Positions 1 to 64,000 of a DNA stretch of 64,000 bases are shown here, one piece after another. A program made the position numbers and the translations under genes. Under the pieces are notes generated by a model. That model searched no databases, was not told where the DNA came from, and saw only the letters and a program-made list of their open reading frames with translations. This DNA comes from a virus. The DNA is taken from positions 1 through 64,000 of the IMG/VR virus record IMGVR_UViG_3300013126_000026. One strand, 5' to 3'. Numbering within the stretch: the stretch's first letter is position 1; the number at the start of each line of letters is the position of its first letter.

Positions 1-104
1 ATCAAAATATCACCGCCAAGAATTAACACTTCAGCGTTTTCTGTATTCTTAAAGAAGCAGTCACCGAATTCTAAGTGAACATCACTAATTAGTGCTATTT
101 TCAT
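1..104 (-). CDS. Metallophosphoesterase, N-terminal fragment (runs off the window)
   Basis: Reading from the ATG at 104 towards the left edge gives MKIALISDVHLEFGD, then about 17 more residues ending in LGGD. The D-x-H and GGD motifs are the first two metal-binding blocks of calcineurin-like phosphoesterases. The gene is cut by the window edge, so substrate (nucleic acid, nucleotide or phosphoprotein) cannot be judged. Its start overlaps the 3' end of the upstream PsiE-like gene by 20 bases, which suggests one transcript. Confidence 0.75.
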   Translation of the reverse strand, partial: MKIALISDVHLEFGDCFFKNTENAEVLILGGDIL

Positions 105-504
105 TTTTCTCACTTGGAAATTTATTACTAGCATATCTTACAATAAGGACACTTGCGCCTAATACAAAAATTGCTAGACTCATTGCTAAGATTTCATAGA
201 TTTTATCATGACCAGCTACCAAATCAATAATATATCTAGTAATAGCAGTAATCGCAATATAGATAAGAAATCTTACAGGCATATGATTAGTAGTAAAATA
301 TATACCAACCATTGCCCCAATCTCTAGGTAAATAAACAACAATAACAAATCTTGTATACTAGCATGATGTTTACCCCACATACTAAAGAATTCCCAACCT
401 GCTGCCCATACTGTAGCAGCACCAATTGCGAATAATGCTAGTCTATGAAATACCCCAACACAAAAGTTTCCAATATTGTCAAGGTCTTGTAGTTGTTTAT
501 TCAT
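85..504 (-). CDS. PsiE-like inner membrane protein
   Basis: About 139 residues starting MNKQLQDLDN, with four hydrophobic segments. The stretch YLEIGAMVG..YFTTNHMPVRF..YIAITAITRYIID resembles the conserved core of the phosphate-starvation-inducible PsiE family, whose molecular role is unknown even in bacteria. The ATG at 504 was preferred because it overlaps the stop of the preceding gene (497) and follows the pattern of tight coupling; the open frame extends further upstream. Probably sits in the host inner membrane. Family call from motif recognition only. Confidence 0.6.
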   Translation of the reverse strand: MNKQLQDLDNIGNFCVGVFHRLALFAIGAATVWAAGWEFFSMWGKHHASIQDLLLLFIYLEIGAMVGIYFTTNHMPVRFLIYIAITAITRYIIDLVAGHDKIYEILAMSLAIFVLGASVLIVRYASNKFPSEKNENSTN

Positions 505-688
505 TAAACTTAGACCTAATAAGTTCCCCAATAGTACCGCCACCTGACATATTAATATGATCAACTGTGCCAGCACAAATTTCTATAATTTCTTTAGCGA
601 ATTGTTCATACCCAACAGCTTCCCAATAAACTGGACCTTCTACTGTGTATAAATGTTTCTTTGCTAGTTGTTCAATACTTGTTTTCAT
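497..688 (-). CDS. Small protein of the repeated FAELIV-EC family
   Basis: 63 residues starting MKTSIEQLAKKHL, start chosen because ATG overlaps the upstream stop (TAATG at 688). Contains QFAKEIIEICAG, matching the FAELIVxEC core seen in four other short proteins of this window (4377, 8352, 8680, 26675). No known function; this copy lacks the KKHFGV tail found in most others. Confidence 0.65.
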   Translation of the reverse strand: MKTSIEQLAKKHLYTVEGPVYWEAVGYEQFAKEIIEICAGTVDHINMSGGGTIGELIRSKFNE

Positions 689-1107
689 TAATTTGTTTCC
701 TCTGCTAACCATTCAATTTTAAAATCATCTGGATCATCAACAAGCATATGCTCTTTTACTTCACACCATTTGCCGTCTACTTTAATTTCAATCTTAATTT
801 TACGCAATTCCTTTTCTAACCAACGCTCAATCTCAAGTGCTTCACCTGTGCGTTTCATCATTTCCATTTTAGCCCAAGTTTGAAACTTATTACTTTCAGC
901 CATTTTCTTAAATGCGTCACGGCGATTATCTAATTGACTACGGCTGGATTCACTATAGCCATGTGCTCCGCTAGGACGATGACTACAATGTACTGCTGAA
1001 CTTGTTTTATTACGCTTTTGACCACCCGCGCCAGTACCTTTAGTATATGACCAATCACAGTCTTTAGCAGTAACACTGAATAATGGTTCAACTGTTTTGG
1101 TATTCAT
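688..1107 (-). CDS. GGQ-domain release-factor-like protein (peptidyl-tRNA hydrolysis)
   Basis: 139 residues from the ATG at 1107. The GAGGQKRNKTSSAV segment carries the universal GGQ tripeptide (residues 28-30), which in class I release factors and in ArfB/ICT1 enters the peptidyl transferase centre and hydrolyses peptidyl-tRNA. No codon-recognition domain precedes it. Residues 45-75 (HRPSGAHGYSESSRSQ, then N-rich) match the conserved part after GGQ in the RF-1 domain. The C-terminal third is charged and could hold a ribosome-binding tail. It may rescue stalled ribosomes or alter termination during infection. One base separates the preceding stop from this ATG. Confidence 0.85.
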   Translation of the reverse strand: MNTKTVEPLFSVTAKDCDWSYTKGTGAGGQKRNKTSSAVHCSHRPSGAHGYSESSRSQLDNRRDAFKKMAESNKFQTWAKMEMMKRTGEALEIERWLEKELRKIKIEIKVDGKWCEVKEHMLVDDPDDFKIEWLAEETN

Positions 1108-1108
1108 T

Positions 1109-1378
1109 TTATGATCCATGTTTTAACAAGTATATAGTATACAGTTTTTCGTCAATAATGTCAAATCCATCGGTAATATTACCATCTACTGTAAGCAACT
1201 TTAACCCATAATTTTTTTGTATAAACTCATCAAATTCTTCTACATCAAATTGACTTTTGTTTTCCATATATTCTTTGCGAATGTCTTTAAGACTTTGCCA
1301 AAACTTCCAACGGTTTATTCTTTTATGTAATTCAGGATCGTCATCATCATAATCTTGAAATGGATATATTGTAGTCAC
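1109..1378 (-). CDS. Hypothetical acidic protein, 89 aa
   Basis: Not recognised. An aspartate-rich N-terminus (DYDDDDPE) is followed by a charged helix-forming segment. Tightly coupled to the GGQ gene downstream, and its ATG lies next to the stop of the gene before it. Confidence 0.6.
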   Translation of the reverse strand: MTTIYPFQDYDDDDPELHKRINRWKFWQSLKDIRKEYMENKSQFDVEEFDEFIQKNYGLKLLTVDGNITDGFDIIDEKLYTIYLLKHGS

Positions 1379-1379
1379 A

Positions 1380-1601
1380 TTATGACCATTTCAATATAAA
1401 CATCATAGCATCAGCTTCATTATAAAACATAACGCTTACTGTATGATGAAATAGGTCACTGGTGACTCCGTATTCAACTTCACAATTAAAATAAGTGTTA
1501 AAACTCTCTCCAATACTTTCCTGTGGATGTATATTTAAATGTGTGCGTAGCCAACTAGCAGCGTTTCGTACAGCAGGATGATCAGCATTTATTCTTGTCA
1601 T
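1380..1601 (-). CDS. Hypothetical protein, 73 aa
   Basis: Not recognised. Soluble, no signal peptide or clear motif. Packed end to end with its neighbours in the same direction, which is the main support for it being a gene. Confidence 0.55.
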   Translation of the reverse strand: MTRINADHPAVRNAASWLRTHLNIHPQESIGESFNTYFNCEVEYGVTSDLFHHTVSVMFYNEADAMMFILKWS

Positions 1602-1609
1602 TCTACATA

Positions 1610-2005
1610 TTAATTTATAGCATCAAACCTATATAATCTACCTTTATATTGTATAGTAACCGTTTCTCCAACTTTATATTGTACGGGAACATTGCTACAT
1701 CTTTGGGTAATCTCTTGATTAACTTGATCTTGTCCAATACGATTTCCTACCATACCACCAATCACTGCTCCTGCAATAGTAGCTGCGGTATTTCCATCAC
1801 CACGCCCAACTTGATTGCCTATGATACCACCAGCTACCCCACCTAATACTGTGCCTACTCCGCTATTATCAGTTGGTGTGGACACTTGACTACACTGCCG
1901 CTGATACATGGTTTGGTATTTGGGTTGAACATTTACAACTTGAACTTCTTGACCATACGCACTAATACTGATTAAACCTAACAATCCTACAAATAATTTC
2001 TTCAT
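1610..2005 (-). CDS. Secreted glycine-zipper 2TM-type envelope protein
   Basis: 131 residues from the ATG at 2005, which has GGAGG eight bases upstream; the open frame's earlier in-frame start lacks this. Residues 1-18 (MKKLFVGLLGLISISAYG) are a signal peptide. Residues about 50-90 hold two glycine zippers (GTVLGGVAGGIIGNQVG and AGAVIGGMVGNRIG), typical of proteobacterial outer-membrane/lipoprotein-like 17-kDa-antigen-type proteins. Such proteins insert in or bridge the envelope. A phage copy may alter the host surface or take part in superinfection exclusion or lysis; that role is inference. Confidence 0.75.
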   Translation of the reverse strand: MKKLFVGLLGLISISAYGQEVQVVNVQPKYQTMYQRQCSQVSTPTDNSGVGTVLGGVAGGIIGNQVGRGDGNTAATIAGAVIGGMVGNRIGQDQVNQEITQRCSNVPVQYKVGETVTIQYKGRLYRFDAIN

Positions 2006-2023
2006 GGCAATATCCTCCATAAT

Positions 2024-2031
2024 TATTTATC
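2024..2031 (-). promoter_or_regulatory. T4-late-promoter-like GATAAATA box
   Basis: One mismatch from the T4 late -10 box TATAAATA, placed 18 bases upstream of the glycine-zipper start with a GGAGG ribosome site between. T4 late promoters need only this box. AT-rich DNA makes chance matches common. Confidence 0.35.
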
Positions 2032-2419
2032 CTCTACGCATGTTAGCAGCATCAATCGCAGCCTGTTGACTAAAAACGGGTTGTAAACAACTCTTATGCA
2101 TAATAGTAATACCCAATACATTGTCGCCTGTATATTGTTGACTTTGTTTTGAAGTAACCGCACCCTTCACACCAGTATCCAAACTAGGAATATGATTAGT
2201 CATACTACGACCAGGAGGTGGTGCCAATACAGGAAAGGGACGGGTAAGTGGGCGTGACTTTACACTAGGCTTACTAGCACTAGCCCACTCACTTTGTTTT
2301 TGTTCCCATTCTTGTTTAAGTTCTCGTGCTTTGCGTGCCTCATCAGCATTACGAAACTTTACTTTGCCTTTGCGTTTGCCCATTGTGGTAAGAGCAGGGT
2401 GTGCTAGATGCATGGTCAT
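2027..2419 (-). CDS. Hypothetical phage protein, 130 aa
   Basis: A basic, proline-rich N-terminal half (KRKGKVKFRNADEARKAREL) precedes a C-terminal segment with GITIMHKSCLQPVFSQQAAID, a pattern I associate with conserved small phage proteins of unknown role. Preceded by a sigma70-type promoter at 2444-2472. Confidence 0.6.
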   Translation of the reverse strand: MTMHLAHPALTTMGKRKGKVKFRNADEARKARELKQEWEQKQSEWASASKPSVKSRPLTRPFPVLAPPPGRSMTNHIPSLDTGVKGAVTSKQSQQYTGDNVLGITIMHKSCLQPVFSQQAAIDAANMRRG

Positions 2420-2443
2420 AGTATTCTCTCAAGTAAAATAATA

Positions 2444-2472
2444 GTATAGCAGGCTATATAATTACTGTCAAG
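2444..2472 (-). promoter_or_regulatory. Sigma70-type promoter TTGACA-17-TATACT
   Basis: On the minus strand TTGACA (2472-2467) is followed after exactly 17 bp by TATACT (2449-2444). It reads into the gene starting at 2419. Belongs to a set of near-identical promoters in this window. Confidence 0.7.
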
Positions 2473-2474
2473 CT

Positions 2475-2843
2475 TTATTTGTTATAAGCTTCACTATGTT
2501 TACAACTACGGCGAAACTGATAACCTGGGCAACTACATACATACCGACCACCTAACTTTTCAAGTATATATTTTTTACCCTTACTACCTTCTACTTCAAT
2601 TGTTTCCTTAGCTAAGGGTTGCTGAGTAGGTTTTGCGAAGTAAACATCATCCGATTCAGTCTTGCCTTTTACTTCTATAAACTTACGACCACGAATATCA
2701 AATTGTATGGGCTTAACAAACTTATGAAGTTTTTTAGTACCAGCTACAATATAGCCTACCAAAAAGGATTTGTCATCTTTCAGGTAGTAAATGTGATTGG
2801 GTATGTTATCTGCCCATTCCGTGACTTCCTGAAAGTATTTCAT
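2475..2843 (-). CDS. SWIM-type zinc-finger protein
   Basis: 122 residues from MKYFQEV (ATG at 2843, overlapping the upstream stop). The C-terminus YVCSCPGYQFRRSCKH is a CxCx(n)CxH SWIM motif, a zinc site used for DNA or protein binding. The N-terminal 90 residues are not recognised. The longer open frame upstream lies inside the neighbouring gene and was not used. Confidence 0.75.
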   Translation of the reverse strand: MKYFQEVTEWADNIPNHIYYLKDDKSFLVGYIVAGTKKLHKFVKPIQFDIRGRKFIEVKGKTESDDVYFAKPTQQPLAKETIEVEGSKGKKYILEKLGGRYVCSCPGYQFRRSCKHSEAYNK

Positions 2844-3268
2844 TATACAGTTTCCTTTTGTTTGGCTAAAGCTTCGCTTAGTAGTGAGTAAACAAACTTT
2901 GTGGGATAGCAAGAAACATACCAATTGCCATCCTTGCGTAGAATATACTCATATTCCTCCCACTGATGGTCTCTAAGATAGTGCTCAAAGTCACGGAAGT
3001 TTTTAGCTTCAACACCAGTCTCTCCACGATCACGACCATAAAAGGTGCAACCATCTTCGTATCGTTCATTAAAATCATGCTTTTCACCGATATTAGCATG
3101 AAGAACCGACACATCACCAAGGTCAATCAATTCACGCAACTTGAAAGGATCCTGATAGTGTTCAAACAAAATTTGTCCATTGTTTGAAAGGTATCCATCC
3201 CAGTGGCAATATACCTGTCCAATAGTACCATCAGCATATTCAAGTGCGATTGTTGAGCGAGTTGCCAT
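2843..3268 (-). CDS. Conserved phage protein, MATRSTIAL-type, 141 aa
   Basis: Starts MATRSTIALEYADGTIGQVY and has CHWDGYLSNNGQIL, features shared with a widespread uncharacterised phage family. No catalytic motif seen. First gene behind the strong promoter at 3302-3330. Confidence 0.65.
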   Translation of the reverse strand: MATRSTIALEYADGTIGQVYCHWDGYLSNNGQILFEHYQDPFKLRELIDLGDVSVLHANIGEKHDFNERYEDGCTFYGRDRGETGVEAKNFRDFEHYLRDHQWEEYEYILRKDGNWYVSCYPTKFVYSLLSEALAKQKETV

Positions 3269-3301
3269 TTCTTAATCCTTTAATTAACTGTCAATGTTGC
3301 T

Positions 3302-3330
3302 ATTATATACCCAAAGTGATTTATTGTCAA
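3302..3330 (-). promoter_or_regulatory. Consensus sigma70 promoter TTGACA-17-TATAAT
   Basis: Perfect hexamers with a 17-bp spacer on the minus strand, 34 bp upstream of the ATG at 3268. About 40 bp around it are nearly identical to the promoter at 9378-9406, including a second TTGACA further downstream. Confidence 0.85.
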
Positions 3331-3335
3331 CCTGG

Positions 3336-3530
3336 TTACAGTGAAGGACCATGATATTGATACTTGAGCAATTTAGCTGTATCCTCGTCATATAACCAAG
3401 TTAACGCACACCAAACACTATCCGAGACATTGTAATACTCACGATATTTGGTATACCAATGCTTGAAGTAATACTCATCCCCACGGGCTTCGGCGTATCT
3501 TTCTGCTCTTTTAAGGAATTCTAACTTATC
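3336..3530 (-). CDS. Hypothetical protein, 64 aa
   Basis: Starts MDKLEFLKRAERYAEARGDE; helical and charged, no recognised domain. The ATG at 3530 was preferred over one four codons upstream on the basis of the usual start context; both are possible. Confidence 0.5.
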   Translation of the reverse strand, partial: DKLEFLKRAERYAEARGDEYYFKHWYTKYREYYNVSDSVWCALTWLYDEDTAKLLKYQYHGPSL

Positions 3531-3606
3531 CATATAAATCATCTATCCTTGCTATTTGCTGTAACCGAATCAAATGCCAGTCCCATATGGGACTGGCTAT
3601 CAACCT

Positions 3607-3795
3607 TTATCGTGCCCCTTGGCTAGTCCGACGATTTTGGAAAGCCCGACGAACTTGCCAACGGCTAACGATTAGGGTCAAGCGGGTGTGGAAAAAGCCA
3701 AAGCTCAGGACTCTGACCAAGCCGTCCACCAACTCGACAGCGCCAAACAGGACATTGGCCCTCCGACCCGCTGCGTGTAAATTGCGCTCAATCAT
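3607..3795 (-). CDS. Small basic phage protein, 62 aa
   Basis: Starts MIERNLHAAGRR with AAGGAG seven bases upstream, which decides the start over an upstream ATG. Core DGLVRVLSFGFFHTRL resembles a recurring small phage protein with unknown function. High arginine content at both ends. Its promoter is at 3826-3854. Confidence 0.6.
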   Translation of the reverse strand: MIERNLHAAGRRANVLFGAVELVDGLVRVLSFGFFHTRLTLIVSRWQVRRAFQNRRTSQGAR

Positions 3796-3825
3796 GATAT
3801 TCTCCTTGCTATTCACTATACCAAT

Positions 3826-3854
3826 ATTATAGCAATAAACCCATTTATTGTCAA
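3826..3854 (-). promoter_or_regulatory. Consensus sigma70 promoter TTGACA-17-TATAAT
   Basis: Perfect hexamers and 17-bp spacer on the minus strand, spacer beginning ATAAATGGG as in several other copies. Drives the gene at 3607-3795. Confidence 0.85.
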
Positions 3855-3886
3855 CTATGCGGCTTCACAAGTCAATCAACGGGTCT

Positions 3887-4066
3887 CTAGACCTCGTAGC
3901 TGTCATCGAACCATAATTCTGCCGAAGCTTGTAGGAGGTTGGCATAACTTTGCCAAACCCATTCAATAGGTACATTGAAGTGAGAAGCAACATCATCTAT
4001 GCTCACTCCACGCTCCAACATCTCCTGCATTTCTATGTCTAAATCACTCATTCTGCTCAATTTCAT
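3887..4066 (-). CDS. Small helix-turn-helix-like protein, 59 aa
   Basis: Open frame of 59 codons (or 54 from MSDLDIEM). The centre MLERGVSIDDVASHFNVPIEWV has the helix-turn-helix spacing of small regulators. GGAG sits directly before the first ATG, too close to be ideal, so the second start is equally likely. Possible DNA-binding regulator; not confirmed. Confidence 0.5.
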   Translation of the reverse strand: MKLSRMSDLDIEMQEMLERGVSIDDVASHFNVPIEWVWQSYANLLQASAELWFDDSYEV

Positions 4067-4070
4067 CTCC

Positions 4071-4310
4071 TTATGCGACTATGGTGCTAAACCAGCCCTC
4101 ACGCTCAATTTTACGCTTGGCTGATAGCATCACCTTACGCTGAGTCATAAATTCAACTGTGGGTTCAGCATGAATTCCGCCCATATCAATCATAGCAAGT
4201 AGGGCATTGTCACGCTTTATATATGTTTTTAGTGCTTGTTGGGGAATCATAAATTGACGACCAGTACCATCAACATTCTTAAAAACTGGGCTGGTATACT
4301 GAACTTTCAT
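4071..4310 (-). CDS. Hypothetical protein, 79 aa
   Basis: Starts MKVQYTSPVFKNVDG, with AAGGAG seven bases upstream; earlier ATG rejected. No recognised domain. Read from the promoter at 4340-4368. Confidence 0.6.
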   Translation of the reverse strand: MKVQYTSPVFKNVDGTGRQFMIPQQALKTYIKRDNALLAMIDMGGIHAEPTVEFMTQRKVMLSAKRKIEREGWFSTIVA

Positions 4311-4339
4311 TTGAGACTCCTTAATCATTTAATACAGCT

Positions 4340-4368
4340 ATTATACACCCATGTCCATTTATTGTCAA
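4340..4368 (-). promoter_or_regulatory. Consensus sigma70 promoter TTGACA-17-TATAAT
   Basis: Perfect hexamers with 17-bp spacer on the minus strand, just upstream of the gene at 4071-4310 and immediately downstream of the 4377-4685 gene. Confidence 0.85.
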
Positions 4369-4376
4369 CCGTAGGA

Positions 4377-4685
4377 TTATTGGGCAGAAATTACCATAGG
4401 ACAACGACCATCTACTGTGGCACTTGGGCCTTGTGGACAAACAGCCTTAGTGCGATCAGTACCACATTTGGGGCAGACCCAACCTTTAGATTCTTCAACT
4501 CCGAAATGTTGTTTAATCTTGCCAACATAGGTGCTGGCAGGCTCACGCTGATCCACAGCAGTTCCCACAACACCAGCACATTCCCGCACAATCAACAAGG
4601 CAAACTTTTCTTGATTAAACCAAGCAGGTTGACTTTGCGATTCTTCCCAACAATGTTCGGCAAGTTCTCTAATTCGTTGGTTCAT
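4377..4685 (-). CDS. FAELIV-EC family protein with C-terminal zinc ribbon
   Basis: 102 residues. The first 65 contain MNQRIRELAEHC, KFALLIVRECAG and IKQHFGVE, the three blocks of the repeated short family in this window. Uniquely, this copy adds a C-terminal CPKCG...C...CP segment that looks like a zinc ribbon. Function unknown; the extension may confer nucleic-acid or protein binding. Confidence 0.65.
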   Translation of the reverse strand: MNQRIRELAEHCWEESQSQPAWFNQEKFALLIVRECAGVVGTAVDQREPASTYVGKIKQHFGVEESKGWVCPKCGTDRTKAVCPQGPSATVDGRCPMVISAQ

Positions 4686-5047
4686 ACTTGACTCGCTGCC
4701 TTATTGGCTCGTTCTTCATCACTCATCTCAAAATCTCTTTGGGCACGATCCGGTTGACGCAGTTCATCATATTTTGATCGTTCTGGATACTGTTTCTGAA
4801 CAGTCTTGACCACTAACCATGTGACAAAAGCCATGCTGACAATAGCCAAATGACCAAACACATTATAGCCAAGATAAATTATTTCGCCAGTGTATAAAGT
4901 AAATGCCAACGCCCAAAAACAGGCTAACCATATACTGACAAGGTATTTGATCTGCATGGGTGCATTTTTCAAACCATTGAAGTTGGGATCCAGCAGTTGC
5001 CAAAAGGTCTTGAACAGCAGGCGTAAAAATTTTAATAAACCTATCAT
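4682..5047 (-). CDS. Membrane protein, 121 aa
   Basis: Two hydrophobic segments around residues 32-85 (YLVSIWLACFWALAF and LAIVSMAFVTWLVV) followed by a charged cytoplasmic-looking tail. Not recognised. It overlaps the zinc-ribbon gene by four bases and heads a run of very small membrane proteins. Confidence 0.6.
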   Translation of the reverse strand: MIGLLKFLRLLFKTFWQLLDPNFNGLKNAPMQIKYLVSIWLACFWALAFTLYTGEIIYLGYNVFGHLAIVSMAFVTWLVVKTVQKQYPERSKYDELRQPDRAQRDFEMSDEERANKAASQV

Positions 5048-5049
5048 GA

Positions 5050-5127
5050 TTATACTCCAAAAACAAGAAAGAAAATAGGAATGCCTATTACAGCAAAGGC
5101 AAGAAGAAGTTTAGTCAACTCACTCAT
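5050..5127 (-). CDS. Single-pass membrane micro-protein, 25 aa
   Basis: MSELTKLLLAFAVIG plus ten more hydrophobic residues. Almost wholly membrane-embedded. Found by reading the gap; supported by its position in a colinear run (next gene 3 bases away) and by two similar neighbours, not by homology. Confidence 0.4.
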   Translation of the reverse strand: MSELTKLLLAFAVIGIPIFFLVFGV

Positions 5128-5136
5128 AATAATATT

Positions 5137-5217
5137 CTACAAGAAATAACCGTAGTATACACTACAGAAAGCGATAGTGCTAATAACAATCAGCATGATA
5201 TTGTCTTTATAATCCAT
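5137..5217 (-). CDS. Single-pass membrane micro-protein, 26 aa
   Basis: MDYKDNIMLIVISTIAFCSV then YYGYFL. Short polar N-terminus followed by one membrane helix. Support is positional only. Confidence 0.4.
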   Translation of the reverse strand: MDYKDNIMLIVISTIAFCSVYYGYFL

Positions 5218-5220
5218 GTA

Positions 5221-5391
5221 TTACTCCTTTTTAGTTTCAGGTTCGGTTTTAGGGTTACCACAGAGGTCTGGGTAAAAGGTTTCATTACAGACATTGGTTA
5301 CAGCATAGTGCTTGTCTTTTATAGTGTACAAGCCAATACCAATAAGTACGGGTAGCCCAAAGGCTACAAATGCTGCAATTACAAATTTCAT
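5221..5391 (-). CDS. Small membrane-anchored protein, 56 aa
   Basis: N-terminal membrane helix (MKFVIAAFVAFGLPVLIGIG) followed by a 35-residue polar tail with two cysteines (VCNETFYPDLCGN) likely outside the membrane, where they could form a disulfide. Lies directly downstream of the cytochrome c gene. Confidence 0.5.
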   Translation of the reverse strand: MKFVIAAFVAFGLPVLIGIGLYTIKDKHYAVTNVCNETFYPDLCGNPKTEPETKKE

Positions 5392-5398
5392 AATAAAT

Positions 5399-5695
5399 TT
5401 ACTTTAAAGATAAAATATATGTAGCCAGGGTTTTAGCGTCAGCTTCTGTGACCTGTGGGTGCGGAGGCATAGGAATCTGACCCCAGTTGCCAGCCCCACC
5501 TGCTCTAATTTTTGCTGCCAATTTGGCAGTCATAGGCTGACCACGATACTTGTCTGCGACCATTTTGTAAGATGGGCCAACCAATTTCACAGCAGTTTGA
5601 TGACAGGCCGTACAGTTGTACTTTTTGAGCAGTGCTTCGTCTGCTTGAGCAGATAAGGGCAATACCAGTAAAGTTGATAAAAGTAATTTATTCAT
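5399..5695 (-). CDS. Periplasmic class I cytochrome c
   Basis: 98 residues. Signal peptide at residues 1-19 (MNKLLLSTLLVLPLSAQAD), haem-binding CTACH at 28-32, and distal methionine ligand Met76 in WGQIPMPPHP. Length and the pattern around the Met ligand match small c551/c552-type cytochromes of proteobacteria, which carry single electrons between periplasmic enzymes. The phage must rely on host Sec export and host Ccm haem attachment. All parts needed for function are present. Likely an auxiliary metabolic gene that keeps respiratory electron flow going during infection; that role is inference. Confidence 0.85.
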   Translation of the reverse strand: MNKLLLSTLLVLPLSAQADEALLKKYNCTACHQTAVKLVGPSYKMVADKYRGQPMTAKLAAKIRAGGAGNWGQIPMPPHPQVTEADAKTLATYILSLK

Positions 5696-5737
5696 AATGT
5701 CCTTTGTCTATGAGTTTGTCTAAATAAAGATTATATA

Positions 5738-6370
5738 CTATTTAACTCCACTTGCCAAGACGATTTGGGCGATATGTTCGAGGCGTTCTATATGCTCAAA
5801 TGCCCGCCAAGGTGTAGTATCAATGCTGACCACGCCGTGTCCTTTTATGCCCACAATGTCATAGGCTATGTTGCCAAATTCATCAAGTTCAAGGGCTTTG
5901 TGGCAATGGTCTGCCAGTTCTTGACTAATTGGTGCTACATCTCCCACATTAGGGGCTACCTTAGTATAACGGCTAAGTTCAGGAAAGTCTTTTACCAAAT
6001 CTTTGAGCATAATACCACGGTGCATGGCTGCTATGGTATAGGTAGGGTGTAGATGAACTACTACACGAATGTCTTCTGAGTGCTGACCCAACTGACGCTG
6101 TAGTCCCCAATGTAGTGGAAGTTCTCCACTGGGCTTGAGATTACCACTTATATCATCTTGTTCTATTACTTCGGGAAATTCTCTTGTACCATTGTTAGCA
6201 ATACGAATTTTCTTGAACATATCGTATTGTAATTTTTGTTTGCGTACACCACTAGGTGTGATATAGAAATGATTTCTATCGTGATATCTTATACTAAGAT
6301 TACCATCACGACTGGTAATCCAATTACGATGATATGCTTCTGTAAGCACATCACAGCAGGTTTCTAACAT
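5738..6370 (-). CDS. Class II aldolase/adducin-family protein
   Basis: 210 residues, usual length for the family. Shows DGNLSIR, the ITPSG substrate loop, zinc ligands in VVHLHPTY (HxH) and a later GHG in GIKGHGVV. Relatives are fuculose- and ribulose-phosphate aldolases/epimerases and methylthioribulose-phosphate dehydratase. The zinc site looks intact; the substrate cannot be told. Given MetK elsewhere in the window, a methionine-salvage link is possible but speculative; a sugar-phosphate role is equally likely. Confidence 0.75.
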   Translation of the reverse strand: MLETCCDVLTEAYHRNWITSRDGNLSIRYHDRNHFYITPSGVRKQKLQYDMFKKIRIANNGTREFPEVIEQDDISGNLKPSGELPLHWGLQRQLGQHSEDIRVVVHLHPTYTIAAMHRGIMLKDLVKDFPELSRYTKVAPNVGDVAPISQELADHCHKALELDEFGNIAYDIVGIKGHGVVSIDTTPWRAFEHIERLEHIAQIVLASGVK

Positions 6371-6385
6371 AATGTCTCCCTATGT

Positions 6386-6682
6386 TTATTTTTTTGTACT
6401 TAGTTCTTGACTTAATTGGCTTTCCTCACCTGCTCCCAGAACGCAGGCTGTACGACCTTTAAATTCTATAATAGTCCAACCTGTGGTTTCTTTATTATAG
6501 AAAATACTAAAGGTGTTATCTTTATTGTCAACTCCCATCCAAAAAGGTTTTTCCTTATAGTCCTTGCCAGTAAGAGTTCTAATGACGTTTTCAGTTTCAG
6601 CACACACCACGACCTTATAGGCAGTTTGTTGAGCCTTAACAGATAAAGGAATAAGTAAAGAGCAAATAAGTAAATATTTCAT
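6386..6682 (-). CDS. Small secreted protein, 98 aa
   Basis: Signal peptide at residues 1-17 (MKYLLICSLLIPLSVKA). The mature part is about 80 residues, has two cysteines that may form a disulfide, and TGWTIIEFKGRTACVLGAG near its end. I recognise the general pattern from small periplasmic proteins but cannot name a function. Sits between aldolase and oxygenase genes. Confidence 0.6.
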   Translation of the reverse strand: MKYLLICSLLIPLSVKAQQTAYKVVVCAETENVIRTLTGKDYKEKPFWMGVDNKDNTFSIFYNKETTGWTIIEFKGRTACVLGAGEESQLSQELSTKK

Positions 6683-6783
6683 CAGGAAAATAACTTTAAT
6701 ATAATAATAAATCCTTCGGCAAGACTATTGAATTTTGCTATATTTACTTGCATTCGTCCGTTTATATAAATTTCCTTAGTCAT
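6682..6783 (-). CDS. Possible micro-protein, 33 aa
   Basis: Frame starting MTKEIYINGRMQV, ending in a TGATG overlap with the start of the secreted protein gene. Translational coupling is the only support. Confidence 0.3.
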   Translation of the reverse strand: MTKEIYINGRMQVNIAKFNSLAEGFIIILKLFS

Positions 6784-6858
6784 CTTAATAGACCATTTAA
6801 ACCCAACAACCTTGGGCAGTCATACCAGCGTGATACATTAAACTTTCAAACCTATCAT

Positions 6859-7065
6859 TCATAGTTCGACTCCACAAAGTTCGGTGCCATCAGGATATTG
6901 ATCCCAGGCTCTACATTTTTCACTAACTGGATCTACTAACATCCAATTCCACAAATCATCTTCAATAGACCATTTTACATACTGATCTTTGGCAATTTCA
7001 TACCATCGGCCATCTTTAGGTGTTTTAGCAAACGAATTTGTTTGTGTTACCTCTTGGTTCATCAT
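6859..7065 (-). CDS. Hypothetical protein, 68 aa
   Basis: Tryptophan-rich (GRWYEIA, KWSIEDDLWNWMLVDP). Not recognised. Colinear with neighbours and with an in-frame ATG pair at the start. Confidence 0.5.
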   Translation of the reverse strand: MMNQEVTQTNSFAKTPKDGRWYEIAKDQYVKWSIEDDLWNWMLVDPVSEKCRAWDQYPDGTELCGVEL

Positions 7066-7092
7066 TCAACTCCGAAATATTCTCTTGATTGT

Positions 7093-7707
7093 TTAATCTT
7101 TTGTTGATTCATTATCTTCCTTTAAATTTATGCTAGCATTAAAAGCTATAGAAATCCTATCTTCATCATATAAATTTGGTTCAACATAGTGCACTAAAAA
7201 GGCAGGAAAAATGTAAAGGTCGCTTATATTTGGTACATATCTAGCAGTTGAACTTACAAACTCATTGTAATCAATAATTGTGTCAGGATTAATATGGTAT
7301 TGAAAATTAGTAGCAGGATGTTGAAATACAATACCACTTCCATTAGTTTTACACTTTATGTAATAAACTCCCGAAAATGTTGCTCCAGGATGAACATGCG
7401 GTCTATTAAAGCCTGACTTAGGATTAATATTTATCCATAAATTATCTATCGATATATAAGTTTTTTCATCTTTAAACTTCCAAAATTCTGCCACCTTTTC
7501 TACATGGTATCGTATTGTTGTAGCGAGTTTGGCAACTTCTTCATTGACTAAAGTTAATGATTGACTTTGCCAAGCTCCTACATTACTATTAGTTGCAGCT
7601 TTAGTAGAATTTTTTAATTGGTAGCTATAAGCTATTAATTTCTCATTGTCAATATTGTCTAAATTTGTATAGGCAAGGAAACTAGTAAAAAAGGTTTCAA
7701 TCTTCAT
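7093..7707 (-). CDS. 2OG-Fe(II) oxygenase, phage TIGR02466-like
   Basis: 204 residues. Iron-binding block RPHVHPGATFSGVYYI (HxH), then IFPAFLVHYVEP carrying the distal His, and RISIAFN with the arginine expected to bind 2-oxoglutarate. These three blocks in this order define the double-stranded beta-helix oxygenases. Phage members may hydroxylate protein, nucleic acid or small-molecule substrates; the target is unknown. It is adjacent to a second paralogue and is one of seven related genes in this window. Confidence 0.8.
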   Translation of the reverse strand: MKIETFFTSFLAYTNLDNIDNEKLIAYSYQLKNSTKAATNSNVGAWQSQSLTLVNEEVAKLATTIRYHVEKVAEFWKFKDEKTYISIDNLWININPKSGFNRPHVHPGATFSGVYYIKCKTNGSGIVFQHPATNFQYHINPDTIIDYNEFVSSTARYVPNISDLYIFPAFLVHYVEPNLYDEDRISIAFNASINLKEDNESTKD

Positions 7708-7719
7708 AGTAATTTTATT

Positions 7720-8334
7720 TCATAATTCTTTTAAATCTAAATTTAGATATTGAGTGCCTACTCCCATTTTTCCTTTTACAAAAAAATTAAATGCTACAGA
7801 ATATCTATCAATAGTTGATTCGTTTTTAGTCACTCTATGTGGCAATACAGATGGAAATAGAAATATATCATTATTTTTTGGTACTAAAGATAATTCTCTA
7901 CCATTGTAAATATTATACTCAACTGATTCAAGTCTTATTGTATCATAACGTCTAGGAGTTTCAAACATAATTTGTCCCGAATCTGGGGTAGTTTGTAAAT
8001 AAGCTACACCACTATATAGAGCATTTTCATGTATGTGTGAATCACACTTATCCCCCTGTTTATGTTTATTAGCCCAAGATGTTGTAATTTCTAATTCTAA
8101 ATTATCAGAAATTCTGAGAATATCTCGGAAATACATTTTAGAACATAACAATATAGAATTCCTAAAATTACTTAAATTTGATAGATTTAAAATTGTCATA
8201 CTTTTAGTGGTATAGCCACCACTATATGACTCCTCATATTCTAAATCTTTTATAAATTCTAATTCATCCTGTGTAAAATTACATGTTGATTTAAAAAATG
8301 GATATCCAAACAAGGGTAACACATTGTCATTCAT
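7720..8334 (-). CDS. 2OG-Fe(II) oxygenase, phage TIGR02466-like (second copy)
   Basis: 204 residues from MNDNVLPLFGYP, start chosen for the AGGAAG just upstream; a start seven codons earlier overlaps the previous gene. Iron block DSHIHENALYSGVAYL, distal FPSVLPHRVTKN and RYSVAFNF match the neighbour gene in order, but sequence similarity is limited, so this is an old paralogue rather than a recent duplicate. Confidence 0.8.
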   Translation of the reverse strand: MNDNVLPLFGYPFFKSTCNFTQDELEFIKDLEYEESYSGGYTTKSMTILNLSNLSNFRNSILLCSKMYFRDILRISDNLELEITTSWANKHKQGDKCDSHIHENALYSGVAYLQTTPDSGQIMFETPRRYDTIRLESVEYNIYNGRELSLVPKNNDIFLFPSVLPHRVTKNESTIDRYSVAFNFFVKGKMGVGTQYLNLDLKEL

Positions 8335-8351
8335 AATGCTTCCTAGTTTGT

Positions 8352-8588
8352 TCATTCTTTTATTCCAAAATGTTTTTTTATTTTATTGGCACTGCGTTGG
8401 TAAAACTTCAATTCTACATCATAGTCTATCTCAGGTGCCATTGGATCAGGTTCTAAACTAAGTAAACACTCTTGAATGATAGCCTGAGCAAATCTATTTT
8501 TAGCAATTTCCCATTTATCATGATCCGTTCCCAAACCATATACATCAATACGGCTATGTTTGGCAATTTGTCTTAATCGTTCGTTCAT
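8352..8588 (-). CDS. FAELIV-EC family small protein
   Basis: 78 residues: MNERLRQIAKHS, RFAQAIIQECLL and IKKHFGIKE give all three family blocks. Function unknown. Confidence 0.7.
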   Translation of the reverse strand: MNERLRQIAKHSRIDVYGLGTDHDKWEIAKNRFAQAIIQECLLSLEPDPMAPEIDYDVELKFYQRSANKIKKHFGIKE

Positions 8589-8679
8589 TATACTTTCTTA
8601 TTAAGTATAAATCCAACAAAGTATATAAAAAAGGCTTTGCCTGCCCTCATCATTTGCTTGTAATAATATTTACGGTAGG

Positions 8680-8892
8680 TCAATCTATTTCAAAATGTAA
8701 TTTAGTGTTCCAAACAGCATCACCCAATCGCAATTTATTATCATAAGCATGTTCCATAATACGGATACAGTCAGCAACAATTAATTCGGCGAACTTTTCC
8801 ATCATATGATCTTGGTAATCGCTAGCATAAAAGTTTTGATTATCTGCCCATTGTTCAGCCTTATTGGCAATTAATCTAATTCGTTCTTTCAT
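8680..8892 (-). CDS. FAELIV-EC family small protein
   Basis: 70 residues: MKERIRLIANKAEQW and KFAELIVADCIRIM give the first two family blocks; the C-terminus ends TKLHFEID rather than KKHFG, so it is a divergent or shortened member. Confidence 0.65.
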   Translation of the reverse strand: MKERIRLIANKAEQWADNQNFYASDYQDHMMEKFAELIVADCIRIMEHAYDNKLRLGDAVWNTKLHFEID

Positions 8893-8907
8893 AAAAATTT
8901 CCTATAC

Positions 8908-9075
8908 TTAAACCAAGTCTTTACAGGCATCTGTATCTTCTAACGGAAGTTTTTTAATATTGACAATAGTTTGGTTGAATAAAGTAGTAAATTCAGACCT
9001 TGCTATATCTTCATTTTCACAGGTGACAATATAATCTACATCAATACCTGTAATTACATATAATGCCTTTTCCAT
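8908..9075 (-). CDS. Hypothetical protein, 55 aa
   Basis: Starts MEKALYVITGIDVDY; the ATG overlaps the preceding stop (TAATG at 9075), indicating translational coupling. Not recognised. Confidence 0.5.
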   Translation of the reverse strand: MEKALYVITGIDVDYIVTCENEDIARSEFTTLFNQTIVNIKKLPLEDTDACKDLV

Positions 9076-9344
9076 TATTTGTCAACATAAGTAAAAAGTA
9101 TCCACTTAGCACGATTGAGGGTTTGGCGAACATCCTCAACCACCATAAAATCGTAGGTCCCACCATTGTCATGGGCAAGCATTTCCTGACAATTGCTCAT
9201 TAAACTAGCAGCATACATTGCCGGGCCACTGAAACGGAAAGTAAGGCTTTGTTCTACAGCCTCACGCATTTCAGGCTCAGTACACCCATACATGCGGACT
9301 TCACGCTTTTGTTGCTCGGTCATAGTTGCGTAAGATACAGACAT
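9075..9344 (-). CDS. Hypothetical protein, 89 aa
   Basis: Starts MSVSYATMTEQQKREVRMYG; helical, no catalytic motif. First gene behind the promoter at 9378-9406. Confidence 0.6.
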   Translation of the reverse strand: MSVSYATMTEQQKREVRMYGCTEPEMREAVEQSLTFRFSGPAMYAASLMSNCQEMLAHDNGGTYDFMVVEDVRQTLNRAKWILFTYVDK

Positions 9345-9377
9345 TTATTACCCCGTTTGTTTACTGTCAATGTTGCT

Positions 9378-9406
9378 ATTATAGTACCAAACCCATTTAT
9401 TGTCAA
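9378..9406 (-). promoter_or_regulatory. Consensus sigma70 promoter TTGACA-17-TATAAT
   Basis: Perfect hexamers and 17-bp spacer on the minus strand, 34 bp upstream of the ATG at 9344. A second TTGACA at 9370-9365 sits between promoter and gene, an arrangement repeated at 3286-3330. Confidence 0.85.
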
Positions 9407-9444
9407 GCCTGTAGTATCTTTAACTAATATTATTTTCTTAATTA

Positions 9445-11952
9445 TTAGCCTGCTGGTGTACCATATGCAAAAATTGGGTCGCTTGGCCCGGCGCTAACTG
9501 CATAATAAGCATTACCTTGTTGATTTGTGTTATTAAATCCAATTTGCACTGGACTATTTACATTTGCCATTGCACCTCCACCAAGACCAGAATACAGCAC
9601 CCCATTTCCCCAAGCATACAAGGTATTATCTGATAAAATCCCAACCACCATGCCGTTATTTCTGGAAGCAACTGCTACCCAGCTACTTGACCCCACTTGT
9701 ACAGGGCTGCTTACAGCAGAAGCACCACCAGTACCCAATGTTACTGCCGCTCCCCAAGTAAATAATTTATTATTAGCATCTATACCTTGAGAACTACTGG
9801 CGCTGCCATTTACAAACTTCCATATATTATTGCCTATTTGTGTAGGCAAGGTTTTTGAGCTTGCTGTTCCGTCACCTAATGACCCTGACGTATTCGTTCC
9901 CCAACCAAATAATAATCCATCCATGCGTATAACCCAAGCCCCCGTCCCTCTACTTGAGACATATTGCCAATAGTCAGTGCCAATCTGCACTGGGCTGCTT
10001 CTGTCTGTCAACGTTCCGTCACCTAGTGCTGCCCCATTGACAGACCTGCCCCATGACCACAAGGTTCGGTCTGATCTGATAGCATAAGTAGTATCACCTG
10101 TGCTAACCATATTCCAACTGCTAGAACCAATCTGAACAGGGCTACTTTGATTAATTTGTGTCCCGTCACCCAATTGTCCGTAAAAATTATTACCCCATGC
10201 CCATAGTGTAAAGTCGTCACGAATAGCAAGTACAGAACCTGAAAGACCTGTACTAACCATTTTCCAACTGTTAGTACCTAATTGTGTAAAGCTACTGCTA
10301 TCGGTAGTGGTCCCATCTCCTAATGAACCAATTGAGTTTAATCCATAATTCCATAAAGTGTTGTCAGATTTAATAGCCTGAACTGTAAAAGGGGACACTG
10401 TAGTTTGTATACTTTTCCAAGTAGTTGAAGGAGTTAAACTATCAAACATACGAGTTAGCTGTCTTAATTGTGGTATAGAATTCTGTGTTATCTCTGTCCA
10501 AGTTGTATATAAGGATGTAGTTGATGTCATACCAATGGCTAGTGGGACTGACCCTGCCAAATAAGCAGTAGAGTTTAAATCAGAATAAATAGCCCCACCA
10601 ATATTGCCAGAACCCGTTGAAATTCCTGAAACAAATTTTACATTTGAAGCAACTTGCGTAGGTATACTAACAGATACAGTATCTCCTGTACCCAACTGAT
10701 ATGTTTGGTTAGTCCCACATACATATAAATCATTATTACTATCAACCATATATGATCTTTGCAAAGCCAGATTAGGACGAAGAAATACTGTTTTATCACT
10801 ATTGGCTCTTATCCAATTATTTGCCGATCCCATTTGCACTGGGACAAGATAACTTAAAGTAGTATTTTGTCCTTGCCCTAGTTCATAACTTGAGTTTTGT
10901 CCCCAGCCCCATAATGTTCCATCATCTTTTACCGCTACAACATGTGAATCTGCTAGTCCAACGTCTACCCAATTGCCTGACACTTGTACTGGAGTACTTG
11001 AATTTGTAGTATTACCTCTAGCTAACATACCTACTAACCCTGATCCCCATATATATAATTGATTTTGATCATTTATCGCAGCCATATTAAATTTACCAGA
11101 ATTTACAGTCACCCAATTATTTGCTGATCCTACTTGAACTGGACTGCTGTATGAAGTAGTACTTCCTACCCCCAAAACGCCACTTGTTCCTAACCCCCAA
11201 GTCCAAAGTGTATTATCCGATCGTATAGCTCCAGTAAAATTAGCACCACATGAAACCATATTCCAACTACTTGTTCCTATTTGTACAGGTGAACTAGCCC
11301 ACGCTGTAGACCCTGTACCCAGAACACCATTTATTCCATTTCCCCAAGCCCAAAGCAAATTATTATTGTCGATAAATAGCACCGAATTAATAGATGTGGA
11401 ATATTTTTTATAACTATCATCAGTTGATGTAGTAACTTTACCAGGTATTTGTATAGGATAGGGTTGGGTCCCAGGTGCGATTGATGTGCTTCTAAAACTA
11501 GAGAAACCTTGAAAAATTCCATAGTTAGCAGTAAGAGAATTACCAACTATATTACCATAGTTAAAAAGATTCCCATTTGTGTCAATAAAATTTAACTGGC
11601 CTCCTGAGGATAAAGTCTGTGTAGGAAATCTGATAGGTACTTTAGGCACTTGAAGTGTATTATAGGCATCAGGGGAGGCTATTGCCACGTCGGTGAACCC
11701 AAACACTGTGTAAGCAGATATGGCAGGGACAGGAACTGTCCCTGCCGCAGCAAATAATTGTCCTATATCAGATCCTACACTGGTAGAAAAAAAGTTAGTG
11801 GTTCCATATGCTGCCCCTGCGCTAGCTGGAGCATAAACACTACCTAAATCATTACCTTGTATAGTGAATCCTGTATTTGCTCCTGGGGTAGCGTTACCAA
11901 TTGGATCTAATAAACTATCTAAATCTATGCCATTTACTGAATACCCAGCCAT
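9445..11952 (-). CDS. RCC1-repeat beta-propeller protein, 835 aa
   Basis: After about 110 N-terminal residues of non-repeat sequence, the protein carries many units of the form WxWGxNxxGxLGxGTTxxxxSPVQIG...W..VS.G....AI..DN.L. This is the RCC1 blade signature; units occur around residues 130-430 and 510-800, enough for two seven-bladed propellers. No signal peptide. Propellers of this kind bind proteins or glycans. Length, repetitive make-up and a T4-late-like box upstream suggest a virion surface protein or adhesin rather than a GTPase regulator. Role is inferred. Confidence 0.75.
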   Translation of the reverse strand: MAGYSVNGIDLDSLLDPIGNATPGANTGFTIQGNDLGSVYAPASAGAAYGTTNFFSTSVGSDIGQLFAAAGTVPVPAISAYTVFGFTDVAIASPDAYNTLQVPKVPIRFPTQTLSSGGQLNFIDTNGNLFNYGNIVGNSLTANYGIFQGFSSFRSTSIAPGTQPYPIQIPGKVTTSTDDSYKKYSTSINSVLFIDNNNLLWAWGNGINGVLGTGSTAWASSPVQIGTSSWNMVSCGANFTGAIRSDNTLWTWGLGTSGVLGVGSTTSYSSPVQVGSANNWVTVNSGKFNMAAINDQNQLYIWGSGLVGMLARGNTTNSSTPVQVSGNWVDVGLADSHVVAVKDDGTLWGWGQNSSYELGQGQNTTLSYLVPVQMGSANNWIRANSDKTVFLRPNLALQRSYMVDSNNDLYVCGTNQTYQLGTGDTVSVSIPTQVASNVKFVSGISTGSGNIGGAIYSDLNSTAYLAGSVPLAIGMTSTTSLYTTWTEITQNSIPQLRQLTRMFDSLTPSTTWKSIQTTVSPFTVQAIKSDNTLWNYGLNSIGSLGDGTTTDSSSFTQLGTNSWKMVSTGLSGSVLAIRDDFTLWAWGNNFYGQLGDGTQINQSSPVQIGSSSWNMVSTGDTTYAIRSDRTLWSWGRSVNGAALGDGTLTDRSSPVQIGTDYWQYVSSRGTGAWVIRMDGLLFGWGTNTSGSLGDGTASSKTLPTQIGNNIWKFVNGSASSSQGIDANNKLFTWGAAVTLGTGGASAVSSPVQVGSSSWVAVASRNNGMVVGILSDNTLYAWGNGVLYSGLGGGAMANVNSPVQIGFNNTNQQGNAYYAVSAGPSDPIFAYGTPAG

Positions 11953-11963
11953 TTATAATCTCC

Positions 11964-11980
11964 TGTAACATTATGTTACA
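11964..11980 (-). repeat. Perfect 8-bp-arm palindrome in the RCC1 gene leader
   Basis: TGTAACATtATGTTACA lies immediately upstream of the GGAG ribosome site of the RCC1 gene. It could form an mRNA hairpin that controls ribosome access or be an operator. Confidence 0.5.
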
Positions 11981-11982
11981 AG

Positions 11983-11990
11983 TATTTATT
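11983..11990 (-). promoter_or_regulatory. T4-late-promoter-like AATAAATA box
   Basis: One mismatch from TATAAATA, 31 bp upstream of the RCC1 start, giving a short leader that contains the palindrome. Weak evidence alone. Confidence 0.35.
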
Positions 11991-12030
11991 AACATTAGGG
12001 CAAAAATATTCAAAAAAAAACTATTTAGAA

Positions 12031-12189
12031 TCAGTACTTTACAATACGTAAAAATTGATTTTCTGATGGTTGAAGATAAGTATATGCCTTATTAAGTGCT
12101 CCTGCCCTACTATATGAACTTACAGTGAATTTGACAATTAGTTTGTTGCTGTCATATTTATCAACTAACTCAACTAGATACTTTGTCAT
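12031..12189 (-). CDS. Hypothetical protein, 52 aa
   Basis: Starts MTKYLVELVDKYDS, with AAGGAG seven bases upstream, which decides the start. Beta-rich small protein, not recognised. Confidence 0.6.
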   Translation of the reverse strand: MTKYLVELVDKYDSNKLIVKFTVSSYSRAGALNKAYTYLQPSENQFLRIVKY

Positions 12190-12218
12190 AATTGTCTCCT
12201 TGTACAGTAGCAACCTGT

Positions 12219-12247
12219 ATATTAAACGAATATTTATTACCTGTCAA
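12219..12247 (-). promoter_or_regulatory. Possible sigma70 promoter TTGACA-17-TAATAT
   Basis: Perfect -35 and 17-bp spacing, but a weak -10. It overlaps the last codon of clpP and would read the 52-aa gene. Confidence 0.4.
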
Positions 12248-12837
12248 GATTCACGACTATCAATAATTTTATCTACCAATCCAAAACTTACAGATTCTTC
12301 GGCACTCATGTATTTGTCACGCTGTGTTGCGGCAATTAGTTCTTCCTCAGTTTTTCCTACTGAGTTATGCTTAACATAAATTTGAGTTAATGTGGTATTA
12401 AGTTTAATCATTTCTTCCATTTGAATTTTAGCATCCCATACTGTACCTCTAGAACCGCCAGAAACTGAATGTATCATATGGCGAGCATTAGGTAGAATAT
12501 ATCGTTTACCAGTACTTCCTGCTTGTGCTAACAAACTACCCATACTACAAGCTTGCCCCATTACAATAGTGCTTACATCTGGTTTAATAAATTGCATGGT
12601 ATCATAAATCGCAAGACCTGCGGTTACGCTACCACCTGGACTATTAATGTATAGTTGAACATCTTTGGAACTATCTTCACTTTCCAAAAACAATAATTGT
12701 GCTACAATAAGATTTGCCATTTGGTCATGTACTTCACCTTCAAGCAAAATCACTCGATCCCGTAATAATCGGCTGTAAATATCGTAGCTACGTTCGCCTT
12801 TGCTTGTCTGTTCAAGCACCATTGGTACCAAAGTCAT
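12244..12837 (-). CDS. clpP: ATP-dependent Clp protease proteolytic subunit
   Basis: 197 residues, full family length. Catalytic triad visible: Ser98 in [10 protein letters not shown], His123 in [10 protein letters not shown], Asp174 in [11 protein letters not shown]. The N-terminus [20 protein letters not shown] is the usual axial-loop sequence of bacterial ClpP, and no long propeptide is present. It forms a tetradecameric barrel that degrades substrates fed by ClpX or ClpA. The same window encodes a ClpX with the docking loop and a ClpS adaptor, so the phage could build its own ClpXP or mix with host parts. Confidence 0.95.
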
Positions 12838-12874
12838 AAGATTCCTTTTAAATTAATATCAATAAATATTATAT

Positions 12875-13966
12875 ATGAGATACTACGAAATTAAAAATCT
12901 TTTGGAAGAAGTAAACAAGGACGAAACCCCAGGGGTAGCACCTGCGCCCGTAACCAAGCAACAAGTAGAGCAAATACTAAGAGCCGCAGGATACGAACAG
13001 TTTAAAATAGCAAGAAATAAGATTAATGTTTTGGTTCAAATCCCCGATGGTCAGAAAAAAGCGGAATTTCGTAGTGCTATCCTAAGAGAAATATTAGCTA
13101 CATTACAGCAAAAACTACCTGAGGGTGATGCTGAATTTACTACTGACCCGGGCGTAAGTAGTATAGGCGGTATTGTTTTCACAGATAGTCCTGTTAGTGT
13201 AGTAGTCAAAGACGTTGGTAAACAAGGTGATCAAAGTGCGGGTGTAGCGAACGAATTAGAATTAGCTAGTTTATTACAATCAGTAATTGAAAAATACGGT
13301 AGCGCAAACGTTAGTTTTGTAGATGAACGCGGTAAACGCATGACCATTAAAAATTGTACTAATGTAGATGTAGCCGGCCGTGACACATCAGGTCGTAAAA
13401 AAGCAGACGTTGTATTGACTAGTGAACGAGGATCACTTCCTATTAGTATCAAAAAATTAGATGCTGACATGTGGGAAAGTGCTGACAATTTGTTTGGTGA
13501 ACGTGCTAGAGGAATATTAGATAAACTAATCGCTAGCGGAGATATTAGATTAAACAAGATTGGTGACAGAAAAATGAAGACAGGTACCGTGCCTGTTTAT
13601 GAACTAAGCAAAGAAATCGTCATGGAACCTACTGAAGAAGAAGCCATGCAAGCGATCTTTGGTAGTGATTTAAATCCTAAAGGCGGTGTTGTCATACAAA
13701 CATTCAAACCCGAGCATTTTAAACAAGTTGACAACAATATCACAGTGGATGCCCATGCGGTTATCACAAACAAGGCTGAAATTCCTGAAAGCCATTTAAT
13801 GGTTTGGTTATTACGCAACGATAGCACACGCAATGGGGGTAGCTTAGGTATCGCCGGTATTAGACCACTGGGAGTTACATTAACTCGCGGTATAGGTAAG
13901 ACCGGTAAAAAAGATGTTATTCTGGTTGATGTAAACGGAAACGTTGTTAAGAATCCTAATATTTAA
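12875..13966 (+). CDS. Putative packaged protein with possible nuclease-like core, 363 aa
   Basis: Plus-strand gene divergent from clpP. The N-terminus MRYYEIKNLLEE resembles the starts of the genes at 14057-15604 and 36293-36832 and could be a capsid-targeting peptide cleaved at an L-x-E site. Residues about 165-195 contain KKADVVL...GSLPISIKK, a spacing that resembles the D...xIK core of PD-(D/E)xK nucleases but is not conclusive. The last 90 residues are rich in glycine and hydrophobic beta-strand pattern. Not otherwise recognised. Confidence 0.6.
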   Translation: MRYYEIKNLLEEVNKDETPGVAPAPVTKQQVEQILRAAGYEQFKIARNKINVLVQIPDGQKKAEFRSAILREILATLQQKLPEGDAEFTTDPGVSSIGGIVFTDSPVSVVVKDVGKQGDQSAGVANELELASLLQSVIEKYGSANVSFVDERGKRMTIKNCTNVDVAGRDTSGRKKADVVLTSERGSLPISIKKLDADMWESADNLFGERARGILDKLIASGDIRLNKIGDRKMKTGTVPVYELSKEIVMEPTEEEAMQAIFGSDLNPKGGVVIQTFKPEHFKQVDNNITVDAHAVITNKAEIPESHLMVWLLRNDSTRNGGSLGIAGIRPLGVTLTRGIGKTGKKDVILVDVNGNVVKNPNI

Positions 13967-14034
13967 CATTTATCAAAGTTTTGTTTAGCGAACCACCTAC
14001 GCATCATGTGTGCTCGTTTTAATGATATACCATA
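13963..14034 (-). pseudogene. Relic of the 3' end of a SprT-like gene
   Basis: Minus-strand frame ISLKRAHMMRRWFAKQNFD-KC-stop aligns with the C-terminus of the intact SprT-like protein at 15614 (IPLKKVVHSIIWFNKQNLL-KC-stop). No start codon or catalytic part remains; an in-frame stop lies just upstream. It flanks the other side of the 515-aa gene. Confidence 0.6.
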
Positions 14035-14056
14035 AATACAGGAAAGTTATGAGTTG

Positions 14057-15604
14057 TCAAGACTTTTTGCGTTTTTCTCTACCCACACTTGGTTCTGGGG
14101 TCTTTTCTTTTTTACCTAATACACTTTTTGTTGTAATGTCTTTAGCAGACTGTGTAAATTCTTCTTCATCTTCTACACTATCAATATCATCTACTCTTGG
14201 TTCGCCTGGTTCATAGCTTACACTATCATCTGTACGACCTAATTTAAAACTAAACCCACCTGTAGTAGGTTCTTTGGCACTAGATTTATTTTCTAACGAA
14301 ACTTTACCATCAAGTTTAGCTGGCCATTGTGTTTCAAAAGTAAACTCATATTTGTTTTTCTTTTGGTAATCAGTGTATTGCTGAACAAAATTCATTTCTA
14401 AAATTTCAAGAACCATAGCCCTAAATTCGGGCAGTGCTTCTTTATTATTAATAGCATCAGCAACTTCACGCTTAATAGCATATATAATTTTACCACCTGG
14501 AGTTGCCGTTTGACTTGCCACACTTCCTAAAATACTATTCCATTCATTACCAAATGGTATTTTTTGTCCTTTCAGACTGGCAATTAATTTTTGTTTAAGT
14601 TCAGGATTTTTTCTAAATGGCAAAAAATTATGCCAAACTTTATCAATTGATTTTGAATTTGCTTTATAAATTAAATCCATAGCATCAAATGCTTGGTCTA
14701 ATGTACCTCTTTCTTTACATAACTTAACTAATTCTACACCATTTTTTAGTTTAGGATCCTGCTCAATATGAGGAGGAATCTTTAAACCTGATATAGCAGG
14801 GGCTGCTCCACCGTCTTTGCCCTTACTTGATATATTAATATTATGATTAGTGTTTGGGTTACTTATCATACCAAAACTATCTGCCAAAGCAAAATTACTT
14901 GCTGATGGAAATTTTACAACTAATTCATCTGTAGACGCACCTAACCATTCTTGGAAAGCTGCCCTCTTTGGAAATCTTGATCTACCATATAATAATGCTA
15001 GTACTCCCAAATACTCACCGGCATTATCTTGTATTGCTGCTCGTAGCTTATCATTTTGAGCAGTTTCAGGGCTAATTGATACTGACTCACCTGAAACAAT
15101 ATATCCTGCTAATTGTATAACGATCTTGCCATAATCAGTACTATTAAGTACAGGATTGCTTACTATGGTTTCATAAAAATCAGTAGCAGGTATGTCTCTA
15201 TCTGTTATCCCAATTGCCTTTGGTGTCAATGCGTAACTTGCTTTTCCACCTTGTGCTTGTGGCTCATCTAATCCTACACTAGCACCACCAAACTCTGTTG
15301 TCTTAAGTAATTTACTAAGTGGCATAACATTTTTGCCATTGTAATTTTCGCCTTGTGCTAATTTTATAAACTGAGCTTCCTTACTATCAGTAAAGTTTTC
15401 TATATCAGGATCCCATAATTGTTGATAACGCTCTGCTTCACTGGGGTCGATCATAACCTCTTGGTTATCTACTGTGGTAAATTTTCTTTGAGCAGCTATT
15501 TTTTTAATAAAAGAATCATAACGACTAGGTCTATTTTTAAACTCACTAGCAGCCAATGTAATACCCTCACTGAGGAAATCTATTAAATTAATTAAATCAC
15601 GCAT
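14057..15604 (-). CDS. Putative packaged phage protein, 515 aa
   Basis: Starts MRDLINLIDFLSEG, similar in layout to the other two candidate capsid-targeting N-termini, with FLSE followed by G as a T4-prohead-protease-like site. The body is helical and charged. Residues about 400-515 form a low-complexity acidic-then-basic tail ending in REKRKKS. No enzyme motif found. Lies between a SprT relic and the intact SprT gene, which suggests insertion or duplication at this locus. Confidence 0.6.
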   Translation of the reverse strand: MRDLINLIDFLSEGITLAASEFKNRPSRYDSFIKKIAAQRKFTTVDNQEVMIDPSEAERYQQLWDPDIENFTDSKEAQFIKLAQGENYNGKNVMPLSKLLKTTEFGGASVGLDEPQAQGGKASYALTPKAIGITDRDIPATDFYETIVSNPVLNSTDYGKIVIQLAGYIVSGESVSISPETAQNDKLRAAIQDNAGEYLGVLALLYGRSRFPKRAAFQEWLGASTDELVVKFPSASNFALADSFGMISNPNTNHNINISSKGKDGGAAPAISGLKIPPHIEQDPKLKNGVELVKLCKERGTLDQAFDAMDLIYKANSKSIDKVWHNFLPFRKNPELKQKLIASLKGQKIPFGNEWNSILGSVASQTATPGGKIIYAIKREVADAINNKEALPEFRAMVLEILEMNFVQQYTDYQKKNKYEFTFETQWPAKLDGKVSLENKSSAKEPTTGGFSFKLGRTDDSVSYEPGEPRVDDIDSVEDEEEFTQSAKDITTKSVLGKKEKTPEPSVGREKRKKS

Positions 15605-15613
15605 AATATATAT

Positions 15614-16099
15614 TTAGCACTTTAGTAAGTTTTGTTTATTGAACCATATTATACTATGTACTACTTTTTTTAATGGTATTTGGTGTTTTAAAAACTTCTT
15701 TCTGTGGATATAAAAAGTTGGCCCATGACTCATAAATGGTTCTAATCCTTTTTTTATTCGCTTATATCCAAGTATATCCCATTGATATTGATGGGCCATT
15801 TCATGTGCTATAATCATAATTAACCATTGTTTACAGAAATGATTTTGTGTAACGATTAATTCACATCCTGATTTATATTTTGTAGGATTTTTTGTCCCTA
15901 CACACATACCCCAATAATTTGTTATTCTATTTTTAACTATTATTTTAGGAGTATGAAGTTTATCATTGAATAGTTCTGTATTAATAATCTTATATAATTT
16001 TTTAACCTCAGTTAAACTTGTTTTGTATGACTTTCGTTTTTGCTGACTTATAGTGGGAAGTTCGCAATTCATTAAATCTGTCAATTTGGAAGTTCTCAT
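15614..16099 (-). CDS. SprT-like zinc metalloprotease
   Basis: 161 residues. HExxH zinc motif in AHEMAHQYQ at about residue 110, preceded by the VKKLYKIINTELFND helix and the YWGMCVGT strand that mark SprT/Spartan domains; a third ligand is likely the His in MSHGPTFY. Family members cut proteins trapped on DNA or act in phage DNA transactions. No DNA-binding zinc ribbon is evident after the protease domain, so this is a minimal form. Confidence 0.8.
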   Translation of the reverse strand: MRTSKLTDLMNCELPTISQQKRKSYKTSLTEVKKLYKIINTELFNDKLHTPKIIVKNRITNYWGMCVGTKNPTKYKSGCELIVTQNHFCKQWLIMIIAHEMAHQYQWDILGYKRIKKGLEPFMSHGPTFYIHRKKFLKHQIPLKKVVHSIIWFNKQNLLKC

Positions 16100-16106
16100 A
16101 TAAATA
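16099..16106 (+). promoter_or_regulatory. T4-late-promoter-like TATAAATA box
   Basis: Exact match on the plus strand, with AGGAG about eight bases after it and the ATG of the EF-hand gene at 16126. Confidence 0.4.
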
Positions 16107-16125
16107 TTTATTTAGGAGACACAAC

Positions 16126-16452
16126 ATGGAAATACTAATTGTAGTAGTCATATTAGTTATTGCCGTTGGAGCATATCTTTATTACAAGAACAAACTAGAT
16201 ACAAACAAAGATGGACATGTAAGCAAAGAAGAAGTAGCCCCAGTAGTAGAAGAAGTAAAAAAGGAAGTAGTTGAGGCTGTAAAAGCAGCAGCCGATGTTA
16301 ACAAAGATGGTAAAGTAGATATTAAGGATGCTGTTGAAGTTGTGAAAAAAGCTAGAACTAAGAAAGCTCCAGCTACTAAACCAACAACTGAAAAACCTGC
16401 TGCTAAAAAACCAAGCAGACCAAGAAAACCCAAAATGGCGGTAGCAAAGTAA
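16126..16452 (+). CDS. Membrane-anchored EF-hand protein with Lys/Ala/Pro tail
   Basis: 108 residues. Membrane helix at residues 2-20 (EILIVVVILVIAVGAYLYY), then two calcium-binding loops DTNKDGHVSKEE (about 26-37) and DVNKDGKVDIKD (about 63-74), each with the D-x-N-x-D-G pattern. The tail from 82 on is rich in Lys, Ala and Pro like histone H1 tails. AGGAG lies 11 bases before ATG. Possibly a calcium-sensing membrane protein that contacts nucleic acid; no known homologue recognised. Confidence 0.7.
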   Translation: MEILIVVVILVIAVGAYLYYKNKLDTNKDGHVSKEEVAPVVEEVKKEVVEAVKAAADVNKDGKVDIKDAVEVVKKARTKKAPATKPTTEKPAAKKPSRPRKPKMAVAK

Positions 16453-17160
16453 TTGAAGGAGATTGGTTTTGACATTATTAGTGATCTTTACCTAAGCCCA
16501 GATGATAGTTTTAACTGGGAAGGTAAAGCCACTAGTTTATATTGTATTGTAGCTGGTAATATAACAAATGATACAAGAACACTTATACTAACGTTAGCAC
16601 ACTTAAGTAAATTTTATCAAGGTGTGTTTTTTACTACAGGTCCACACGATCTTGAAAACAAAGCTAATATACAAGATTTTAACTTACGATTAAGCAATAG
16701 CTTTAACAAAATACAAAATGTTAGGTCATTATATGACAATTTAGTTATACTTGACGGTGTTGCACTAGTCGGAATAAATGGTTGGTATGGTGTTGAAAGA
16801 GATTTAGAAAAAGAACAAAACGCTCATAGTGATTTAGGATACCTTTATCATAGTATAAAAGATATTCAAAAACACTTAAATGTAAAAAGAGTAATTGTTG
16901 TAAGTGGGTGTGTACCTGGTAGAAGTTTATATTTTAATGAAGAACCTAGTATAATAGAAACACAAATGCCACTACAATCTATATTAGCAGCAGATACAGA
17001 ATTTAAGATTTCACATTGGATATTTGGTGGACTCAAAAAACAAGTGGATACGCAAATTGAAGGTATCCACTATATAAGCAATCCATATTATAAGCGCACA
17101 TTAGACCCAAAACCTATACAAACGATTAATTGGGCTAAACGTATTGCTATTGATGTTTAA
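16453..17160 (+). CDS. Degenerate calcineurin-like phosphoesterase
   Basis: About 235 residues, following directly on the stop of the EF-hand gene. The layout matches metallophosphoesterases, but key residues differ: SDLYL for SDLHL, AGNI for AGDI, TGPHD for GNHD, and IFGGLKK where GHxH is expected. The two-metal site is probably lost. The start is uncertain: the frame opens with TTG at 16453, and no in-frame ATG is suitably placed; an ATT near 16471 is preceded by AGGAG. May act as a binding protein. Confidence 0.55.
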   Translation: MKEIGFDIISDLYLSPDDSFNWEGKATSLYCIVAGNITNDTRTLILTLAHLSKFYQGVFFTTGPHDLENKANIQDFNLRLSNSFNKIQNVRSLYDNLVILDGVALVGINGWYGVERDLEKEQNAHSDLGYLYHSIKDIQKHLNVKRVIVVSGCVPGRSLYFNEEPSIIETQMPLQSILAADTEFKISHWIFGGLKKQVDTQIEGIHYISNPYYKRTLDPKPIQTINWAKRIAIDV

Positions 17161-17468
17161 GCATTCTCTGGTTCTACTTTAATTTGTAATGGGTACCCAT
17201 GAGCCCTAGCATCAATAGTGACCTCAATACCCTTTTGTTCAGCAATTTCATATGGTAAAACTGCTACTACAGCACTTCCTTTATCGTGTATATCGAGTGT
17301 AATTGTTTTTGCTGTTTCATCAGTGTAATGAAAATATTCTACTAATGAACTTACAACAAATTCCATTGTTGTATGATTATCATTAACATAAATGATTTTA
17401 TACAATGGTGGTTCTTTTAATGCTAAATTTGGTTTAATTTTTGTTTTAGTATCAGTGCCTGTAGCCAT
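17157..17468 (-). CDS. clpS: ATP-dependent Clp protease adaptor ClpS
   Basis: 103 residues, the usual length. YVNDNHTTMEFVVSSL carries the Asn-Asp pair, and DIHDKGSAVVAVL the His, that form the N-degron pocket. The flexible N-terminal arm (residues 1-22) that engages the protease ring is present. ClpS hands substrates with bulky N-terminal residues to ClpA in bacteria, so this copy probably works with the host ClpAP. Confidence 0.93.
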   Translation of the reverse strand: MATGTDTKTKIKPNLALKEPPLYKIIYVNDNHTTMEFVVSSLVEYFHYTDETAKTITLDIHDKGSAVVAVLPYEIAEQKGIEVTIDARAHGYPLQIKVEPENA

Positions 17469-17487
17469 TTTTCTACCTTTGTTAATT

Positions 17488-17513
17488 TGTGAGCATACAA
17501 ACGTATGCTCACA
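17488..17513 (-). repeat. 11-bp perfect inverted repeat between hsp20 and clpS
   Basis: TGTGAGCATAC and its complement flank a four-base loop. No T-run follows on the minus strand, so it does not look like a standard terminator. It may be an operator or an mRNA processing or stability hairpin between the two stress genes. Confidence 0.6.
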
Positions 17514-17525
17514 TACACTATTATA

Positions 17526-17969
17526 TTATTTATTAAATGCAATAGCAATTTTCTTGGGTTTATCTTCTTCAGGTACTACACGCTGAAGGACAACTGTTAA
17601 TATGCCATTCTCAATAAGAGCACTGGAAACTTCAACATAGTCACCAAGAATCCAACTACGTACAAAACTACGTGCGCTAATACCACGATGTAGATATTCT
17701 TTGTTTTCATTGATATCAGTAGCTTTTTCGCCACGTACAATAAGTTGTTTTTTCTCAACTTCTACTTCAATTTCCCCATCTTTGAAACCAGCAACTGCCA
17801 TTTCAATACTAAACTTATCCTCATCATGTTTCACAACATTATATGGTGGATAGTTAGTTTGGTTCTGTGCTGAAGTAGCACGTAGTAATTCATCAAAAAT
17901 TGAATCGAAACCGATACCAAATTTATGAATTGAAGGAATGTCTAAGGAACGTAATGTAAGATTTGTCAT
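17526..17969 (-). CDS. Small heat-shock protein, Hsp20/IbpA type
   Basis: 147 residues. Alpha-crystallin domain from about residue 43 (YPPYNVVKHDEDKFSI) to about 135, with VAGFKDGEIEVEVEK and LIVRGEK, and a C-terminal K-K-I-A-I-A tail close to the I-x-I oligomerisation motif. It holds unfolded proteins for refolding or proteolysis. AAAGGAG precedes the ATG and a perfect TATAAATA box lies further upstream at 18036. Confidence 0.93.
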   Translation of the reverse strand: MTNLTLRSLDIPSIHKFGIGFDSIFDELLRATSAQNQTNYPPYNVVKHDEDKFSIEMAVAGFKDGEIEVEVEKKQLIVRGEKATDINENKEYLHRGISARSFVRSWILGDYVEVSSALIENGILTVVLQRVVPEEDKPKKIAIAFNK

Positions 17970-18035
17970 GTTATTCTCCTTTATTAAGCAAGTATGACGT
18001 TTGAATGTAAACCCGACTATCGGCGTCTACACCTG

Positions 18036-18043
18036 TATTTATA
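18036..18043 (-). promoter_or_regulatory. T4-late-promoter-like TATAAATA box
   Basis: Exact match on the minus strand 67 bp upstream of the hsp20 start, in a short gene-free gap. Confidence 0.4.
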
Positions 18044-18073
18044 TTAACAAAATTGTGTAAAAAAATCTACTAT

Positions 18074-18280
18074 TTAGGTTAAATAGAACAACTCAACAAT
18101 GATTGCCAAAGTGAGTAGGATAAGCAGTCCAACCTGTTTTCTTCGTGTTAATTCTTGAGTGATTAATTCAATATCTTCAGGTGCCATGTTCGTACGAACT
18201 TCTTTGGTAAGACTTTGACTGCCCGAAATAATCAATGACAGTCCGATTATAAAAATAATTGTTAAAACAAAATATAACAT
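18074..18280 (-). CDS. Two-helix membrane protein, 68 aa
   Basis: Starts MLYFVLTIIFIIG; the ATG overlaps the bS21 stop (TAATG), so this start was preferred to one inside bS21. Two membrane helices at the ends separated by a charged loop (TKEVRTNMAPEDIELI). Topology resembles small holin-like or inner-membrane proteins; not assigned. Confidence 0.55.
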   Translation of the reverse strand: MLYFVLTIIFIIGLSLIISGSQSLTKEVRTNMAPEDIELITQELTRRKQVGLLILLTLAIIVELFYLT

Positions 18281-18501
18281 TAGAATAATTTTTTGGGAAG
18301 TTGTTGACTTGCTAGATATTTTTTCCAACGTTTTTCAGCATAAGATTTAGCTATTTTACGCTTAACGCTTGGTTTTGTAAATTGCTGACGGGTTTGTAGT
18401 TCTAGAAGCATGTTGGACTCTGATATCTTCTTCTTAAACTTTCTTAAAGCCTTTTCAAAGTTATCATCCTGTACTAAAACCTTTCTGCCTTTTAAAATCA
18501 T
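18280..18501 (-). CDS. rpsU: Ribosomal protein bS21
   Basis: 73 residues, close to bacterial length (about 70). VLVQDDNFEKALRKFKKK, then ELQTRQQFTKPSVKRK, follow the bS21 consensus throughout. bS21 sits near the mRNA exit of the 30S subunit next to the anti-Shine-Dalgarno helix and exchanges readily, so phage copies can enter host ribosomes. Known from pelagiphages and other large phages. It overlaps clpX by four bases. Confidence 0.92.
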   Translation of the reverse strand: MILKGRKVLVQDDNFEKALRKFKKKISESNMLLELQTRQQFTKPSVKRKIAKSYAEKRWKKYLASQQLPKKLF

Positions 18502-19688
18502 ATTACGTTTGGATTCTTTACTAATTCACGTGAAATATTTATCTGTTTTATGTTTTTTTCTTTATATATGCTTATATTATACATATGTGGCATTAGGACT
18601 TTTTCTATTTCTGTATGTAACCCACGTGCTCCAGTTTTAAGTGTAATACAATTATCAGCTAATTGTTCAATAGCCTTACTATCAAAAGTAAGCTCAATAT
18701 TATCTAAACTAAACAAGTATTGATACTGTTTAATAAAGTTATTTTTTACTTCAGTTAGTACTTTAATCATTTCTTCTTTACTAAGTTCTTGTAATGTAAT
18801 AGTAGTAGTAAATCTACCAATGAATTCAGGAATCATTCCATAACGTGATAAATCGTCTGGAGTAATTTCATCTAGTCCAATATCATCAGTTTTACTTAGA
18901 ACTTCAGCACCGAACCCAATTGTACTGCCTCTTATACGATTTTTTATAATATCTTTTAGTCCAACAAACGCACCACCTGAAATAAACAATATGTTAGTGG
19001 TATCTATTTCAATCATTTCATTGTTGGGATGTTTTCTACCACCACTAGCACTAATTCTACAACGTGTTCCTTCAACTAACTTTAATAATGCTTGTTGTAC
19101 GCCTTCCCCAGATACATCACGTGTAATACTAGTATTCTCACTTTTTCTAGCAATCTTGTCTATTTCATCAATAAAAACAATGCCACGTTGTGCTAGTTCT
19201 TTATCACCACCTGCGGCACTTAATAACATACTAATCATGCTTTCAACATCATCACCAACATATCCAGCTTCAGTAAGTGAGGTAGCATCAGCAACTACAA
19301 ACGGTACGTCTAAGTATTTGGCAACTGTTTTAGCTAATAATGTTTTTCCAACACCAGTTGGTCCAACTAACATAACATTACCCTTGCTAATTGTAAAATC
19401 TTTTGGAGGAGATTTAATACGTTTATAATGATTGCTAATAGCAACACTTAGTACCATTTTAGCACTATCTTGTCCTATTACATGTTCATCTAAATAATTT
19501 TTTATAGCAATAGGATCAAATGACTTTTCAGAATTTTTACTAGGTTCTGATGTTTCATCTGTTAATAAATTATTACATAATTCTATACAGTCACTACATA
19601 TAGCAACTTCATCACCTACTATTAATTTTTTTACAACATCTTTGTGATTGCCACAAAAGGAGCAATGGCTTATTTTAGAATCTGACAT
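18498..19688 (-). CDS. clpX: ATP-dependent unfoldase ClpX
   Basis: 396 residues. N-terminal zinc-binding domain with Cys9, Cys12, Cys31 and Cys34, then Walker A GPTGVGKTLL (about 110-119), Walker B IVFIDEIDKI (about 175-184), and pore loop GYVGDD. The IGF tripeptide in STIGFGAEVL is the loop that docks on ClpP. All functional elements are present, so it should form active hexamers and could pair with the phage or host ClpP. Confidence 0.95.
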   Translation of the reverse strand: MSDSKISHCSFCGNHKDVVKKLIVGDEVAICSDCIELCNNLLTDETSEPSKNSEKSFDPIAIKNYLDEHVIGQDSAKMVLSVAISNHYKRIKSPPKDFTISKGNVMLVGPTGVGKTLLAKTVAKYLDVPFVVADATSLTEAGYVGDDVESMISMLLSAAGGDKELAQRGIVFIDEIDKIARKSENTSITRDVSGEGVQQALLKLVEGTRCRISASGGRKHPNNEMIEIDTTNILFISGGAFVGLKDIIKNRIRGSTIGFGAEVLSKTDDIGLDEITPDDLSRYGMIPEFIGRFTTTITLQELSKEEMIKVLTEVKNNFIKQYQYLFSLDNIELTFDSKAIEQLADNCITLKTGARGLHTEIEKVLMPHMYNISIYKEKNIKQINISRELVKNPNVI

Positions 19689-19694
19689 GAAAAT

Positions 19695-19702
19695 TATTTA
19701 TA
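19695..19702 (-). promoter_or_regulatory. TATAAATA box next to the clpX start
   Basis: Exact T4-late-like match, but only six bases before the ATG, so a transcript from it would be nearly leaderless. Could be chance in AT-rich DNA. Confidence 0.2.
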
Positions 19703-19724
19703 AATCAAAAGTTTACCTGCAGAA

Positions 19725-21290
19725 TTACTTAGTCTTTTTAAGAAATTCCTCTATTAACTGCTTTTCTGCTTCAGTTAACAACTCAACATCATATCGACCA
19801 GCGTCAATCTCAGTTATCAAGTATTCAATATATTTCTTATCAAGTAAATAAGAATCGGTATTTTGTTTAAATATTTCTATCCATTTACTTCCGTGATACT
19901 TAAACACACGATTTGGTAATACGTCAACACGCACAAACATATCACCCTTTGACGCATACTTTGGAAATTTGGTACCAAAATTAGTAGAAATTTGTGATGT
20001 ACTATCAGCAGTTAATCTAAACATCTCTGGGTATAGTGATAAGGCAGCACTTCTGCTCATTGACTTATCACCATATGTTATGTATCCACCATCAGTTTCT
20101 TTATAAGGAAGTGGTTCTGTAACATTTTCAGTTTCAATAATAACTTCAGGTTTCTGCTCGACCTCTATAGTAGGTTCAGGTTCCATATACTCAACTGTAT
20201 TATAAGTTGTACAACTTGTATTTGAACAAAATAACCCTAAATTACCAACTTGTTCTAATGGACTATTACATACATTACAATGTATTTGTTCAACTTCTTT
20301 TTCTGTAACCTCAGGGTTATATACTTGATGTCCAAACAACTTTATCCCAGGTACTTTGTCCACCCATTTTTTATAAAGATAGGCTGGCTCTACCTGTTTA
20401 ACAGGCTCTTCAACTACTTCTTCCTTAGGTTCATTTATAGGTTCTGTAACCTTTTCTATTTCTTCAGGTTTAGTTTCTACAGTTGGTTCTTCTATAAGTG
20501 TGTGAGTAATTGTTGGTTTTTCTTTATCCCAACGTCTACTACTATTCGCAGCTAATACTAATGTTAATGCTAATGGATCAAAAACTAATACAATTAGTAT
20601 AATGACCCAACGTACAGCACGTTCTAATAAGTTAGCATCAGGATTATCACCATATATTAGTGCTGCTATATACTTAATCGGACCGACTTCGGCTTCAACC
20701 TTGCGTACTTCTGCCGCAATAGGTGCCCTTGCTTCGTTAAGTTCAGTAATCTTTTTCTGCTCGGCTTCGATATCACTAAGCAGGCGTGTGCGTTCTCTAG
20801 CCTGAGAGCGTCGAACCTGTACTGCCTTATCGGCTCCTTGTTCAGTCGTTGAGCGGCCCATTGTTTGGTCCACTGCTTCATCCAATTGTTTAAGACTACG
20901 CCTATTAGCATCGATGTTTTCCTTGGCTATTTTAATTTTTTCATCAAACAATGCTATCTTAGCTACTACATCACCACTCACTAAACTTTGGTCACTATGT
21001 GCTTTACTTAAAAAACCAAATATTCCCATGCTGGTTAAAAGGGCAAGTGCTATAACAGATGTTGCCAAATATAATTTCATTGACCATTTTACACGGTCCC
21101 AATATTTGTGTAACCATACTGTAGTAACTACTTTACTAAGTTCAAGCGCACCGCCCATTATAATAATAGGAATTACAGCAGCACTAAAAATAGCAATTAA
21201 TCCTGCTATACTATACCATGCTGCTATACCGCTTAACGATAATGCTACAACAAGTGTGAGATTAGTAAGGTTGAATATTTTAGAGAACAT
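19725..21290 (-). CDS. Large membrane protein with coiled coil and zinc knuckle, 521 aa
   Basis: Three membrane helices at residues about 8-90, a long coiled coil about 100-205 (KIKIAKENIDANRRSLKQLD and onward), another helix about 220-245 (ILIVLVFDPLALTLVLAAN), then a variable acidic Pro/Glu/Val-rich linker. A four-cysteine knuckle (CNVCNS...CSNTSC) and a C-terminal globular part follow. The membrane/coiled-coil layout recurs in T4-like phages of aquatic hosts as an uncharacterised protein. Possible role in membrane remodelling or exclusion. Confidence 0.65.
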   Translation of the reverse strand: MFSKIFNLTNLTLVVALSLSGIAAWYSIAGLIAIFSAAVIPIIIMGGALELSKVVTTVWLHKYWDRVKWSMKLYLATSVIALALLTSMGIFGFLSKAHSDQSLVSGDVVAKIALFDEKIKIAKENIDANRRSLKQLDEAVDQTMGRSTTEQGADKAVQVRRSQARERTRLLSDIEAEQKKITELNEARAPIAAEVRKVEAEVGPIKYIAALIYGDNPDANLLERAVRWVIILIVLVFDPLALTLVLAANSSRRWDKEKPTITHTLIEEPTVETKPEEIEKVTEPINEPKEEVVEEPVKQVEPAYLYKKWVDKVPGIKLFGHQVYNPEVTEKEVEQIHCNVCNSPLEQVGNLGLFCSNTSCTTYNTVEYMEPEPTIEVEQKPEVIIETENVTEPLPYKETDGGYITYGDKSMSRSAALSLYPEMFRLTADSTSQISTNFGTKFPKYASKGDMFVRVDVLPNRVFKYHGSKWIEIFKQNTDSYLLDKKYIEYLITEIDAGRYDVELLTEAEKQLIEEFLKKTK

Positions 21291-21536
21291 TCAATTATTT
21301 AGCGAGTTATCTCCATCAATATCAGTAGATAATCCAAACAAGTGGCCGTATGAATCTAAGAACTCTTTTAATGGAAATACTAATTTTCTCGGAATGCCTG
21401 GTCCTTGTGTTATATGAACAGTAACTAATATATCTTCTTCACTACGGCTTTTAGCTTGTATTACTTCTATCTTGTCACCATCAGGAAACTTATAATGTTT
21501 CCCGATGATTGGTTTAATGATATCGATTGGTTTCAT
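21291..21536 (-). CDS. Hypothetical protein, 81 aa
   Basis: Starts MKPIDIIKPIIGKHYKFPDG; small beta-rich domain with an acidic tail. Not recognised. Coupled to the 444-aa gene by a four-base overlap. Confidence 0.6.
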   Translation of the reverse strand: MKPIDIIKPIIGKHYKFPDGDKIEVIQAKSRSEEDILVTVHITQGPGIPRKLVFPLKEFLDSYGHLFGLSTDIDGDNSLNN

Positions 21537-22867
21537 TTCTTTTTCTTAATATGATGTACTGAAAAATCACCATACTTACCTGACCAATCACCACCGTAAT
21601 TTTCTAATTCTTCAGTATTATACTTAACTGCTTTGATGTGAGTATTGCCTTCAAAATCAAATGTTTCAAAAGTTAAGTTTCTTAAGTCAAATACCTCACC
21701 CTCGGGCACTTCGACATTTGATTCAAAGTATGTACCTTTACCGCCTTGTGCCCAATATACATAATAACCTGGCTTAAGATCATATTCCATGTAAAATTCT
21801 TCAACTTCAACCATAGCTTCATAACTTTCTTCGCCATGAACACTATCAACAAATTCACCTAATTCTTGGCTTATAATTTCATTACCATCATTATCAGTAA
21901 TTACGATATAGCAGTAACTATCAGCTCCGAACCAATATCCTTCATCACAGTAATCATTATAATATTCAAACTCAAATCTTGCTTTCTTTGGTACTTTGTT
22001 ATCATCATAATCATAGTCACCATTCAATGCTTCATAGAGGTCCTCACTATGTTCACTCCAATAGTCATATTGTGCTTTGCTGATTTTATTAATGCCACGC
22101 TCTTCACCTCTGCCACGCAATTCTATCTTAAAATTGCCTGGACCATATGATGGTACTAGTCTAACTTTTTCTTCAGTTGGTTCAGCATCTTTCCAAGGCC
22201 AAGCAGGTACACTATCTGCTAGTCTTTCACTTACAATAGTCTCTAATTGATTTTTCAATTCTTCTTTATTGTGGATTTCATCTAACACTTTTTGTTGTTC
22301 AGCAAATTCCTCATCACTGGGAGGTGTACCTACATTTTCCATATCAATTTCTTCTAGTTCTTTATATAGCTTTTGTCTTTTTTCTTCTTCTAAAATACCT
22401 TCTTCAGTTAATTCTAACTTACTATCACACATTGGACATACTTCTTCAGTATGATGAAATTCTAAATCATCTTCTTTATATACAGTCCCATCTATATTAT
22501 AAAACTCGGTTCTACTTTCCCACTTAGATCCCTTCCAACGACAATTCGTACATTTATGTGTTTTGGGAGGTACATATTCTTCACGGTGTTTCCAATCTTC
22601 AACTTTGTATGTTACCTCATAACCACCTTTACGATCGGTCCACCAATCATCTTGGTCTAAGTAATCCCATTCAATGTCAATATTATTTTCGTAGGCATCT
22701 TCAATAACTTGATCAAGATCAACTGATCCATCAACAATACCTTTTAACTTTTCTTCAAGTTCGTTTTCCTCTAATTCAGGATAAATTTCACCCAACAACT
22801 CAGTATCAAGTTCAAGTCCATAAACTTTTTCAACTTGATGCCACTCACTCTTTACAACCTTAACCAT
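21533..22867 (-). CDS. Acidic protein with two CxxC pairs, 444 aa
   Basis: Very rich in Glu, Asp and Tyr. Cysteine pairs CTNC (about 108-111) and CPMC (about 143-146) probably form one zinc site. The C-terminal half (from about 245) is beta-rich with many aromatic residues. AGGAG precedes the ATG. The charge pattern is compatible with a DNA-mimicking or scaffold-like protein, but no family is recognised. Confidence 0.6.
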   Translation of the reverse strand: MVKVVKSEWHQVEKVYGLELDTELLGEIYPELEENELEEKLKGIVDGSVDLDQVIEDAYENNIDIEWDYLDQDDWWTDRKGGYEVTYKVEDWKHREEYVPPKTHKCTNCRWKGSKWESRTEFYNIDGTVYKEDDLEFHHTEEVCPMCDSKLELTEEGILEEEKRQKLYKELEEIDMENVGTPPSDEEFAEQQKVLDEIHNKEELKNQLETIVSERLADSVPAWPWKDAEPTEEKVRLVPSYGPGNFKIELRGRGEERGINKISKAQYDYWSEHSEDLYEALNGDYDYDDNKVPKKARFEFEYYNDYCDEGYWFGADSYCYIVITDNDGNEIISQELGEFVDSVHGEESYEAMVEVEEFYMEYDLKPGYYVYWAQGGKGTYFESNVEVPEGEVFDLRNLTFETFDFEGNTHIKAVKYNTEELENYGGDWSGKYGDFSVHHIKKKK

Positions 22868-22876
22868 ATAATTCTC

Positions 22877-23167
22877 CTAAAAGGGGCTGTATCTAATTGT
22901 ATAATCCATACCAGCTTTGGTAGGAATGTGTTTTTTAACCAGTCTATTATAATTGCCTTTATACTTTAAACCAAGTTTATTGGGTGAATGACAAGCAAGA
23001 TAATGTAATACCTTAAACGCTTTATTTAAAGCTTGAGGTTTATACTTATCTAAAATGTATTGTTGATATGGCACCCAGTTAAAACTTCTATGCTTTTGAT
23101 GTTTCAAAAAAGCTTTGTGCTTATAACTGATCGGTAATTGTAATGGTCTAAATTTACTTGTCATCAC
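22877..23167 (-). CDS. Basic protein, 96 aa
   Basis: Lys/His/Tyr-rich with no acidic patches, suggesting nucleic-acid binding. Overlaps the DNA ligase 3' end by 14 bases, so it is probably co-translated with it. Not recognised. Confidence 0.55.
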   Translation of the reverse strand: MMTSKFRPLQLPISYKHKAFLKHQKHRSFNWVPYQQYILDKYKPQALNKAFKVLHYLACHSPNKLGLKYKGNYNRLVKKHIPTKAGMDYTIRYSPF

Positions 23168-24494
23168 GGAATCTTACAAAACGTGGGAAACGCAAACTAT
23201 ATGAACCATCACGGTTTTGTGTGATAATGTCACAAAGTATTTCTACAGTGCGCCCAACAACTAGGTTACTGTCTTCCCAATATGTGTCACGATCTTCATC
23301 ACTATATCCACTGCCAACATTGACTTGAATGAACTTCCCGTCATCTTCACCCTCACAAATCAATGCTCCCAATCGTCCTTTGTTACGACCAGTGCCTTCT
23401 TGTAATCCTACTACTGTAAGGTCTACTGTAATAGTGGGCTTCCATTTCATCCAAAATGTATTACGCTTACATTCATATGGGGCATCCAAATCTTTAATCA
23501 TGATGCCTTCAAACCCAGCATTCACTTGATCCTTAGCATAACGCATAAGTTGATCTTTACCTGCTGCAGTGTCCAAGTCTACCATAATATGTGGTAACAA
23601 TTCAACATTAGGCATATCATCAATAATTGCTCGCATATCCTCAAGGATTTTAATACGCTTACTTAATTGAGCGTTCCAATGTCCCTCAGAAAAAGCAACT
23701 AATGGGATAATATCAAAGATATTGAATACACTATCCTCAGCTTGAACATTTTCCTTGCGTCTTGCCTGCCGCATCAACTCCTGAAAACTATTACCAATCA
23801 CTTCGCCGTCAAGTACAAAACCCATGCTAAGATTACTTGTACCTGCTTTGCGAACAAGTTTATGAAAATTCTCGCCAATTTGTTGTTCAATATGTGTAAA
23901 GTTTTCAAATACTTTACCATTGCGACTATAACTGGTAACATGTATATCACCCTTATAGTTACCTGGGTTAACAATCATAAGTACACGAACGCCATCTAAT
24001 TTTGGTTCTAGGCGTTTGGTACCGCGCATTTCAGGACGACCTTCACTATTGGTCGCTAATTGACACCCAAATACTGGGATTTCGTAGTCAGTTCCCTTAC
24101 AGATTTTATTGATTGTTTTTTCGCTAATACCACATCTTAGGTCACGACGGATGACTGGAGCACAAAAGTTATTCCATTCTATGCTATCAAATCTTTCGCT
24201 CATTTCATCAATAGCTACTAATGCTTTGTTACCTGTCAGACCACGCTGACCAAGCTCAGATAACAAGTCATCGAATTCATCCCATGGATTCTCAGCATCA
24301 GTAATGCCAACTGTGTCAGGGACTTTGCGTACTCCAAATGTTATATATGGATTGTAAGTAACTTTGGTAAGTGTAAGGAACTTGATAGCATTAATAGACC
24401 CCAATACCGCAGCCTCTAGTGCTTGTTTGATAACATCCTCTTTGTGTAAACGACTATCGGATTCTTGTAACTTAGCGATCCACGAAGCACTCAT
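23154..24494 (-). CDS. ATP-dependent DNA ligase, T4 gp30-like
   Basis: About 446 residues from MSASWIAKLQES (ATG at 24494). Nucleotidyltransferase motif I EPKLDGVRVL (catalytic lysine), III FVLDGEVIG, IV FEGIMIKDL and V WMKWKP are all present in order. An OB-fold follows with GRTVEILCDIITQNRDG. Length and motif spacing match the T4 gp30 type. It seals nicks during replication and recombination. Read from the promoter at 24525. Confidence 0.92.
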   Translation of the reverse strand: MSASWIAKLQESDSRLHKEDVIKQALEAAVLGSINAIKFLTLTKVTYNPYITFGVRKVPDTVGITDAENPWDEFDDLLSELGQRGLTGNKALVAIDEMSERFDSIEWNNFCAPVIRRDLRCGISEKTINKICKGTDYEIPVFGCQLATNSEGRPEMRGTKRLEPKLDGVRVLMIVNPGNYKGDIHVTSYSRNGKVFENFTHIEQQIGENFHKLVRKAGTSNLSMGFVLDGEVIGNSFQELMRQARRKENVQAEDSVFNIFDIIPLVAFSEGHWNAQLSKRIKILEDMRAIIDDMPNVELLPHIMVDLDTAAGKDQLMRYAKDQVNAGFEGIMIKDLDAPYECKRNTFWMKWKPTITVDLTVVGLQEGTGRNKGRLGALICEGEDDGKFIQVNVGSGYSDEDRDTYWEDSNLVVGRTVEILCDIITQNRDGSYSLRFPRFVRFRDDK

Positions 24495-24524
24495 ATCTAT
24501 TCCTTTTAACTTAACAATACCCAT

Positions 24525-24553
24525 ATTATAGCACAGGGATTATTTACTGTCAA
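24525..24553 (-). promoter_or_regulatory. Consensus sigma70 promoter TTGACA-17-TATAAT
   Basis: Perfect hexamers and 17-bp spacer on the minus strand, 30 bp upstream of the ligase ATG. Confidence 0.85.
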
Positions 24554-24890
24554 CCTTTTCCGACTTTAGGATTTTCACCAATACCTCGTTGCGAAAGTCT
24601 TGTTCCTTACGGACTCTCTTTTCATCATGCTTTACGCCAAAAAGCATTCTATCGTACTTTCTAGCCCATTCAATACCTTCTAACCAACGTTCCAATTCAT
24701 TAACAGTTCCTACAAAAATTTCAGCATCACGGCTATAAGGAGGTAGTGATTGATTGTCTTTAGGGATTATAGCAAGATCACCAAACCCAAAACCATTATT
24801 GTAGTCTCTAACTTTGGTAATTAAAAAACCAAGCTCATTACACTTTGCCTCAATTCTTTTAATCTGTAAAATTATTTCGTATCCACTCAT
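24540..24890 (-). CDS. Hypothetical protein, 116 aa
   Basis: Starts MSGYEIILQIKRIEAK; NELERWLEGIEWARKYDR in the middle suggests a helical bundle. Not recognised. Its 3' end overlaps the ligase promoter. Confidence 0.6.
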   Translation of the reverse strand: MSGYEIILQIKRIEAKCNELGFLITKVRDYNNGFGFGDLAIIPKDNQSLPPYSRDAEIFVGTVNELERWLEGIEWARKYDRMLFGVKHDEKRVRKEQDFRNEVLVKILKSEKVDSK

Positions 24891-24948
24891 ATATCACCAA
24901 CTTGAATTGTAAAACACTTTGCGACCTAAAAACAATTCTGCTTTAGCA

Positions 24949-25149
24949 TCAACTCCATTTCAATCCATAAAAAGTAACATATCGTTCATCAACAAAATAA
25001 AATTCCACTGAACTGGTACCGTGTGTAGAGGGAGCGAACCATGTCCATGCGAAGTCTTTATTAAGTTGTAGTCCGTCTTTTATAAGTTCATACTTTAATG
25101 CTAATGCGTCAAACGGTTTGAGCCCTTCTATTCTTAATACATTATTCAC
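24949..25149 (-). CDS. Hypothetical protein, 66 aa
   Basis: Starts MNNVLRIEGLKPFDAL. Mixed alpha/beta, no motif. Overlaps the next upstream gene by four bases, indicating coupling. Confidence 0.55.
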   Translation of the reverse strand: MNNVLRIEGLKPFDALALKYELIKDGLQLNKDFAWTWFAPSTHGTSSVEFYFVDERYVTFYGLKWS

Positions 25150-25352
25150 AAGTACCTATTTTTCAATTCTTTACGCACTGCCTCAATCGCTTTGTTCCAA
25201 CCTTCATCATCACCTACCCATTTAATTTTAGTTAATTCACTATCTAAATCTTTGACTATATGCTTTGCTATGCTACGGCATACAGCCATATCCTTGTAAG
25301 CACTATCAATACCTTTTATGCTTTCGTTTAGTATTCTTTCAAGATTAGTCAT
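25146..25352 (-). CDS. Hypothetical protein, 68 aa
   Basis: Starts MTNLERILNESIKG; all-helical, charged. Coupled on both sides by four-base overlaps. Confidence 0.55.
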   Translation of the reverse strand: MTNLERILNESIKGIDSAYKDMAVCRSIAKHIVKDLDSELTKIKWVGDDEGWNKAIEAVRKELKNRYL

Positions 25353-25549
25353 TTGATTTTCGCTAACACTTCAATTGCCAAATCAGTATCATTTATAGTA
25401 TCACAATAAGCTGCCATCATCATTTGATAAGCAATCTCAGCATCTGGTCCGTGTTTAGCAACAATCTTTCTAACTTCATTTTGATCCTTTGCTACCCAAA
25501 GTAAGTTAGCAATCATAGCTTGATTTTTATTTCCTAAATGAAGTTCCAT
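25349..25549 (-). CDS. Hypothetical protein, 66 aa
   Basis: Starts MELHLGNKNQAMIANL; helical. Lies directly after the stop of the 241-aa gene. Not recognised. Confidence 0.55.
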   Translation of the reverse strand: MELHLGNKNQAMIANLLWVAKDQNEVRKIVAKHGPDAEIAYQMMMAAYCDTINDTDLAIEVLAKIK

Positions 25550-25550
25550 A

Positions 25551-26276
25551 TTATAACACCTTTACACGATTAAGTTGGGTTTGATTGTCACGATGAGCCT
25601 TTACCGTACCATGGGCAACAATCAACTTGCCTGGATCAATGGACTGCTTGTAACTGAAAAACACAGCCTGATCGTCAGTAGTCACACCACTAATAAAGTA
25701 TGTATTCCATTGTTGGCTGAAGATACTACGCACCACCTCTATATTGACACGAACCTTGTCACCAACACTACCGATAAAGCCACCAGTAGCATGTTCAAGT
25801 TTACGATTAATTGTATCACGCTTGACACCACGCTCATAGCAACTTGGTAGACTTGCGATAATAGCAATGTCCAACATGTTTTCAATTTCATCACGGTTGC
25901 TTATGACCAACGCATTATTGTCAAACTCACTAAGAAGTTTACCTTGGAGGATCTTAAAAGTAAGCCCTTGATAATAGCTACGCACTAATTTAGCCTGCTC
26001 ACGATCGGCATCGGTGATTTGACTAGGATCAGCAAGTAGTCGGGAAATAATCATACGATTAGTTTCCTTAGCTGGACCCTGTGGTGAGTTGGGTAGAATT
26101 TCTTCGGCTGCAGCGTATGAAGCTACCATTTTAACATACCCACCGTTGATGCGTTGGGCAGCAACAGCACATACCCAAACTTCATCGGCATTGTATTTGA
26201 TTTGTGTGGACTTTTTACTTGCTACTTTAGATATGTTTGCTGCTGAAAGGTTGTTGTATGACTTACGAAAGTACAT
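25551..26276 (-). CDS. Conserved phage protein, 241 aa
   Basis: Starts MYFRKSYNNLSAANISK. EVWVCAVAAQRINGGYVK and YYQGLTFKILQGKLLSEF look like conserved segments of an uncharacterised phage family; the C-terminus has an OB-like strand pattern (KLIVAHGTVKAHR). No catalytic motif. First gene of a unit starting at the promoter 26307-26335. Confidence 0.6.
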   Translation of the reverse strand: MYFRKSYNNLSAANISKVASKKSTQIKYNADEVWVCAVAAQRINGGYVKMVASYAAAEEILPNSPQGPAKETNRMIISRLLADPSQITDADREQAKLVRSYYQGLTFKILQGKLLSEFDNNALVISNRDEIENMLDIAIIASLPSCYERGVKRDTINRKLEHATGGFIGSVGDKVRVNIEVVRSIFSQQWNTYFISGVTTDDQAVFFSYKQSIDPGKLIVAHGTVKAHRDNQTQLNRVKVL

Positions 26277-26306
26277 AAAAATCTCCGTTTTTCACAATAT
26301 GTAATC

Positions 26307-26335
26307 ATTATATACCCGTGTCCATTTATTGTCAA
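26307..26335 (-). promoter_or_regulatory. Consensus sigma70 promoter TTGACA-17-TATAAT
   Basis: Perfect hexamers and 17-bp spacer on the minus strand, 31 bp upstream of the 241-aa gene. Confidence 0.85.
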
Positions 26336-26341
26336 CCTAAT

Positions 26342-26566
26342 TTAGTGGTGTAAGTCTTCAATATTTTGATTAGTTGGGTTGGTAAATTGTTTGTATTTAC
26401 ACATATCCTCAAAAGTCTTCCACAGTTTGTCAAACTTGTGGTCATACAAAGTAGCCAAACTATTAAAATCATTAGGTGTTGCTTGTTGGTCTGCTAACAA
26501 TTTAATATCGTCAGTGACTTTCCAACAGTCTAATATACTTTGTTCAAGGTCAAATCTATCACTCAT
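26342..26566 (-). CDS. Small phage protein, 74 aa
   Basis: Starts MSDRFDLEQSILDCWKVTDD; the ATG overlaps the stop of the 39-aa membrane protein upstream. The start motif recurs in small T4-like phage proteins of unknown role. Confidence 0.6.
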   Translation of the reverse strand: MSDRFDLEQSILDCWKVTDDIKLLADQQATPNDFNSLATLYDHKFDKLWKTFEDMCKYKQFTNPTNQNIEDLHH

Positions 26567-26678
26567 TTTTATCCCATTTATCAATATTGTTTTGACTACC
26601 GACAATTGCGAAACCAATCGCAACAATTAAACCAAATAATGTACAAAGAAAAATTCCATAAATCATTCCGTCACTCAT
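26559..26678 (-). CDS. Single-pass membrane protein, 39 aa
   Basis: MSDGMIYGIFLCTLFG followed by LIVAIGFAIVGS and a short charged tail: one membrane helix. Its start overlaps the preceding stop (ATGA) and its end overlaps the next start, strong positional support. Confidence 0.55.
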   Translation of the reverse strand: MSDGMIYGIFLCTLFGLIVAIGFAIVGSQNNIDKWDKNE

Positions 26679-26872
26679 TTACTTACTCCAAAATGTTTTT
26701 TCATTACTTCTCTACTTATGGTTGGTGTGTTATTTTCAGCAATAGTAGCACATTCACTAATTAGTAACTCAGCGAAACGGACAAGAAAGTTTTGTTTTGT
26801 TTCCCAACTTGTTTCAGATTGAACATGACTTGATGCTGCTTTATTCCATACTGTTTTAAGATTATCATTCAT
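26675..26872 (-). CDS. FAELIV-EC family small protein
   Basis: 65 residues from MNDNLKTVWNKA. RFAELLISECATI and MKKHFGVSK give the family blocks. A longer frame upstream crosses another gene and was not used. Confidence 0.65.
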   Translation of the reverse strand: MNDNLKTVWNKAASSHVQSETSWETKQNFLVRFAELLISECATIAENNTPTISREVMKKHFGVSK

Positions 26873-26912
26873 TTTGTTTCGCCTGCTAAAATTCCCCAAC
26901 CTGTATCGTAGC

Positions 26913-27203
26913 TCATTTGATAGCCTCTTTTTGAAACATAAGGAAAAGATGTTTTTTATGTCGTGGTTCCCATGCTTTTGCTTTTGGTCCACACATATTA
27001 TCTATTCTCATTGAACTACAAAATTGATAAAAACTTGGTGTACTGCTTCCATTTACTGGGTCATATCTTGCCTGAATCATTGATTCTGGTAATGTACATC
27101 TAAAACCATGACTATTTCTTAAAAGCCTATCCATGAAACTGGCTTTGCTATGTTTACAATCACTACACTTAAAGGTGCGGTCATATTCTTTCTGAAAGTC
27201 CAT
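26913..27203 (-). CDS. Small cysteine-rich (zinc-binding) protein, 96 aa
   Basis: CSDCKHSK near the N-terminus, then FRCTLP and CSSMRIDNMCG give a C-x2-C ... C ... C pattern suitable for one zinc ion. Not recognised. A 15-codon frame (MSYDTGWGILAG) follows at about 26876-26918, overlapping the stop, and may be a leader or remnant. Confidence 0.6.
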   Translation of the reverse strand: MDFQKEYDRTFKCSDCKHSKASFMDRLLRNSHGFRCTLPESMIQARYDPVNGSSTPSFYQFCSSMRIDNMCGPKAKAWEPRHKKHLFLMFQKEAIK

Positions 27204-27257
27204 AATTTCCTACCAATCAATTCTAATACGGGTATTTGCTTTTTGGTTCCAATACAC

Positions 27258-27416
27258 TCATTGGTCAACCTGTTTGTTTTTGTGTTTTGGGGTACGCTTG
27301 TACCCATCTTTACGCTTAACAACTTTTGGTTTAAAGGGACTATCTTCACTAAACAACAAAAAGTGTTGGCGTGAATTAGGACGCTGAAACTTATGTGATT
27401 TTGTGTCGATCTTCAT
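27258..27416 (-). CDS. Small basic protein, 52 aa
   Basis: Starts MKIDTKSHKFQRPNSR and ends in a lysine/arginine-rich tail, likely nucleic-acid binding. Sits just after the promoter at 27426-27454, which supports it being real. Confidence 0.5.
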   Translation of the reverse strand: MKIDTKSHKFQRPNSRQHFLLFSEDSPFKPKVVKRKDGYKRTPKHKNKQVDQ

Positions 27417-27425
27417 AATACCCTC

Positions 27426-27454
27426 AGTATAGCAGAGTGTTTATTTATTGTCAA
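27426..27454 (-). promoter_or_regulatory. Sigma70-type promoter TTGACA-17-TATACT
   Basis: Perfect -35, 17-bp spacer and one-mismatch -10 on the minus strand, ten bases upstream of the 52-aa gene. Confidence 0.75.
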
Positions 27455-27784
27455 TTACTTGAATGTGTTTAATACAGGGTCATGCTCTTTGATTAGTTGC
27501 GTTTCTACAACATGTGCCTCACGCTTACCACGAACTACGTCCAAATAACTGAATGTAAACTGTTCAGGACCATATTTACGTAATGCTAAACTAAGCGACC
27601 AATTCTTGTCCTCAGTCATAGCACGTTGCAAATGCTTTTGCATACGACGGTGTAATGTCCTATAGATGTTGCCACTATATGATAATGCAGTCAATCCAAT
27701 ATACTCCATGCCTGTTTCAGTATGGGTAATCACGTAAATAACATGATTACGATCGGATCTGCGCTTGCGTGTTTTTGTCATCAT
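27455..27784 (-). CDS. GIY-YIG nuclease, 109 aa
   Basis: HVIYVITHTETGMEYIGLT is the GIY-YIG core, followed by conserved Arg (RTLHRRMQKH) and the late Glu (VVETQLI). Only the catalytic domain is present, with a short basic N-terminus and no NUMOD-type DNA-binding repeats. It may be a stand-alone homing or host-DNA-degrading enzyme. Driven by the promoter at 27791. Confidence 0.8.
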   Translation of the reverse strand: MMTKTRKRRSDRNHVIYVITHTETGMEYIGLTALSYSGNIYRTLHRRMQKHLQRAMTEDKNWSLSLALRKYGPEQFTFSYLDVVRGKREAHVVETQLIKEHDPVLNTFK

Positions 27785-27790
27785 GTATGC

Positions 27791-27819
27791 ATTATATGCC
27801 CAAACCCATTTATTGTCAA
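27791..27819 (-). promoter_or_regulatory. Consensus sigma70 promoter TTGACA-17-TATAAT
   Basis: Perfect hexamers and 17-bp spacer on the minus strand, directly before the GIY-YIG gene. Confidence 0.85.
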
Positions 27820-27830
27820 TGCAAATTTGA

Positions 27831-28274
27831 CTATTTTTTAAGCAGGAAATCCAAGATTTTTTGTTGTTTTTTCACAACATCCAGTTCCCATGGCAACATT
27901 TTGTACTGATTATAGCACATATTCCTTAATTCTGTAAAGCTACAATATACCTTGTTTTCCCAAACATATTCCGCATTTCTGCTATAAGTCAATTGCCCTG
28001 TATGGATTTGGGATACATGTATCAACTCGTGTGAAAGCACATATACACATTCTTGGTAAGACAAATTACTGTTTAATCGTATGCGATTTTTTATCCTACT
28101 ATCAAGCACTGTTTCGCCGTAATTGTTTTGTGCTAGGTTGCTAAACTCAATGATAATTTGATCTGGTAAAGATAATTCTGATTTTACTTTCTGACATACA
28201 TTATTCAACAACTGCTCTTTTATATAATCATTTGGTATGCCTTTATTGTATACGTATTTGACCTCCATAGCCAA
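27831..28274 (-). CDS. HExxH zinc metalloprotease-like protein, 147 aa
   Basis: LSHELIHVSQIHTGQL at about residue 82 carries HExxH; other zinc ligands are not obvious. Overall layout (helix, strand with NRIRLNSN, then the active-site helix) resembles small metalloproteases distinct from the SprT-like gene at 15614. A second Met (third codon) could be the start. Function unknown. Confidence 0.65.
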   Translation of the reverse strand: MAMEVKYVYNKGIPNDYIKEQLLNNVCQKVKSELSLPDQIIIEFSNLAQNNYGETVLDSRIKNRIRLNSNLSYQECVYVLSHELIHVSQIHTGQLTYSRNAEYVWENKVYCSFTELRNMCYNQYKMLPWELDVVKKQQKILDFLLKK

Positions 28275-28297
28275 TAAAAAAGGGGCAATAACCCCAA
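28275..28297 (-). terminator. Rho-independent terminator
   Basis: On the minus strand GGGG-TTATTG-CCCC followed by TTTTTTATT, between the stop of the 166-aa gene and the start of the next gene. Confidence 0.65.
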
Positions 28298-28798
28298 TTA
28301 ATAAAACGCCCCGTATATACTTAATCCTTCGTTTCGCATACGTTTAATAGTTGGGCACAATGAACTACATACCCCAAACGTACGTAAATTTACAGTGCTA
28401 AACAATCCACTATCATAACTTTCTGGTATTGCCATAATACTATTACTATTGATTGGTTGTTCTGCGAATGTCCATAACTTACCATTGCTTACATTATACG
28501 AAGGTTGTAATGGTAATTGTACATAAAAATAATTTGGATAGTCTGCTTGGTTCTGCGATTGTAACCATGTATACATGTCCTCGTTATGAGCATAGATATA
28601 AAACCTACGTCCTTTTAAATATGCTGGAGTAACTTCTGTAGTAGGAACATCAGCCCCTAAGTAAATTTTGCCATCGACACGCCATGCATCAACCATAACA
28701 CTAAAGCCTTGACCAAAGGCTTTTCCTATTTGTTTAGGAGTATTTTCTGTTTGTGGATCTTGCCCGTTAGTAAGACCTCTGAATGAAATATAGAGCAT
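28298..28798 (-). CDS. GDPD-like (glycerophosphodiesterase-fold) protein, 166 aa
   Basis: Starts MLYISFRGLTNGQDP. The order RG...ENTPKQIGKAF..GFSVMVDAWRVDGKIYLGADVPT..V follows the N-terminal blocks of phosphodiesterase TIM barrels (HRG, then E-x-D and H-D). Here the catalytic His of HRG is Phe-Arg-Gly, and H-D is A-D, so activity is doubtful. Similar short forms occur near capsule and sugar genes. The barrel is truncated relative to enzymes. Confidence 0.5.
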   Translation of the reverse strand: MLYISFRGLTNGQDPQTENTPKQIGKAFGQGFSVMVDAWRVDGKIYLGADVPTTEVTPAYLKGRRFYIYAHNEDMYTWLQSQNQADYPNYFYVQLPLQPSYNVSNGKLWTFAEQPINSNSIMAIPESYDSGLFSTVNLRTFGVCSSLCPTIKRMRNEGLSIYGAFY

Positions 28799-28805
28799 TC
28801 ATTAT

Positions 28806-29303
28806 TTATTCTTTAATCTGCTCAACTTCCACTTTGCTTTGTTTTAAGAACTTAATACCACTGTCATCACGATATTGTTGTCCATAAAATACACGTTTGA
28901 TTCCTGATTGATAGATCAATTTAGCGCAATCCAAACAAGGACTATGTGTGATGAAAATATCAGCACCTAATCCTGATTCGGTTGATCTAGCTAATTTACT
29001 AATAGCGTTGCTTTCTGCATGTAAAACCTCACGTTTTGTAAGCAATCTATAGTGTGTATTGATTTCGTGATTTTCTAACCAAAACTTTCCAAACAATGGA
29101 TAATCATCAGGTGATTTATCATGTGGCATAAACTCTACAGTTTCACATTCATTATCCCAACCACTAGGCATGCCGTTGTATCCTATGCTTATTATTCTGT
29201 CATCTTTTACAACGATAGCCCCCACGTGTAAACGATTGGCAGTACTCAGTTCAGCAAATCGTTTTGCTACATCCATATATGCTACTTTAAATTTATCTTT
29301 CAT
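28806..29303 (-). CDS. Deoxycytidylate (dCMP) deaminase
   Basis: About 165 residues from MKDKFKVAYMDVAKR; an upstream ATG would lie inside the tRNA-Gly gene and was rejected. Zinc/catalytic motifs HAESNAI and PCLDCAKLI (HxE...PCxxC) are intact. An insertion about residues 48-88 is typical of phage dCMP deaminases. Converts dCMP to dUMP, feeding dTTP synthesis together with the RNR genes at the right end. Confidence 0.88.
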   Translation of the reverse strand: MKDKFKVAYMDVAKRFAELSTANRLHVGAIVVKDDRIISIGYNGMPSGWDNECETVEFMPHDKSPDDYPLFGKFWLENHEINTHYRLLTKREVLHAESNAISKLARSTESGLGADIFITHSPCLDCAKLIYQSGIKRVFYGQQYRDDSGIKFLKQSKVEVEQIKE

Positions 29304-29312
29304 ATTGATCTT

Positions 29313-29387
29313 TGGAGCGGGTAGTCGGATTCGAACCGACGACATTTTCCTTGGCAAGGAAACATTCTACCCCTGAATTATACCCGC
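29313..29387 (-). tRNA. tRNA-Gly(GCC), first copy
   Basis: Seven-bp acceptor GCGGGTA/TACCCGC, anticodon loop TTGCCAA, T-loop TTCGAAT, discriminator U and encoded CCA. A second Gly(GCC) gene lies at 49755. Confidence 0.93.
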
Positions 29388-29402
29388 AATAAAATTTACA
29401 AC

Positions 29403-29478
29403 TGGAGCGGGTAGTGGGATTCGAACCCATCTATTGAGGTTTGGAAGACCGCCGTGTAACCGTAAACACTTTACCCGC
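29403..29478 (-). tRNA. tRNA-Gly(TCC)
   Basis: Anticodon loop CTTCCAA, acceptor GCGGGTA/TACCCGC, encoded CCA. One mismatch each in the anticodon and T stems. Its first eight bases also supply the stop codon of the homing endonuclease gene upstream. Confidence 0.85.
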
Positions 29479-29971
29479 TTTGTAATTTTTTTAAACGCCA
29501 TACTTCTTTTTGTTTAGCTATTGACTCAGGGGATCTTTTTCTACCCTTTAGAGAATCTGATATCCGCAATTTACTTTCTTCGGTATGATTTTTTCCTTTG
29601 AAAGGAGTATTTCCAGGATGACCCATTTTAGATTTAGTTTCTTCTTTATGTCGTTTTCCTTTAAATTTAGCAATACCTGATTTATTAATGTAGTCAAATC
29701 CACCAGAACCACCTCTACGAAGATTGTAACAATCTTCTCGTTCAAGAAATTCTTCGGTTATTAATTCTTTTTCTCTTGCATACATTTCTTCTGAAGTGTC
29801 GAACGTTTCAAGTATTGTCTTTTTGAAATTTACAATTCCGTATTTTTCGATAGCAGAGCAAATAATTTTTCCGCTACCCATATAACCATCATTTAAATTT
29901 TTGGTTTTATGAACACCAATGTAGATTTTATTATTCACGAGATTCGTTATCTTATACAAGTAATAGAACAT
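29471..29971 (-). CDS. GIY-YIG homing endonuclease with NUMOD3 repeats
   Basis: 166 residues. Catalytic core [20 protein letters not shown] (GIY-YIG, residues 2-21), conserved E in the middle, then C-terminal NUMOD3-type repeats [12 protein letters not shown] and [12 protein letters not shown] that bind DNA. This is the Seg type of free-standing homing endonuclease in T4-like phages. AAGGAGG precedes the ATG and TATAAATA precedes that. The stop codon is formed by the 5' end of tRNA-Gly(TCC). Confidence 0.88.
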
Positions 29972-29990
29972 AGAAATTCCTCCTTAATTA

Positions 29991-29998
29991 TATTTATA
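29991..29998 (-). promoter_or_regulatory. T4-late-promoter-like TATAAATA box for the homing endonuclease
   Basis: Exact match, 19 bases upstream of the ATG with a strong ribosome site between. Late promoters are usual for T4-type homing endonucleases. Confidence 0.5.
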
Positions 29999-30011
29999 AA
30001 AAAATCCAAAA

Positions 30012-30048
30012 ATGTGAACGCTAAGTCCTCTCCCAGGAGAATACCCGC
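30012..30048 (-). pseudogene. 5'-half tRNA relic
   Basis: Minus strand GCGGGTATTCTCCTGGGAGA then GGACTTAGCGTTCACAT: it starts with the same acceptor strand as the Gly genes, shows a D-arm-like stretch and breaks off in the anticodon region. No 3' half follows. It lies on the far side of the homing endonuclease from tRNA-Gly(TCC). Confidence 0.45.
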
Positions 30049-30055
30049 ATGACTT

Positions 30056-30529
30056 TTATTTAATCACTAAGTTATAATCACTATATTTTTCTTTTGCGTA
30101 TTTAATAATATTAGGATCTTTAGAATATACATGCATTGAAACACCTAAAATTACACGTATGTTTTTTATCTTTTGCTGATTATACATATCTTCTACCCAT
30201 TGTAATAACTCTACACTAGGTATCTTACCACCCATGTTAACATCTAAAAATTTATGTCCATCAATAATACGCTCAACTAGTATAACACCAATTTTATCAG
30301 GCTTAAAGTTTATTGGAACAATATTATTGTATTTCCAAAAACATTTAAATGTAACACATGGGTCGTATGGTCTGTAATCATAAATCATACAACCACTTGA
30401 TCCTTTATAAGCACAAGGTTTACCTTGATAAAACTTATGCCCATGAGCTACACCTGTCAACCAGCCATCACAACACTTAGTACACCCATCGCAATCACGC
30501 TCACTTTTAATAGGTATTACTAGTGCCAT
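30056..30529 (-). CDS. YkgJ-like CxxCxxCC metal-cluster protein
   Basis: 157 residues. CDGCTKCCDGW near the N-terminus, CMIYDYRPYDPCVTFKCF in the middle: the cysteine arrangement of the putative zinc/iron-chelating YkgJ family. Role unknown; members have been linked to metal delivery or Fe-S maturation. Stop overlaps nothing; its start touches the stop of the acetyltransferase-like gene. Confidence 0.7.
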   Translation of the reverse strand: MALVIPIKSERDCDGCTKCCDGWLTGVAHGHKFYQGKPCAYKGSSGCMIYDYRPYDPCVTFKCFWKYNNIVPINFKPDKIGVILVERIIDGHKFLDVNMGGKIPSVELLQWVEDMYNQQKIKNIRVILGVSMHVYSKDPNIIKYAKEKYSDYNLVIK

Positions 30530-30966
30530 TACCTTAATAAGTATTCATAATTAACTGTGTTGGCATTTTCACGTAATACAATAGCACCATTCTTTAAATG
30601 AAATCTTTTAGCCAGTTCAGTCTTTGGACTAAGTGTTACAAAACGATTAATTTTTGGATTATTGCTTTTAATAAAGTCTACACTATCTAATATAAGTTGA
30701 CGACCAGCACCTGGCTTATAACTCCATATAGTATAAAATATAGCAACGACTGGTTCAATGTTCGATACAAACAACTCGTTTTCATCTGTAGGAACTTCAC
30801 TAACGTAGCTAACACAAGTAATTGCTTGAACCTTGTCTTCTTCTGGCAACACAAAAATGTCTTTGTTATTTCCTATTCTATCTGTACTTGGAATATGTGG
30901 TCTTACTGGATCTTCTAGTAAATAATTAATAAATTTATCTGATAAGTCTTGTATCAAGTGTAGCAT
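30529..30966 (-). CDS. GNAT-like acetyltransferase, 145 aa
   Basis: VVAIFYTIWSYKPGAGRQLI and the C-terminal FVTLSPKTELAKRFHLKNGA match the order of the CoA-binding loop and last strand of GNAT folds (K-x-G-x-G in place of RGxGxG). Substrate unknown. Probably co-transcribed with the YkgJ-like gene. Confidence 0.5.
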   Translation of the reverse strand: MLHLIQDLSDKFINYLLEDPVRPHIPSTDRIGNNKDIFVLPEEDKVQAITCVSYVSEVPTDENELFVSNIEPVVAIFYTIWSYKPGAGRQLILDSVDFIKSNNPKINRFVTLSPKTELAKRFHLKNGAIVLRENANTVNYEYLLR

Positions 30967-31216
30967 GTTATTATAGTTATAAGTGTTTAGCTACTGACCC
31001 ATTCAGCCCTAAACTGAGTTGTTTACCCTGTCCCAACAGTATATATTATGGAAGTTACTGTAACTACCTAAGATTTTTCTATCACTCATGTATATTGAGT
31101 TTTGCGGTAGATCCTACACCGTGTAGTTATGGAAACTACAATACCCACTTTGTATAACGGTAAAGTGTAACCCGGGGTCTGTTTATTTATACTATAAACT
31201 ACTACTATTATAAATT
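30967..31216 (-). ncRNA. Candidate structured RNA, about 230 nt
   Basis: No open frame. Read on the minus strand, it holds several perfect hairpins: CACTTT/AAAGTG with a 10-base loop, GTAGTT/AACTAC with a 5-base loop, ACTCA/TGAGT, AGTTAC/GTAACT and TCAG/CTGA. It sits between protein genes and the tRNA-CAT gene at 31217. T4 also has stable RNAs of unknown function (C and D) in its tRNA cluster. Expression is not shown. Confidence 0.4.
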
Positions 31217-31293
31217 TGGTGGTCAGGGCGATACTTGAAATCGCACATTCCAACTTATGAAATTGGTTCTACTTCCTCTTAAGATACCTGACC
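31217..31293 (-). tRNA. tRNA with anticodon CAT (Met or Ile2), first of three
   Basis: Acceptor GGTCAGG/CCTGACC, anticodon stem-loop CCAAT-TTCATAA-GTTGG, T-loop TTCAAGT, A73 and encoded CCA. Fully paired 1-72, so not an initiator. Elongator Met or lysidine-modified Ile2 cannot be told apart here. Confidence 0.85.
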
Positions 31294-31302
31294 ATAAATT
31301 AT

Positions 31303-31379
31303 TGGTGCCCCCTCTCGGAATCGAACCAAGGACCCACCGGTTATGAGCCGGGCGCTGCTAACCTCTGAGCTAAGGGGGC
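31303..31379 (-). tRNA. tRNA with anticodon CAT (Met or Ile2), second of three
   Basis: Acceptor GCCCCCT/AGGGGGC, D-arm TAGCTCAGAGGTTAGCAGC, anticodon loop CTCATAA, encoded CCA. Canonical in all arms. Confidence 0.9.
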
Positions 31380-31384
31380 AAAAC

Positions 31385-31458
31385 TGGTCTCGGATGCAAG
31401 AATCGAACTTGCGCCTCATGCTCCCAAAGCACGAATGATACCATTTCACCAATCCGAG
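31385..31458 (-). tRNA. tRNA-Pro(TGG)
   Basis: Acceptor CTCGGAT/ATCCGAG, anticodon loop TTTGGGA, A73, encoded CCA. Confidence 0.9.
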
Positions 31459-31470
31459 ATACATCTTTGG

Positions 31471-31543
31471 TGGAGGATAACGGGTTCGAACCGATGACCT
31501 ATAGCTTGCAAAGCTACCGCTCTCCCAACTGAGCTAATCCCCC
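31471..31543 (-). tRNA. tRNA-Ala(TGC)
   Basis: Acceptor GGGGGAT/ATCCTCC with the G3-U70 pair that marks alanine identity, anticodon loop TTTGCAA, encoded CCA. Confidence 0.93.
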
Positions 31544-31550
31544 AAAATAC

Positions 31551-31772
31551 TTAAATCTTTTTACTTTCTAAAGCTTTAAATGCTTCTTCTTCCTCTTGTG
31601 TTACTTCTTGTAATTTGTATTCATTTAGTTTAAAATGATATTCTGTTTCTGTCAGTCCATGCCAACCAATACAATACCCAGTTGGGCTTCTACCACACCC
31701 ACATTTACCAAACTGTTCTGAATTTTCTGTTACTCTAACTTGCACTTTTTCGCCTTCTAAATCTATATTCAA
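31551..31772 (-). CDS. Small CDGSH-like cysteine/histidine protein, 73 aa
   Basis: CGCGRSPTGYCIGWHGLTE has C-x-C ... C-x-G-x-H, like a one-residue-short CDGSH Fe-S motif in which D and S are replaced. Metal binding is plausible. The frame begins with TTG at 31772 inside the HNH gene; no ATG is available before the motif. Confidence 0.5.
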   Translation of the reverse strand: MNIDLEGEKVQVRVTENSEQFGKCGCGRSPTGYCIGWHGLTETEYHFKLNEYKLQEVTQEEEEAFKALESKKI

Positions 31773-32052
31773 AATCTTCCATTATTGTACGGTTTTCATA
31801 CCTTACACGGTCTCTACGATTTTCACTTGCTGTACCCCAATATAAATGTTTTGGATTACTACATTTTCCATTGTTACAAGCATGACATACATGTATCATA
31901 TGCCCACTTGGTATTGTTGTCTCTAGTAAATGGGCAAGTAGACCTTTACAATATGTGCTACCACCGCCACGCTCAATACAGCAATCATCCAAGTCTAAAT
32001 GCTCTTGTCTAATATCTTTTGGTAGTTTGATGTATTCGTAAATATCTTTCAT
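31735..32052 (-). CDS. HNH endonuclease, 105 aa
   Basis: MIHVCHACNNGKCSNPKHLYWGT is a zinc-bound HNH core with four cysteines (C..C..C) and the catalytic His pair. Typical size for phage free-standing HNH homing enzymes. Its 3' end overlaps the next gene by 38 bases. Confidence 0.8.
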   Translation of the reverse strand: MKDIYEYIKLPKDIRQEHLDLDDCCIERGGGSTYCKGLLAHLLETTIPSGHMIHVCHACNNGKCSNPKHLYWGTASENRRDRVRYENRTIMEDFEYRFRRRKSAS

Positions 32053-32091
32053 TCATTATTTATAGGTTTGGGTATCCAAATAAATAATTGT

Positions 32092-32667
32092 ATGAATCCA
32101 TATGAAATACTTGAAGTTGATAAAGATACATCAATTGAAGATATCAAAATCAAATACAAACAATTAGCAAACAAACATCATCCTGATAAAGGTGGTGATA
32201 GCGAAAAGTTTGTTTTGATTAATCTTGCGTATGACATATTAACAGACCCAATTAAACGACAATCGTATGATGATCATGGAACCTTTTATGTTGATTCAAG
32301 TATTATAGTTGAAGCAAAACAAAAACTACACGATTTATTCTATCAGTTTATCAATCCACATAATCCTGACAATCAAGATTTAATTATGACCATGAAGTTT
32401 GAACTAGAAAGTCAACATCAACGTAATCAAAGAAAAATAGAACAAATTAAATCAAGCATTGAAAAATTAGACAAAGTAAAAAACAAACTAAAGTTAAAAA
32501 AGCAAACTATAAATCATATGGAAGAATTAGTTGACGAATCAATAAATCATTGTAAGTTAGATTTGGATACAGCGTTAAGAGAAGATAAAGTATTTTCCTA
32601 TACCAAATTAATTCTTAACAATTATGATTATAGTGATTTTGATTACTACGAAAAACTTCCAAAATAA
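32092..32667 (+). CDS. J-domain (DnaJ-like) co-chaperone, 191 aa
   Basis: Plus strand. J domain at residues 1-65 from MNPYEILEV, with HPD in NKHHPDKGGDSEK and the QSYDDHG end. Downstream comes a coiled coil about 100-150 (KIEQIKSSIEKLDKVKNKLK), then an acidic tail. The G/F and zinc domains of DnaJ are missing, so it would recruit host DnaK to a specific target through its coiled coil. A start eight codons upstream is possible. Confidence 0.85.
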   Translation: MNPYEILEVDKDTSIEDIKIKYKQLANKHHPDKGGDSEKFVLINLAYDILTDPIKRQSYDDHGTFYVDSSIIVEAKQKLHDLFYQFINPHNPDNQDLIMTMKFELESQHQRNQRKIEQIKSSIEKLDKVKNKLKLKKQTINHMEELVDESINHCKLDLDTALREDKVFSYTKLILNNYDYSDFDYYEKLPK

Positions 32668-32676
32668 GTTGGATTC

Positions 32677-32958
32677 TTATAATAATCCACTAGCCCTACT
32701 TAAACCAACTATGTTGATACATATAGCATAAAATGTTGTCAATAATGGCCAAGCTAGTTTTCTACGTTTAACTGATAAAAAAGCACAAATTGCTCCCAAT
32801 AAACTAAATGGATAGATATATACCATGTTAGGATCTTTTGCTGTAATAGCAAGCGACATACTTGCTGTCATATGGCAAAAAAAACTACATAGTTCTAAAT
32901 AAAATGCTATTTTATCTGATGTATAACTGCTATGAAAAAAGTCACGTATTCTATGCAT
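32677..32958 (-). CDS. Membrane protein with three helices, 93 aa
   Basis: Starts MHRIRDFFHSSYTSDK; three hydrophobic segments. Not recognised. Holin-like topology is possible but there is no other support. Confidence 0.5.
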   Translation of the reverse strand: MHRIRDFFHSSYTSDKIAFYLELCSFFCHMTASMSLAITAKDPNMVYIYPFSLLGAICAFLSVKRRKLAWPLLTTFYAICINIVGLSRASGLL

Positions 32959-32969
32959 ATAAGTAAGTT

Positions 32970-33046
32970 TGGTGCCCCAGGGGAGAGTCGAACTCCCAAA
33001 ATTATGATCCTAAGTCATACACGTATGCCAGTTCCGTCACCGGGGC
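32970..33046 (-). tRNA. tRNA-Leu(TAG) with short variable arm
   Basis: D-arm TGACGGAACTGGCATACG is of leucine type, anticodon stem-loop TATGA-CTTAGGA-TCATA, acceptor GCCCCGG/CTGGGGC, A73, encoded CCA. The variable region is about five bases instead of the long arm usual for Leu, so total length is only 77. Confidence 0.8.
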
Positions 33047-33081
33047 GTAAAAGAAAAATGCTACACGTTAGTATAGCATTT
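33047..33081 (-). terminator. Hairpin terminator
   Basis: Minus strand AAATGC-TA...TA-GCATTT stem (33081-33056) followed by TTCTTTTAC, after the 149-aa gene and before tRNA-Leu(TAG). Confidence 0.6.
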
Positions 33082-33114
33082 CTTATTTAAAAAGACAACT
33101 ACTAAATTGTCCGT

Positions 33115-33564
33115 TTATTCTAAATTCAGTTTAGTAAACTCTCGTAATTCTTCCATAGAAGGACTAGATTGAACTTCAGTAGGATTATTCGTTACAAAGT
33201 TTTGAAAATCACTTTCTTCTGTGGCTCTTATTGATAATTCATTACTATCAGGGAAAGCAAAAAGTTTTAGTCTATCTAAAGCAGCAACATAATTATTAAT
33301 ATTTGGATCTGTATCGCTAATATAATTACCTAAAGCTAACCAAGATTCAATTTCATTTTTAATTGACGGATGAACGTTTGGTTTAAGATTAGCTAACTTA
33401 GTTCTTAGTGTATTTTCCAATGGTTTATTTGGTAGTGTATAACCACTCATAAACGAATTATACGCCGAATCTTTCCTACTTTTACGATTTCTAAGTATTG
33501 CTAGGTATTCTGAAAAATAATATTTTTCTGCTACTTCATGTAAATTTTGATTATTAAACTTCAT
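33115..33564 (-). CDS. Hypothetical protein, 149 aa
   Basis: Starts MKFNNQNLHEVAEKYYF; helical, Asn-rich. Followed by a terminator and preceded by the PP-loop fusion gene, so probably the last gene of that unit. Not recognised. Confidence 0.55.
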   Translation of the reverse strand: MKFNNQNLHEVAEKYYFSEYLAILRNRKSRKDSAYNSFMSGYTLPNKPLENTLRTKLANLKPNVHPSIKNEIESWLALGNYISDTDPNINNYVAALDRLKLFAFPDSNELSIRATEESDFQNFVTNNPTEVQSSPSMEELREFTKLNLE

Positions 33565-33578
33565 TATTATTTTCCTTA

Positions 33579-34832
33579 TTAGTTTACGCTAACAACAAAT
33601 TGTGAGGTGCCGGTTACTACAGTGCCAGGTGAAGTAGCATTACGTATTTTCCAAACAAATGAATAATCAGCTACATAACCTGTGAGTGAATTGCTAAGTA
33701 ATAATCCAAATAGTACGCTATTTGAATTTGTTGTATTAGAATTTGTTGGTGTAAAAAATACGTCATCACCTGCTACAAAGGATAAAGAAGTACCTACAAG
33801 CGACCCGTCTGGTCCTTGATCGTCTTGATTTTCAGTCCAATCAATAGCAAATTCATAGTTAAAATCAGGTGGTCTAGTAATATTAGAATAATTTCCAAAA
33901 GTTGGACTTCCTGAATTGCTACTACCTAATTGAAGAATTTCCCAATAAGCCTGTCCACTCACTGGGGGATTAGTTGAACTATTTGTAATCAAACTAATAG
34001 AAGTACTTCCTCCTCCAGTATTACTAGCTGAAGTGTAAACTGCTCCCATACCTGGATCATTTTTAACACTTCCAACTAAAACAGTTTTTCCAATTGAATA
34101 TTTGTCATAATTTGTATATCGTATTTCACCAGCAAAACAATACGTGTGATTAGGAAATTCTTCACTAATCATTTTAATCATCCATACATGTGTAAGAATT
34201 TGTGGACTACCAATTTTTAATTCTCTGCCTAATGCTATAAAATCACTTTGATCCCATAAACTTTCTGGACAGAATTTTTTAACAATAGGTACTAAATTGT
34301 GTTTCTTACAAAACTCATAAGCGTAATTTATATCATACCCATTAATCAATACACCTTGTGTGTCATACATCTCAAAAATTGCTAGTGCTGGTTTTACTCC
34401 AACATCTAAAAATGTTTGTAAAACTAATTCACTATCTATGCCACCACTATAAAACAATAATGGATTTTCAATTTTTGTTAATTGTTTCTTCAACAATTCT
34501 TTATAGCTTTCACCATCATTTTTATGTATCTCAAATGCATGTGATGGTGTGTTCCATAAATCTCTATAGGCAGGAGGTACAGCAATTCTTCTAAAATTAT
34601 CATCTTTAGCTTGTAGATATTCAAAGCCAGTTTTTTTAATTCTAGGTGTGAGCGTATAAAACTTATTATAAATTGCGCCTTTAATGGCATTGGTAAATTT
34701 TGCCCTTGAATTAGCAAACATGTCATATGTTTCTTTTACATAAGCATTTACAAGTTCATCAGTATGACCCAATGTGTTGTAAATTACTCTAATACCTTGT
34801 TTTTCGAAATATTCATCAATGTATTTTTTCAT
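33579..34832 (-). CDS. PP-loop ATPase domain fused to a beta-rich C-terminal domain, 417 aa
   Basis: The N-terminal 255 residues carry the PP-loop LLFYSGGIDSELVLQTF (SGGxDS at 129-134) and YDINYAYEFCKKHNLVP, as in asparagine-synthase/ExsB-type adenylating enzymes. From about residue 258 the composition changes to Ser/Thr/Asn/Gly-rich beta sequence (SNTGGGSTSISLITNSS and onward) that looks like a virion or Ig-like domain. No frameshift was seen at the joint. Fusion of a nucleotide-activating enzyme with a structural-type domain is unusual; target unknown. Confidence 0.65.
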   Translation of the reverse strand: MKKYIDEYFEKQGIRVIYNTLGHTDELVNAYVKETYDMFANSRAKFTNAIKGAIYNKFYTLTPRIKKTGFEYLQAKDDNFRRIAVPPAYRDLWNTPSHAFEIHKNDGESYKELLKKQLTKIENPLLFYSGGIDSELVLQTFLDVGVKPALAIFEMYDTQGVLINGYDINYAYEFCKKHNLVPIVKKFCPESLWDQSDFIALGRELKIGSPQILTHVWMIKMISEEFPNHTYCFAGEIRYTNYDKYSIGKTVLVGSVKNDPGMGAVYTSASNTGGGSTSISLITNSSTNPPVSGQAYWEILQLGSSNSGSPTFGNYSNITRPPDFNYEFAIDWTENQDDQGPDGSLVGTSLSFVAGDDVFFTPTNSNTTNSNSVLFGLLLSNSLTGYVADYSFVWKIRNATSPGTVVTGTSQFVVSVN

Positions 34833-34858
34833 AGATAACCCTAGAAATTATACTGTAT

Positions 34859-35422
34859 TTAGTCCAGTTTATTTTCTTTATGATAACTTTCTATCTGATT
34901 TTGTAAATTTTGTGGGTTATCCGATCTTAAACTATTAGCTAAAAACGCAGCATAAGTCACACAACTTGTGCTTGTTCCATGATATTTTACACCATCAATA
35001 TATATATTAGTCCCAATAACATATACTAATTCTTTAGTTTTACTATAGTTACTATGTGAGGCTACTAGTAATTTCTTGTTATAAGCACCAACCACAATAA
35101 CTTTTTTTGCTCTGGTTGGGCTGTAATCTTTTATATCAACTGAAGAATTCCCTGCGCTAACGACTACATGACAAATATCACATAATCTATTACAATAATC
35201 ATCAAGTAATATATCAATTTCTTTAGCCCAAGGAATAGCGATTACATCAACTTTATTCACAATAGACAATAAGTTTTCAAATACTTCATACAAATCACTA
35301 ATATCAATAACGTTTGGAACATTAATTTGTTTAAGTTCTACATCTGTATAATGTTCTATAACTTTAGTCATTACATAACCATGACTATATTCGTTAGTAA
35401 AATCATCTAATAAGTAAATCAT
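34859..35422 (-). CDS. Compact subtilisin-like (S8) serine protease, 187 aa
   Basis: Catalytic elements in S8 order: Asp6/7 in LLDDFTN, His14 in YSHGYVM, oxyanion Asn92 in VVSAGNSS, Ser151 in YHGTSTSCVTYAAFLA. KKVIVVGAYNKKLLVASHSNYS matches the conserved strand-loop before the Ser. It lacks the usual prodomain and is much shorter than typical subtilases (about 270 or more). No signal peptide, so likely cytoplasmic or virion-associated. Confidence 0.7.
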   Translation of the reverse strand: MIYLLDDFTNEYSHGYVMTKVIEHYTDVELKQINVPNVIDISDLYEVFENLLSIVNKVDVIAIPWAKEIDILLDDYCNRLCDICHVVVSAGNSSVDIKDYSPTRAKKVIVVGAYNKKLLVASHSNYSKTKELVYVIGTNIYIDGVKYHGTSTSCVTYAAFLANSLRSDNPQNLQNQIESYHKENKLD

Positions 35423-35555
35423 ATATTATTTAATTGTTTAGGGACACAAAGTTGCTGTTATTTAAGAGCTAGCGTAGGCTTCGGGTCTCCGCTTATCGTT
35501 ATTACTAACTACTGCTCTCCCTGTTAGTTTGTCACCCTATCCTGGTGACTGTATT
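35423..35555 (-). ncRNA. Gene-free stretch with hairpins
   Basis: Minus strand holds GTCACC-AGGATAG-GGTGAC and ACTAAC/GTTAGT stems just downstream of tRNA-CAT(35556). It could be a tRNA-processing spacer or small RNA. Weak case. Confidence 0.25.
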
Positions 35556-35629
35556 TGGATGCGGGTCTAGGAGTCGAACCTAGAACAAAGGCTTATGAGA
35601 CCTTTATGATACCCTTTCAACAACCCGCT
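35556..35629 (-). tRNA. tRNA with anticodon CAT, initiator-like (third of three)
   Basis: Anticodon stem-loop AAGGT-CTCATAA-GCCTT. The acceptor AGCGGGT/ACCCGCA leaves positions 1 and 72 as A·A, unpaired as in initiator tRNAs (C·A in E. coli). The three G-C pairs expected in an initiator anticodon stem are not present, so the call stays tentative. Encoded CCA. Confidence 0.75.
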
Positions 35630-35630
35630 A

Positions 35631-36167
35631 TTAAAACGACCATTCTTTATTAACACGTATGCCACCGACTAATACAAATTTGTTTTTTGTAGGCAATCCT
35701 TCATGTTCATACGCACTATTAAAGAATACAATCTTATTTGCTTCAGGCTCAATATCAAAATAATTTATATCATTATAAAACCTAGTACTACCAACACAGC
35801 TATTTAAATACAATATAAATGAATGATCCTCGTTTTTACAATGGTTATGTTTAATTTGATATCCATCAACATATTTTATCATATGTAAATGATAAATGTC
35901 AACACTAAAGCTTAAGATTTTATTATAATATTGTTTCAAGTATTCATTAGCTAATGTCATTAATATTTGGTTGGTATTAATGTCAAATAAATGTACAATG
36001 TTAGTAGTTTGTGTTCCATTTACTGTTCCAAGACCAACGTTGGAAGTAATTAATTTATCTTTAATAGCTAATTTATAAACTTCTTTTATCTTATTTGTGA
36101 CTTGACTAGATATAAAATCAACGTATAAATTATTACCTACAATTTTAAACATGATATATTTACACAA
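35631..36167 (-). CDS. 2OG-Fe(II) oxygenase-like protein, 178 aa
   Basis: YQIKHNHCKNEDHSFILYLN, then NKIVFFNSAYEHEGLPT and VLVGGIRV follow the order of iron block, distal His and substrate Arg of the oxygenase fold. The iron block is less typical than in the other six copies, so activity is less certain. Ends two bases before a tRNA. Confidence 0.55.
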   Translation of the reverse strand: MCKYIMFKIVGNNLYVDFISSQVTNKIKEVYKLAIKDKLITSNVGLGTVNGTQTTNIVHLFDINTNQILMTLANEYLKQYYNKILSFSVDIYHLHMIKYVDGYQIKHNHCKNEDHSFILYLNSCVGSTRFYNDINYFDIEPEANKIVFFNSAYEHEGLPTKNKFVLVGGIRVNKEWSF

Positions 36168-36188
36168 ACAAACAATAAGAAAACAATT

Positions 36189-36280
36189 TGGTGGAAGCGG
36201 TGAGATTCGAACTCACGGACCCGGTTACCCGAATCGACAGGTTAGCAACCTGCTGCCTTAAGCCGCTCGGCCACGCTTCC
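36189..36280 (-). tRNA. tRNA-Ser(GCT)
   Basis: Class II: acceptor GGAAGCG/CGCTTCC, anticodon loop TTGCTAA, long variable arm (TCGATTCGGGTAACCGGG), encoded CCA. Confidence 0.93.
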
Positions 36281-36292
36281 GTATACAATATT

Positions 36293-36832
36293 TCAATTAT
36301 GAACTATAAACTTAAGACCTGCTTGATTAGCAATAACTGCCCAAGCATCACTATGATCTTCGTTTACTGAAAAGCACACTGCCTGTGCTTGTGTGTTCTT
36401 TAATTGACTGTTGCCGTACTTGGCCCATTCTCTAGCAATTAATTTCCATACACCTTTATATTGACCACTAGCAGCATCATCTACCATAAGTTCAAGATAT
36501 TTAGTATTATCTTCCATATAATAAAGTGGACTAACTACAAAACTACATTCCCAATTTGGGTTGTCACGCATATTAAATACATCAATATCAAGTTCGCTAA
36601 AACGAATTTTAGGATCAGTTGTAGCCATTATAAAGATATCATCTCGCCTTACACGAATTGGCACATTAGGATACAAACTGTTAAATGAATTTTTTACAAC
36701 TTTAGCCATATATGCTGCTGCTTTCGGGGCCCAAGTTCTCATTAATTCTTGCTCCCACTCTTGGCCTAGTTTCTCGTCCATAGTGTTAGAAGCTTCATTT
36801 ATAATATTAATATAGTATCGAATATCATTCAT
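36293..36832 (-). CDS. Putative packaged protein, 179 aa
   Basis: Starts MNDIRYYINIINEAS, with IINE followed by A as a T4-prohead-protease-like site; this start is similar to those at 12875 and 15604. The ATG at 36832 was chosen over an in-frame GTG five codons upstream. The body (EQELMRTWAPKAAAYMAK, later WECSFVVSPLYYMED) is not recognised. Confidence 0.6.
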   Translation of the reverse strand: MNDIRYYINIINEASNTMDEKLGQEWEQELMRTWAPKAAAYMAKVVKNSFNSLYPNVPIRVRRDDIFIMATTDPKIRFSELDIDVFNMRDNPNWECSFVVSPLYYMEDNTKYLELMVDDAASGQYKGVWKLIAREWAKYGNSQLKNTQAQAVCFSVNEDHSDAWAVIANQAGLKFIVHN

Positions 36833-36853
36833 AATAATATTTATCACAGTTTA

Positions 36854-36938
36854 CCATATTGAAACACACTCATCACACGCCGTACGGTAGGCGATCAACT
36901 CTACAGCCTGATAGGCATCAAAATGTGCTTCAATATGG
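36854..36938 (-). repeat. Inverted-arm element A
   Basis: Arms CCATATTGAAGCACA and TGTGTTTCAATATGG (minus strand), 15 bp with one G-U pair, enclosing a 55-nt loop with GCCT/AGGC and GCC/GGC hairpins. Confidence 0.7.
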
Positions 36939-37254
36939 CGCCAGTCCCTAAACTGGCTTCATATTATCTTCTGTGTCTTGGACGACGGTCCTCAGGTCTC
37001 GAAATCCGTATGCGAAGTCCACCATCACTCGCATATTTTAGTTGACGGGGCTTACACCCGCCTCGACCAAGTAAGCCGCTAACTCTAGGGATTTGAGCAA
37101 CAGGCTTGTCGGGACTAATTTTTTAAATATAGTTGCCGGTTACAAAATCCGGCGTTACACTTTCGGAGTAACTGTTCTACCTATCCCGCCACCGACTTCG
37201 TTTAAGACTCGCCGCCTTTATACACGCTGATAGCCACGTGTTCTGGTATTGTTA

Positions 37255-37376
37255 CCATATTGAAACACACTACACTATTTGCTATGCTCATGCGGAATAG
37301 TCTAGAATTACCGCAATTATGTACATAGTTACTCAGGCATGATCAAGCCCATGGCTTGCAATGTGCTTCAATATGG
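37255..37376 (-). repeat. Inverted-arm element B
   Basis: Same 15-bp arms as element A, enclosing a different, longer loop with CAAGCC-ATG-GGCTTG and GCGG/CCGC hairpins. The arms of A and B can also pair with each other across the core. Confidence 0.7.
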
Positions 37377-37511
37377 TGACAGTCTTTCCCGTCTGTCAAT
37401 AACGTCAATGTTACACCTGTATTTCTCATATCACTATTGCAGATATGCAGTTCCCTGATTACCAAGCCACCAGTTAAGGGAGACGTTATCTCCACCCATC
37501 AATCCAAACTT

Positions 37512-37586
37512 TGGCGATCCCGCGGGGAATCGAACCCCGATATCCGACTAGACAGGCCGGTATAATAACCACTATATGACGAGACC
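37512..37586 (-). tRNA. tRNA-Asp(GTC)
   Basis: Acceptor GGTCTCG/CGGGATC, anticodon loop CTGTCTA, G73, encoded CCA. Confidence 0.92.
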
Positions 37587-37591
37587 ATGTT

Positions 37592-37665
37592 TGGCATCCC
37601 GGGAGGGATTCGAACCCCCACAAACAGTTTTGGAGACTGCTATGCTACCATTACACCACCGAGAC
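37592..37665 (-). tRNA. tRNA-Trp(CCA)
   Basis: Anticodon loop CTCCAAA, acceptor GTCTCGG/CCGGGAT with G·U at 1-72, G73, encoded CCA. Confidence 0.9.
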
Positions 37666-37677
37666 ATTGTTTGGAAC

Positions 37678-38286
37678 TTACCAGTGCTTTATTCTTTCAA
37701 GCAATTCATTTATAGTAATAGAATTCTTTTCTCGTTTACTTTGATTTTGTCGATGCAACATAAGTTTGCAGTTGGCAGGATGTTTAATGATTTCAGGATC
37801 TATTCCCAATTCAAATCCAGTCCTAACACTAACCATATGATCTTTTGATACACCGTTAAGATTGTTGCCTTTATTACTAGGACTATACCATCCGTATTGT
37901 TCGACTAGCATCAATTCGAATTTATTTGGATAGTCTTTAATATTAAAATCAAAATTACATCTTTGTCTGTACAAAATAAACGGTTGTTTGGTTTTTTCCG
38001 TATACTCAATCCAACATTTAGACGAACAAAATTTTTTATTAAAATGCGTCTTGTTGCACTCTAAACATTTTTTCTCAATTTTATTTTTTCTGTTAAAATT
38101 ATTACCAAGTTCTATATTTTTAATATGCTCAGAGGACAACTTTCTTCCAAAGAGTTTATTGGATACTTTTTGATTAATTTCCTGTCTCTTACTTTTAGTT
38201 GAGTAACCACGAGCACACTTAAGACTACAAAATCTTCCTGATCCATAATCACCATTATGGTGATTTTTACAATTTTCACAAATCAT
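37678..38286 (-). CDS. HNH-type homing endonuclease with zinc fingers, 202 aa
   Basis: Two CxxC...C..C fingers (CENCKNHH...CSLKC and CLECNKTH...CSSKC) precede a C-terminal HNH-like nuclease region KDHMVSVRTGFELG then HPANCKLMLHRQNQSK. This layout is common in phage mobile endonucleases. It sits between tRNA-Trp and tRNA-Cys, a usual target area. Confidence 0.7.
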   Translation of the reverse strand: MICENCKNHHNGDYGSGRFCSLKCARGYSTKSKRQEINQKVSNKLFGRKLSSEHIKNIELGNNFNRKNKIEKKCLECNKTHFNKKFCSSKCWIEYTEKTKQPFILYRQRCNFDFNIKDYPNKFELMLVEQYGWYSPSNKGNNLNGVSKDHMVSVRTGFELGIDPEIIKHPANCKLMLHRQNQSKREKNSITINELLERIKHW

Positions 38287-38328
38287 TTGAACCCTCGCTT
38301 TTTATATATTTAGCATAAGTTCGTAATC

Positions 38329-38414
38329 TGGAGTGAGCGACAGGACTCGAACCTGCATTACCTTTCGGTGTTACGGATTTGCAATCCGGTGCGTCGCCAT
38401 TCCGCCACGCTCAC
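38329..38414 (-). tRNA. tRNA-Cys(GCA) with class II (long variable) arm
   Basis: Anticodon loop TTGCAAA and U73 give cysteine identity, acceptor GTGAGCG/CGCTCAC, encoded CCA. The variable region AACACCGAAAGGTAAT forms an ACC-GAAA-GGT hairpin, and the D-arm is of Leu/Ser type. Standard tRNA-Cys has a short variable loop. Confidence 0.85.
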
Positions 38415-38423
38415 ATTAACATT

Positions 38424-38498
38424 TGGTAGGGGCAGCAGGGATTGAACCTGCGACCTCGATGTTAAAAGCATCTTGCTCTACCTCTGAGCTATACCCCC
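38424..38498 (-). tRNA. tRNA-Lys(TTT)
   Basis: Anticodon loop CTTTTAA, acceptor GGGGGTA/TGCCCCT, A73, encoded CCA. Confidence 0.92.
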
Positions 38499-38529
38499 AA
38501 ATAATTCTTTACATCTAATACAATAATGC

Positions 38530-38617
38530 TGGTGGGTGCTGATGGTAACGCTCCACGAACTCAACTTCCCATCTCTCAGAGTAACGGTTTTACAGACCGC
38601 CGACGGGGGCAACACCC
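38530..38617 (-). tRNA. tRNA-Tyr(GTA)-like, non-canonical
   Basis: Acceptor GGGTGTT/AGCACCC, anticodon stem-loop GCGGT-CTGTAAA-ACCGT, A73 and encoded CCA fit tRNA-Tyr, and total length (88) is normal. But only about ten bases lie between acceptor and anticodon stem, so there is no D-arm, and the T stem GATGG/CCATC encloses 23 bases instead of seven. Either a degenerate gene or an unusual fold. Confidence 0.55.
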
Positions 38618-38631
38618 TTATTCTTTACATA

Positions 38632-38700
38632 CCATATTATAGCACACTACTCATCGGTATACATCACCATTTGACTGTTCGGCAATGTGCTATAATATGG
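38632..38700 (-). repeat. Inverted-arm element C
   Basis: Perfect 15-bp arms CCATATTATAGCACA / TGTGCTATAATATGG around a 39-nt loop, a variant of elements A and B. It ends one base from the 3' end of tRNA-Glu and lies upstream of the Tyr-like gene. Confidence 0.7.
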
Positions 38701-38701
38701 G

Positions 38702-38773
38702 TACACCGTACGGGAGTCGAACCCATCTTTGCGCCTTGAAAGGGCGCCGTCCTAACCGATAGACGAACGGTGC
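38702..38773 (-). tRNA. tRNA-Glu(TTC)
   Basis: Anticodon stem-loop GCGCC-CTTTCAA-GGCGC, acceptor GCACCGT/ACGGTGT. CCA is not encoded (the DNA reads CCC), so it relies on CCA-adding enzyme. Confidence 0.88.
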
Positions 38774-38838
38774 GTATGTACATCAATTGTTAAAGATCCT
38801 GTTTACACTGAATTGCGTACAACTCAGTCAATAAAAGC

Positions 38839-38867
38839 ATTTTACACTAACTACGATTTATTGTCAA
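38839..38867 (-). promoter_or_regulatory. Sigma70-type promoter TTGACA-17-TAAAAT
   Basis: Perfect -35, 17-bp spacer, one-mismatch -10 on the minus strand, 66 bp upstream of tRNA-Glu. With the next promoter it forms a tandem pair sharing the downstream sequence AATAAAAGCAT (plus strand), likely driving the tRNAs to its left. Confidence 0.75.
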
Positions 38868-38919
38868 CTTGTTTTTTACTACTCACTATAAACAACTTGC
38901 TCAATCAATCAATAAAAGC

Positions 38920-38948
38920 ATTATATATTAAACAGGAATTATTGTCAA
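38920..38948 (-). promoter_or_regulatory. Consensus sigma70 promoter TTGACA-17-TATAAT
   Basis: Perfect hexamers and spacer, upstream member of the tandem tRNA promoters. The 38774-38968 gap holds nothing else that I can see. Confidence 0.85.
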
Positions 38949-38968
38949 ATTACTTGCTACTACTAATA

Positions 38969-39553
38969 TTACAAGGGTATAAAGTGATTGACTGATGGTA
39001 TTTGAGTGATTGATTCGATTGGAATAATGTCAAAAGCAATCGTAATTCTTGGCATCGATTCATCATTCCATACTGAACTGCGATGTTGATCACCATTACT
39101 TTTACCAAACACTAAACGTCCATCTATACTAGGAACTACAACATCATTTTGTGATCCAGGTATTCTATATGTTGTGTTACTATCACCAACTTGAACACAA
39201 TAAAAACCATGCCATACACGTTTTTCAACTTCCCAGTGAGTATGCCAATCTATACTTTGTCCTACTCTATAAACATTCAACCAACTTTTTAACATACAGT
39301 AAGTATTACTTTCTAAATAAGGCTTAGTATGCTTACGTATTTCATGATATAACTTATTCAACTCTATACATGGATAGGTCAGTAGGTTATAGTTATCATG
39401 TTGAGAGGTCGTAAACGTGCCATATTTCTTGCCTTGATCCATTGTAAACTTTAATAGAAATTTTTCAAAGTCTAAACAAGTATTGGCTAATACTAGATTG
39501 TTTATGGTAGACAAATCGATACTATACAAATAATCGTCAAAATAAGTTACCAT
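38969..39553 (-). CDS. 2OG-Fe(II) oxygenase-like protein, 194 aa
   Basis: WLNVYRVGQSIDWHTHWEVE (HxH), GFYCVQVGD strand, then DQHRSSVWND and PRITIAFDI, the distal His and 2OG-binding Arg. Divergent from the tandem pair at 7093/7720. Substrate unknown. Confidence 0.65.
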   Translation of the reverse strand: MVTYFDDYLYSIDLSTINNLVLANTCLDFEKFLLKFTMDQGKKYGTFTTSQHDNYNLLTYPCIELNKLYHEIRKHTKPYLESNTYCMLKSWLNVYRVGQSIDWHTHWEVEKRVWHGFYCVQVGDSNTTYRIPGSQNDVVVPSIDGRLVFGKSNGDQHRSSVWNDESMPRITIAFDIIPIESITQIPSVNHFIPL

Positions 39554-39562
39554 AATTTAAAT

Positions 39563-39648
39563 TGGTGCCCAGAGCCGGAGTCGAACCGGCACGCCTTTTC
39601 GGCGAGGGATTTTAAGTCCCTTGTGTCTACCTGTTTCACCATCCGGGC
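39563..39648 (-). tRNA. tRNA-Leu(TAA)
   Basis: Anticodon stem-loop AGGGA-CTTAAAA-TCCCT, long variable arm CGCCGAAAAGGCG, acceptor GCCCGGA/TCTGGGC, encoded CCA. A normal class II Leu, unlike the copy at 32970. Confidence 0.93.
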
Positions 39649-39659
39649 AGTATTCAAGT

Positions 39660-39688
39660 ATTATATACACACTACTATATATTGTCAA
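39660..39688 (-). promoter_or_regulatory. Consensus sigma70 promoter TTGACA-17-TATAAT
   Basis: Perfect hexamers and spacer, 12 bp upstream of tRNA-Leu(TAA). Confidence 0.85.
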
Positions 39689-39695
39689 TATGTTA

Positions 39696-40313
39696 TCAGA
39701 AATCTTTTACCAAAACACTAACACTACTATCACCGTTGCCTAATAATCCAACTGGGTAAAAGTTATAAGCAATACTATGTCTTATACTATTACTATCGTT
39801 AAGTCCTATTCTATGACTTAAATAGCTTGGAAAAAACGCAATCAAATTACTTTGATATTGTAATATAAACTTATCAGAATTATATGTGTTATTAAATTCA
39901 GGGACAATGAAAAACTGCGAACCATGTGTATTCTCAAACTCTAAATTGCTTGGTTTATCTATGTTTTCCCAATACACAATACCACTATAATAACAATTCT
40001 TATGTGTATGAAACTGACTATATCCTTGTGGCAAAGTTTTAGTTGCCCAAGATGTAGTCATAACAAATTCAGTATTAGTTAATTTTAATACTTTGTTTTT
40101 AAAATCAGTAAAATAATTACAAATAATGTTCTTAATGTTTGGAAAACTATCTAGTAAACGGAAATCTTTTGATACACTTGCTAGATAACTCCCATCGTTT
40201 CCCTTATCATTAAATTCACAATCTACAACGTTATGTAGTTCAGAGAGGTCTTCAGTGACTTTATAAGTGCCTAGTACTGAAGGGAAAAGTGGGTAAACAA
40301 TACATTTATTCAT
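39696..40313 (-). CDS. 2OG-Fe(II) oxygenase, TIGR02466-like
   Basis: 205 residues. TTSWATKTLPQGYSQFHTHK then NCYYSGIVYW (iron HxH), FFPSYLSHRIGLND, HSIAYNFYPVG. Closest in pattern to the gene at 7720, sharing TSWA, YSG and FPS..SHR blocks. Confidence 0.8.
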   Translation of the reverse strand: MNKCIVYPLFPSVLGTYKVTEDLSELHNVVDCEFNDKGNDGSYLASVSKDFRLLDSFPNIKNIICNYFTDFKNKVLKLTNTEFVMTTSWATKTLPQGYSQFHTHKNCYYSGIVYWENIDKPSNLEFENTHGSQFFIVPEFNNTYNSDKFILQYQSNLIAFFPSYLSHRIGLNDSNSIRHSIAYNFYPVGLLGNGDSSVSVLVKDF

Positions 40314-40319
40314 AATTTA

Positions 40320-40394
40320 TGGTCCGACCGGAGGGAATCGAACCCCCATTCTGGATTTAGAAGAACCATGTCCTATCCATTGAACGACGGTCAG
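40320..40394 (-). tRNA. tRNA-Arg(TCT)
   Basis: Anticodon stem-loop TGGTT-CTTCTAA-ATCCA, acceptor CTGACCG/CGGTCGG, encoded CCA. Reads AGA/AGG codons. Confidence 0.9.
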
Positions 40395-40399
40395 ATATT

Positions 40400-40478
40400 T
40401 GGCTCCGGACGTGAGGTTCGAACTCACCTAACCATGGATTAACAGTCCAGCCCATGCACCTAGCTCGGGTTCTCCGGA
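40400..40478 (-). tRNA. tRNA-Asn(GTT)
   Basis: Anticodon loop CTGTTAA, acceptor TCCGGAG/GTCCGGA with a mismatch at 7-66, G73, encoded CCA, enlarged D-loop (79 nt total). Confidence 0.87.
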
Positions 40479-40484
40479 ATAATT

Positions 40485-40560
40485 TGGTGCTGCATGTCGG
40501 ATTCGAACTGACCACCTACTGATTACAAATCAGTTGCTCTACCAAATGAGCTAATGCAGC
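40485..40560 (-). tRNA. tRNA-Thr(TGT)
   Basis: Anticodon loop TTTGTAA, acceptor GCTGCAT/ATGCAGC, encoded CCA. Confidence 0.93.
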
Positions 40561-40578
40561 ATGAATTTATTTACACGT

Positions 40579-40607
40579 AGTATACACGTGTGTTTATTTT
40601 TTGTCAA
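40579..40607 (-). promoter_or_regulatory. Sigma70-type promoter TTGACA-17-TATACT
   Basis: Perfect -35 and 17-bp spacer, one-mismatch -10, 19 bp upstream of tRNA-Thr(TGT). Drives the Thr-Asn-Arg trio. Confidence 0.75.
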
Positions 40608-41246
40608 CTACTTATATGGGGGTCCAAGTGCCCATATTACAATACTTTTTCTTACACCACTAAGTACAGGTTGAACTCTATGAAACATAAAACTTGGAAA
40701 GAAAATCACAGTTCCTTTTTCCTGAGTAATTTTTTTAGGGTCTAAAGGGTCATCTAATAATTCAAATTCACCACCTGAATATTCAGTACTATCACTAAGT
40801 ACAATTGATAATGATAATTTTCTAGTATAATGTACTTCACTAGTTAATGGTGTACCTAATGGACAATCAGTATGCCAATTATAATAATCATTTACACCAT
40901 AAGTAGTATACTGAAAATGATCATACCCAACTAAATCAAACCCAAAGTAATCATTATTGATAGCTTCACAAATTTGAAACGTTTTTTGAAAAAACCAACT
41001 TGTTTCATTATTCATTGTGTGAAACTTTATCTTAGATTTTCTAGGTTTTTCTTCATATGTTAGTGTAGGTTTACTTATAATGTTAATCGTATCAGTTAAT
41101 ACTGTAGAACCTGCGCTATTGTCTAATAAATTTTTATCACAATAGTCACGTATTTTATCTAATTCATCAACAGTAAAAAATTTATTGCCAACAATAAATG
41201 CTGGCAATATTCTACCACGCAAATACACATTACTTGTTAATGTCAT
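40608..41246 (-). CDS. 2OG-Fe(II) oxygenase, prolyl-4-hydroxylase/PKHD type
   Basis: 212 residues. YNWHTDCPLGT (HxD), KLSLSIVLSDSTEYSGGEFELL, FFPSFMFHRVQPVLSGVRKS (His and Arg) are the full P4H set. This is the most canonical oxygenase of the window and resembles PiuC/Fe-regulated hydroxylases. Substrate unknown. Confidence 0.87.
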   Translation of the reverse strand: MTLTSNVYLRGRILPAFIVGNKFFTVDELDKIRDYCDKNLLDNSAGSTVLTDTINIISKPTLTYEEKPRKSKIKFHTMNNETSWFFQKTFQICEAINNDYFGFDLVGYDHFQYTTYGVNDYYNWHTDCPLGTPLTSEVHYTRKLSLSIVLSDSTEYSGGEFELLDDPLDPKKITQEKGTVIFFPSFMFHRVQPVLSGVRKSIVIWALGPPYK

Positions 41247-41800
41247 GTGATAAGTCTGCTATGTTTAGGTATACCAGACATTAAATAATCCATTTGATCA
41301 CTTAAGATATAACGATTTTGTAATATCATGTTTTCAAAATGGTTGGGAATATATGGTACATAAAGTAATTCCATACGTGATTCTTTTAATGTCTTACTGC
41401 CTTTATTACTATTACAATCTTTACAAGCAGTGACAACATTCATCCATTCGTTTTTACCACCACGACTTTTGGGAATAATATGATCACGGCTTAAATTGTG
41501 ATGGCTTACAAAATATTTACCACAATAGGCACAAATGTGTCTGTCACGACCATATAATGTGCGATTTGTTAGTGCTACTTTACCGTGTTTATATGGATCA
41601 AATCCATGACCCTTGATGGCGATAATACTTGTTGTTTCAATACAACTTAGTTCCCCGTTGCGTTGAAATCCACCACGATATTTTGCTACAACTTCACCCA
41701 TGCTCCATGCTACAGATTTTTTAGCATGATAGGTAACAGCATCTTCAAACCCAATCCATTGTCTTGGGATGCCTGAAATATCTAACGCAAGTACAGCCAT
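41243..41800 (-). CDS. HNH endonuclease, 185 aa
   Basis: Core CAYCGKYFVSHHNLSRDH, then KSRGGKNEW.NVVTACKDCN is a complete HNH-zinc site in RRNFRDRHICAYC-like context. The N-terminal 100 residues include ALDISGIPRQWIGFEDAV, typical of cyanophage/T4-like HNH proteins. Could be homing or packaging-related; the former is more likely next to tRNAs. Confidence 0.85.
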   Translation of the reverse strand: MAVLALDISGIPRQWIGFEDAVTYHAKKSVAWSMGEVVAKYRGGFQRNGELSCIETTSIIAIKGHGFDPYKHGKVALTNRTLYGRDRHICAYCGKYFVSHHNLSRDHIIPKSRGGKNEWMNVVTACKDCNSNKGSKTLKESRMELLYVPYIPNHFENMILQNRYILSDQMDYLMSGIPKHSRLIT

Positions 41801-41810
41801 TTTACACTCC

Positions 41811-41978
41811 TTATTTTTTAACCTTTCGTAATGAATCTTTGCGTACTAAAACTTCATGAGTTGTGCCATACTTAAAAACTCTTATGTAATCTATTCCATC
41901 AATAGTTTGTGTGTAAACTTTAGCTGGACTTACAAATTTTTCTTTGTTGATAATATTTTCGTAAACTAATTGCTTCAT
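41811..41978 (-). CDS. Hypothetical protein, 55 aa
   Basis: Starts MKQLVYENIINKEKF; earlier ATG rejected because AAGGAG lies 7-8 bases before this one. Small beta-rich, basic C-terminus. Not recognised. Confidence 0.55.
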   Translation of the reverse strand: MKQLVYENIINKEKFVSPAKVYTQTIDGIDYIRVFKYGTTHEVLVRKDSLRKVKK

Positions 41979-42004
41979 TATAGTCTCCTTTCTATTTTCC
42001 AGCA

Positions 42005-42033
42005 ATAAAAAAAGGTTAGATAGTCTAACCTTT
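42005..42033 (-). terminator. Rho-independent terminator after the glycan cassette
   Basis: Perfect 10-bp stem AAAGGTTAGA/TCTAACCTTT with a three-base loop and a T-run on the minus strand, five bases after the glycosyltransferase stop. Confidence 0.9.
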
Positions 42034-42037
42034 GTAT

Positions 42038-42832
42038 TTAGAATCCCAAATTCTTTCGTCGAACAAAATCCAAATCATATGTTGTATACCCAATTGGATA
42101 TGATTCATTATTGAAGGGATGTTTATATGGCTGTAACCAACGCCAACCCTCACCCCATTTTTTTGTCATATACTCATGTTCATTGATGTATCTACCATTG
42201 TCAATCTTATCTTTTAATGACATGTCTTGTCGCCAAGTCTGTGATCCACTTACACCATAATCGTAAGTACCACCATGTTTATATGGGATATTAACGCTTA
42301 ATTGCCGCATGATTGGTCTATGTACAAAACGCATTTCATAATCCGTATCTTCACTATAACCAGGATAAAAGTTTTCATCAAACAGTCCAAAGTCACGTAT
42401 TACCCAATCACGTATTAAAAAAAGTGAGTAGCCACCCATAAGATTATTAGGCCCATACTGTCCATGCACTGTGCCAATTAATGGATTACTAGCATAATAT
42501 AACATAACACTAAGAAACCCACTAGGAAATTCTATATCATGATTAGCTATAATCCAAAATGGACTATTCATATAACATTTAATTATTGTGTTCCAAGCAC
42601 CTGCGCATCCTGTATTACGTGGCATATGTACTGGTGTGAATTTTTTAATGTAGTTATGATTACGATTACATAAATCTTCTATTGATTGTGTAAGTTCACC
42701 ACGTCCATTGTTGTTGATAATAACAAATTCATCAGTGGGATAATCTACACTATCGATTAATTTTTCTAGCCAACTTACTGTGTTTACAATTGCTGTACCA
42801 AGCAATGGAATTGACTTTGATTTTTCATTCAT
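42038..42832 (-). CDS. Glycosyltransferase, GT2-like
   Basis: 264 residues. N-terminal nucleotide-sugar fold with VIINNNGRGELTQSIEDL, MPRNTGCAGAWN and the metal-binding ANHDIEF; YSEDTDYEMRF supplies the acceptor-side acidic residues. Last gene of a seven-gene cassette with four-base overlaps, likely making or transferring a sugar on phage or host surface. Confidence 0.75.
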   Translation of the reverse strand: MNEKSKSIPLLGTAIVNTVSWLEKLIDSVDYPTDEFVIINNNGRGELTQSIEDLCNRNHNYIKKFTPVHMPRNTGCAGAWNTIIKCYMNSPFWIIANHDIEFPSGFLSVMLYYASNPLIGTVHGQYGPNNLMGGYSLFLIRDWVIRDFGLFDENFYPGYSEDTDYEMRFVHRPIMRQLSVNIPYKHGGTYDYGVSGSQTWRQDMSLKDKIDNGRYINEHEYMTKKWGEGWRWLQPYKHPFNNESYPIGYTTYDLDFVRRKNLGF

Positions 42833-44175
42833 TTATGTTCGGTGTCATGTAATACTGTAGTTTTATTTACACAAAAGCTACGTAGATTGTTTTTAATCAT
42901 ATGAATACGGCAACGTTCCCACAAATCCCCATCTGCTGGTAATGTTTGCTGATTACTAACACCAGTGTTTAACCAAAGATCCCTATATCTTAATGGTATT
43001 TTAGAAAAGTTCATACACACTGAACTATGAATTATAGCATTGTACATAGGATAAAATGGAATGTATTGTTCAGTTTTTTCTAATGTAAGTGGCAAATCTA
43101 ATCCATTTACATGCTGCGCTTTTGTACAGATAAAGTCTGCCCCAGTTATTTCAATACATTTTACAATTTCTTGTAAATGATTGGTTGTCCAAACGTCATC
43201 ATGATCCAAATGAGCTATATAATTAAACCCTTCTGTTTGTGCTAAATCAATGCTATGATTATATGAGTTTGTACCTCCATATTTCCATATCGTTTTTTTA
43301 TCATTATGATATTTTCTCTCCCTACTGAAAGGCAAGTTTTTAAACAATATTCTATAAGTGGGATATTTTTTAAGTAAATTGATTATTTCTTCAGGCTTAC
43401 TATAATCATCACCAATCAGAAATACTTTAAAATTATTATATGTCTGATTAAACACGCTATCTAAAGTTTTTTCCAGCTTAATAATTGTAGTATCATCTTT
43501 ACGATATGTAGCTATATTGACAGCAATAGGAACACTATGTCCACGTTGTTTATCAAGTTTTTTAATGACAAAACAATTACCTAGTTGGTTGGTATTTTCT
43601 AATCCTTTAGCATTGTGTATATTTTTTACAGCACCTATGATATCATAATCATTACGTAGTTGATTAGTTATATGATCCACTGCTGATTTTACCATAGGAC
43701 TACTTATAAAGTCATTATAGTCATCAAAAACAATATATCCATTAGGTTTTACTAATTTACTGTAATTTAAAAAATCGTTCCATACACCAAAATAACTATG
43801 ATCACCATCGATAAAAAGTATATCAGCTTGTACTGTTTTTACACGATTAATAGTTTCTGGTTCAGTGGAATTGCCTTTAATATAACTATAAGTATTACCA
43901 AACTTGTTATATTTCCAAACATTTTTCATAACAATATTTGGATCTATGGGCCAACCTAAATCAATACTGATAATATCAGTGTTAGGTCTATGCATCATTA
44001 AACAAGCACTACCGCCCGCATATGCTCCAATTTCTAAATATGTTAGTTTATAATCGTCAGGATATAATTTAGCAATGTCATAAAGTATATGATAATGATG
44101 ATGAAAGGTTTTGCCTTCCATATTACTACTTATATTCCTTACTATATCTAAGGAAGTTTGTGAGACAGTAATCAA
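42829..44175 (-). CDS. Bifunctional methyltransferase + GT2 glycosyltransferase, 448 aa
   Basis: Residues about 25-190: SAM-binding fold with YLEIGAYAGGSACLM, ISIDLGW and ILFIDGDHSYFGVWND. Residues about 205-440: GT2 fold with IATYRKDDTT, SVFNQTYNNFKVFLIGDD, and HLDHDDVWT. Both halves retain their key motifs. One polypeptide could modify and transfer a sugar. Overlaps both neighbours by four bases. Confidence 0.75.
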   Translation of the reverse strand: MITVSQTSLDIVRNISSNMEGKTFHHHYHILYDIAKLYPDDYKLTYLEIGAYAGGSACLMMHRPNTDIISIDLGWPIDPNIVMKNVWKYNKFGNTYSYIKGNSTEPETINRVKTVQADILFIDGDHSYFGVWNDFLNYSKLVKPNGYIVFDDYNDFISSPMVKSAVDHITNQLRNDYDIIGAVKNIHNAKGLENTNQLGNCFVIKKLDKQRGHSVPIAVNIATYRKDDTTIIKLEKTLDSVFNQTYNNFKVFLIGDDYSKPEEIINLLKKYPTYRILFKNLPFSRERKYHNDKKTIWKYGGTNSYNHSIDLAQTEGFNYIAHLDHDDVWTTNHLQEIVKCIEITGADFICTKAQHVNGLDLPLTLEKTEQYIPFYPMYNAIIHSSVCMNFSKIPLRYRDLWLNTGVSNQQTLPADGDLWERCRIHMIKNNLRSFCVNKTTVLHDTEHK

Positions 44176-44696
44176 TTTTTTGTTGCCTCAAGAATATATT
44201 GAATAGGCATTAAAAATCTATTTTCATTAGTAACTTCAGAAATTATGACATTATCAAATTTTTTGAATAAAATTTTTAATCCATGCTCTGTAAATCTCCA
44301 ATTGTCTGGTAAAGGATTATGAATTCTAAAATCAAACGGTGTTGTTACATATATTCTGCCTTTAGGTTTTAGTATTCGATGCATACTTTCTACACATTTA
44401 AAAGGATTTTCAGTATGTTCAAGTACCTCTGTACAGAAAATAATATCAAAATAGTTTTCAGGTACTAAATTTGCTTCTGCTAAATCACAAATATAATCTG
44501 CGTTGGAAGTAGGATCAATATCTAATGTTTTTACTAACGCATTTTTAAAAAACTTTTTTGCTCCTACGTAGGTATGTGGTGCTATATCTAAAATTAAATA
44601 ATTACTAATATCATTTGAAAGACTTACATGACGTAGCAAATTATCTATTTTGTTTCTAATTATAGTTAAATGTTTTATGTCAATGTCACTAATCAT
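44172..44696 (-). CDS. SAM-dependent methyltransferase, type 11
   Basis: 174 residues. ILDIAPHTYVGAKKFF, DICDLAEANLVPENYFDIIF, and CTEVLEHTENPFKCVESMHR are the class I motifs; GRIYVTTPFDFRIHNP follows. Probably methylates a sugar intermediate of the cassette. Confidence 0.8.
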   Translation of the reverse strand: MISDIDIKHLTIIRNKIDNLLRHVSLSNDISNYLILDIAPHTYVGAKKFFKNALVKTLDIDPTSNADYICDLAEANLVPENYFDIIFCTEVLEHTENPFKCVESMHRILKPKGRIYVTTPFDFRIHNPLPDNWRFTEHGLKILFKKFDNVIISEVTNENRFLMPIQYILEATKN

Positions 44697-45955
44697 ATTA
44701 TATAAGGTATGTTTTCTACAGAAAAAACTGGAATATTAAGCATTCTTCTCACTTCTAGCCTCTCAACAAACGAATCATCAATAAAAATGGCATTTTTTTC
44801 TTTTATAAAATAGCTTTTTGGTTGATTACTAATATGAAAAATTTCAGAAAAAATGTTACTATCAATTTTTATACTCTTTAAAGTTTTTTTAACATCACTA
44901 TTATGTCTAGTAATCAAATAAATTTTTTTATTAAAATTCAAACACTCATATAAAAAACCAATTGCATCAACATTTACTTTACTTTCACAAATTATGGTAT
45001 CATCTAAATCAATATATACATTATCAAAGGTTAAATTAGAGATTACGTAAGTTTTTAAATTTTTAGCAATTTCAATTGAATAAGAATTTGTTAAAATACT
45101 AATGTCATTTGTTTCTTTTAAAACGTTTAGGTAAGCAAAATTAACTCCTAATATCCTATTAATTATTGATGACCCACCAAATCGGTCTGCTATCTCAAGC
45201 AAACAATAGTCATTATTTTTATCTAGCTTTAATTGAAAAAACCAAGGCCCTGAAATTTTAATATTGTCATTTATTATATTAGCAATAAGTTCAATTTTGT
45301 CATCTTTTATAAGTTTAGTATTTGTACTAATACCATTTGTAATCCTTGTTCGTTCCCTAGCTGATACAAACAGTAACTTGTTATCTTTATGACTAAAACA
45401 ATCAACTGTATACTCTTTTCCAGGCAAGTATTCTAACAAAATATTATTTGGATACTTTTTTAGACAATAGGATAAATCAATCTCATCCTCAACTATCATT
45501 GTGTTTTTACTGCTTGATCCTATATCAGGTTTACTAAAAATAGGAAAAGTCAAAATGTCAGTATTACTAAAAACCTTAGGAGTCCTTATCAATGTTTTAA
45601 AATAATCATAGGTTAAACTTTTTTGAGAAAAAATTTTTACTGTCTTTAAATTAGAACCTAATACCTTACAACCTAGATCATTTTCGTATTCTTTAAGCTT
45701 AAGTAAAACAATGTCCATAGCAGGATACACATAATCTATTTTATGTTGAATAATAATGTTTTTCAAAGCTCCAATAAATTTTTCATCTTTTACATTTGGT
45801 ATACCATCAATATAATTTTTATAAACAAATTTTCCTGTATCATCAACACTACTTGCTCCTATTAAATTAATGTTTTTTTGTAGGTGCAAGCAGTCATATA
45901 CTTCAAAAGCAATTTCTGATCCACAAGGAAATACTAAAATATTAATTTTATTCAT
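44693..45955 (-). CDS. ATP-grasp ligase fused to HAD-like phosphatase, 420 aa
   Basis: Residues 1-300: pre-ATP-grasp Rossmann part (ILVFPCGSEIAFEVYDCL) and ATP-grasp with FSKPDIGSSSKNT, ILLEYLPGKEYTVDCF and LLEIADRFGGS. Residues about 315-420: HAD domain with VYIDLDDTI (nucleophile Asp) and IFIDDSFVER. The combination of carboxylate-amine ligase and phosphatase in one chain is notable. Likely makes an amide-linked modification. Confidence 0.75.
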   Translation of the reverse strand: MNKINILVFPCGSEIAFEVYDCLHLQKNINLIGASSVDDTGKFVYKNYIDGIPNVKDEKFIGALKNIIIQHKIDYVYPAMDIVLLKLKEYENDLGCKVLGSNLKTVKIFSQKSLTYDYFKTLIRTPKVFSNTDILTFPIFSKPDIGSSSKNTMIVEDEIDLSYCLKKYPNNILLEYLPGKEYTVDCFSHKDNKLLFVSARERTRITNGISTNTKLIKDDKIELIANIINDNIKISGPWFFQLKLDKNNDYCLLEIADRFGGSSIINRILGVNFAYLNVLKETNDISILTNSYSIEIAKNLKTYVISNLTFDNVYIDLDDTIICESKVNVDAIGFLYECLNFNKKIYLITRHNSDVKKTLKSIKIDSNIFSEIFHISNQPKSYFIKEKNAIFIDDSFVERLEVRRMLNIPVFSVENIPYII

Positions 45956-46167
45956 TCGTAAAACCCTGCCTTTTCTCCATCTTTAGGGCTCGCTAAATAA
46001 ACTACTTTGTACCCTTTGTGACTATTGATTCTTTCGATTTGATTCCAAATACCAAAAAATAAAGCAGGTTCTGTATCAGAATAATAATCTTCTAATGGAT
46101 ATCTTTCAAGTAATTCCTTTCTAAAAAAAATAACAGTAGCATCTACACTAATCTGTTTAATTTTCAT
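45952..46167 (-). CDS. Small protein of the glycan cassette, 71 aa
   Basis: Starts MKIKQISVDATVIFFRKELL. Pattern KGYKVVYLASPKDG. Overlaps both neighbours by four bases; possibly a split-off part or partner of the aminotransferase upstream. Not recognised. Confidence 0.55.
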   Translation of the reverse strand: MKIKQISVDATVIFFRKELLERYPLEDYYSDTEPALFFGIWNQIERINSHKGYKVVYLASPKDGEKAGFYE

Positions 46168-46796
46168 TGTTCATACACACTAAATTTGCTTAAATCAGGA
46201 TATGCATGTTCAATATCCTCATTATGTTTCTTACTATTATCATTAGCGTTATAAAACTGATTCATCAATAATAATCCACGTGCTGCTAATTCAGGCATCA
46301 TATAAAAATTCCAACCCAACATGTCAAAATGATCTTCATGGTAACTGCATTCACGACGACCACTAAACCTAGCACGTTTAAACCAAAGCATTGCTTCATA
46401 GTTGTCTGTTAATATACAACCACCTTTACTCAACTTAAAATGCTTATATGGTCCTGTAAAACTACAACACATATAGCTACCTGGTATATACATATCAGCA
46501 GTAAATCTTAACGCACTATCATATACAGTGGTAGGTTCTAAACGATACGCACCTTTAATAGTACGTCCTTCTACATGACGAAAATTAACTTTTGCTCCAG
46601 CATGTATAATTTCACAAGGTACGCTAGGATATGTACGTGATGGAATTGTGATTGTTTGATCCTTCACCCCAACATACATCAATGCTAAAAATAGTGCGTT
46701 ACTTTGATTATCTACTGTGATAGCATAAGGTGCTCCTGTATAATCAGCTAATGCTTTTTCAAAATCTTCGGTTACTTTATAAATTCCATTTGCCAT
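46164..46796 (-). CDS. Short DegT/DnrJ/EryC1-type aminotransferase
   Basis: 210 residues against about 370 in the family. Keeps the cofactor fold: FEKALADYTGAPYAITVDN, ALMYVGVKDQTITIPSRTYPS, and KHFKLSKGGCILTD with the PLP lysine. The C-terminal small domain is largely missing. In sugar pathways these enzymes transaminate 3- or 4-keto-sugars. May act as a reduced form or need a partner. Confidence 0.75.
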   Translation of the reverse strand: MANGIYKVTEDFEKALADYTGAPYAITVDNQSNALFLALMYVGVKDQTITIPSRTYPSVPCEIIHAGAKVNFRHVEGRTIKGAYRLEPTTVYDSALRFTADMYIPGSYMCCSFTGPYKHFKLSKGGCILTDNYEAMLWFKRARFSGRRECSYHEDHFDMLGWNFYMMPELAARGLLLMNQFYNANDNSKKHNEDIEHAYPDLSKFSVYEQ

Positions 46797-46807
46797 TTAT
46801 ATCTCTT

Positions 46808-47074
46808 TTAAATTTTTCCCATTACATATAATCCAAGATTTTTAGTACTTTCTGATTTCATAACCCATTTTGTACAATGATGATGTTGAAACTCATATAA
46901 AGCACGTTTATGCTCTGCTCTAATGCCATGACAAATAATATAAGGTTGTTGAATATCACACAATTCCATAAGTTCATCATAAAATTCTGTATAATATTTT
47001 CCTTCCATTATATGTGCCACACCTGTATTATTTTGTGTATATACTGATTCAATAAAATTATCAAAGTCTTCCAT
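46808..47074 (-). CDS. Hypothetical protein, 88 aa
   Basis: Starts MEDFDNFIESVYTQNNTGVA; IICHGIRAEHKRALYEFQHHH suggests a small alpha/beta domain, possibly the end of a methyltransferase- or GT-like fold. First gene of the glycan cassette, preceded by GGAGATAC before ATG. Confidence 0.55.
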   Translation of the reverse strand: MEDFDNFIESVYTQNNTGVAHIMEGKYYTEFYDELMELCDIQQPYIICHGIRAEHKRALYEFQHHHCTKWVMKSESTKNLGLYVMGKI

Positions 47075-47098
47075 ATGTATCTCCTATTTAGATGTATA

Positions 47099-47174
47099 TG
47101 GTACCTGGGACTGGACTCGAACCAGTATCGCTCTCCGTGTAAAGGAGACGTATCACCTCTCTACGCACCCAGGT
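47099..47174 (-). tRNA. tRNA-Val(TAC)
   Basis: Acceptor ACCTGGG/CCCAGGT, anticodon loop TTTACAC, encoded CCA. Its 5' 22 bases are also the last codons of the peptide deformylase gene. Confidence 0.92.
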
Positions 47175-47596
47175 ATATATCTTTCATGCATAGTTATGCC
47201 ATTTAAATGATCAAGTTCATGCTGAAAACAACGACTTGCTAAACCTGCTAACCATTCAATTGTTTCAACACCATATGCGTTATAATATTTAACTAGTATT
47301 TTGTTAGGTCTAGAAATTTCTAATCTTTCACCAGGAAAACTTAAACATCCTTCTGTATAGTACATATTATCATCAGTTTTTTCAAGTATAACTGGGTTAA
47401 AACAATGATATATCTTATCATTTACTAACATAACAAATATTCTATTATCAACACCCACTTGATTACTAGCAAGTCCTATGCCATTTTCTTTAAGCATAGT
47501 TTGAAACAGTTCTTGTGCTAACTTTAAATTTTGTTTGGGTTTGTCAAATGTAACCTCAACACAAACATTTTTTAATATTGTATTATCTAACTTCAT
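47153..47596 (-). CDS. def: Peptide deformylase
   Basis: 147 residues, slightly shorter than bacterial enzymes (about 168). The three motifs are intact: GIGLASNQVG (39-48), EGCLS with Cys84, and QHELDH with His126, Glu127 and His130. It removes the formyl group from nascent proteins at the ribosome. Phage copies usually lack the C-terminal helix, as here; the last codons (PGCVER) lie inside tRNA-Val. Confidence 0.93.
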   Translation of the reverse strand: MKLDNTILKNVCVEVTFDKPKQNLKLAQELFQTMLKENGIGLASNQVGVDNRIFVMLVNDKIYHCFNPVILEKTDDNMYYTEGCLSFPGERLEISRPNKILVKYYNAYGVETIEWLAGLASRCFQHELDHLNGITMHERYIPGCVER

Positions 47597-47614
47597 ACAG
47601 TATTTAATATGTGT

Positions 47615-47690
47615 TGGTGCCGCCTCTAGGAATCGAACCTAGTTCCACGATTCTTCAGACCGTTGCTATAACCATATCAGCTAAAGCGGC
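47615..47690 (-). tRNA. tRNA-Phe(GAA)
   Basis: Anticodon loop CTGAAGA, acceptor GCCGCTT/AGGCGGC, encoded CCA. Confidence 0.92.
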
Positions 47691-47695
47691 ATATT

Positions 47696-47771
47696 TGGGG
47701 AGATTGAAGGGAGTCGAACCCTCACTTTACAGAATCACAACCTGCGGCACTACCTTTATGCTACAATCTCC
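47696..47771 (-). tRNA. tRNA-His(GTG)
   Basis: Anticodon loop TTGTGAT. Eight-bp acceptor with encoded G at -1 opposite C73, the histidine identity feature. Encoded CCA. Confidence 0.92.
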
Positions 47772-47777
47772 GTTGAT

Positions 47778-47853
47778 TGGTGCCTGTTCTTGGGTTTGAA
47801 CCAAGGACCTTTCGATTATCGGTCGAATGCTCTTCCAACTGAGCTAAACAGGC
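47778..47853 (-). tRNA. tRNA-Ile(GAT)
   Basis: Anticodon stem-loop TTCGA-CCGATAA-TCGAA, acceptor GCCTGTT/AACAGGC, encoded CCA. Touches the stop codon of the next gene. Confidence 0.92.
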
Positions 47854-48422
47854 TAATCTATAACTGGACCGTTGCCATTGCGAAAACCAATAACACCGCC
47901 TTCACTTACAATTCTTTTACTAACTTCTTCAAATAAAATAGGTGCGTAATCAGTTTGTTCTACACAAACACAATGGTACTTGGTATCAATATCACCAGTT
48001 ACTGTTTTTACACGCTGATAATGTAAATGTCCATGTATATTCACTCCAAAGCGTCCAAGACTATCTGGATGTACTGGTACATGACTAAGTATCATACCAT
48101 TCATAACATGATATCCACGAATATCCCTAAAGTATTTTGTATAATCTTCTAGTTTAAAAATATCGTGGTTACCACGAATAAGCACTTTATCACCGTTAAG
48201 TCTGCTGAGTATGTTAAGAAACTTACGGTTAATAACAGCATCGCCCAGATGATATATTTTGTCCTTAGGTTTAACACGCTCGTTCCAACGTTTTACCATT
48301 TCTTCATCCATTTCTTCAACGGATGAAAAGGGTCTTAGAGGTGTTCCGTCATCTCGTTTAAAACTGGTACAGGTTTTTTCGTGACCAAAATGTGTGTCAC
48401 TCACAAGCCATGTTGCTGGCAT
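47853..48422 (-). CDS. Calcineurin-like metallophosphoesterase, 189 aa
   Basis: All five metal blocks present: VSDTHFGH, HLGDAV, RGNHD, LSHVPVH and HGHLH. Related small phage enzymes cleave phosphodiesters. Its neighbours (tRNAs, deformylase) may hint at RNA processing, but that is a guess. Distinct from the degenerate copy at 16453 and the partial gene at 1-104. Confidence 0.85.
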   Translation of the reverse strand: MPATWLVSDTHFGHEKTCTSFKRDDGTPLRPFSSVEEMDEEMVKRWNERVKPKDKIYHLGDAVINRKFLNILSRLNGDKVLIRGNHDIFKLEDYTKYFRDIRGYHVMNGMILSHVPVHPDSLGRFGVNIHGHLHYQRVKTVTGDIDTKYHCVCVEQTDYAPILFEEVSKRIVSEGGVIGFRNGNGPVID

Positions 48423-48431
48423 AATAAACTC

Positions 48432-49010
48432 CTAAATATCGCAATAATTTTTATCGTCGGTAAACCACATAGCAATAGTGGCTCGTATCCCACTAGTAAC
48501 TTGTTTTACCCCATGTTCTGACTTTTCATCACTAGAAAAAGCTAGTAATGATCCAACTTTTGGGCATGATACATAGTCATTGTTATCATTTATTTTAACA
48601 ACTGTTTCACCGCCTATGTAATCATTATTTAAATAAATGATTGCGGAATAGGTTCTCATACACAAAACTTTTTGTAATTCATCTGATTGACCAAAGCCAT
48701 TATCAACATGTCTTATCATGTATTGACCCTCTTTCCACAAGACTAAATCACAAAAATGCGGATAATGCTGTATATTGATTGACTTAGATATTATCTCAGC
48801 TACTTTATAATTTATAGTTTTGAGGTGATTTTTTAAATAAAAATCATCAACATCATGATAATAAATATTATTTCCTATATGCCACGGCATATCTGAATTA
48901 TCATTACAAACTTTATTTGTTTTATTATAAAGATAAGAAAAATAAATTTGACAAAAATCTTTATCTAAAAAATTGTCAACAGTAATTATGTATTCACCGA
49001 TTCTTGTCAT
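48432..49010 (-). CDS. 2OG-Fe(II) oxygenase, P4H type, 192 aa
   Basis: Starts MTRIGEYIITVDNFLD; this start avoids overlap with tRNA-Arg. MIRHVDNGFG (HxD), YSAIIYLNNDYIGGETVV, SEHGVKQVTSGIRATIAMW (His, Arg) form the complete active site. Substrate unknown. Confidence 0.82.
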   Translation of the reverse strand: MTRIGEYIITVDNFLDKDFCQIYFSYLYNKTNKVCNDNSDMPWHIGNNIYYHDVDDFYLKNHLKTINYKVAEIISKSINIQHYPHFCDLVLWKEGQYMIRHVDNGFGQSDELQKVLCMRTYSAIIYLNNDYIGGETVVKINDNNDYVSCPKVGSLLAFSSDEKSEHGVKQVTSGIRATIAMWFTDDKNYCDI

Positions 49011-49031
49011 TAGATTATTTAATAAAAATAG

Positions 49032-49105
49032 CACCACCGGCAGGATTCAAACCCACGACCCCTTAGTTCGTAGCCAAGTGCTCTATTCAACTGAGCTACG
49101 GTGGT
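49032..49105 (-). tRNA. tRNA-Arg(ACG)
   Basis: Acceptor ACCACCG/CGGTGGT, anticodon loop CTACGAA (A34 needs host TadA), G73. CCA is not encoded (DNA reads CTA). Confidence 0.9.
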
Positions 49106-49106
49106 A

Positions 49107-49253
49107 TTAATCTTCTCTAGTATAATTTAATACGTTGCCAACACCATATTGTGCTTCGCCAAGCAATTTTGCTTCATAATCATTACTAGCCCACACATAG
49201 GTATTAGCAGTTTGATAATCATTAATGCGTACCCATAATTTATATTTGTACAT
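49107..49253 (-). CDS. Small protein between tRNAs, 48 aa
   Basis: MYKYKLWVRINDYQTAN start, then WASNDYEAKLLGEAQYG. Fits exactly between tRNA-Thr and tRNA-Arg. It resembles small phage proteins with a beta-beta-alpha pattern, but no family is named. Confidence 0.5.
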   Translation of the reverse strand: MYKYKLWVRINDYQTANTYVWASNDYEAKLLGEAQYGVGNVLNYTRED

Positions 49254-49266
49254 TTTATTTCCTTGT

Positions 49267-49341
49267 TGGTGCTGATAAGTGGATTTGAACCACTGACTTC
49301 CATCTTACCAAGATGGCGATCTACCTCTGATCTATATCAGC
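49267..49341 (-). tRNA. tRNA-Thr(GGT)
   Basis: Anticodon stem-loop CCATC-TTGGTAA-GATGG, acceptor GCTGATA/TATCAGC, encoded CCA. Confidence 0.93.
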
Positions 49342-49679
49342 TATTTCTTTTTAGTTGAACTAGCTTTTTTCTTTGGATTTAAAATCTTATATTCTTCACT
49401 TTTCATAAATTCTTTACGCATATCGTCCAAACTTGCTACTGATAATACCCAATATTTGTATCCTTCGATATCAGGATCACGTCCTAATAATTCTTTAAAC
49501 ATATTACTTACGTGAAATGCTCTAACTACTAACGCTTCGTGGGATTTAGCAAATTCTTTACGAATTTCATCAATGGGTGTTGGTGTGCTTACCCACCAAG
49601 CTAATCCATCAACATCAGGTTCACGACCTAATAATGTACGATATAACTCACTGATTTGCTCTTGTCTATCTGAACTCAT
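49341..49679 (-). CDS. DUF4214-repeat protein, 112 aa
   Basis: Two repeats of the DUF4214 pattern: LYRTLLGREPDVDGLAWWV and MFKELLGRDPDIEGYKYWV, each followed by a FAKSHE/FMKSEEY helix. A lysine-rich tail (KKKASSTKKK) ends the chain. DUF4214 occurs in secreted and surface proteins linked to glycans and calcium; here no signal peptide is present. Confidence 0.75.
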   Translation of the reverse strand: MSSDRQEQISELYRTLLGREPDVDGLAWWVSTPTPIDEIRKEFAKSHEALVVRAFHVSNMFKELLGRDPDIEGYKYWVLSVASLDDMRKEFMKSEEYKILNPKKKASSTKKK

Positions 49680-49754
49680 AATCAACTCCTAAAAATGTAT
49701 TTAATGAAGTAAAATTATTTTAAACAGTAAGTACATAACTAGTATATTAGCAAT

Positions 49755-49828
49755 TGGAGCGGGTAGAGAGAATCGAACTCTCACACTAACCTTGGCAAGG
49801 TCACAGGCTACCTTTACATCATACCCGC
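49755..49828 (-). tRNA. tRNA-Gly(GCC), second copy
   Basis: Anticodon stem-loop TGACC-TTGCCAA-GGTTA, acceptor GCGGGTA/TACCCGC, encoded CCA. Differs from the 29313 copy in the D and anticodon arms, so it is an old duplicate. Confidence 0.92.
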
Positions 49829-49872
49829 ATATATTTTATTTAACATACAACCATTTATATTAAATTTTTAAT

Positions 49873-49963
49873 TGGTGGAAGCGGTGAGATTCGAACTCAC
49901 GGACCCTTGTAGGATCGTCTGATTTCAAGTCAGGTGCAATAAACCGTGCTCTGCCACACTTCC
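49873..49963 (-). tRNA. tRNA-Ser(TGA)
   Basis: Class II, acceptor GGAAGTG/CGCTTCC, anticodon loop CTTGAAA, encoded CCA. T-arm and 3' end match tRNA-Ser(GCT). Confidence 0.92.
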
Positions 49964-49967
49964 ATAA

Positions 49968-50041
49968 TGGCAGGGGTACCAGGAATCGAACCTAGAGCAG
50001 TGGAATCAAAATCTACTGTGTTACCATTACACCATACCCCA
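49968..50041 (-). tRNA. tRNA-Gln(TTG)
   Basis: Anticodon loop TTTTGAT, acceptor TGGGGTA/TACCCCT (1-72 unpaired U·U), G73, encoded CCA. One A·C mismatch in the anticodon stem. Confidence 0.85.
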
Positions 50042-50250
50042 ATTGATACTATTAGCCATATAGCATTCTAAAATATAAACACTTACACTTTAGAATGCTA
50101 TAAGTTATCTTATAGCATACTGGAGTCATGCCCCAGTCAGTAGTCTTACTTTATGTGTTATCACCACAAATTTCATGTAATACTGTCCGCCCGTTCATAG
50201 CAAGTTTATAGTGCTGCTTATCGGCCCTCGTTGCCTATTCACACTTACAA
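50042..50250 (-). ncRNA. Gene-free stretch with a 12-bp inverted repeat
   Basis: TAGCATTCTAAA (50061-50072) and TTTAGAATGCTA (50089-50100) form a perfect stem; ATAGCAT recurs just beyond. Bounded by a terminator at 50251. Candidate small RNA at the upstream end of the tRNA array. No frame is supported. Confidence 0.35.
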
Positions 50251-50287
50251 AACAAAAACCCTGAGAACTTTTTACTTTTCCCAGGGT
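50251..50287 (-). terminator. Rho-independent terminator
   Basis: Minus strand ACCCTG (50287-50282) and CAGGGT (50263-50258) around an 18-base loop, followed by TTTTTGTTTTG. Ends the 41-aa gene's transcript. Confidence 0.65.
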
Positions 50288-50311
50288 CTTAAATAATCTT
50301 TACTATGACTA

Positions 50312-50437
50312 CTATGTACCCTGGTACTCCTTAATTGATGTGCCACGATTATCTACACAATACATTGGCGCAAAACTATCACTGGCTAAATACTGCCATG
50401 ATTGTTGTCTCAACGATGTAGATATATGTTTATTCAT
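50312..50437 (-). CDS. Small protein, 41 aa
   Basis: MNKHISTSLRQQSWQYLASD start. Lies between a possible promoter (50477) and a terminator (50251), forming a minimal transcription unit upstream of the tRNA array. Not recognised. Confidence 0.45.
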   Translation of the reverse strand: MNKHISTSLRQQSWQYLASDSFAPMYCVDNRGTSIKEYQGT

Positions 50438-50476
50438 AGTGTTTTATTTATGCCTTGTAAAAAATAATATGTTGTT

Positions 50477-50505
50477 ATACTAACAAAACTCTAATTAATT
50501 GTCAA
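50477..50505 (-). promoter_or_regulatory. Possible sigma70 promoter TTGACA-17-TAGTAT
   Basis: Perfect -35 and spacer, weak -10, upstream of the 41-aa gene. Confidence 0.4.
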
Positions 50506-50521
50506 ATACATATTTACCCAA

Positions 50522-50968
50522 TTATTGTAACGACATGTAACAGTATGCGTTACTATCTGAGGTTTCAGTGTTATGCCAATTACTAGCAAGTTTGAAGCCT
50601 ACACTATTATATGTTTTCCAGCTATCTAATCTGGGCAAACTCCAAATAAATTTTGCTTTTTCAAGTTTTGCTTGTTTAATGGTAGCTTTAAGTAATGCTA
50701 TACCTAATCCCAATCCTCTAAATTGTTTCTTTAAATATAATCCACGACTACGATATGAGCCATCAGCACAACGATGTCCACTATTAACACCCATTACTTT
50801 TCCGCCTAATACATATCCAAATAATGTAGGATTGTATTTCATATTATCCATGTTGTAACCAGACAAAAAATTCATAGCACTAGTTGATTCTATTTTGCTT
50901 GTTCTTGTTGGCCATAATTCTTTAGACCAAATTTCGTAAATTTCTTCCCAAGTTATTTGTTGTATCAT
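50522..50968 (-). CDS. GNAT acetyltransferase, 148 aa
   Basis: CoA-binding loop RGLGLGIALLKATIKQAK (R/Q-x-x-G-x-G/A) preceded by the YRSRGLYLKKQF strand, and the WKTYNSVGFK beta-bulge near the end. Similar genes occur in T4-like phages of aquatic bacteria. Substrate unknown. Diverges from the plus-strand gene at 50979. Confidence 0.8.
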   Translation of the reverse strand: MIQQITWEEIYEIWSKELWPTRTSKIESTSAMNFLSGYNMDNMKYNPTLFGYVLGGKVMGVNSGHRCADGSYRSRGLYLKKQFRGLGLGIALLKATIKQAKLEKAKFIWSLPRLDSWKTYNSVGFKLASNWHNTETSDSNAYCYMSLQ

Positions 50969-50978
50969 AAGTATATGT

Positions 50979-51527
50979 ATGGATTATACTGCATTTTCAC
51001 ATGGTCAAATTATCAGTAAAAACTGGTTACTAGACCATATCGAATATTATTTATATACTGATATCAACATAATAATATTAGGTGGATGGTATAATATATT
51101 AGGATTTATGTTGCTAACAAGATTTCCTGAAAAAATCAAACACATTACAAATATTGATATTGATAAAGTAGCTATAGACATTGCTAACAAGATTACTGAA
51201 GCATATGTAATGAATGGGAAAGTTACTAATGTTTGTGCTAATGCGGATACACTTAACAATTATAACTATGATCTAGTTATAAATTGTAGTCCTGAACATA
51301 TGGCAGATGATAACTGGTTCAATCAAATAAAATCAAATAAGTTAGTTTGTTTACAATCAAGCAATGTGACAACAATAGAAATGCCATGGAACTGTATCAA
51401 TCCAAACCCATCATTATTATACTTTAAGAATCATTACCCACTACTACAAGTTTTGTTTTTAGATACCTTACCTATAAGATATGAAAATAGTGGCTATGAC
51501 AGGTATATGTTAATCGGAGTTAGTTGA
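50979..51527 (+). CDS. SAM-methyltransferase-like protein, 182 aa
   Basis: Plus strand. INIIILGGWYNILGFMLL, ITNIDIDKVAIDIANKI, NYDLVINCSPEHM match the order of glycine loop, acidic residue and motif IV of Rossmann methyltransferases, but the loop lacks the standard GxGxG. Function uncertain. Confidence 0.55.
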   Translation: MDYTAFSHGQIISKNWLLDHIEYYLYTDINIIILGGWYNILGFMLLTRFPEKIKHITNIDIDKVAIDIANKITEAYVMNGKVTNVCANADTLNNYNYDLVINCSPEHMADDNWFNQIKSNKLVCLQSSNVTTIEMPWNCINPNPSLLYFKNHYPLLQVLFLDTLPIRYENSGYDRYMLIGVS

Positions 51528-51737
51528 GTATCTATCAATAAAGTTACGTACTTTATAATAGTCTTCAGGAGCATATTTAAAACTTGTGGTACCCATTGTT
51601 GTAAAAACTTCAGTAAAACTAATATTGTTGTTTCTACAAAATTCTGTAATAGCTTTTCTACTAAAACTATCTATTGGCCATATTTCAAATAAAACCTCTG
51701 TAAAACTAGCATTAGGTTTTACAAAAAAACTACTCAT
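51510..51737 (-). CDS. Hypothetical protein, 75 aa
   Basis: Starts MSSFFVKPNASFTEV, chosen because the ATG overlaps the upstream stop. Convergent with the methyltransferase-like gene and overlapping its end by 18 bases. Not recognised. Confidence 0.5.
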   Translation of the reverse strand: MSSFFVKPNASFTEVLFEIWPIDSFSRKAITEFCRNNNISFTEVFTTMGTTSFKYAPEDYYKVRNFIDRYSTNSD

Positions 51738-51975
51738 CACCCAAATCCTGATCAAAACGTTTTTCTTGTATTGTTTTTTCTTTAAAGACTTTTCTTGGAT
51801 TAGCACACATAACACACTTAGGATTGCCACAATTTAGTGCGTGTTTTTTAACTAGTTTATGTGGTTCAATAACTGGCATATGATGCGCTTTAGCTATCTT
51901 TACTTGTTTAACTACTGCGTTCTGATCTTTTAATAATCTTTTACTATGCTTAATTTTATCTTCAGACGCACTCAT
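51730..51975 (-). CDS. Small cysteine-containing basic protein, 81 aa
   Basis: LNCGNPKCVMCANPRKVF holds a C-x4-C-x2-C cluster, possibly zinc- or Fe-S-binding. GGAG is at the start. Directly downstream of iscU, so a Fe-S link is conceivable but unproven. Confidence 0.55.
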   Translation of the reverse strand: MSASEDKIKHSKRLLKDQNAVVKQVKIAKAHHMPVIEPHKLVKKHALNCGNPKCVMCANPRKVFKEKTIQEKRFDQDLGDE

Positions 51976-51987
51976 AATTAAACTCCT

Positions 51988-52368
51988 TTACTGTAATTGT
52001 TTATCTTTATAGTCCTTAATTGCTGCTTTAATAGCATCTTCAGCTAGGATTGAGCAGTGGATTTTAACGGGGGGCAATGCGAGTTCTTCCGCAATTTCTG
52101 TATTTCTGATTCTTTCTGCCTCATCCAATGTTTTACCTTTGACCCATTCTGTGACAAGGCTTGATGAAGCAATTGCCGACCCGCACCCATACGTTTTAAA
52201 TTTTGCATCTGTTATTACTCCATCTACTACTTTTATTTGTAACTTCATAACGTCCCCACATGCTGGGGCTCCAACCATACCTGTTCCAATGTGTTCTTCA
52301 GATTTGTTGAAACTTCCAACATTGCGTGGATTTTCATAATGGTCAATCAATTGCGGCGAATATGACAT
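51988..52368 (-). CDS. iscU: Iron-sulfur cluster scaffold IscU
   Basis: 126 residues, the same size as bacterial IscU (128). The three cluster cysteines are present: Cys37 in GAPACGDV, Cys62 in TYGCGSAIASSS, and Cys105 in the LPPVKIHCS segment recognised by HscA. It assembles 2Fe-2S clusters with host IscS. The gene looks intact and host-like. No other isc gene is in the window, so it would plug into the host system. RNR, dehydratases and respiratory proteins are possible recipients. Confidence 0.92.
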   Translation of the reverse strand: MSYSPQLIDHYENPRNVGSFNKSEEHIGTGMVGAPACGDVMKLQIKVVDGVITDAKFKTYGCGSAIASSSLVTEWVKGKTLDEAERIRNTEIAEELALPPVKIHCSILAEDAIKAAIKDYKDKQLQ

Positions 52369-52514
52369 TCTTGTTCCTCATAATAATCAAAAAACTTTGA
52401 CAAAAACATTTGCCATTCTAATTGTTCTTGGGTAGGAGGTTCAACTTCTAGCCAAATTATCTTACTACTAGATTTAGCTTTTAAATATTCGGCTAAGTAA
52501 ACAACATCACCCAT
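52347..52514 (-). CDS. Small protein upstream of iscU, 55 aa
   Basis: Starts MGDVVYLAEYLKAKSS. The ATG overlaps the upstream stop (TAATG), and its 3' end overlaps the iscU start by 22 bases. WLEVEPPTQEQLEWQMF is helical. Not recognised. Confidence 0.5.
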   Translation of the reverse strand: MGDVVYLAEYLKAKSSSKIIWLEVEPPTQEQLEWQMFLSKFFDYYEEQECHIRRN

Positions 52515-52852
52515 TATCGTTGTACACAGGTTCTTTCTTTTACAATCTGTCCATCAGCCTGCAGTACTTCACGCCATTCAGTACATTGTACTTGTACTGG
52601 TTGTGGTACTTGTTGTACTATAACTGGTTGGTCAACAATAATTGGGTTAGGACGAGTTAATGCGTATGTTACTGCGCCACCAATAATTAATGGTGCTACC
52701 CAACCATGATTATGATGCCAATGATGATTGTTAAAATGTCTATGTTGATAATGACCATGCCCGCCATAACCATGTCTATGACCACCTGCGACTGCTACTG
52801 AACATACTGATAGTGCTACTGCTGCTATCATTGATTTAATAAATGTACTCAT
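52514..52852 (-). CDS. Secreted histidine-rich protein, 112 aa
   Basis: Signal peptide MSTFIKSMIAAVALSVCSVA; then a Gly/His-rich stretch (residues 23-50, about a dozen His) that could bind Ni, Cu or Zn; then APLIIGGAVTYAL and a C-terminal two-cysteine domain (CTEWREVLQADGQIVKERTC) like those in RcnB- or glycine-zipper-type envelope proteins. Host-derived in appearance. AGGAG before ATG. Confidence 0.7.
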   Translation of the reverse strand: MSTFIKSMIAAVALSVCSVAVAGGHRHGYGGHGHYQHRHFNNHHWHHNHGWVAPLIIGGAVTYALTRPNPIIVDQPVIVQQVPQPVQVQCTEWREVLQADGQIVKERTCVQR

Positions 52853-52871
52853 GGATATTTCTCCTGTACTG

Positions 52872-53435
52872 TTAATATTTATCTGTATCTACCACAATCC
52901 ATCCTAATTGTAGTAAATCTTCACGAATTTCGTCAGTTACAACTGACTCACTGACATATTGTTTTGTAATTTCATATCTTTGTTTTTGTTCTACAGACCA
53001 AGTTTTTATCTCCTCAGGATTCTTAATATTAGAGTAATTGATGCCACTACAATACCAATCAATATAATCACCCTGTTCACGCATATCAGCAATTATACCA
53101 CCAGCGTAACGCCAACTACAACTCCAGTTAGTTTCTTGTAATAATGGCCATACTTCATTTTTTCTAAAGTCATTATTACATAACGCTGCGTACAAGTTTT
53201 GTGCGTAGGCATCACACGCCTTTGCTTTATCACAAATCCATACTGTAGACCTTAAATCGTATTCTAAATTATGTATTTTCCATTCATCAGTGGCTTCACG
53301 TTGTTCCTTGTATTGTTTTTCTGATAATATTAAATCAATATAATCATTTGATTGATCCACTGTATGCTTGCCTTCATTAACTCGTTTCAGTAATCTATCA
53401 ACTGGTAGTGTATATTTTTCCTCGCTACTATTCAT
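52872..53435 (-). CDS. Conserved phage protein, 187 aa
   Basis: Starts MNSSEEKYTLPVDRLLKRVN. The C-terminal half AGGIIADMREQGDYIDWYCSGI, DEIREDLLQLGWIVV resembles an uncharacterised protein found in many T4-like phages. No catalytic motif seen. Confidence 0.6.
   Translation of the reverse strand: MNSSEEKYTLPVDRLLKRVNEGKHTVDQSNDYIDLILSEKQYKEQREATDEWKIHNLEYDLRSTVWICDKAKACDAYAQNLYAALCNNDFRKNEVWPLLQETNWSCSWRYAGGIIADMREQGDYIDWYCSGINYSNIKNPEEIKTWSVEQKQRYEITKQYVSESVVTDEIREDLLQLGWIVVDTDKY
52876..52883 (-). promoter_or_regulatory. T4-late-promoter-like GATAAATA box
   Basis: 24 bp upstream of the histidine-rich protein gene, with AGGAG between. One mismatch from consensus. Confidence 0.35.
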
Positions 53436-53898
53436 TTTCCACCTCTATCCAAGTATAATCACCCAACCATTTAACTTTACAAATATACTTATACTGTACT
53501 GGTGATCCCGTACTCCAATCATTAGGACCCAATAATGATAATCTACTACAATTATCCTTTTCATCAAACAATAGCCAGTATATACTACCATGGCTTATTT
53601 TAAAACTATATTGGGCACCATGAACCAAATCAGTGATTTCTAATCGTCTTTTTACACTTGCTGCTTGAGTTTGTAAGACACTGACCAACTCCATAATTCT
53701 ATCATATTCTTGTTGGGCATGCATCCTAGCAACATTGACCATAATGTCTTTTTGTTGCTGAATGGGTATTAAATCAAATTTTGGACTACTTACTTCTGTA
53801 GGATATGGGGTAACATTTCTATTGATAAACTGTACTAGACTATTACCAATATTGGCATCAAAACTTTCTCGACCTTTTGATAGATTACTCTTGCTCAC
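53428..53898 (-). CDS. DUF2452-like protein, 156 aa
   Basis: Likely starts at GTG 53898 (VSKSNLSKGRESFDANIG), overlapping the metK stop; the longer frame lies within metK. PYPTEVSSPKFDLIPIQQQKD and GAQYSFKISHGSIYWLLFDE match my memory of DUF2452, a phage/bacterial family without known function. Confidence 0.6.
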   Translation of the reverse strand: MSKSNLSKGRESFDANIGNSLVQFINRNVTPYPTEVSSPKFDLIPIQQQKDIMVNVARMHAQQEYDRIMELVSVLQTQAASVKRRLEITDLVHGAQYSFKISHGSIYWLLFDEKDNCSRLSLLGPNDWSTGSPVQYKYICKVKWLGDYTWIEVENE

Positions 53899-55015
53899 AG
53901 CTACAACTATCATCAAATAGATTTGTTGCTTCCCATGGCAAGTAATCTTTGCCAAAATGACCATAGTTAGTTGTCATACTATAGATTGGTCTAAACAAAT
54001 CAAATCTATCTATGATACCTTTAGGAGTTAAATCAACGTTCTTCAATACCCATTCTGTTAAATCACTTTCTACTGTGCTATTATCAGTGCGTATATGAAA
54101 ACTCATGGGTTCATGATGACCAATAGCATAACTAATTTGACAAGTGGCCCAACTAGATTTTTTACCTGCTACAATATTTTTAGCAATATATCGCATCATA
54201 TATGCTGCGCTACGATCAACTTTGGTAGGATCCTTACCACTAAAAGCGCCGCCGCCATGTGGACTATATCCACCATATGTATCTACAATGATCTTACGAC
54301 CAGTTAAACCTGTATCACCATCTGGTCCACCGATTACAAATCTACCAGTTGGATTAATATAAAATTTTGTATGTTCATCTACATATTCTACTGGTAATAC
54401 TTTTCTAATAATTTCTTCAACTAATTGTCGCAATTCATCAATATTAATACTAGGATGATGTTGAGTTGAACAAACAACTTTATCAATTCTATAAGGTTTT
54501 AAAAATCCATCATCATATTCAAATGTTACCTGACTTTTAGCATCAGGTAAAAGAATATGTCCTAGACCATTTTTTCTAGCAGTAGATAATGCTTCAACTA
54601 TACGATGTGAGTAATATATTGCTGCTGGCATATGTACATCTGTTTCAGTACTAGCATATCCAAACATTAATCCTTGATCACCTGCTCCAAAGTTGTCCGT
54701 GCCTAAAGCAATGTCAGGGCTTTGTCCATGCATTAGGTTAGCGATGTTTAGTGTTTGCCAGTGAAACCCGTCTTGTTCATAACCAATGTTCTTAACTACT
54801 TTGCGTACAAGGTATTCAACATCTAACGTATCTAATAAACCTTTATACTCTCCTGCGATAATAACTTGATTAGTGGTGACCATGGTTTCGCAAGCACAAC
54901 GAAGCGCAGGATCTTGGTGTTGCATAAAACTATCTAAAATAGCATCACTAATACCGTCAGCGACTTTATCTGGATGCCCCTCACTAACACTTTCACTCGT
55001 AAAAAGATACTTCAT
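53885..55015 (-). CDS. metK: S-adenosylmethionine synthetase
   Basis: 376 residues (E. coli 384). SESVSEGHPDKVADGISD, GAGDQGLMFGYA, and GGGAFSGKDPTKVDRSAAY with its P-loop-like triphosphate site are all present; no gap is apparent. Makes SAM from methionine and ATP. Could supply the cassette and other methyltransferases, or offset a phage that depletes SAM. The last residues (CSCEQE) are non-standard. Confidence 0.95.
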   Translation of the reverse strand: MKYLFTSESVSEGHPDKVADGISDAILDSFMQHQDPALRCACETMVTTNQVIIAGEYKGLLDTLDVEYLVRKVVKNIGYEQDGFHWQTLNIANLMHGQSPDIALGTDNFGAGDQGLMFGYASTETDVHMPAAIYYSHRIVEALSTARKNGLGHILLPDAKSQVTFEYDDGFLKPYRIDKVVCSTQHHPSINIDELRQLVEEIIRKVLPVEYVDEHTKFYINPTGRFVIGGPDGDTGLTGRKIIVDTYGGYSPHGGGAFSGKDPTKVDRSAAYMMRYIAKNIVAGKKSSWATCQISYAIGHHEPMSFHIRTDNSTVESDLTEWVLKNVDLTPKGIIDRFDLFRPIYSMTTNYGHFGKDYLPWEATNLFDDSCSCEQE

Positions 55016-55023
55016 AATAACCT

Positions 55024-55356
55024 TTATTTAAAGAAAATCAATGCCATCAACGTGGCTTGTGCCATAAAACCTAATCCAATCGTAATAAGATTTATACGAT
55101 TCTTTTCAATAATAGCTTTCATAAACAATAAACCTAATCCTGCCCATACAATTAGTACAAACTCAATTGGAGGCATATTATCTGTAAGTCCCAACATCAA
55201 CCCCACTAAATTGGGAGCTGTAGCAGCATGAAAACACAATACTGCCATCCAATGTATAGTTTCAGCACTAATATGTGTGATTTTTTCTTTGAAATCTTTA
55301 CCGATCTCAGCGAACCAATTTAGTATGGCTGCTACAAATTTATTAACAAGTTCCAT
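55024..55356 (-). CDS. Membrane protein of the lysis region, 110 aa
   Basis: Starts MELVNKFVAAILNWF; three hydrophobic segments, with ETIHWMAVLCFHAATAPNL and MPPIEFVLIVWAGLGLLFMKA, a pattern common in T4-like phages. Overlaps the hydrolase gene by a few bases; holin is a fair guess. Confidence 0.65.
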   Translation of the reverse strand: MELVNKFVAAILNWFAEIGKDFKEKITHISAETIHWMAVLCFHAATAPNLVGLMLGLTDNMPPIEFVLIVWAGLGLLFMKAIIEKNRINLITIGLGFMAQATLMALIFFK

Positions 55357-55357
55357 A

Positions 55358-55903
55358 TTAAATTTTAACCTTTTCGTTGTAAAAGATGTGTGATCCAATT
55401 TTAGCTACCCTTTCATGTTTCCAGTTTGGTTTGACATAATCTGCGTGAAAATATAGTGCGTCTTTTAGTACAGTAAGCCTAAACCCTTCTAACAATACTT
55501 TTTTAGCTACCTCATAGCTTTCATTGTAAGCATCGTTATGTATAGGTCTTCTACGTGCTGCTGTATCACAATACCAACTAAATTGGCATACAACTTTTTC
55601 CATGATAACATTTTTCTGATATACAACTTGACAAATATCACTAGGAAAGCGTGGATCGTTGCTACGATTTAATGTAACCTGTGCTACAGCAACCTTGCCC
55701 TCAAAGGGCTCATGTCCTGCTTCTTTATAGATATTCATTGCCAAGCAACTTAATCTTTTTTCAATAACATCAGTTGTAGGATGATTGTTAACAAACTGTT
55801 GTGACTTATAGTACTGAATCTTTTGTGTTCCTATTGTATAGGTTAATGTTGCTACTAATAATAAACCTATTGTATAATACAATCCTCTTAAGGATAATTC
55901 CAT
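55358..55903 (-). CDS. SleB-type cell-wall hydrolase (endolysin candidate)
   Basis: 181 residues. N-terminal membrane anchor (residues about 8-25, GLYYTIGLLLVATLTYTIG). Hydrolase_2 domain with CLAMNIYKEAGHEPFEGKVAVAQVTLNR (catalytic Glu), and CQFSWYCD. A signal-anchored lysin of this kind could be exported and released on depolarisation. Its promoter is at 55953. Confidence 0.85.
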   Translation of the reverse strand: MELSLRGLYYTIGLLLVATLTYTIGTQKIQYYKSQQFVNNHPTTDVIEKRLSCLAMNIYKEAGHEPFEGKVAVAQVTLNRSNDPRFPSDICQVVYQKNVIMEKVVCQFSWYCDTAARRRPIHNDAYNESYEVAKKVLLEGFRLTVLKDALYFHADYVKPNWKHERVAKIGSHIFYNEKVKI

Positions 55904-55952
55904 TTTATTTCTCCTTTCGTTCGAACCTAATGTTCGGTAATTGGACAGATAT

Positions 55953-55981
55953 AGTATATATCTATTCTTTTAATTAGTAAA
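55953..55981 (-). promoter_or_regulatory. Probable promoter TTTACT-17-TATACT with palindrome
   Basis: Minus strand -35-like TTTACT, 17 bp, TATACT; the -10 lies inside the palindrome AGATATA-GTA-TATATCT (55947-55963). Upstream of the lysis hydrolase. Confidence 0.5.
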
Positions 55982-55991
55982 GTTTAATGGA

Positions 55992-57572
55992 CTAGATGTT
56001 CCAACAATCACAGTTACAAAGAATAACTTGGTCAATAGCTTCTTGTACTGATAATGTAGAACATAGCATCTGACTAGCAAAATATGCTTTATCAAGATTT
56101 GGCGTGAGTATTGGAGCAGTGATATTAAGTCCTCCTGGTGTGCTTGGTTGGGTTGCCACAATCGCTCCTGATTGTGGGCTTTGATCAGGATCAGTATATG
56201 GATTAATATATGGACCTGTTCCTACTTGGCTGTTAACTGCCACAATACAATTATTAACAGTTACGCTATTTAAGATTGTTTCAATAGTTCCTGGTTGTTT
56301 TTCACCTAAGGCTACTAAAGGTATTTGATTACAGTTATCATATACCATGTTGTTACATGGACTAATTTCTGTGTCGCCTATTTTATTAATGCTGTTTGGT
56401 GGCAAGGTGTATTGTGTAGTAGATGTTGAACCAATTGGACTTATACCTGTACCATTTACAGCAGCATCAACTGTACCATTTAACAATAGTTGTGCTGCTA
56501 AATTCGCATCTAAAGCATCACTTATAGAGTTGTCAACTGGAACACCTGCTTCTGCTAATACTGCTTGATTTCTTGAACTACGCATCAATGCTATAATACT
56601 TTGACCACCAACTGTGTTCAAATCACTTATGTTTTCTAATGTTTGAGCACTCATATGCGGTAATGTTTCTTTAGCATAAGTTGGTATACTATCAACAAAA
56701 GCTTCAAACACTCCGGGAATAGGATTACTTCTATAATCTTTAGGTATGGCTACTGGACTTATTCCTATATATCTAGCACGTTGTTCTACTTTTAATTGTT
56801 GTCCAATAACTTTATATAATTCATTTAGTGTGGTTGCTGTACTAGCAAGTGTAGCAAGTAAAGCATTAGCTTGATCAATATATCCCTGTACTACACTATT
56901 CATTCCAGGCCACCCACCAGTGCTGTCATCAGGTGGTATAGCAATAACAACTGCAGCACTTGCTCCTGAATAACTTATTGATATAACTTTACCATATGTT
57001 GACAAATCACTGGGATCTGTTCCTATTGTAGCAGTAGCAGGATTACCACCAACTGTTACAGTAGGAGCCACTGCTCCGCCTCTACCATATCCACCGCCAT
57101 AACTTGTAAATGTAAATGTGGAACCGTCCCATGTAGCAACTGCTTGCTCCCAATTAACAGCCAAATAAAGTTCTTTATAGATGTTATAAAGATCACCATC
57201 TATTGGAGCAAACTTTTTAACTTGTTCATAAAATTCTTTCCATGGATAAGGTAGTCCGCTCATACATCCAAAGAAATCACTCATTGTGTAATTACCGTTA
57301 GGGCCACTACCTAAAGCAATTTTATTAAATCCTGCTGATTGTAGTGTACTATCTACAGGCTTATTTGTCCCGTTTGTTAAAGGTAATATGCTATTGTTTT
57401 CTAAAGAAAAAACTGCTTGACTAAAGCTTTCTATTTTAGCTGATTGAATATTTTTTATTTGACGTAGGCTATAACTTAATGCTCCTGCTGCTACAGCTTG
57501 ATCTTGTGGAATTATCCCATATAAGTATGAACCATACCCTTGATTTAATAATTGAAAATTTACTTCAGCCAT
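55992..57572 (-). CDS. Virion structural protein, 526 aa
   Basis: Starts MAEVNFQLLNQGYGSYLYG. Long, Asn/Thr/Ser/Gly-rich, with one glycine-rich insert (GGGYGRGGAVAP, about 160-171) and a helical middle (ANALLATLASTATTLNELY). No enzyme motif or signal. Ends in a cysteine-rich CNCDCWNI. Next to another large structural-type protein and PAAR, so tail or baseplate is likely. Not recognised by name. Confidence 0.6.
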   Translation of the reverse strand: MAEVNFQLLNQGYGSYLYGIIPQDQAVAAGALSYSLRQIKNIQSAKIESFSQAVFSLENNSILPLTNGTNKPVDSTLQSAGFNKIALGSGPNGNYTMSDFFGCMSGLPYPWKEFYEQVKKFAPIDGDLYNIYKELYLAVNWEQAVATWDGSTFTFTSYGGGYGRGGAVAPTVTVGGNPATATIGTDPSDLSTYGKVISISYSGASAAVVIAIPPDDSTGGWPGMNSVVQGYIDQANALLATLASTATTLNELYKVIGQQLKVEQRARYIGISPVAIPKDYRSNPIPGVFEAFVDSIPTYAKETLPHMSAQTLENISDLNTVGGQSIIALMRSSRNQAVLAEAGVPVDNSISDALDANLAAQLLLNGTVDAAVNGTGISPIGSTSTTQYTLPPNSINKIGDTEISPCNNMVYDNCNQIPLVALGEKQPGTIETILNSVTVNNCIVAVNSQVGTGPYINPYTDPDQSPQSGAIVATQPSTPGGLNITAPILTPNLDKAYFASQMLCSTLSVQEAIDQVILCNCDCWNI

Positions 57573-58945
57573 TATAATAAGTCCCTAAAATCACGCTTTC
57601 CGCCTATTCTATCTTGTATAGTTTGTGGGCGCAAAGGTCTTGTATCTGTGTCTAATGTCGTGGGACTTGGAACATTTACCGTATTAGTTGGCGGACTACC
57701 GGGTGGTAATTGACTGCCAATAGTTGTCGCAACACCTGCGCTTGTTATAGCAGGATTAACATCTTGATTTTTATAAATTGGATAATATGTTTTACTATTT
57801 GTTGGTCCAGGTTCTGTGTTGTATACGGGAACAGTTAATGTTGTATAACTATTAGGAAACATCTTTTTTACATTAAGTAAATCAGCTAAACTATCTAAGT
57901 TTTTAGTTTTACAATTTAATGGAATCAATACCTGTTCTAAGTTAGCACCTTGTACTAGTAAAAATGAACTATAGATTTGTGACTCTTGTAATGGTGTAGG
58001 AATAGTAGTTTCGTTTGTTATGCCTATAATATCAGTCAATTCCAATCCATTAGATAATAATGCTAAATTTAATTCTTCTGTAATAGCATTGAACCTAAAC
58101 AATGTTTGTAGTAAAACACTAGGCAAACCAAAAGTATCCAATTTAGATAAATTTATCACACTACCTAAATTAATTAAATCACTACCAAATGCTTGAGTTG
58201 CTAGACTTACACCAGTAACATCGCCTGTAATAAGGTCATTCATGTTACTAAACGTGCCCTCAAGAAAATCTTTACTATTATTTACAGCATTAATACTACG
58301 ATTTGTGCTATTAATAAAACCATCTGCTGATTGAAAACTTCCTATAAAATCAGCATAATGATCAGTGGCTGGATCAGGATTATTAAAGTTGAATTCATTA
58401 AATGCTTGTAACGAAAAACAATGTAAAAAACCCCACTGAGTTATGCTCATATTGGGATTAGTTAGATCGTATGGATACCATGTAGCATATTGTCCTTGAT
58501 AGGTTACTCCAGTAACTGGAAAACCTGAAGTAGCAGGTCCGGGATATGGACTTAAAAATCCTGCGCTAGTTGCTGCTTCTACTGCTTGTGTAGTCCATAC
58601 CCCACTAGGATCAGTTACATCATACCCGGGTGATTTAGCTAATCCCAATGCTGGAATAGTTTGATTAGGACTTAGTCCTATACTTATTAAATTTGTATAT
58701 GTAGCAGCGTTAACTGTAACAAAGGTGCCGTTATCAATATCACTAGTGATATAAGCATTATTAATAGCATAAGCTAATAAATTTAAGGCTGTGTCACTAA
58801 CAATTTTTCCCGGAGTATATGTATAATTGTCTGTGCTAGTTCCAACATATTCACTAACGATAGGATTAATAGTAAGTCCCTGCTCGTTCAATACTGAACC
58901 GAGCACATTAATACCAAGTGGATCTTGTTTACCTGTATCTGCCAT
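57572..58945 (-). CDS. Virion structural protein, 457 aa
   Basis: Starts MADTGKQDPLGINVLGSVLN. Middle part has GFLHCFSLQAFNEFNF and repeated FGLPSVLLQTLFRF-like hydrophobic segments; the end is Pro/Thr-rich then basic (RIGGKRDFRDLL). T4-like tail/baseplate neighbours (PAAR) suggest a baseplate role. Stop overlaps the next start. Confidence 0.6.
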   Translation of the reverse strand: MADTGKQDPLGINVLGSVLNEQGLTINPIVSEYVGTSTDNYTYTPGKIVSDTALNLLAYAINNAYITSDIDNGTFVTVNAATYTNLISIGLSPNQTIPALGLAKSPGYDVTDPSGVWTTQAVEAATSAGFLSPYPGPATSGFPVTGVTYQGQYATWYPYDLTNPNMSITQWGFLHCFSLQAFNEFNFNNPDPATDHYADFIGSFQSADGFINSTNRSINAVNNSKDFLEGTFSNMNDLITGDVTGVSLATQAFGSDLINLGSVINLSKLDTFGLPSVLLQTLFRFNAITEELNLALLSNGLELTDIIGITNETTIPTPLQESQIYSSFLLVQGANLEQVLIPLNCKTKNLDSLADLLNVKKMFPNSYTTLTVPVYNTEPGPTNSKTYYPIYKNQDVNPAITSAGVATTIGSQLPPGSPPTNTVNVPSPTTLDTDTRPLRPQTIQDRIGGKRDFRDLL

Positions 58946-58950
58946 AATAT

Positions 58951-59220
58951 TTATGGTACAAAAACATCAGGACTACCTTTAGCAATACTGTGACCACAGC
59001 TATTGCCTGACCCAACACGTAGGACAGGAACACCTTCACAAAATACAGTAGGACTTCCTTGTGTAGTTTTTGCTGCTTTATGCTTACTACCTTTAGGGTG
59101 TGGCGTGATAGGACTAACATGTAATCCTACTTTAATACCATTGGCAAATACCGTGTTTGCTCCACGTACTATTTTACCCCCTACTTGATTTGTATCACCT
59201 CTCCTACTTAAATTTGGCAT
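58951..59220 (-). CDS. PAAR-domain spike-tip protein
   Basis: 89 residues, the normal size. P-x-x-x-R-x-G-D start, then repeating GSPTVFCEGVPVLRVGS and CGHSIAKGSPDVFVP motifs with His and Cys ligands. PAAR proteins sharpen the tip of contractile-tail spikes, so the phage is very likely a myovirus. Confidence 0.92.
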   Translation of the reverse strand: MPNLSRRGDTNQVGGKIVRGANTVFANGIKVGLHVSPITPHPKGSKHKAAKTTQGSPTVFCEGVPVLRVGSGNSCGHSIAKGSPDVFVP

Positions 59221-59221
59221 A

Positions 59222-59515
59222 TTATCCTAACACTAATTTTTTACTAGGTACTGCTATTCCTGTTGTAGCCTGAATGTATTTGTTTTTAACACCTTCTTCA
59301 GTTTGTGAAACAATAGCAATACTCTTAGTATTTAGTTTAGTTTCAGCCTTAGGATCTGCGGTAAACATACTAGGAATAAGCCCTATTCCTTGTGGACCAG
59401 GTGCTACACTTACTGGTTCTTCGATTGTAATATAATCATCAGAAATCTTAATAATCTTTGCGATTAACTCTTCACCACTATTTAATTTAAAACTGTAAAT
59501 CTCATTAATATTCAT
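59222..59515 (-). CDS. LSm/Hfq-fold-like phage protein, 97 aa
   Basis: YSFKLNSGEELIAKIIKISDDYITIEEPVSV has the strand pattern and spacing of Sm-like folds (as in many T4-like phages). RNA binding is possible. Follows PAAR with no gap, so it may instead be a structural adaptor. Confidence 0.6.
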   Translation of the reverse strand: MNINEIYSFKLNSGEELIAKIIKISDDYITIEEPVSVAPGPQGIGLIPSMFTADPKAETKLNTKSIAIVSQTEEGVKNKYIQATTGIAVPSKKLVLG

Positions 59516-59523
59516 TATTTTCC

Positions 59524-59748
59524 TTATGCGGCTAGGCGCTTTTGTAATTCATTAAATCCACCAATATATTCTTCACCTAAGAATATTTGTGGTACTGTTC
59601 TTGCGTTTGGTACTACTTCTAGTAATTCTTCTTTAGTAAATCCATCTCCTATTTTACGTTCTTCAATTTCATAACCTCTAGATTTTAATAACAATTTTGC
59701 TTGGTCACAATATGGACAGTGGTAACGAGACCAAATAATTGCTTTCAT
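59524..59748 (-). CDS. Glutaredoxin
   Basis: 74 residues with active site Cys11-Pro-Tyr-Cys14, TVPQIFLGEEYIGGF. Reduces RNR disulfides; located immediately next to nrdB, as in T4 (nrdC-type function). Confidence 0.92.
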   Translation of the reverse strand: MKAIIWSRYHCPYCDQAKLLLKSRGYEIEERKIGDGFTKEELLEVVPNARTVPQIFLGEEYIGGFNELQKRLAA

Positions 59749-59758
59749 AGTTTTCTCC

Positions 59759-60871
59759 TTAAATCGTTGGTAATTCGTCGTAGTCTAGTTGGTCTGACAT
59801 TACGCCGATTACATAATTTGTGCTTTCATTTTCTTGTAATGCTGTTTGCTTTTTACTAGGATCACTATGTTTGTTGAACCATGGAATAGGCGTTGTCTTA
59901 GGATGATTTTCTTTATAACGAATACCAATCTCTTTCAATGCTAGATTAGCAGTATAGTCAACAAAATCTTTAAGTATGTTTGCGTTAAGCCCAATCACAG
60001 GACCTTTCTTAAACAAATAATCAGCCCAATTTTTTTCTTCGTTTATAACATCTAGGTACATTTGATAAACTTCATGTTCACACTCACGTTTTGCATCAGC
60101 AAATCTACTATCTTCTTTGACAACAGTATTAATCATATAAGCAGTCCATTCTTTATGTAATACTTCATCCTGTAGTATTAATGCGATTATATTTCCATTG
60201 CCAATAAAGATTTTATTTTCTACCATAGCAAGACTTGTAGCAAAGCTTACCATAAATCTTAATGCTTCTAGTGCATAACTGGCATTAAGTGCTAACCAAA
60301 TAGCCTTGATATGAGTTGATTCAAGAAACGGAAGGTTCGGAGGTTCGGAGGTTTCTTTAATACAATTTAATTTATGTAGGTTATCGTAATATTTTCCAAC
60401 ACTGCTAGCCATATCTACAATTTCTTTTGTATCATGTATTGTATTAAATACCTCTTTGGGCACATTATAGATATTACGTATAATATGGCTATAACTACGG
60501 CTATGTATGTTTGTTTCAAAAAATGTCCAATTATACACTAGTGCTTCTAGTTCAGGTAAACTAATAACGGGAGTAAAAATTTGACTTGGGCCTCGCCCCT
60601 GTATACTATCAAGTGCGGTTTGTCTTAACAAGTTGCTAGTAAAGATATGTTTCACTGCGTCACTTGCCTCTTTAAAGTCGCTTGCGTCTTTAGTCAGGCT
60701 TATTTCTTCAGGCACCCAAAAGAATCCACGTGCTGTAGTTTCAAAGTTTTGTATTTTGGGATACTTAACCTCTTCAAATCTTTGGATAGTGACTGGACCT
60801 TCGTTATCTAAAAACATTTTACGATGAAGGTAATCTGTCTTTGTGTGTAAGTTATATTGTTGTGTGCTCAT
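59759..60871 (-). CDS. nrdB: Ribonucleotide reductase class Ia small subunit
   Basis: 370 residues. Di-iron ligands and radical Tyr lie in FFETNIHSRSYSHI (Glu, His, Tyr), ALEALRF, and LILQDEVLH (Glu, His). C-terminal SDQLDYDELPTI docks on NrdA. In the first motif I see E-T-N-I-H, one residue longer than the E-x-x-H usual in E. coli, which deserves checking. Works with the split NrdA next to it. Confidence 0.93.
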   Translation of the reverse strand: MSTQQYNLHTKTDYLHRKMFLDNEGPVTIQRFEEVKYPKIQNFETTARGFFWVPEEISLTKDASDFKEASDAVKHIFTSNLLRQTALDSIQGRGPSQIFTPVISLPELEALVYNWTFFETNIHSRSYSHIIRNIYNVPKEVFNTIHDTKEIVDMASSVGKYYDNLHKLNCIKETSEPPNLPFLESTHIKAIWLALNASYALEALRFMVSFATSLAMVENKIFIGNGNIIALILQDEVLHKEWTAYMINTVVKEDSRFADAKRECEHEVYQMYLDVINEEKNWADYLFKKGPVIGLNANILKDFVDYTANLALKEIGIRYKENHPKTTPIPWFNKHSDPSKKQTALQENESTNYVIGVMSDQLDYDELPTI

Positions 60872-60883
60872 TTTTTTATACTC

Positions 60884-61897
60884 TTATAATTTACAACTCT
60901 CACAATCTTCTTCCAATTCTTGTACTACGAATGTTGGTTCTGTTTGTGCTGGTTCTTGACTTTTACTTCCTGCTTTATTAATTAAACTATAATAAAATGT
61001 TTTAATACCATAATGGTGTGCTAACATAAGATTTTTAGCAATCGTAGTGATAGGAACTTTTCTATTATGATAATATGCTGGATTGTAAAACGTGTTTGTG
61101 CTGATACTTTGATCTACATAAGCCTGTAATACAGCAGCCGTTTTGATATAGTCTAAACAATCCTTTTGTTCCCACATTAATTGATACTTGTTTTTAAGTT
61201 TGTGATATTCAGGAACAACTTGAGTTAAACTTGCTGCTTTGCTTTCTTTTACTGTAATTAAACTCATTGGTAGCTCAATACCATTTGTGCTGTTAATTAC
61301 TACACTACTGCTTTCAACAGGCGCTATTGCCATTAATGTAGCATTACGTACACCATATTGTTTCATGTTTTCTCTAAGTGGTTCCCAATCTAATTCAGAT
61401 TTAAAATCGGCTAACTCATTTACACCGTTGGCTCTACGTTCCCATGGGAAAATACCACGACCATAATATGTTTTATCACTATCAACACACTTACCGCGTT
61501 CTTTAGCAAGTTCCACAGTTGCCTCAGTCAAGTAATATGCCTGATGTTCCATCCAAGACTTTACATCACGTAGTGCTTCTTTTTCTCCGTATTTGTAGCC
61601 ACGTTTTGCGTGCCAATACGCAAGATTTGTAACGCCAATACCAAGTGGTTGAATTTCATCGTTACTAAGTTGTGACTGTATGGACAAAAAATCTTGATAA
61701 TCTAATATATTACAGAGACTACGATGTAATACACGACATGCCCTACGCATATCTTCTGGATGACGGAATGCTCCCCAATTTATAGAGCCGAGTGTGCATA
61801 AGGCCACTCTGCCCTCCGCTTCATCAATTTCATAATATTCATATTCGTCATCTAACTCTTCGGGCAGATGTTCTATTTCTTCATATAGTTCGTTCAT
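60884..61897 (-). CDS. nrdA: Ribonucleotide reductase large subunit, C-terminal half (NrdA-b)
   Basis: 337 residues, starting with a 28-residue acidic stretch that joins GRVALCTLGSINWGAF. Holds the Cys equivalent to E. coli Cys462, the radical-transfer YY in KTFYYSL, and the C-terminal CESC redox pair. The N-terminal half is 1 kb upstream. Own ATG at 61897 with weak ribosome site. The gene is truncated by insertion, not decay; both halves look intact. Confidence 0.9.
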   Translation of the reverse strand: MNELYEEIEHLPEELDDEYEYYEIDEAEGRVALCTLGSINWGAFRHPEDMRRACRVLHRSLCNILDYQDFLSIQSQLSNDEIQPLGIGVTNLAYWHAKRGYKYGEKEALRDVKSWMEHQAYYLTEATVELAKERGKCVDSDKTYYGRGIFPWERRANGVNELADFKSELDWEPLRENMKQYGVRNATLMAIAPVESSSVVINSTNGIELPMSLITVKESKAASLTQVVPEYHKLKNKYQLMWEQKDCLDYIKTAAVLQAYVDQSISTNTFYNPAYYHNRKVPITTIAKNLMLAHHYGIKTFYYSLINKAGSKSQEPAQTEPTFVVQELEEDCESCKL

Positions 61898-61899
61898 TT

Positions 61900-62067
61900 T
61901 TATTTTCCAAAAATATTAATTAGCATAAGCAAAGATGGCATAGAAAACGATAATGCTAGTGCCCAAAACAAAGAACTTTTATACCACGGAGTATCCTTGA
62001 GTCCAAGAGTATCGCATAACTCTTTTTCAGACATTTTGCTAACATCAATATAATATATTTTTCTCAT
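61900..62067 (-). CDS. Small membrane-type protein inside split nrdA, 55 aa
   Basis: Starts MRKIYYIDVSKMSEKELCDT, one hydrophobic helix near the end (LFWALALSFSMPSLLMLI). Its ATG overlaps the stop of the homing endonuclease (ATGA). May be a passenger of the insertion. Not recognised. Confidence 0.5.
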   Translation of the reverse strand: MRKIYYIDVSKMSEKELCDTLGLKDTPWYKSSLFWALALSFSMPSLLMLINIFGK

Positions 62068-62831
62068 ACTCGTTTTCCATACTTTGTAATCAAATAGTAG
62101 CTTTTACCGGTCGCTTCTTTTGCTTCTGCAATGCTACTGTACACAATACCATCGTATTCTATTTTCACCGCTTCGTGATGACTGCTACCCCTGGCTGCTA
62201 ATTCTTTTAATTGCTGACTGCGGGCTTCTTTTCTCATAAACACATACTCTTTGGGTTCATATACTACATCACGCTTGTTAGTTAATTTTTTACATTTATA
62301 ACCTTTATACATGCTCTTTTTACCGCGAGCCACAGCACTCATAGCACTGGCGTTTAACTTATGTTGTCGGCAAAATTCAAGCATATTGTTAATACGCAAA
62401 ACTTCATTGACAGGTGTGATAACTTCCCAGTCATCCGCTAATTTAAGTTTTTGCTCATCTTTCATTGCCTTGCCTTTGTTATTGATTACTAAATCGCCAG
62501 AAGCAAACTTCCTTTTCTTTGTATAAGATATTTTAGGACCATTGCCACAATCGCCGCCACCTGCATTAGGAGCGATATTATAATACAAGGGGCTTTTAGC
62601 ACACCCAATTGTATCTAAATAATGTTGCTCTCTTATCAAAATATCCTCTTCTTTTTCTATATATTCTACAATAGTTCTTTCAAAATTCTCAATACCATAT
62701 TTGTTCACAGCATTACTAAAGCGTTTACCACTACCAATATATCCATCATCTATAGTACCTTTATGAGAACCCAAATATTTCATCCCGTCTAATTTGTTTG
62801 TCCATTCATATACAAAACCCGAATAGTTCAT
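62064..62831 (-). CDS. GIY-YIG homing endonuclease inserted in nrdA
   Basis: 255 residues. N-terminal GFVYEWTNKLDGMKYLGSH...GYIGSGKRF is the GIY-YIG core, with the conserved ENFERTIVEY and EEDILIREQHYLD (catalytic Glu). The C-terminal half (NMLEFCRQHKLNASAMSAVA, SIAEAKEATGKSYYLITK) holds NUMOD1/IENR-type DNA-binding helices. The SD is folded in a hairpin (62832-62880), as in T4 homing genes. The Aeromonas phage Aeh1 nrdA is split similarly by mobE. Confidence 0.9.
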   Translation of the reverse strand: MNYSGFVYEWTNKLDGMKYLGSHKGTIDDGYIGSGKRFSNAVNKYGIENFERTIVEYIEKEEDILIREQHYLDTIGCAKSPLYYNIAPNAGGGDCGNGPKISYTKKRKFASGDLVINNKGKAMKDEQKLKLADDWEVITPVNEVLRINNMLEFCRQHKLNASAMSAVARGKKSMYKGYKCKKLTNKRDVVYEPKEYVFMRKEARSQQLKELAARGSSHHEAVKIEYDGIVYSSIAEAKEATGKSYYLITKYGKRV

Positions 62832-62880
62832 ATGTGCCTCCTATACAGTTATTCATCAGTACTCTGTACTTTAGGCACAT
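62832..62880 (-). promoter_or_regulatory. Hairpin that covers the homing endonuclease ribosome site
   Basis: Arms ATGTGCCT (62880-62873) and AGGCACAT (62839-62832) pair perfectly; the second arm overlaps GGAGG and ends at the ATG. An inner AGTAC/GTACT hairpin lies in the loop. T4 I-TevI-type genes use such hairpins to block early translation. Confidence 0.7.
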
Positions 62881-62884
62881 TTAA

Positions 62885-64000
62885 CTATCTAATTTTTCTA
62901 ATGCTAATAATATCTGTTGGTTTATTTTTCATAAATTCATCGACCTTGTTCTTTTTGACCTTAATTAATTTTCGTACTGGATCAATTTTTCTAAAACTCT
63001 TTGTAGGCAAAAGGACCTCTAAACAAAGATTGGATTGATAAATTGTATGGTAATCAGGATCGAATGGTCCTTGGTTCATAACATTATCAATGAATACTAG
63101 ATAAATTCTACCAGTATCGGTGCGTTCTTTTAGAATGCCACTTTGGAATACTTCTTCAGCACTCATTGACTTCTTTCTAAGGTCTTTACGCTTTTCGTAT
63201 TTTACATAGAGTTCTTCAAAGAGTTCTGTATTTTTATAGAAGGCTTCGTACAAATCGGGCACCTCGTTTGGATCGAAGAATGTGATATCTTCTTTGTTTT
63301 TAAATCTACGCCAAAAGAATGCTGATAATACGACTCCGTAGTCCATGTGGCGTACTCTAGTTTCTTCAGTCCCTTGATTGTTTTTAAGTACGATAAGATC
63401 ATCAAACTGATGATGCCAAATTGGATAAAACACAGTAGCACTAGCATTTCGTATACCTCCTTGACTGCAACTACGCAAATCACCGAACCATTTCTTTAAG
63501 AAAGGAATCATACCAGTATGCATGATTTCTCCACCACGAATAGGACTACCTAATGGACGTAATCTACCTATTTCTAATCCTATACCAGCACGTTTGCTAG
63601 CATACTTTGCCATCATTTCACCACTAGCAAAAATACTATCAAGGTCGTCATCACTACGGATAAGAACGCAACTACTAAACTGTTTAGTTGGAGTGCCAAG
63701 CCCAGCCAGCACAGGAGTAGCAAGAGTGAAAAGACCATCACTGGCAGCATTATAATATTCCTTTATGTAGCGCATTCTAGCATTGTTTGGTTCTTCTTTA
63801 TGAAATACTGTAGCAGCAGCAATCATATAGCGCACTTGTGGTGTTTCATAGATTTCTTTTGTGCTACGATTTCTTACTAGATATTTTTCTATAAGTTGTT
63901 CGATGGCAGCATAGCTATATAATTCATCTTTACTATGGTCTATCATGTCGTTCATTTTATTCCAATCTTCGACAGTATACCATTCTAATAGTTCCTGTGT
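62885..64000 (-). CDS. nrdA: Ribonucleotide reductase large subunit, N-terminal half (NrdA-a), partial at the window edge
   Basis: The frame is open to the right edge: ELLEWYTVEDWNKMNDMIDH precedes the first in-window ATG (63955), matching the E. coli region before IDHDRD, so 63955 is not the true start. Contains the partner Cys (KQFSSCVLI, E. coli Cys225), and SNLCLEVLLPTK with Asn437, Cys439 and Glu441 equivalents. After LPTKSF comes about 32 residues of unrelated sequence (basic), then stop: the split point. Confidence 0.92.
   Translation of the reverse strand, partial: TQELLEWYTVEDWNKMNDMIDHSKDELYSYAAIEQLIEKYLVRNRSTKEIYETPQVRYMIAAATVFHKEEPNNARMRYIKEYYNAASDGLFTLATPVLAGLGTPTKQFSSCVLIRSDDDLDSIFASGEMMAKYASKRAGIGLEIGRLRPLGSPIRGGEIMHTGMIPFLKKWFGDLRSCSQGGIRNASATVFYPIWHHQFDDLIVLKNNQGTEETRVRHMDYGVVLSAFFWRRFKNKEDITFFDPNEVPDLYEAFYKNTELFEELYVKYEKRKDLRKKSMSAEEVFQSGILKERTDTGRIYLVFIDNVMNQGPFDPDYHTIYQSNLCLEVLLPTKSFRKIDPVRKLIKVKKNKVDEFMKNKPTDIISIRKIR

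Follow-up and report, generated by a model that had tools for sequence, protein, structure and literature searches.

Does the hairpin-dense stretch of about 660 nucleotides in the tRNA array of an uncultured virus encode one large ornate RNA, or is it built of smaller ones? An earlier note on this DNA had drawn attention to a pair of elements with identical inverted arms and had put the locus forward as a candidate new structured RNA. That observation is right but understated: the locus consists of five small modules of structured RNA (M1-M5), set one after another among tRNA genes of the same orientation, and the arm repeats serve as stems, each closing a small RNA cassette of its own. That the modules are structured RNAs is practically certain, and that they are exchangeable is very probable; the reading as a whole, namely exchangeable noncoding RNA cassettes cut from the tRNA transcript, probably through their long stems, we consider fairly probable.

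The locus in its tRNA array

The window, that is, the whole stretch of DNA analysed, is 64 kb of a 68.3-kb virus record, and the 26 tRNA genes that ARAGORN finds in it lie without exception on the minus strand. In minus-strand order, the features of the locus and its surroundings are:

38839..38948, minus strand: tandem sigma-70-like promoters (consensus match only), upstream of tRNA-Glu
38700..38773, minus strand: tRNA-Glu(ttc), with hairpin M6 directly after it
38632..38700, minus strand: M6, a cassette whose hairpin has the variant arms CCATATTATAGCACA/TGTGCTATAATATGG; loci L026, L090, L097 and L142 share its core family
38529..38631, minus strand: M7, a structured module, at 65-100% identity in about 17 other viral loci
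37512..38498, minus strand: tRNA-Lys, tRNA-Cys, a 202-aa ORF (37678-38286), tRNA-Trp and tRNA-Asp, between M7 and M1
37377..37503, minus strand: M1, directly upstream of hairpin 1; also in L033, L041, L047, L142 and L171
37255..37376, minus strand: M2 (hairpin 1), arms 37362-37376 and 37255-37269, core 37270-37361
37126..37254, minus strand: M3, between hairpin 1 and M4
36939..37124, minus strand: M4, structured, with covarying helices; elsewhere it adjoins other tRNAs or modules
36854..36938, minus strand: M5 (hairpin 2), arms 36924-36938 and 36854-36868

The two putative promoters (TTGACA-17-TATAAT at 38948-38920 and TTGACA-17-TAAAAT at 38867-38839) lie within a 60-nt direct repeat, and one of them is a 12/12 match to consensus; no terminator-like site was seen on the minus strand from 35500 to 40600.

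Most of what had been read from the letters held on recalculation. The arm CCATATTGAAGCACA (37376-37362 and 36938-36924) pairs with TGTGTTTCAATATGG (37269-37255 and 36868-36854) in two minus-strand elements whose identical arms measure 15-17 bp and whose loops are unrelated, and the core of about 300 nt that had been placed between them is an interval of 316 nt. The third variant noted at 38632 is a perfect 15-bp stem (38700-38632) directly 3' of tRNA-Glu. The claim that no protein frame holds agrees with a 50-aa GTG ORF being the sole ORF of at least 50 aa wholly inside the locus. The count of at least eight perfect hairpins stands for stems of at least 5 bp, of which there are 9 (4.4 in shuffles, with 10 of 300 shuffles reaching 9), but falls at stems of at least 6 bp, of which there are only 4 (1.2 in shuffles), so that hairpin number alone is just modestly above chance. 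As for whether arms pair within or between elements, mismatches per 15 positions are 0.19 within an element versus 1.31 between elements, a comparison that is partly circular because the elements had been selected for internal pairing.

Several other genes of the window deserve record. The 202-aa ORF at 37678-38286 (minus strand), between tRNA-Trp and tRNA-Cys, matches phrog_23051, to which no function is assigned; by eye it has Cys-rich knuckles and an HNH-like end, and it is perhaps a homing endonuclease. The gap between M7 and M1 is 1030 nt in the window and 273 nt in the relative L142, and the ORF is therefore probably absent from the latter. Three 2OG-Fe(II) oxygenase-like ORFs (phrog_81; 35631-36167, 38969-39553 and 39696-40313, minus strand) stand amid the tRNA genes. 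The gene for the ribonucleotide reductase large subunit (phrog_84; 60884-63955, minus strand) looks split into a first part at 62885-63955 and a next part at 60884-61897, with about 1 kb between them that includes a 255-aa ORF (62064-62831) and is perhaps an intron or a homing insertion. An 835-aa protein of RCC1 repeats (Pfam RCC1, 7 stretches; 9445-11952, minus strand) is unusual for a phage. No phage relative was found for a 457-aa protein of the window, and the 68 kb of the window's own record hold no capsid gene.

Modules found alone and in other orders

The single 660-nt RNA of the earlier note, in which the hairpins would be structural arms of one GOLLD- or ROOL-like molecule, draws support from the density of structure over the 672 nt at 36840-37511 (-221.4 kcal/mol; shuffles -186.6 +/- 4.3; z = -8.1). 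GOLLD and ROOL, phage RNAs that form homo-oligomers with kissing loops, are likewise located near tRNA islands (PMC12286853). Against it, the locus breaks at its arms into modules each of which occurs elsewhere without the others and in other orders: M1 is joined straight to M5 in L033, L041 and L171, M2 straight to M3 in L145, L149 and L151, and M3, which recurs at 94-98% identity in about 20 other loci, straight to M5 in L097 and L166. GOLLD and ROOL are, moreover, single large, contiguous RNAs with Rfam models of their own, whereas the cassettes are modular, separable units of about 60-190 nt, and a search of Rfam 15 for GOLLD, ROOL, HEARO, raiA and other families, at gathering score and with E up to 5, gave only tRNAs as credible matches; the locus is not in Rfam, and on this point the earlier note is supported. 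On related arrays the same search added to the tRNAs no more than one permuted tmRNA and group I introns.

In L142, a close relative, M1 is 98% and M2, M6 and M7 are 100% identical to those of the window. Its order is M1-M2-X-M4-M5, with M3 swapped out for an unrelated module X that starts right after the shared arm, stops where M4 begins, and recurs in L040, L041, L171 and L007. The replacement of M3 by X is a cassette exchange caught between near relatives. The reading as one large RNA is thus largely refuted, and we regard it as very improbable.

A shared stem that behaves as RNA

The exact pattern CCATATTGAARCACA-N20-50-TGTGYTTCAATATGG is present in 96 viral contig stretches of IMG/VR, and a search of 84,980 prokaryotic species genomes gave no hit, so that the arms are not a product of chance. 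Searched as DNA in a phage collection, the whole locus and M3 alone gave nothing significant, and neither did a BLAST search of the five concatenated cassettes against 50,697 phage records. In 21 carrier records of up to 207 kb, the stem pairs form one or two clusters and are not scattered.

Statistics on the stem were drawn from 231 elements, 175 of them distinct, each given the orientation of the tRNA closest to it. These had been selected for pairing, and complementarity is no evidence in that set; the selection allowed A-C as readily as G-U, and for that reason an asymmetry between the two does count. On the tRNA-sense strand the non-Watson-Crick pairs are 131 G-U versus 29 A-C, with 76 G-U to 1 A-C at position 11 and 144 U-G at position 16. 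Watson-Crick pairs of several types occur at positions 6-9 and 12-17; the remaining A-C pairs fall mostly at position 8, in a recurring AAAA variant. The stem therefore acts as RNA.

This bears directly on the possibility that the elements are not RNA genes at all, but mobile or recombination elements at the DNA level, of the kind of attC-like sites or MITE-like palindromes. Such elements would show variable centres between palindromic arms, and cassettes that are inserted and replaced at those arms; in integrons, too, the attC sites are imperfect palindromes whose variable centres mark exchangeable modules. The bias to G-U instead of A-C, however, indicates that RNA and not DNA is under selection; the elements are grouped at tRNA arrays, a core may persist on entirely different arms, and no tyrosine recombinase or integrase (PF00589) was found in 21 records, many of them incomplete. 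A DNA-level explanation is already disfavoured and in our estimation improbable, though it could coexist with an RNA function.

On this one stem type, the 175 distinct elements carry about 110 core clusters, and core families recur with differing left and right flanks. Most clusters are singletons, and conservation is accordingly shown just for a minority of cores; the sequences compared are viral, metagenomic contigs, and the core families are mostly small.

Covariation and a palindromic loop

The M2 core (37270-37361) is present in 29 of the viral stretches scanned, where its arms are often unlike those of the window yet complementary to each other (CCTTAATTGTGTTATCTG/CAGATAACACAATTAAGG, CCATTTGATATGTCTACTG/CAGTAGACATTTCAAATGG, ACCTTAGATGAAGTCG/CGGCTTCATCTAAGGT). 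As these sequences were chosen by core and not by arms, their covariation is free of selection for pairing. Among 25 such sequences 98.9% of the basal helix is paired and 14 of its 19 pairs have changed on both sides; whole-structure covariation is 0.448, compared with 0.151 in shuffles and 0.04-0.11 with slid partners. M4 gives 0.337 versus 0.129 shuffled, and 14 of its 32 pairs have double changes (11 sequences). Covariation among related viral sequences, seen here in M2 and M4, joins the fold (z = -8.1) and the G-U bias in bearing out the structured RNA that had been proposed; RNA-level helices, covariation in two modules and modular shuffling establish both structure and modularity.

At the apex of the M2 hairpin stands a palindrome, TCTAGA at 37301-37306 in the window. 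All 21 distinct M2 apical segments have one, 6-12 nt long and of 12 different sequences, among them TCTAGA, CCGGCCGG, GCTGCAGC, AACTGCAGTT, CCTCGAGG, CTAGCTAG, CCAGCTGG and CCTGCAGG. Shuffled segments contain some 6-nt palindrome in about 10 of 21 cases, with a maximum of 17 in 1000 shuffles; this roughly twofold excess is not overwhelming alone, and the stronger point is that the palindrome is kept at the apex through so many sequences. A second core family has the loop palindromes CCGCGG, CTGCAG, CCTAGG and TCTAGA. Across all cores, palindromes of at least 6 nt are not enriched (62 versus 61.3 expected), the signal being confined to M2 and perhaps a second family. In the manner of the dimer initiation site (DIS) of HIV, an example of a kissing loop, M2 has an apical loop that stays self-complementary through sequence change. 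The simplest reading of the changing palindrome is a loop-loop homodimer like those that GOLLD and ROOL form by their kissing loops (PMC12286853), a prediction to which we give an even chance.

These results also weigh on a plainer account, by which the hairpins would serve the tRNA transcript as signals for processing or insulation and nothing more, and their cores would have no function of their own. It would readily accommodate some 110 different cores on one stem, the CCA and GG that the arms share with flanking tRNAs, and the extended leader and trailer stems of the tRNAs of KVP40. It sits less well with the conservation of the M2, M3 and M4 cores while arms or neighbours change, and with an M2 loop that remains palindromic as its sequence changes; we consider it unlikely.

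By eye, M2 had resembled 16S helix 1 and M3 the 23S L1 stalk. Mimicry of rRNA was dropped: in Smith-Waterman comparisons with E. coli rRNA, about 350 in all, neither module was among the top scores. Those came from other cores, in alignments with many gaps, and z reached about 5 at best.

Carriers and the nearest known RNAs

The phages that carry cassettes at their tRNA arrays are uncultured, and some are T4-like. A T4-like Gp23 capsid protein is encoded in 7 of 21 larger carrier records and is of two sorts, one nearest to cyanophages (65% identity), the other to PA5oct and Vibrio phage 2.275.O (66-67%); distant T4-like lineages therefore share the stem. Other features of these arrays were recorded in passing. 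L082 holds a permuted two-piece tmRNA in a phage tRNA array (1952-2275, minus strand; RF04321 82.7 bits, alpha_tmRNA 62.5 bits) and two group I introns (7381-7572 and 12747-12981) beside cassette hairpins. A conserved noncoding module of about 165 nt (TAGGAGCAGAGTCTAGTGGGATGG...) precedes tRNA-Arg, without the cassette stem, in L030:726-889, L059:3102-3265, L071:11879-12042 and L079:9724-9890, and is one of several recurring tRNA-array modules. A tRNA-like RNA of about 95 nt with a CCA end, a T-arm and a long variable region (L022:6941-7043, L051:9489-9593, L036:4681-4778) was missed by ARAGORN.

The nearest known things are RNAC (species 1) and RNAD (species 2) of T4 (NC_000866 70908-71171), small stable late RNAs of 119-139 nt from the tRNA array whose role is unknown (PMC3014915, PMC9697503). 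Like the cassettes, they are noncoding modules between co-oriented tRNA genes; unlike them, they are two fixed RNAs without an exchangeable long stem. The T4 tRNA array has no stem of at least 13 bp, and blastn gave no match to RNAC or RNAD in any examined locus. In L176:909-1172, the T-arm of T4 RNAC is canonical (CCGGGTTCGAATCCCGG) and RNAD leads into a CCA (GGCGCACCA); on these motifs, both look partly tRNA-like.

Could the cassettes then be decayed or aberrant tRNA genes? The T-arm motif GGKTCRANWCC occurs in 13 of 175 distinct elements versus 0.09 expected, GGTTCGA is the leading word of the cores (11 of 110 core families, 0.4 expected), and T4 RNAC bears a T-arm as well. Yet about 90% of the cores are without the motif, and the structure of M2 and M4 is kept by compensatory change, which decay does not give. 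Such an origin could concern no more than a minority of cores and is, in our judgement, extremely improbable.

A cultured counterpart may exist in Vibrio phage 2.275.O (MG592671 189696-189782), where an unannotated 15-bp stem, ATAAGCAAACACACT/AGTGTGTTTGTTTGT, directly adjoins tRNA-Arg on the 5' side; the 15-mer of its 5' arm recurs in an arm of the metagenomic element L092. It is a single element, one case in 12 kb in which shuffles give 0.6 stems of at least 13 bp, and its core finds nothing significant elsewhere in the phage collection; it nonetheless offers an entry to the laboratory. The KVP40 tRNA array (L178:1-8701) has a 20-bp stem that closes a core bearing a T-arm. In tRNAs of the same phage, leader and trailer extend the acceptor stem through the CCA (CTTTGG-tRNA-CCAAAG). 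Bacterial Y RNAs (YrlA) were set aside: no Ro60/TROVE gene (PF05731) was found in 21 records, many of them incomplete, and Rfam gave no YrlA match. No published description of such cassettes was found in a search of mostly freely available papers.

A proposed path from array to small RNA

Among 185 distinct contexts, 89 directly follow a tRNA, and in 88 of these the arm opens with the CCA of that tRNA. In 24 contexts the last letters are the GG with which the next tRNA begins. Since the arms both close a core and border a tRNA, co-transcription and processing would fit, and we think it somewhat probable that the cassettes are transcribed with the tRNAs and processed at the stems. In the scheme that we propose, a hairpin cassette has a basal helix of 15-20 bp that closes off a conserved core RNA; cores and helices are interchangeable, the helix CCATATTGAARCACATT/AGTGTGYTTCAATATGG being found on more than 100 core clusters and one core on many helices. 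The tRNA array would be transcribed as one precursor. Its long helices, as their length suggests, would be cut by a double-strand-specific, RNase III-like host nuclease in the way known from rRNA precursors, and the adjoining tRNAs would be released by RNase P together with trimming at the 3' end. No RNase III gene was found in 21 phage records, many of them incomplete, so that this absence is weak; taken as it stands, processing must use host enzymes. The freed RNAs would be stable small RNAs of the RNAC/RNAD type, and new cassettes would come by recombination within shared arms. More tentatively, some cores (M2) may dimerise via the self-complementary apical loop, and the fast-changing repertoire may serve anti-defence or host takeover.

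What the cassettes may do

Phage tRNAs can evade defences, and tRNA arrays carry anti-defence tRNAs (PMC11555353); the tRNA array is also where the homing endonuclease SegB amplifies anti-defence loci (PMC13096335). The cassette repertoire, diverse, patchy and swapped between phages, looks like accessory anti-defence genes, and by this analogy a role in anti-defence or host takeover is conceivable, though we hold it to be doubtful. It is an equally speculative thought that T4-like phages keep in their tRNA arrays an open-ended, horizontally shared library of small-RNA cassettes, a fast-evolving arsenal against host defences whose common plug-in principle would be a conserved core joined to an exchangeable 17-bp closing helix. 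Such an arsenal, if real, would parallel, at the level of RNA, integron cassettes or anti-CRISPR islands.

With more than 100 core clusters of RNAs placed like T4 RNAC and RNAD, and with comparative structure to hand, the question of their role becomes testable: which cores are conserved, which are swapped, and which track host or defence content. The modules of this locus, and more than 100 others on which the same 17-bp stem or a swapped one closes, are shuffled among many uncultured phages, some T4-like, and point to a large unstudied world of phage small RNAs. The exchangeable stem would give a new rule by which phage noncoding RNAs missed in family-by-family searches could be found. If the cassettes act in trans, tRNA arrays would carry, besides their tRNAs, an RNA arsenal as well.
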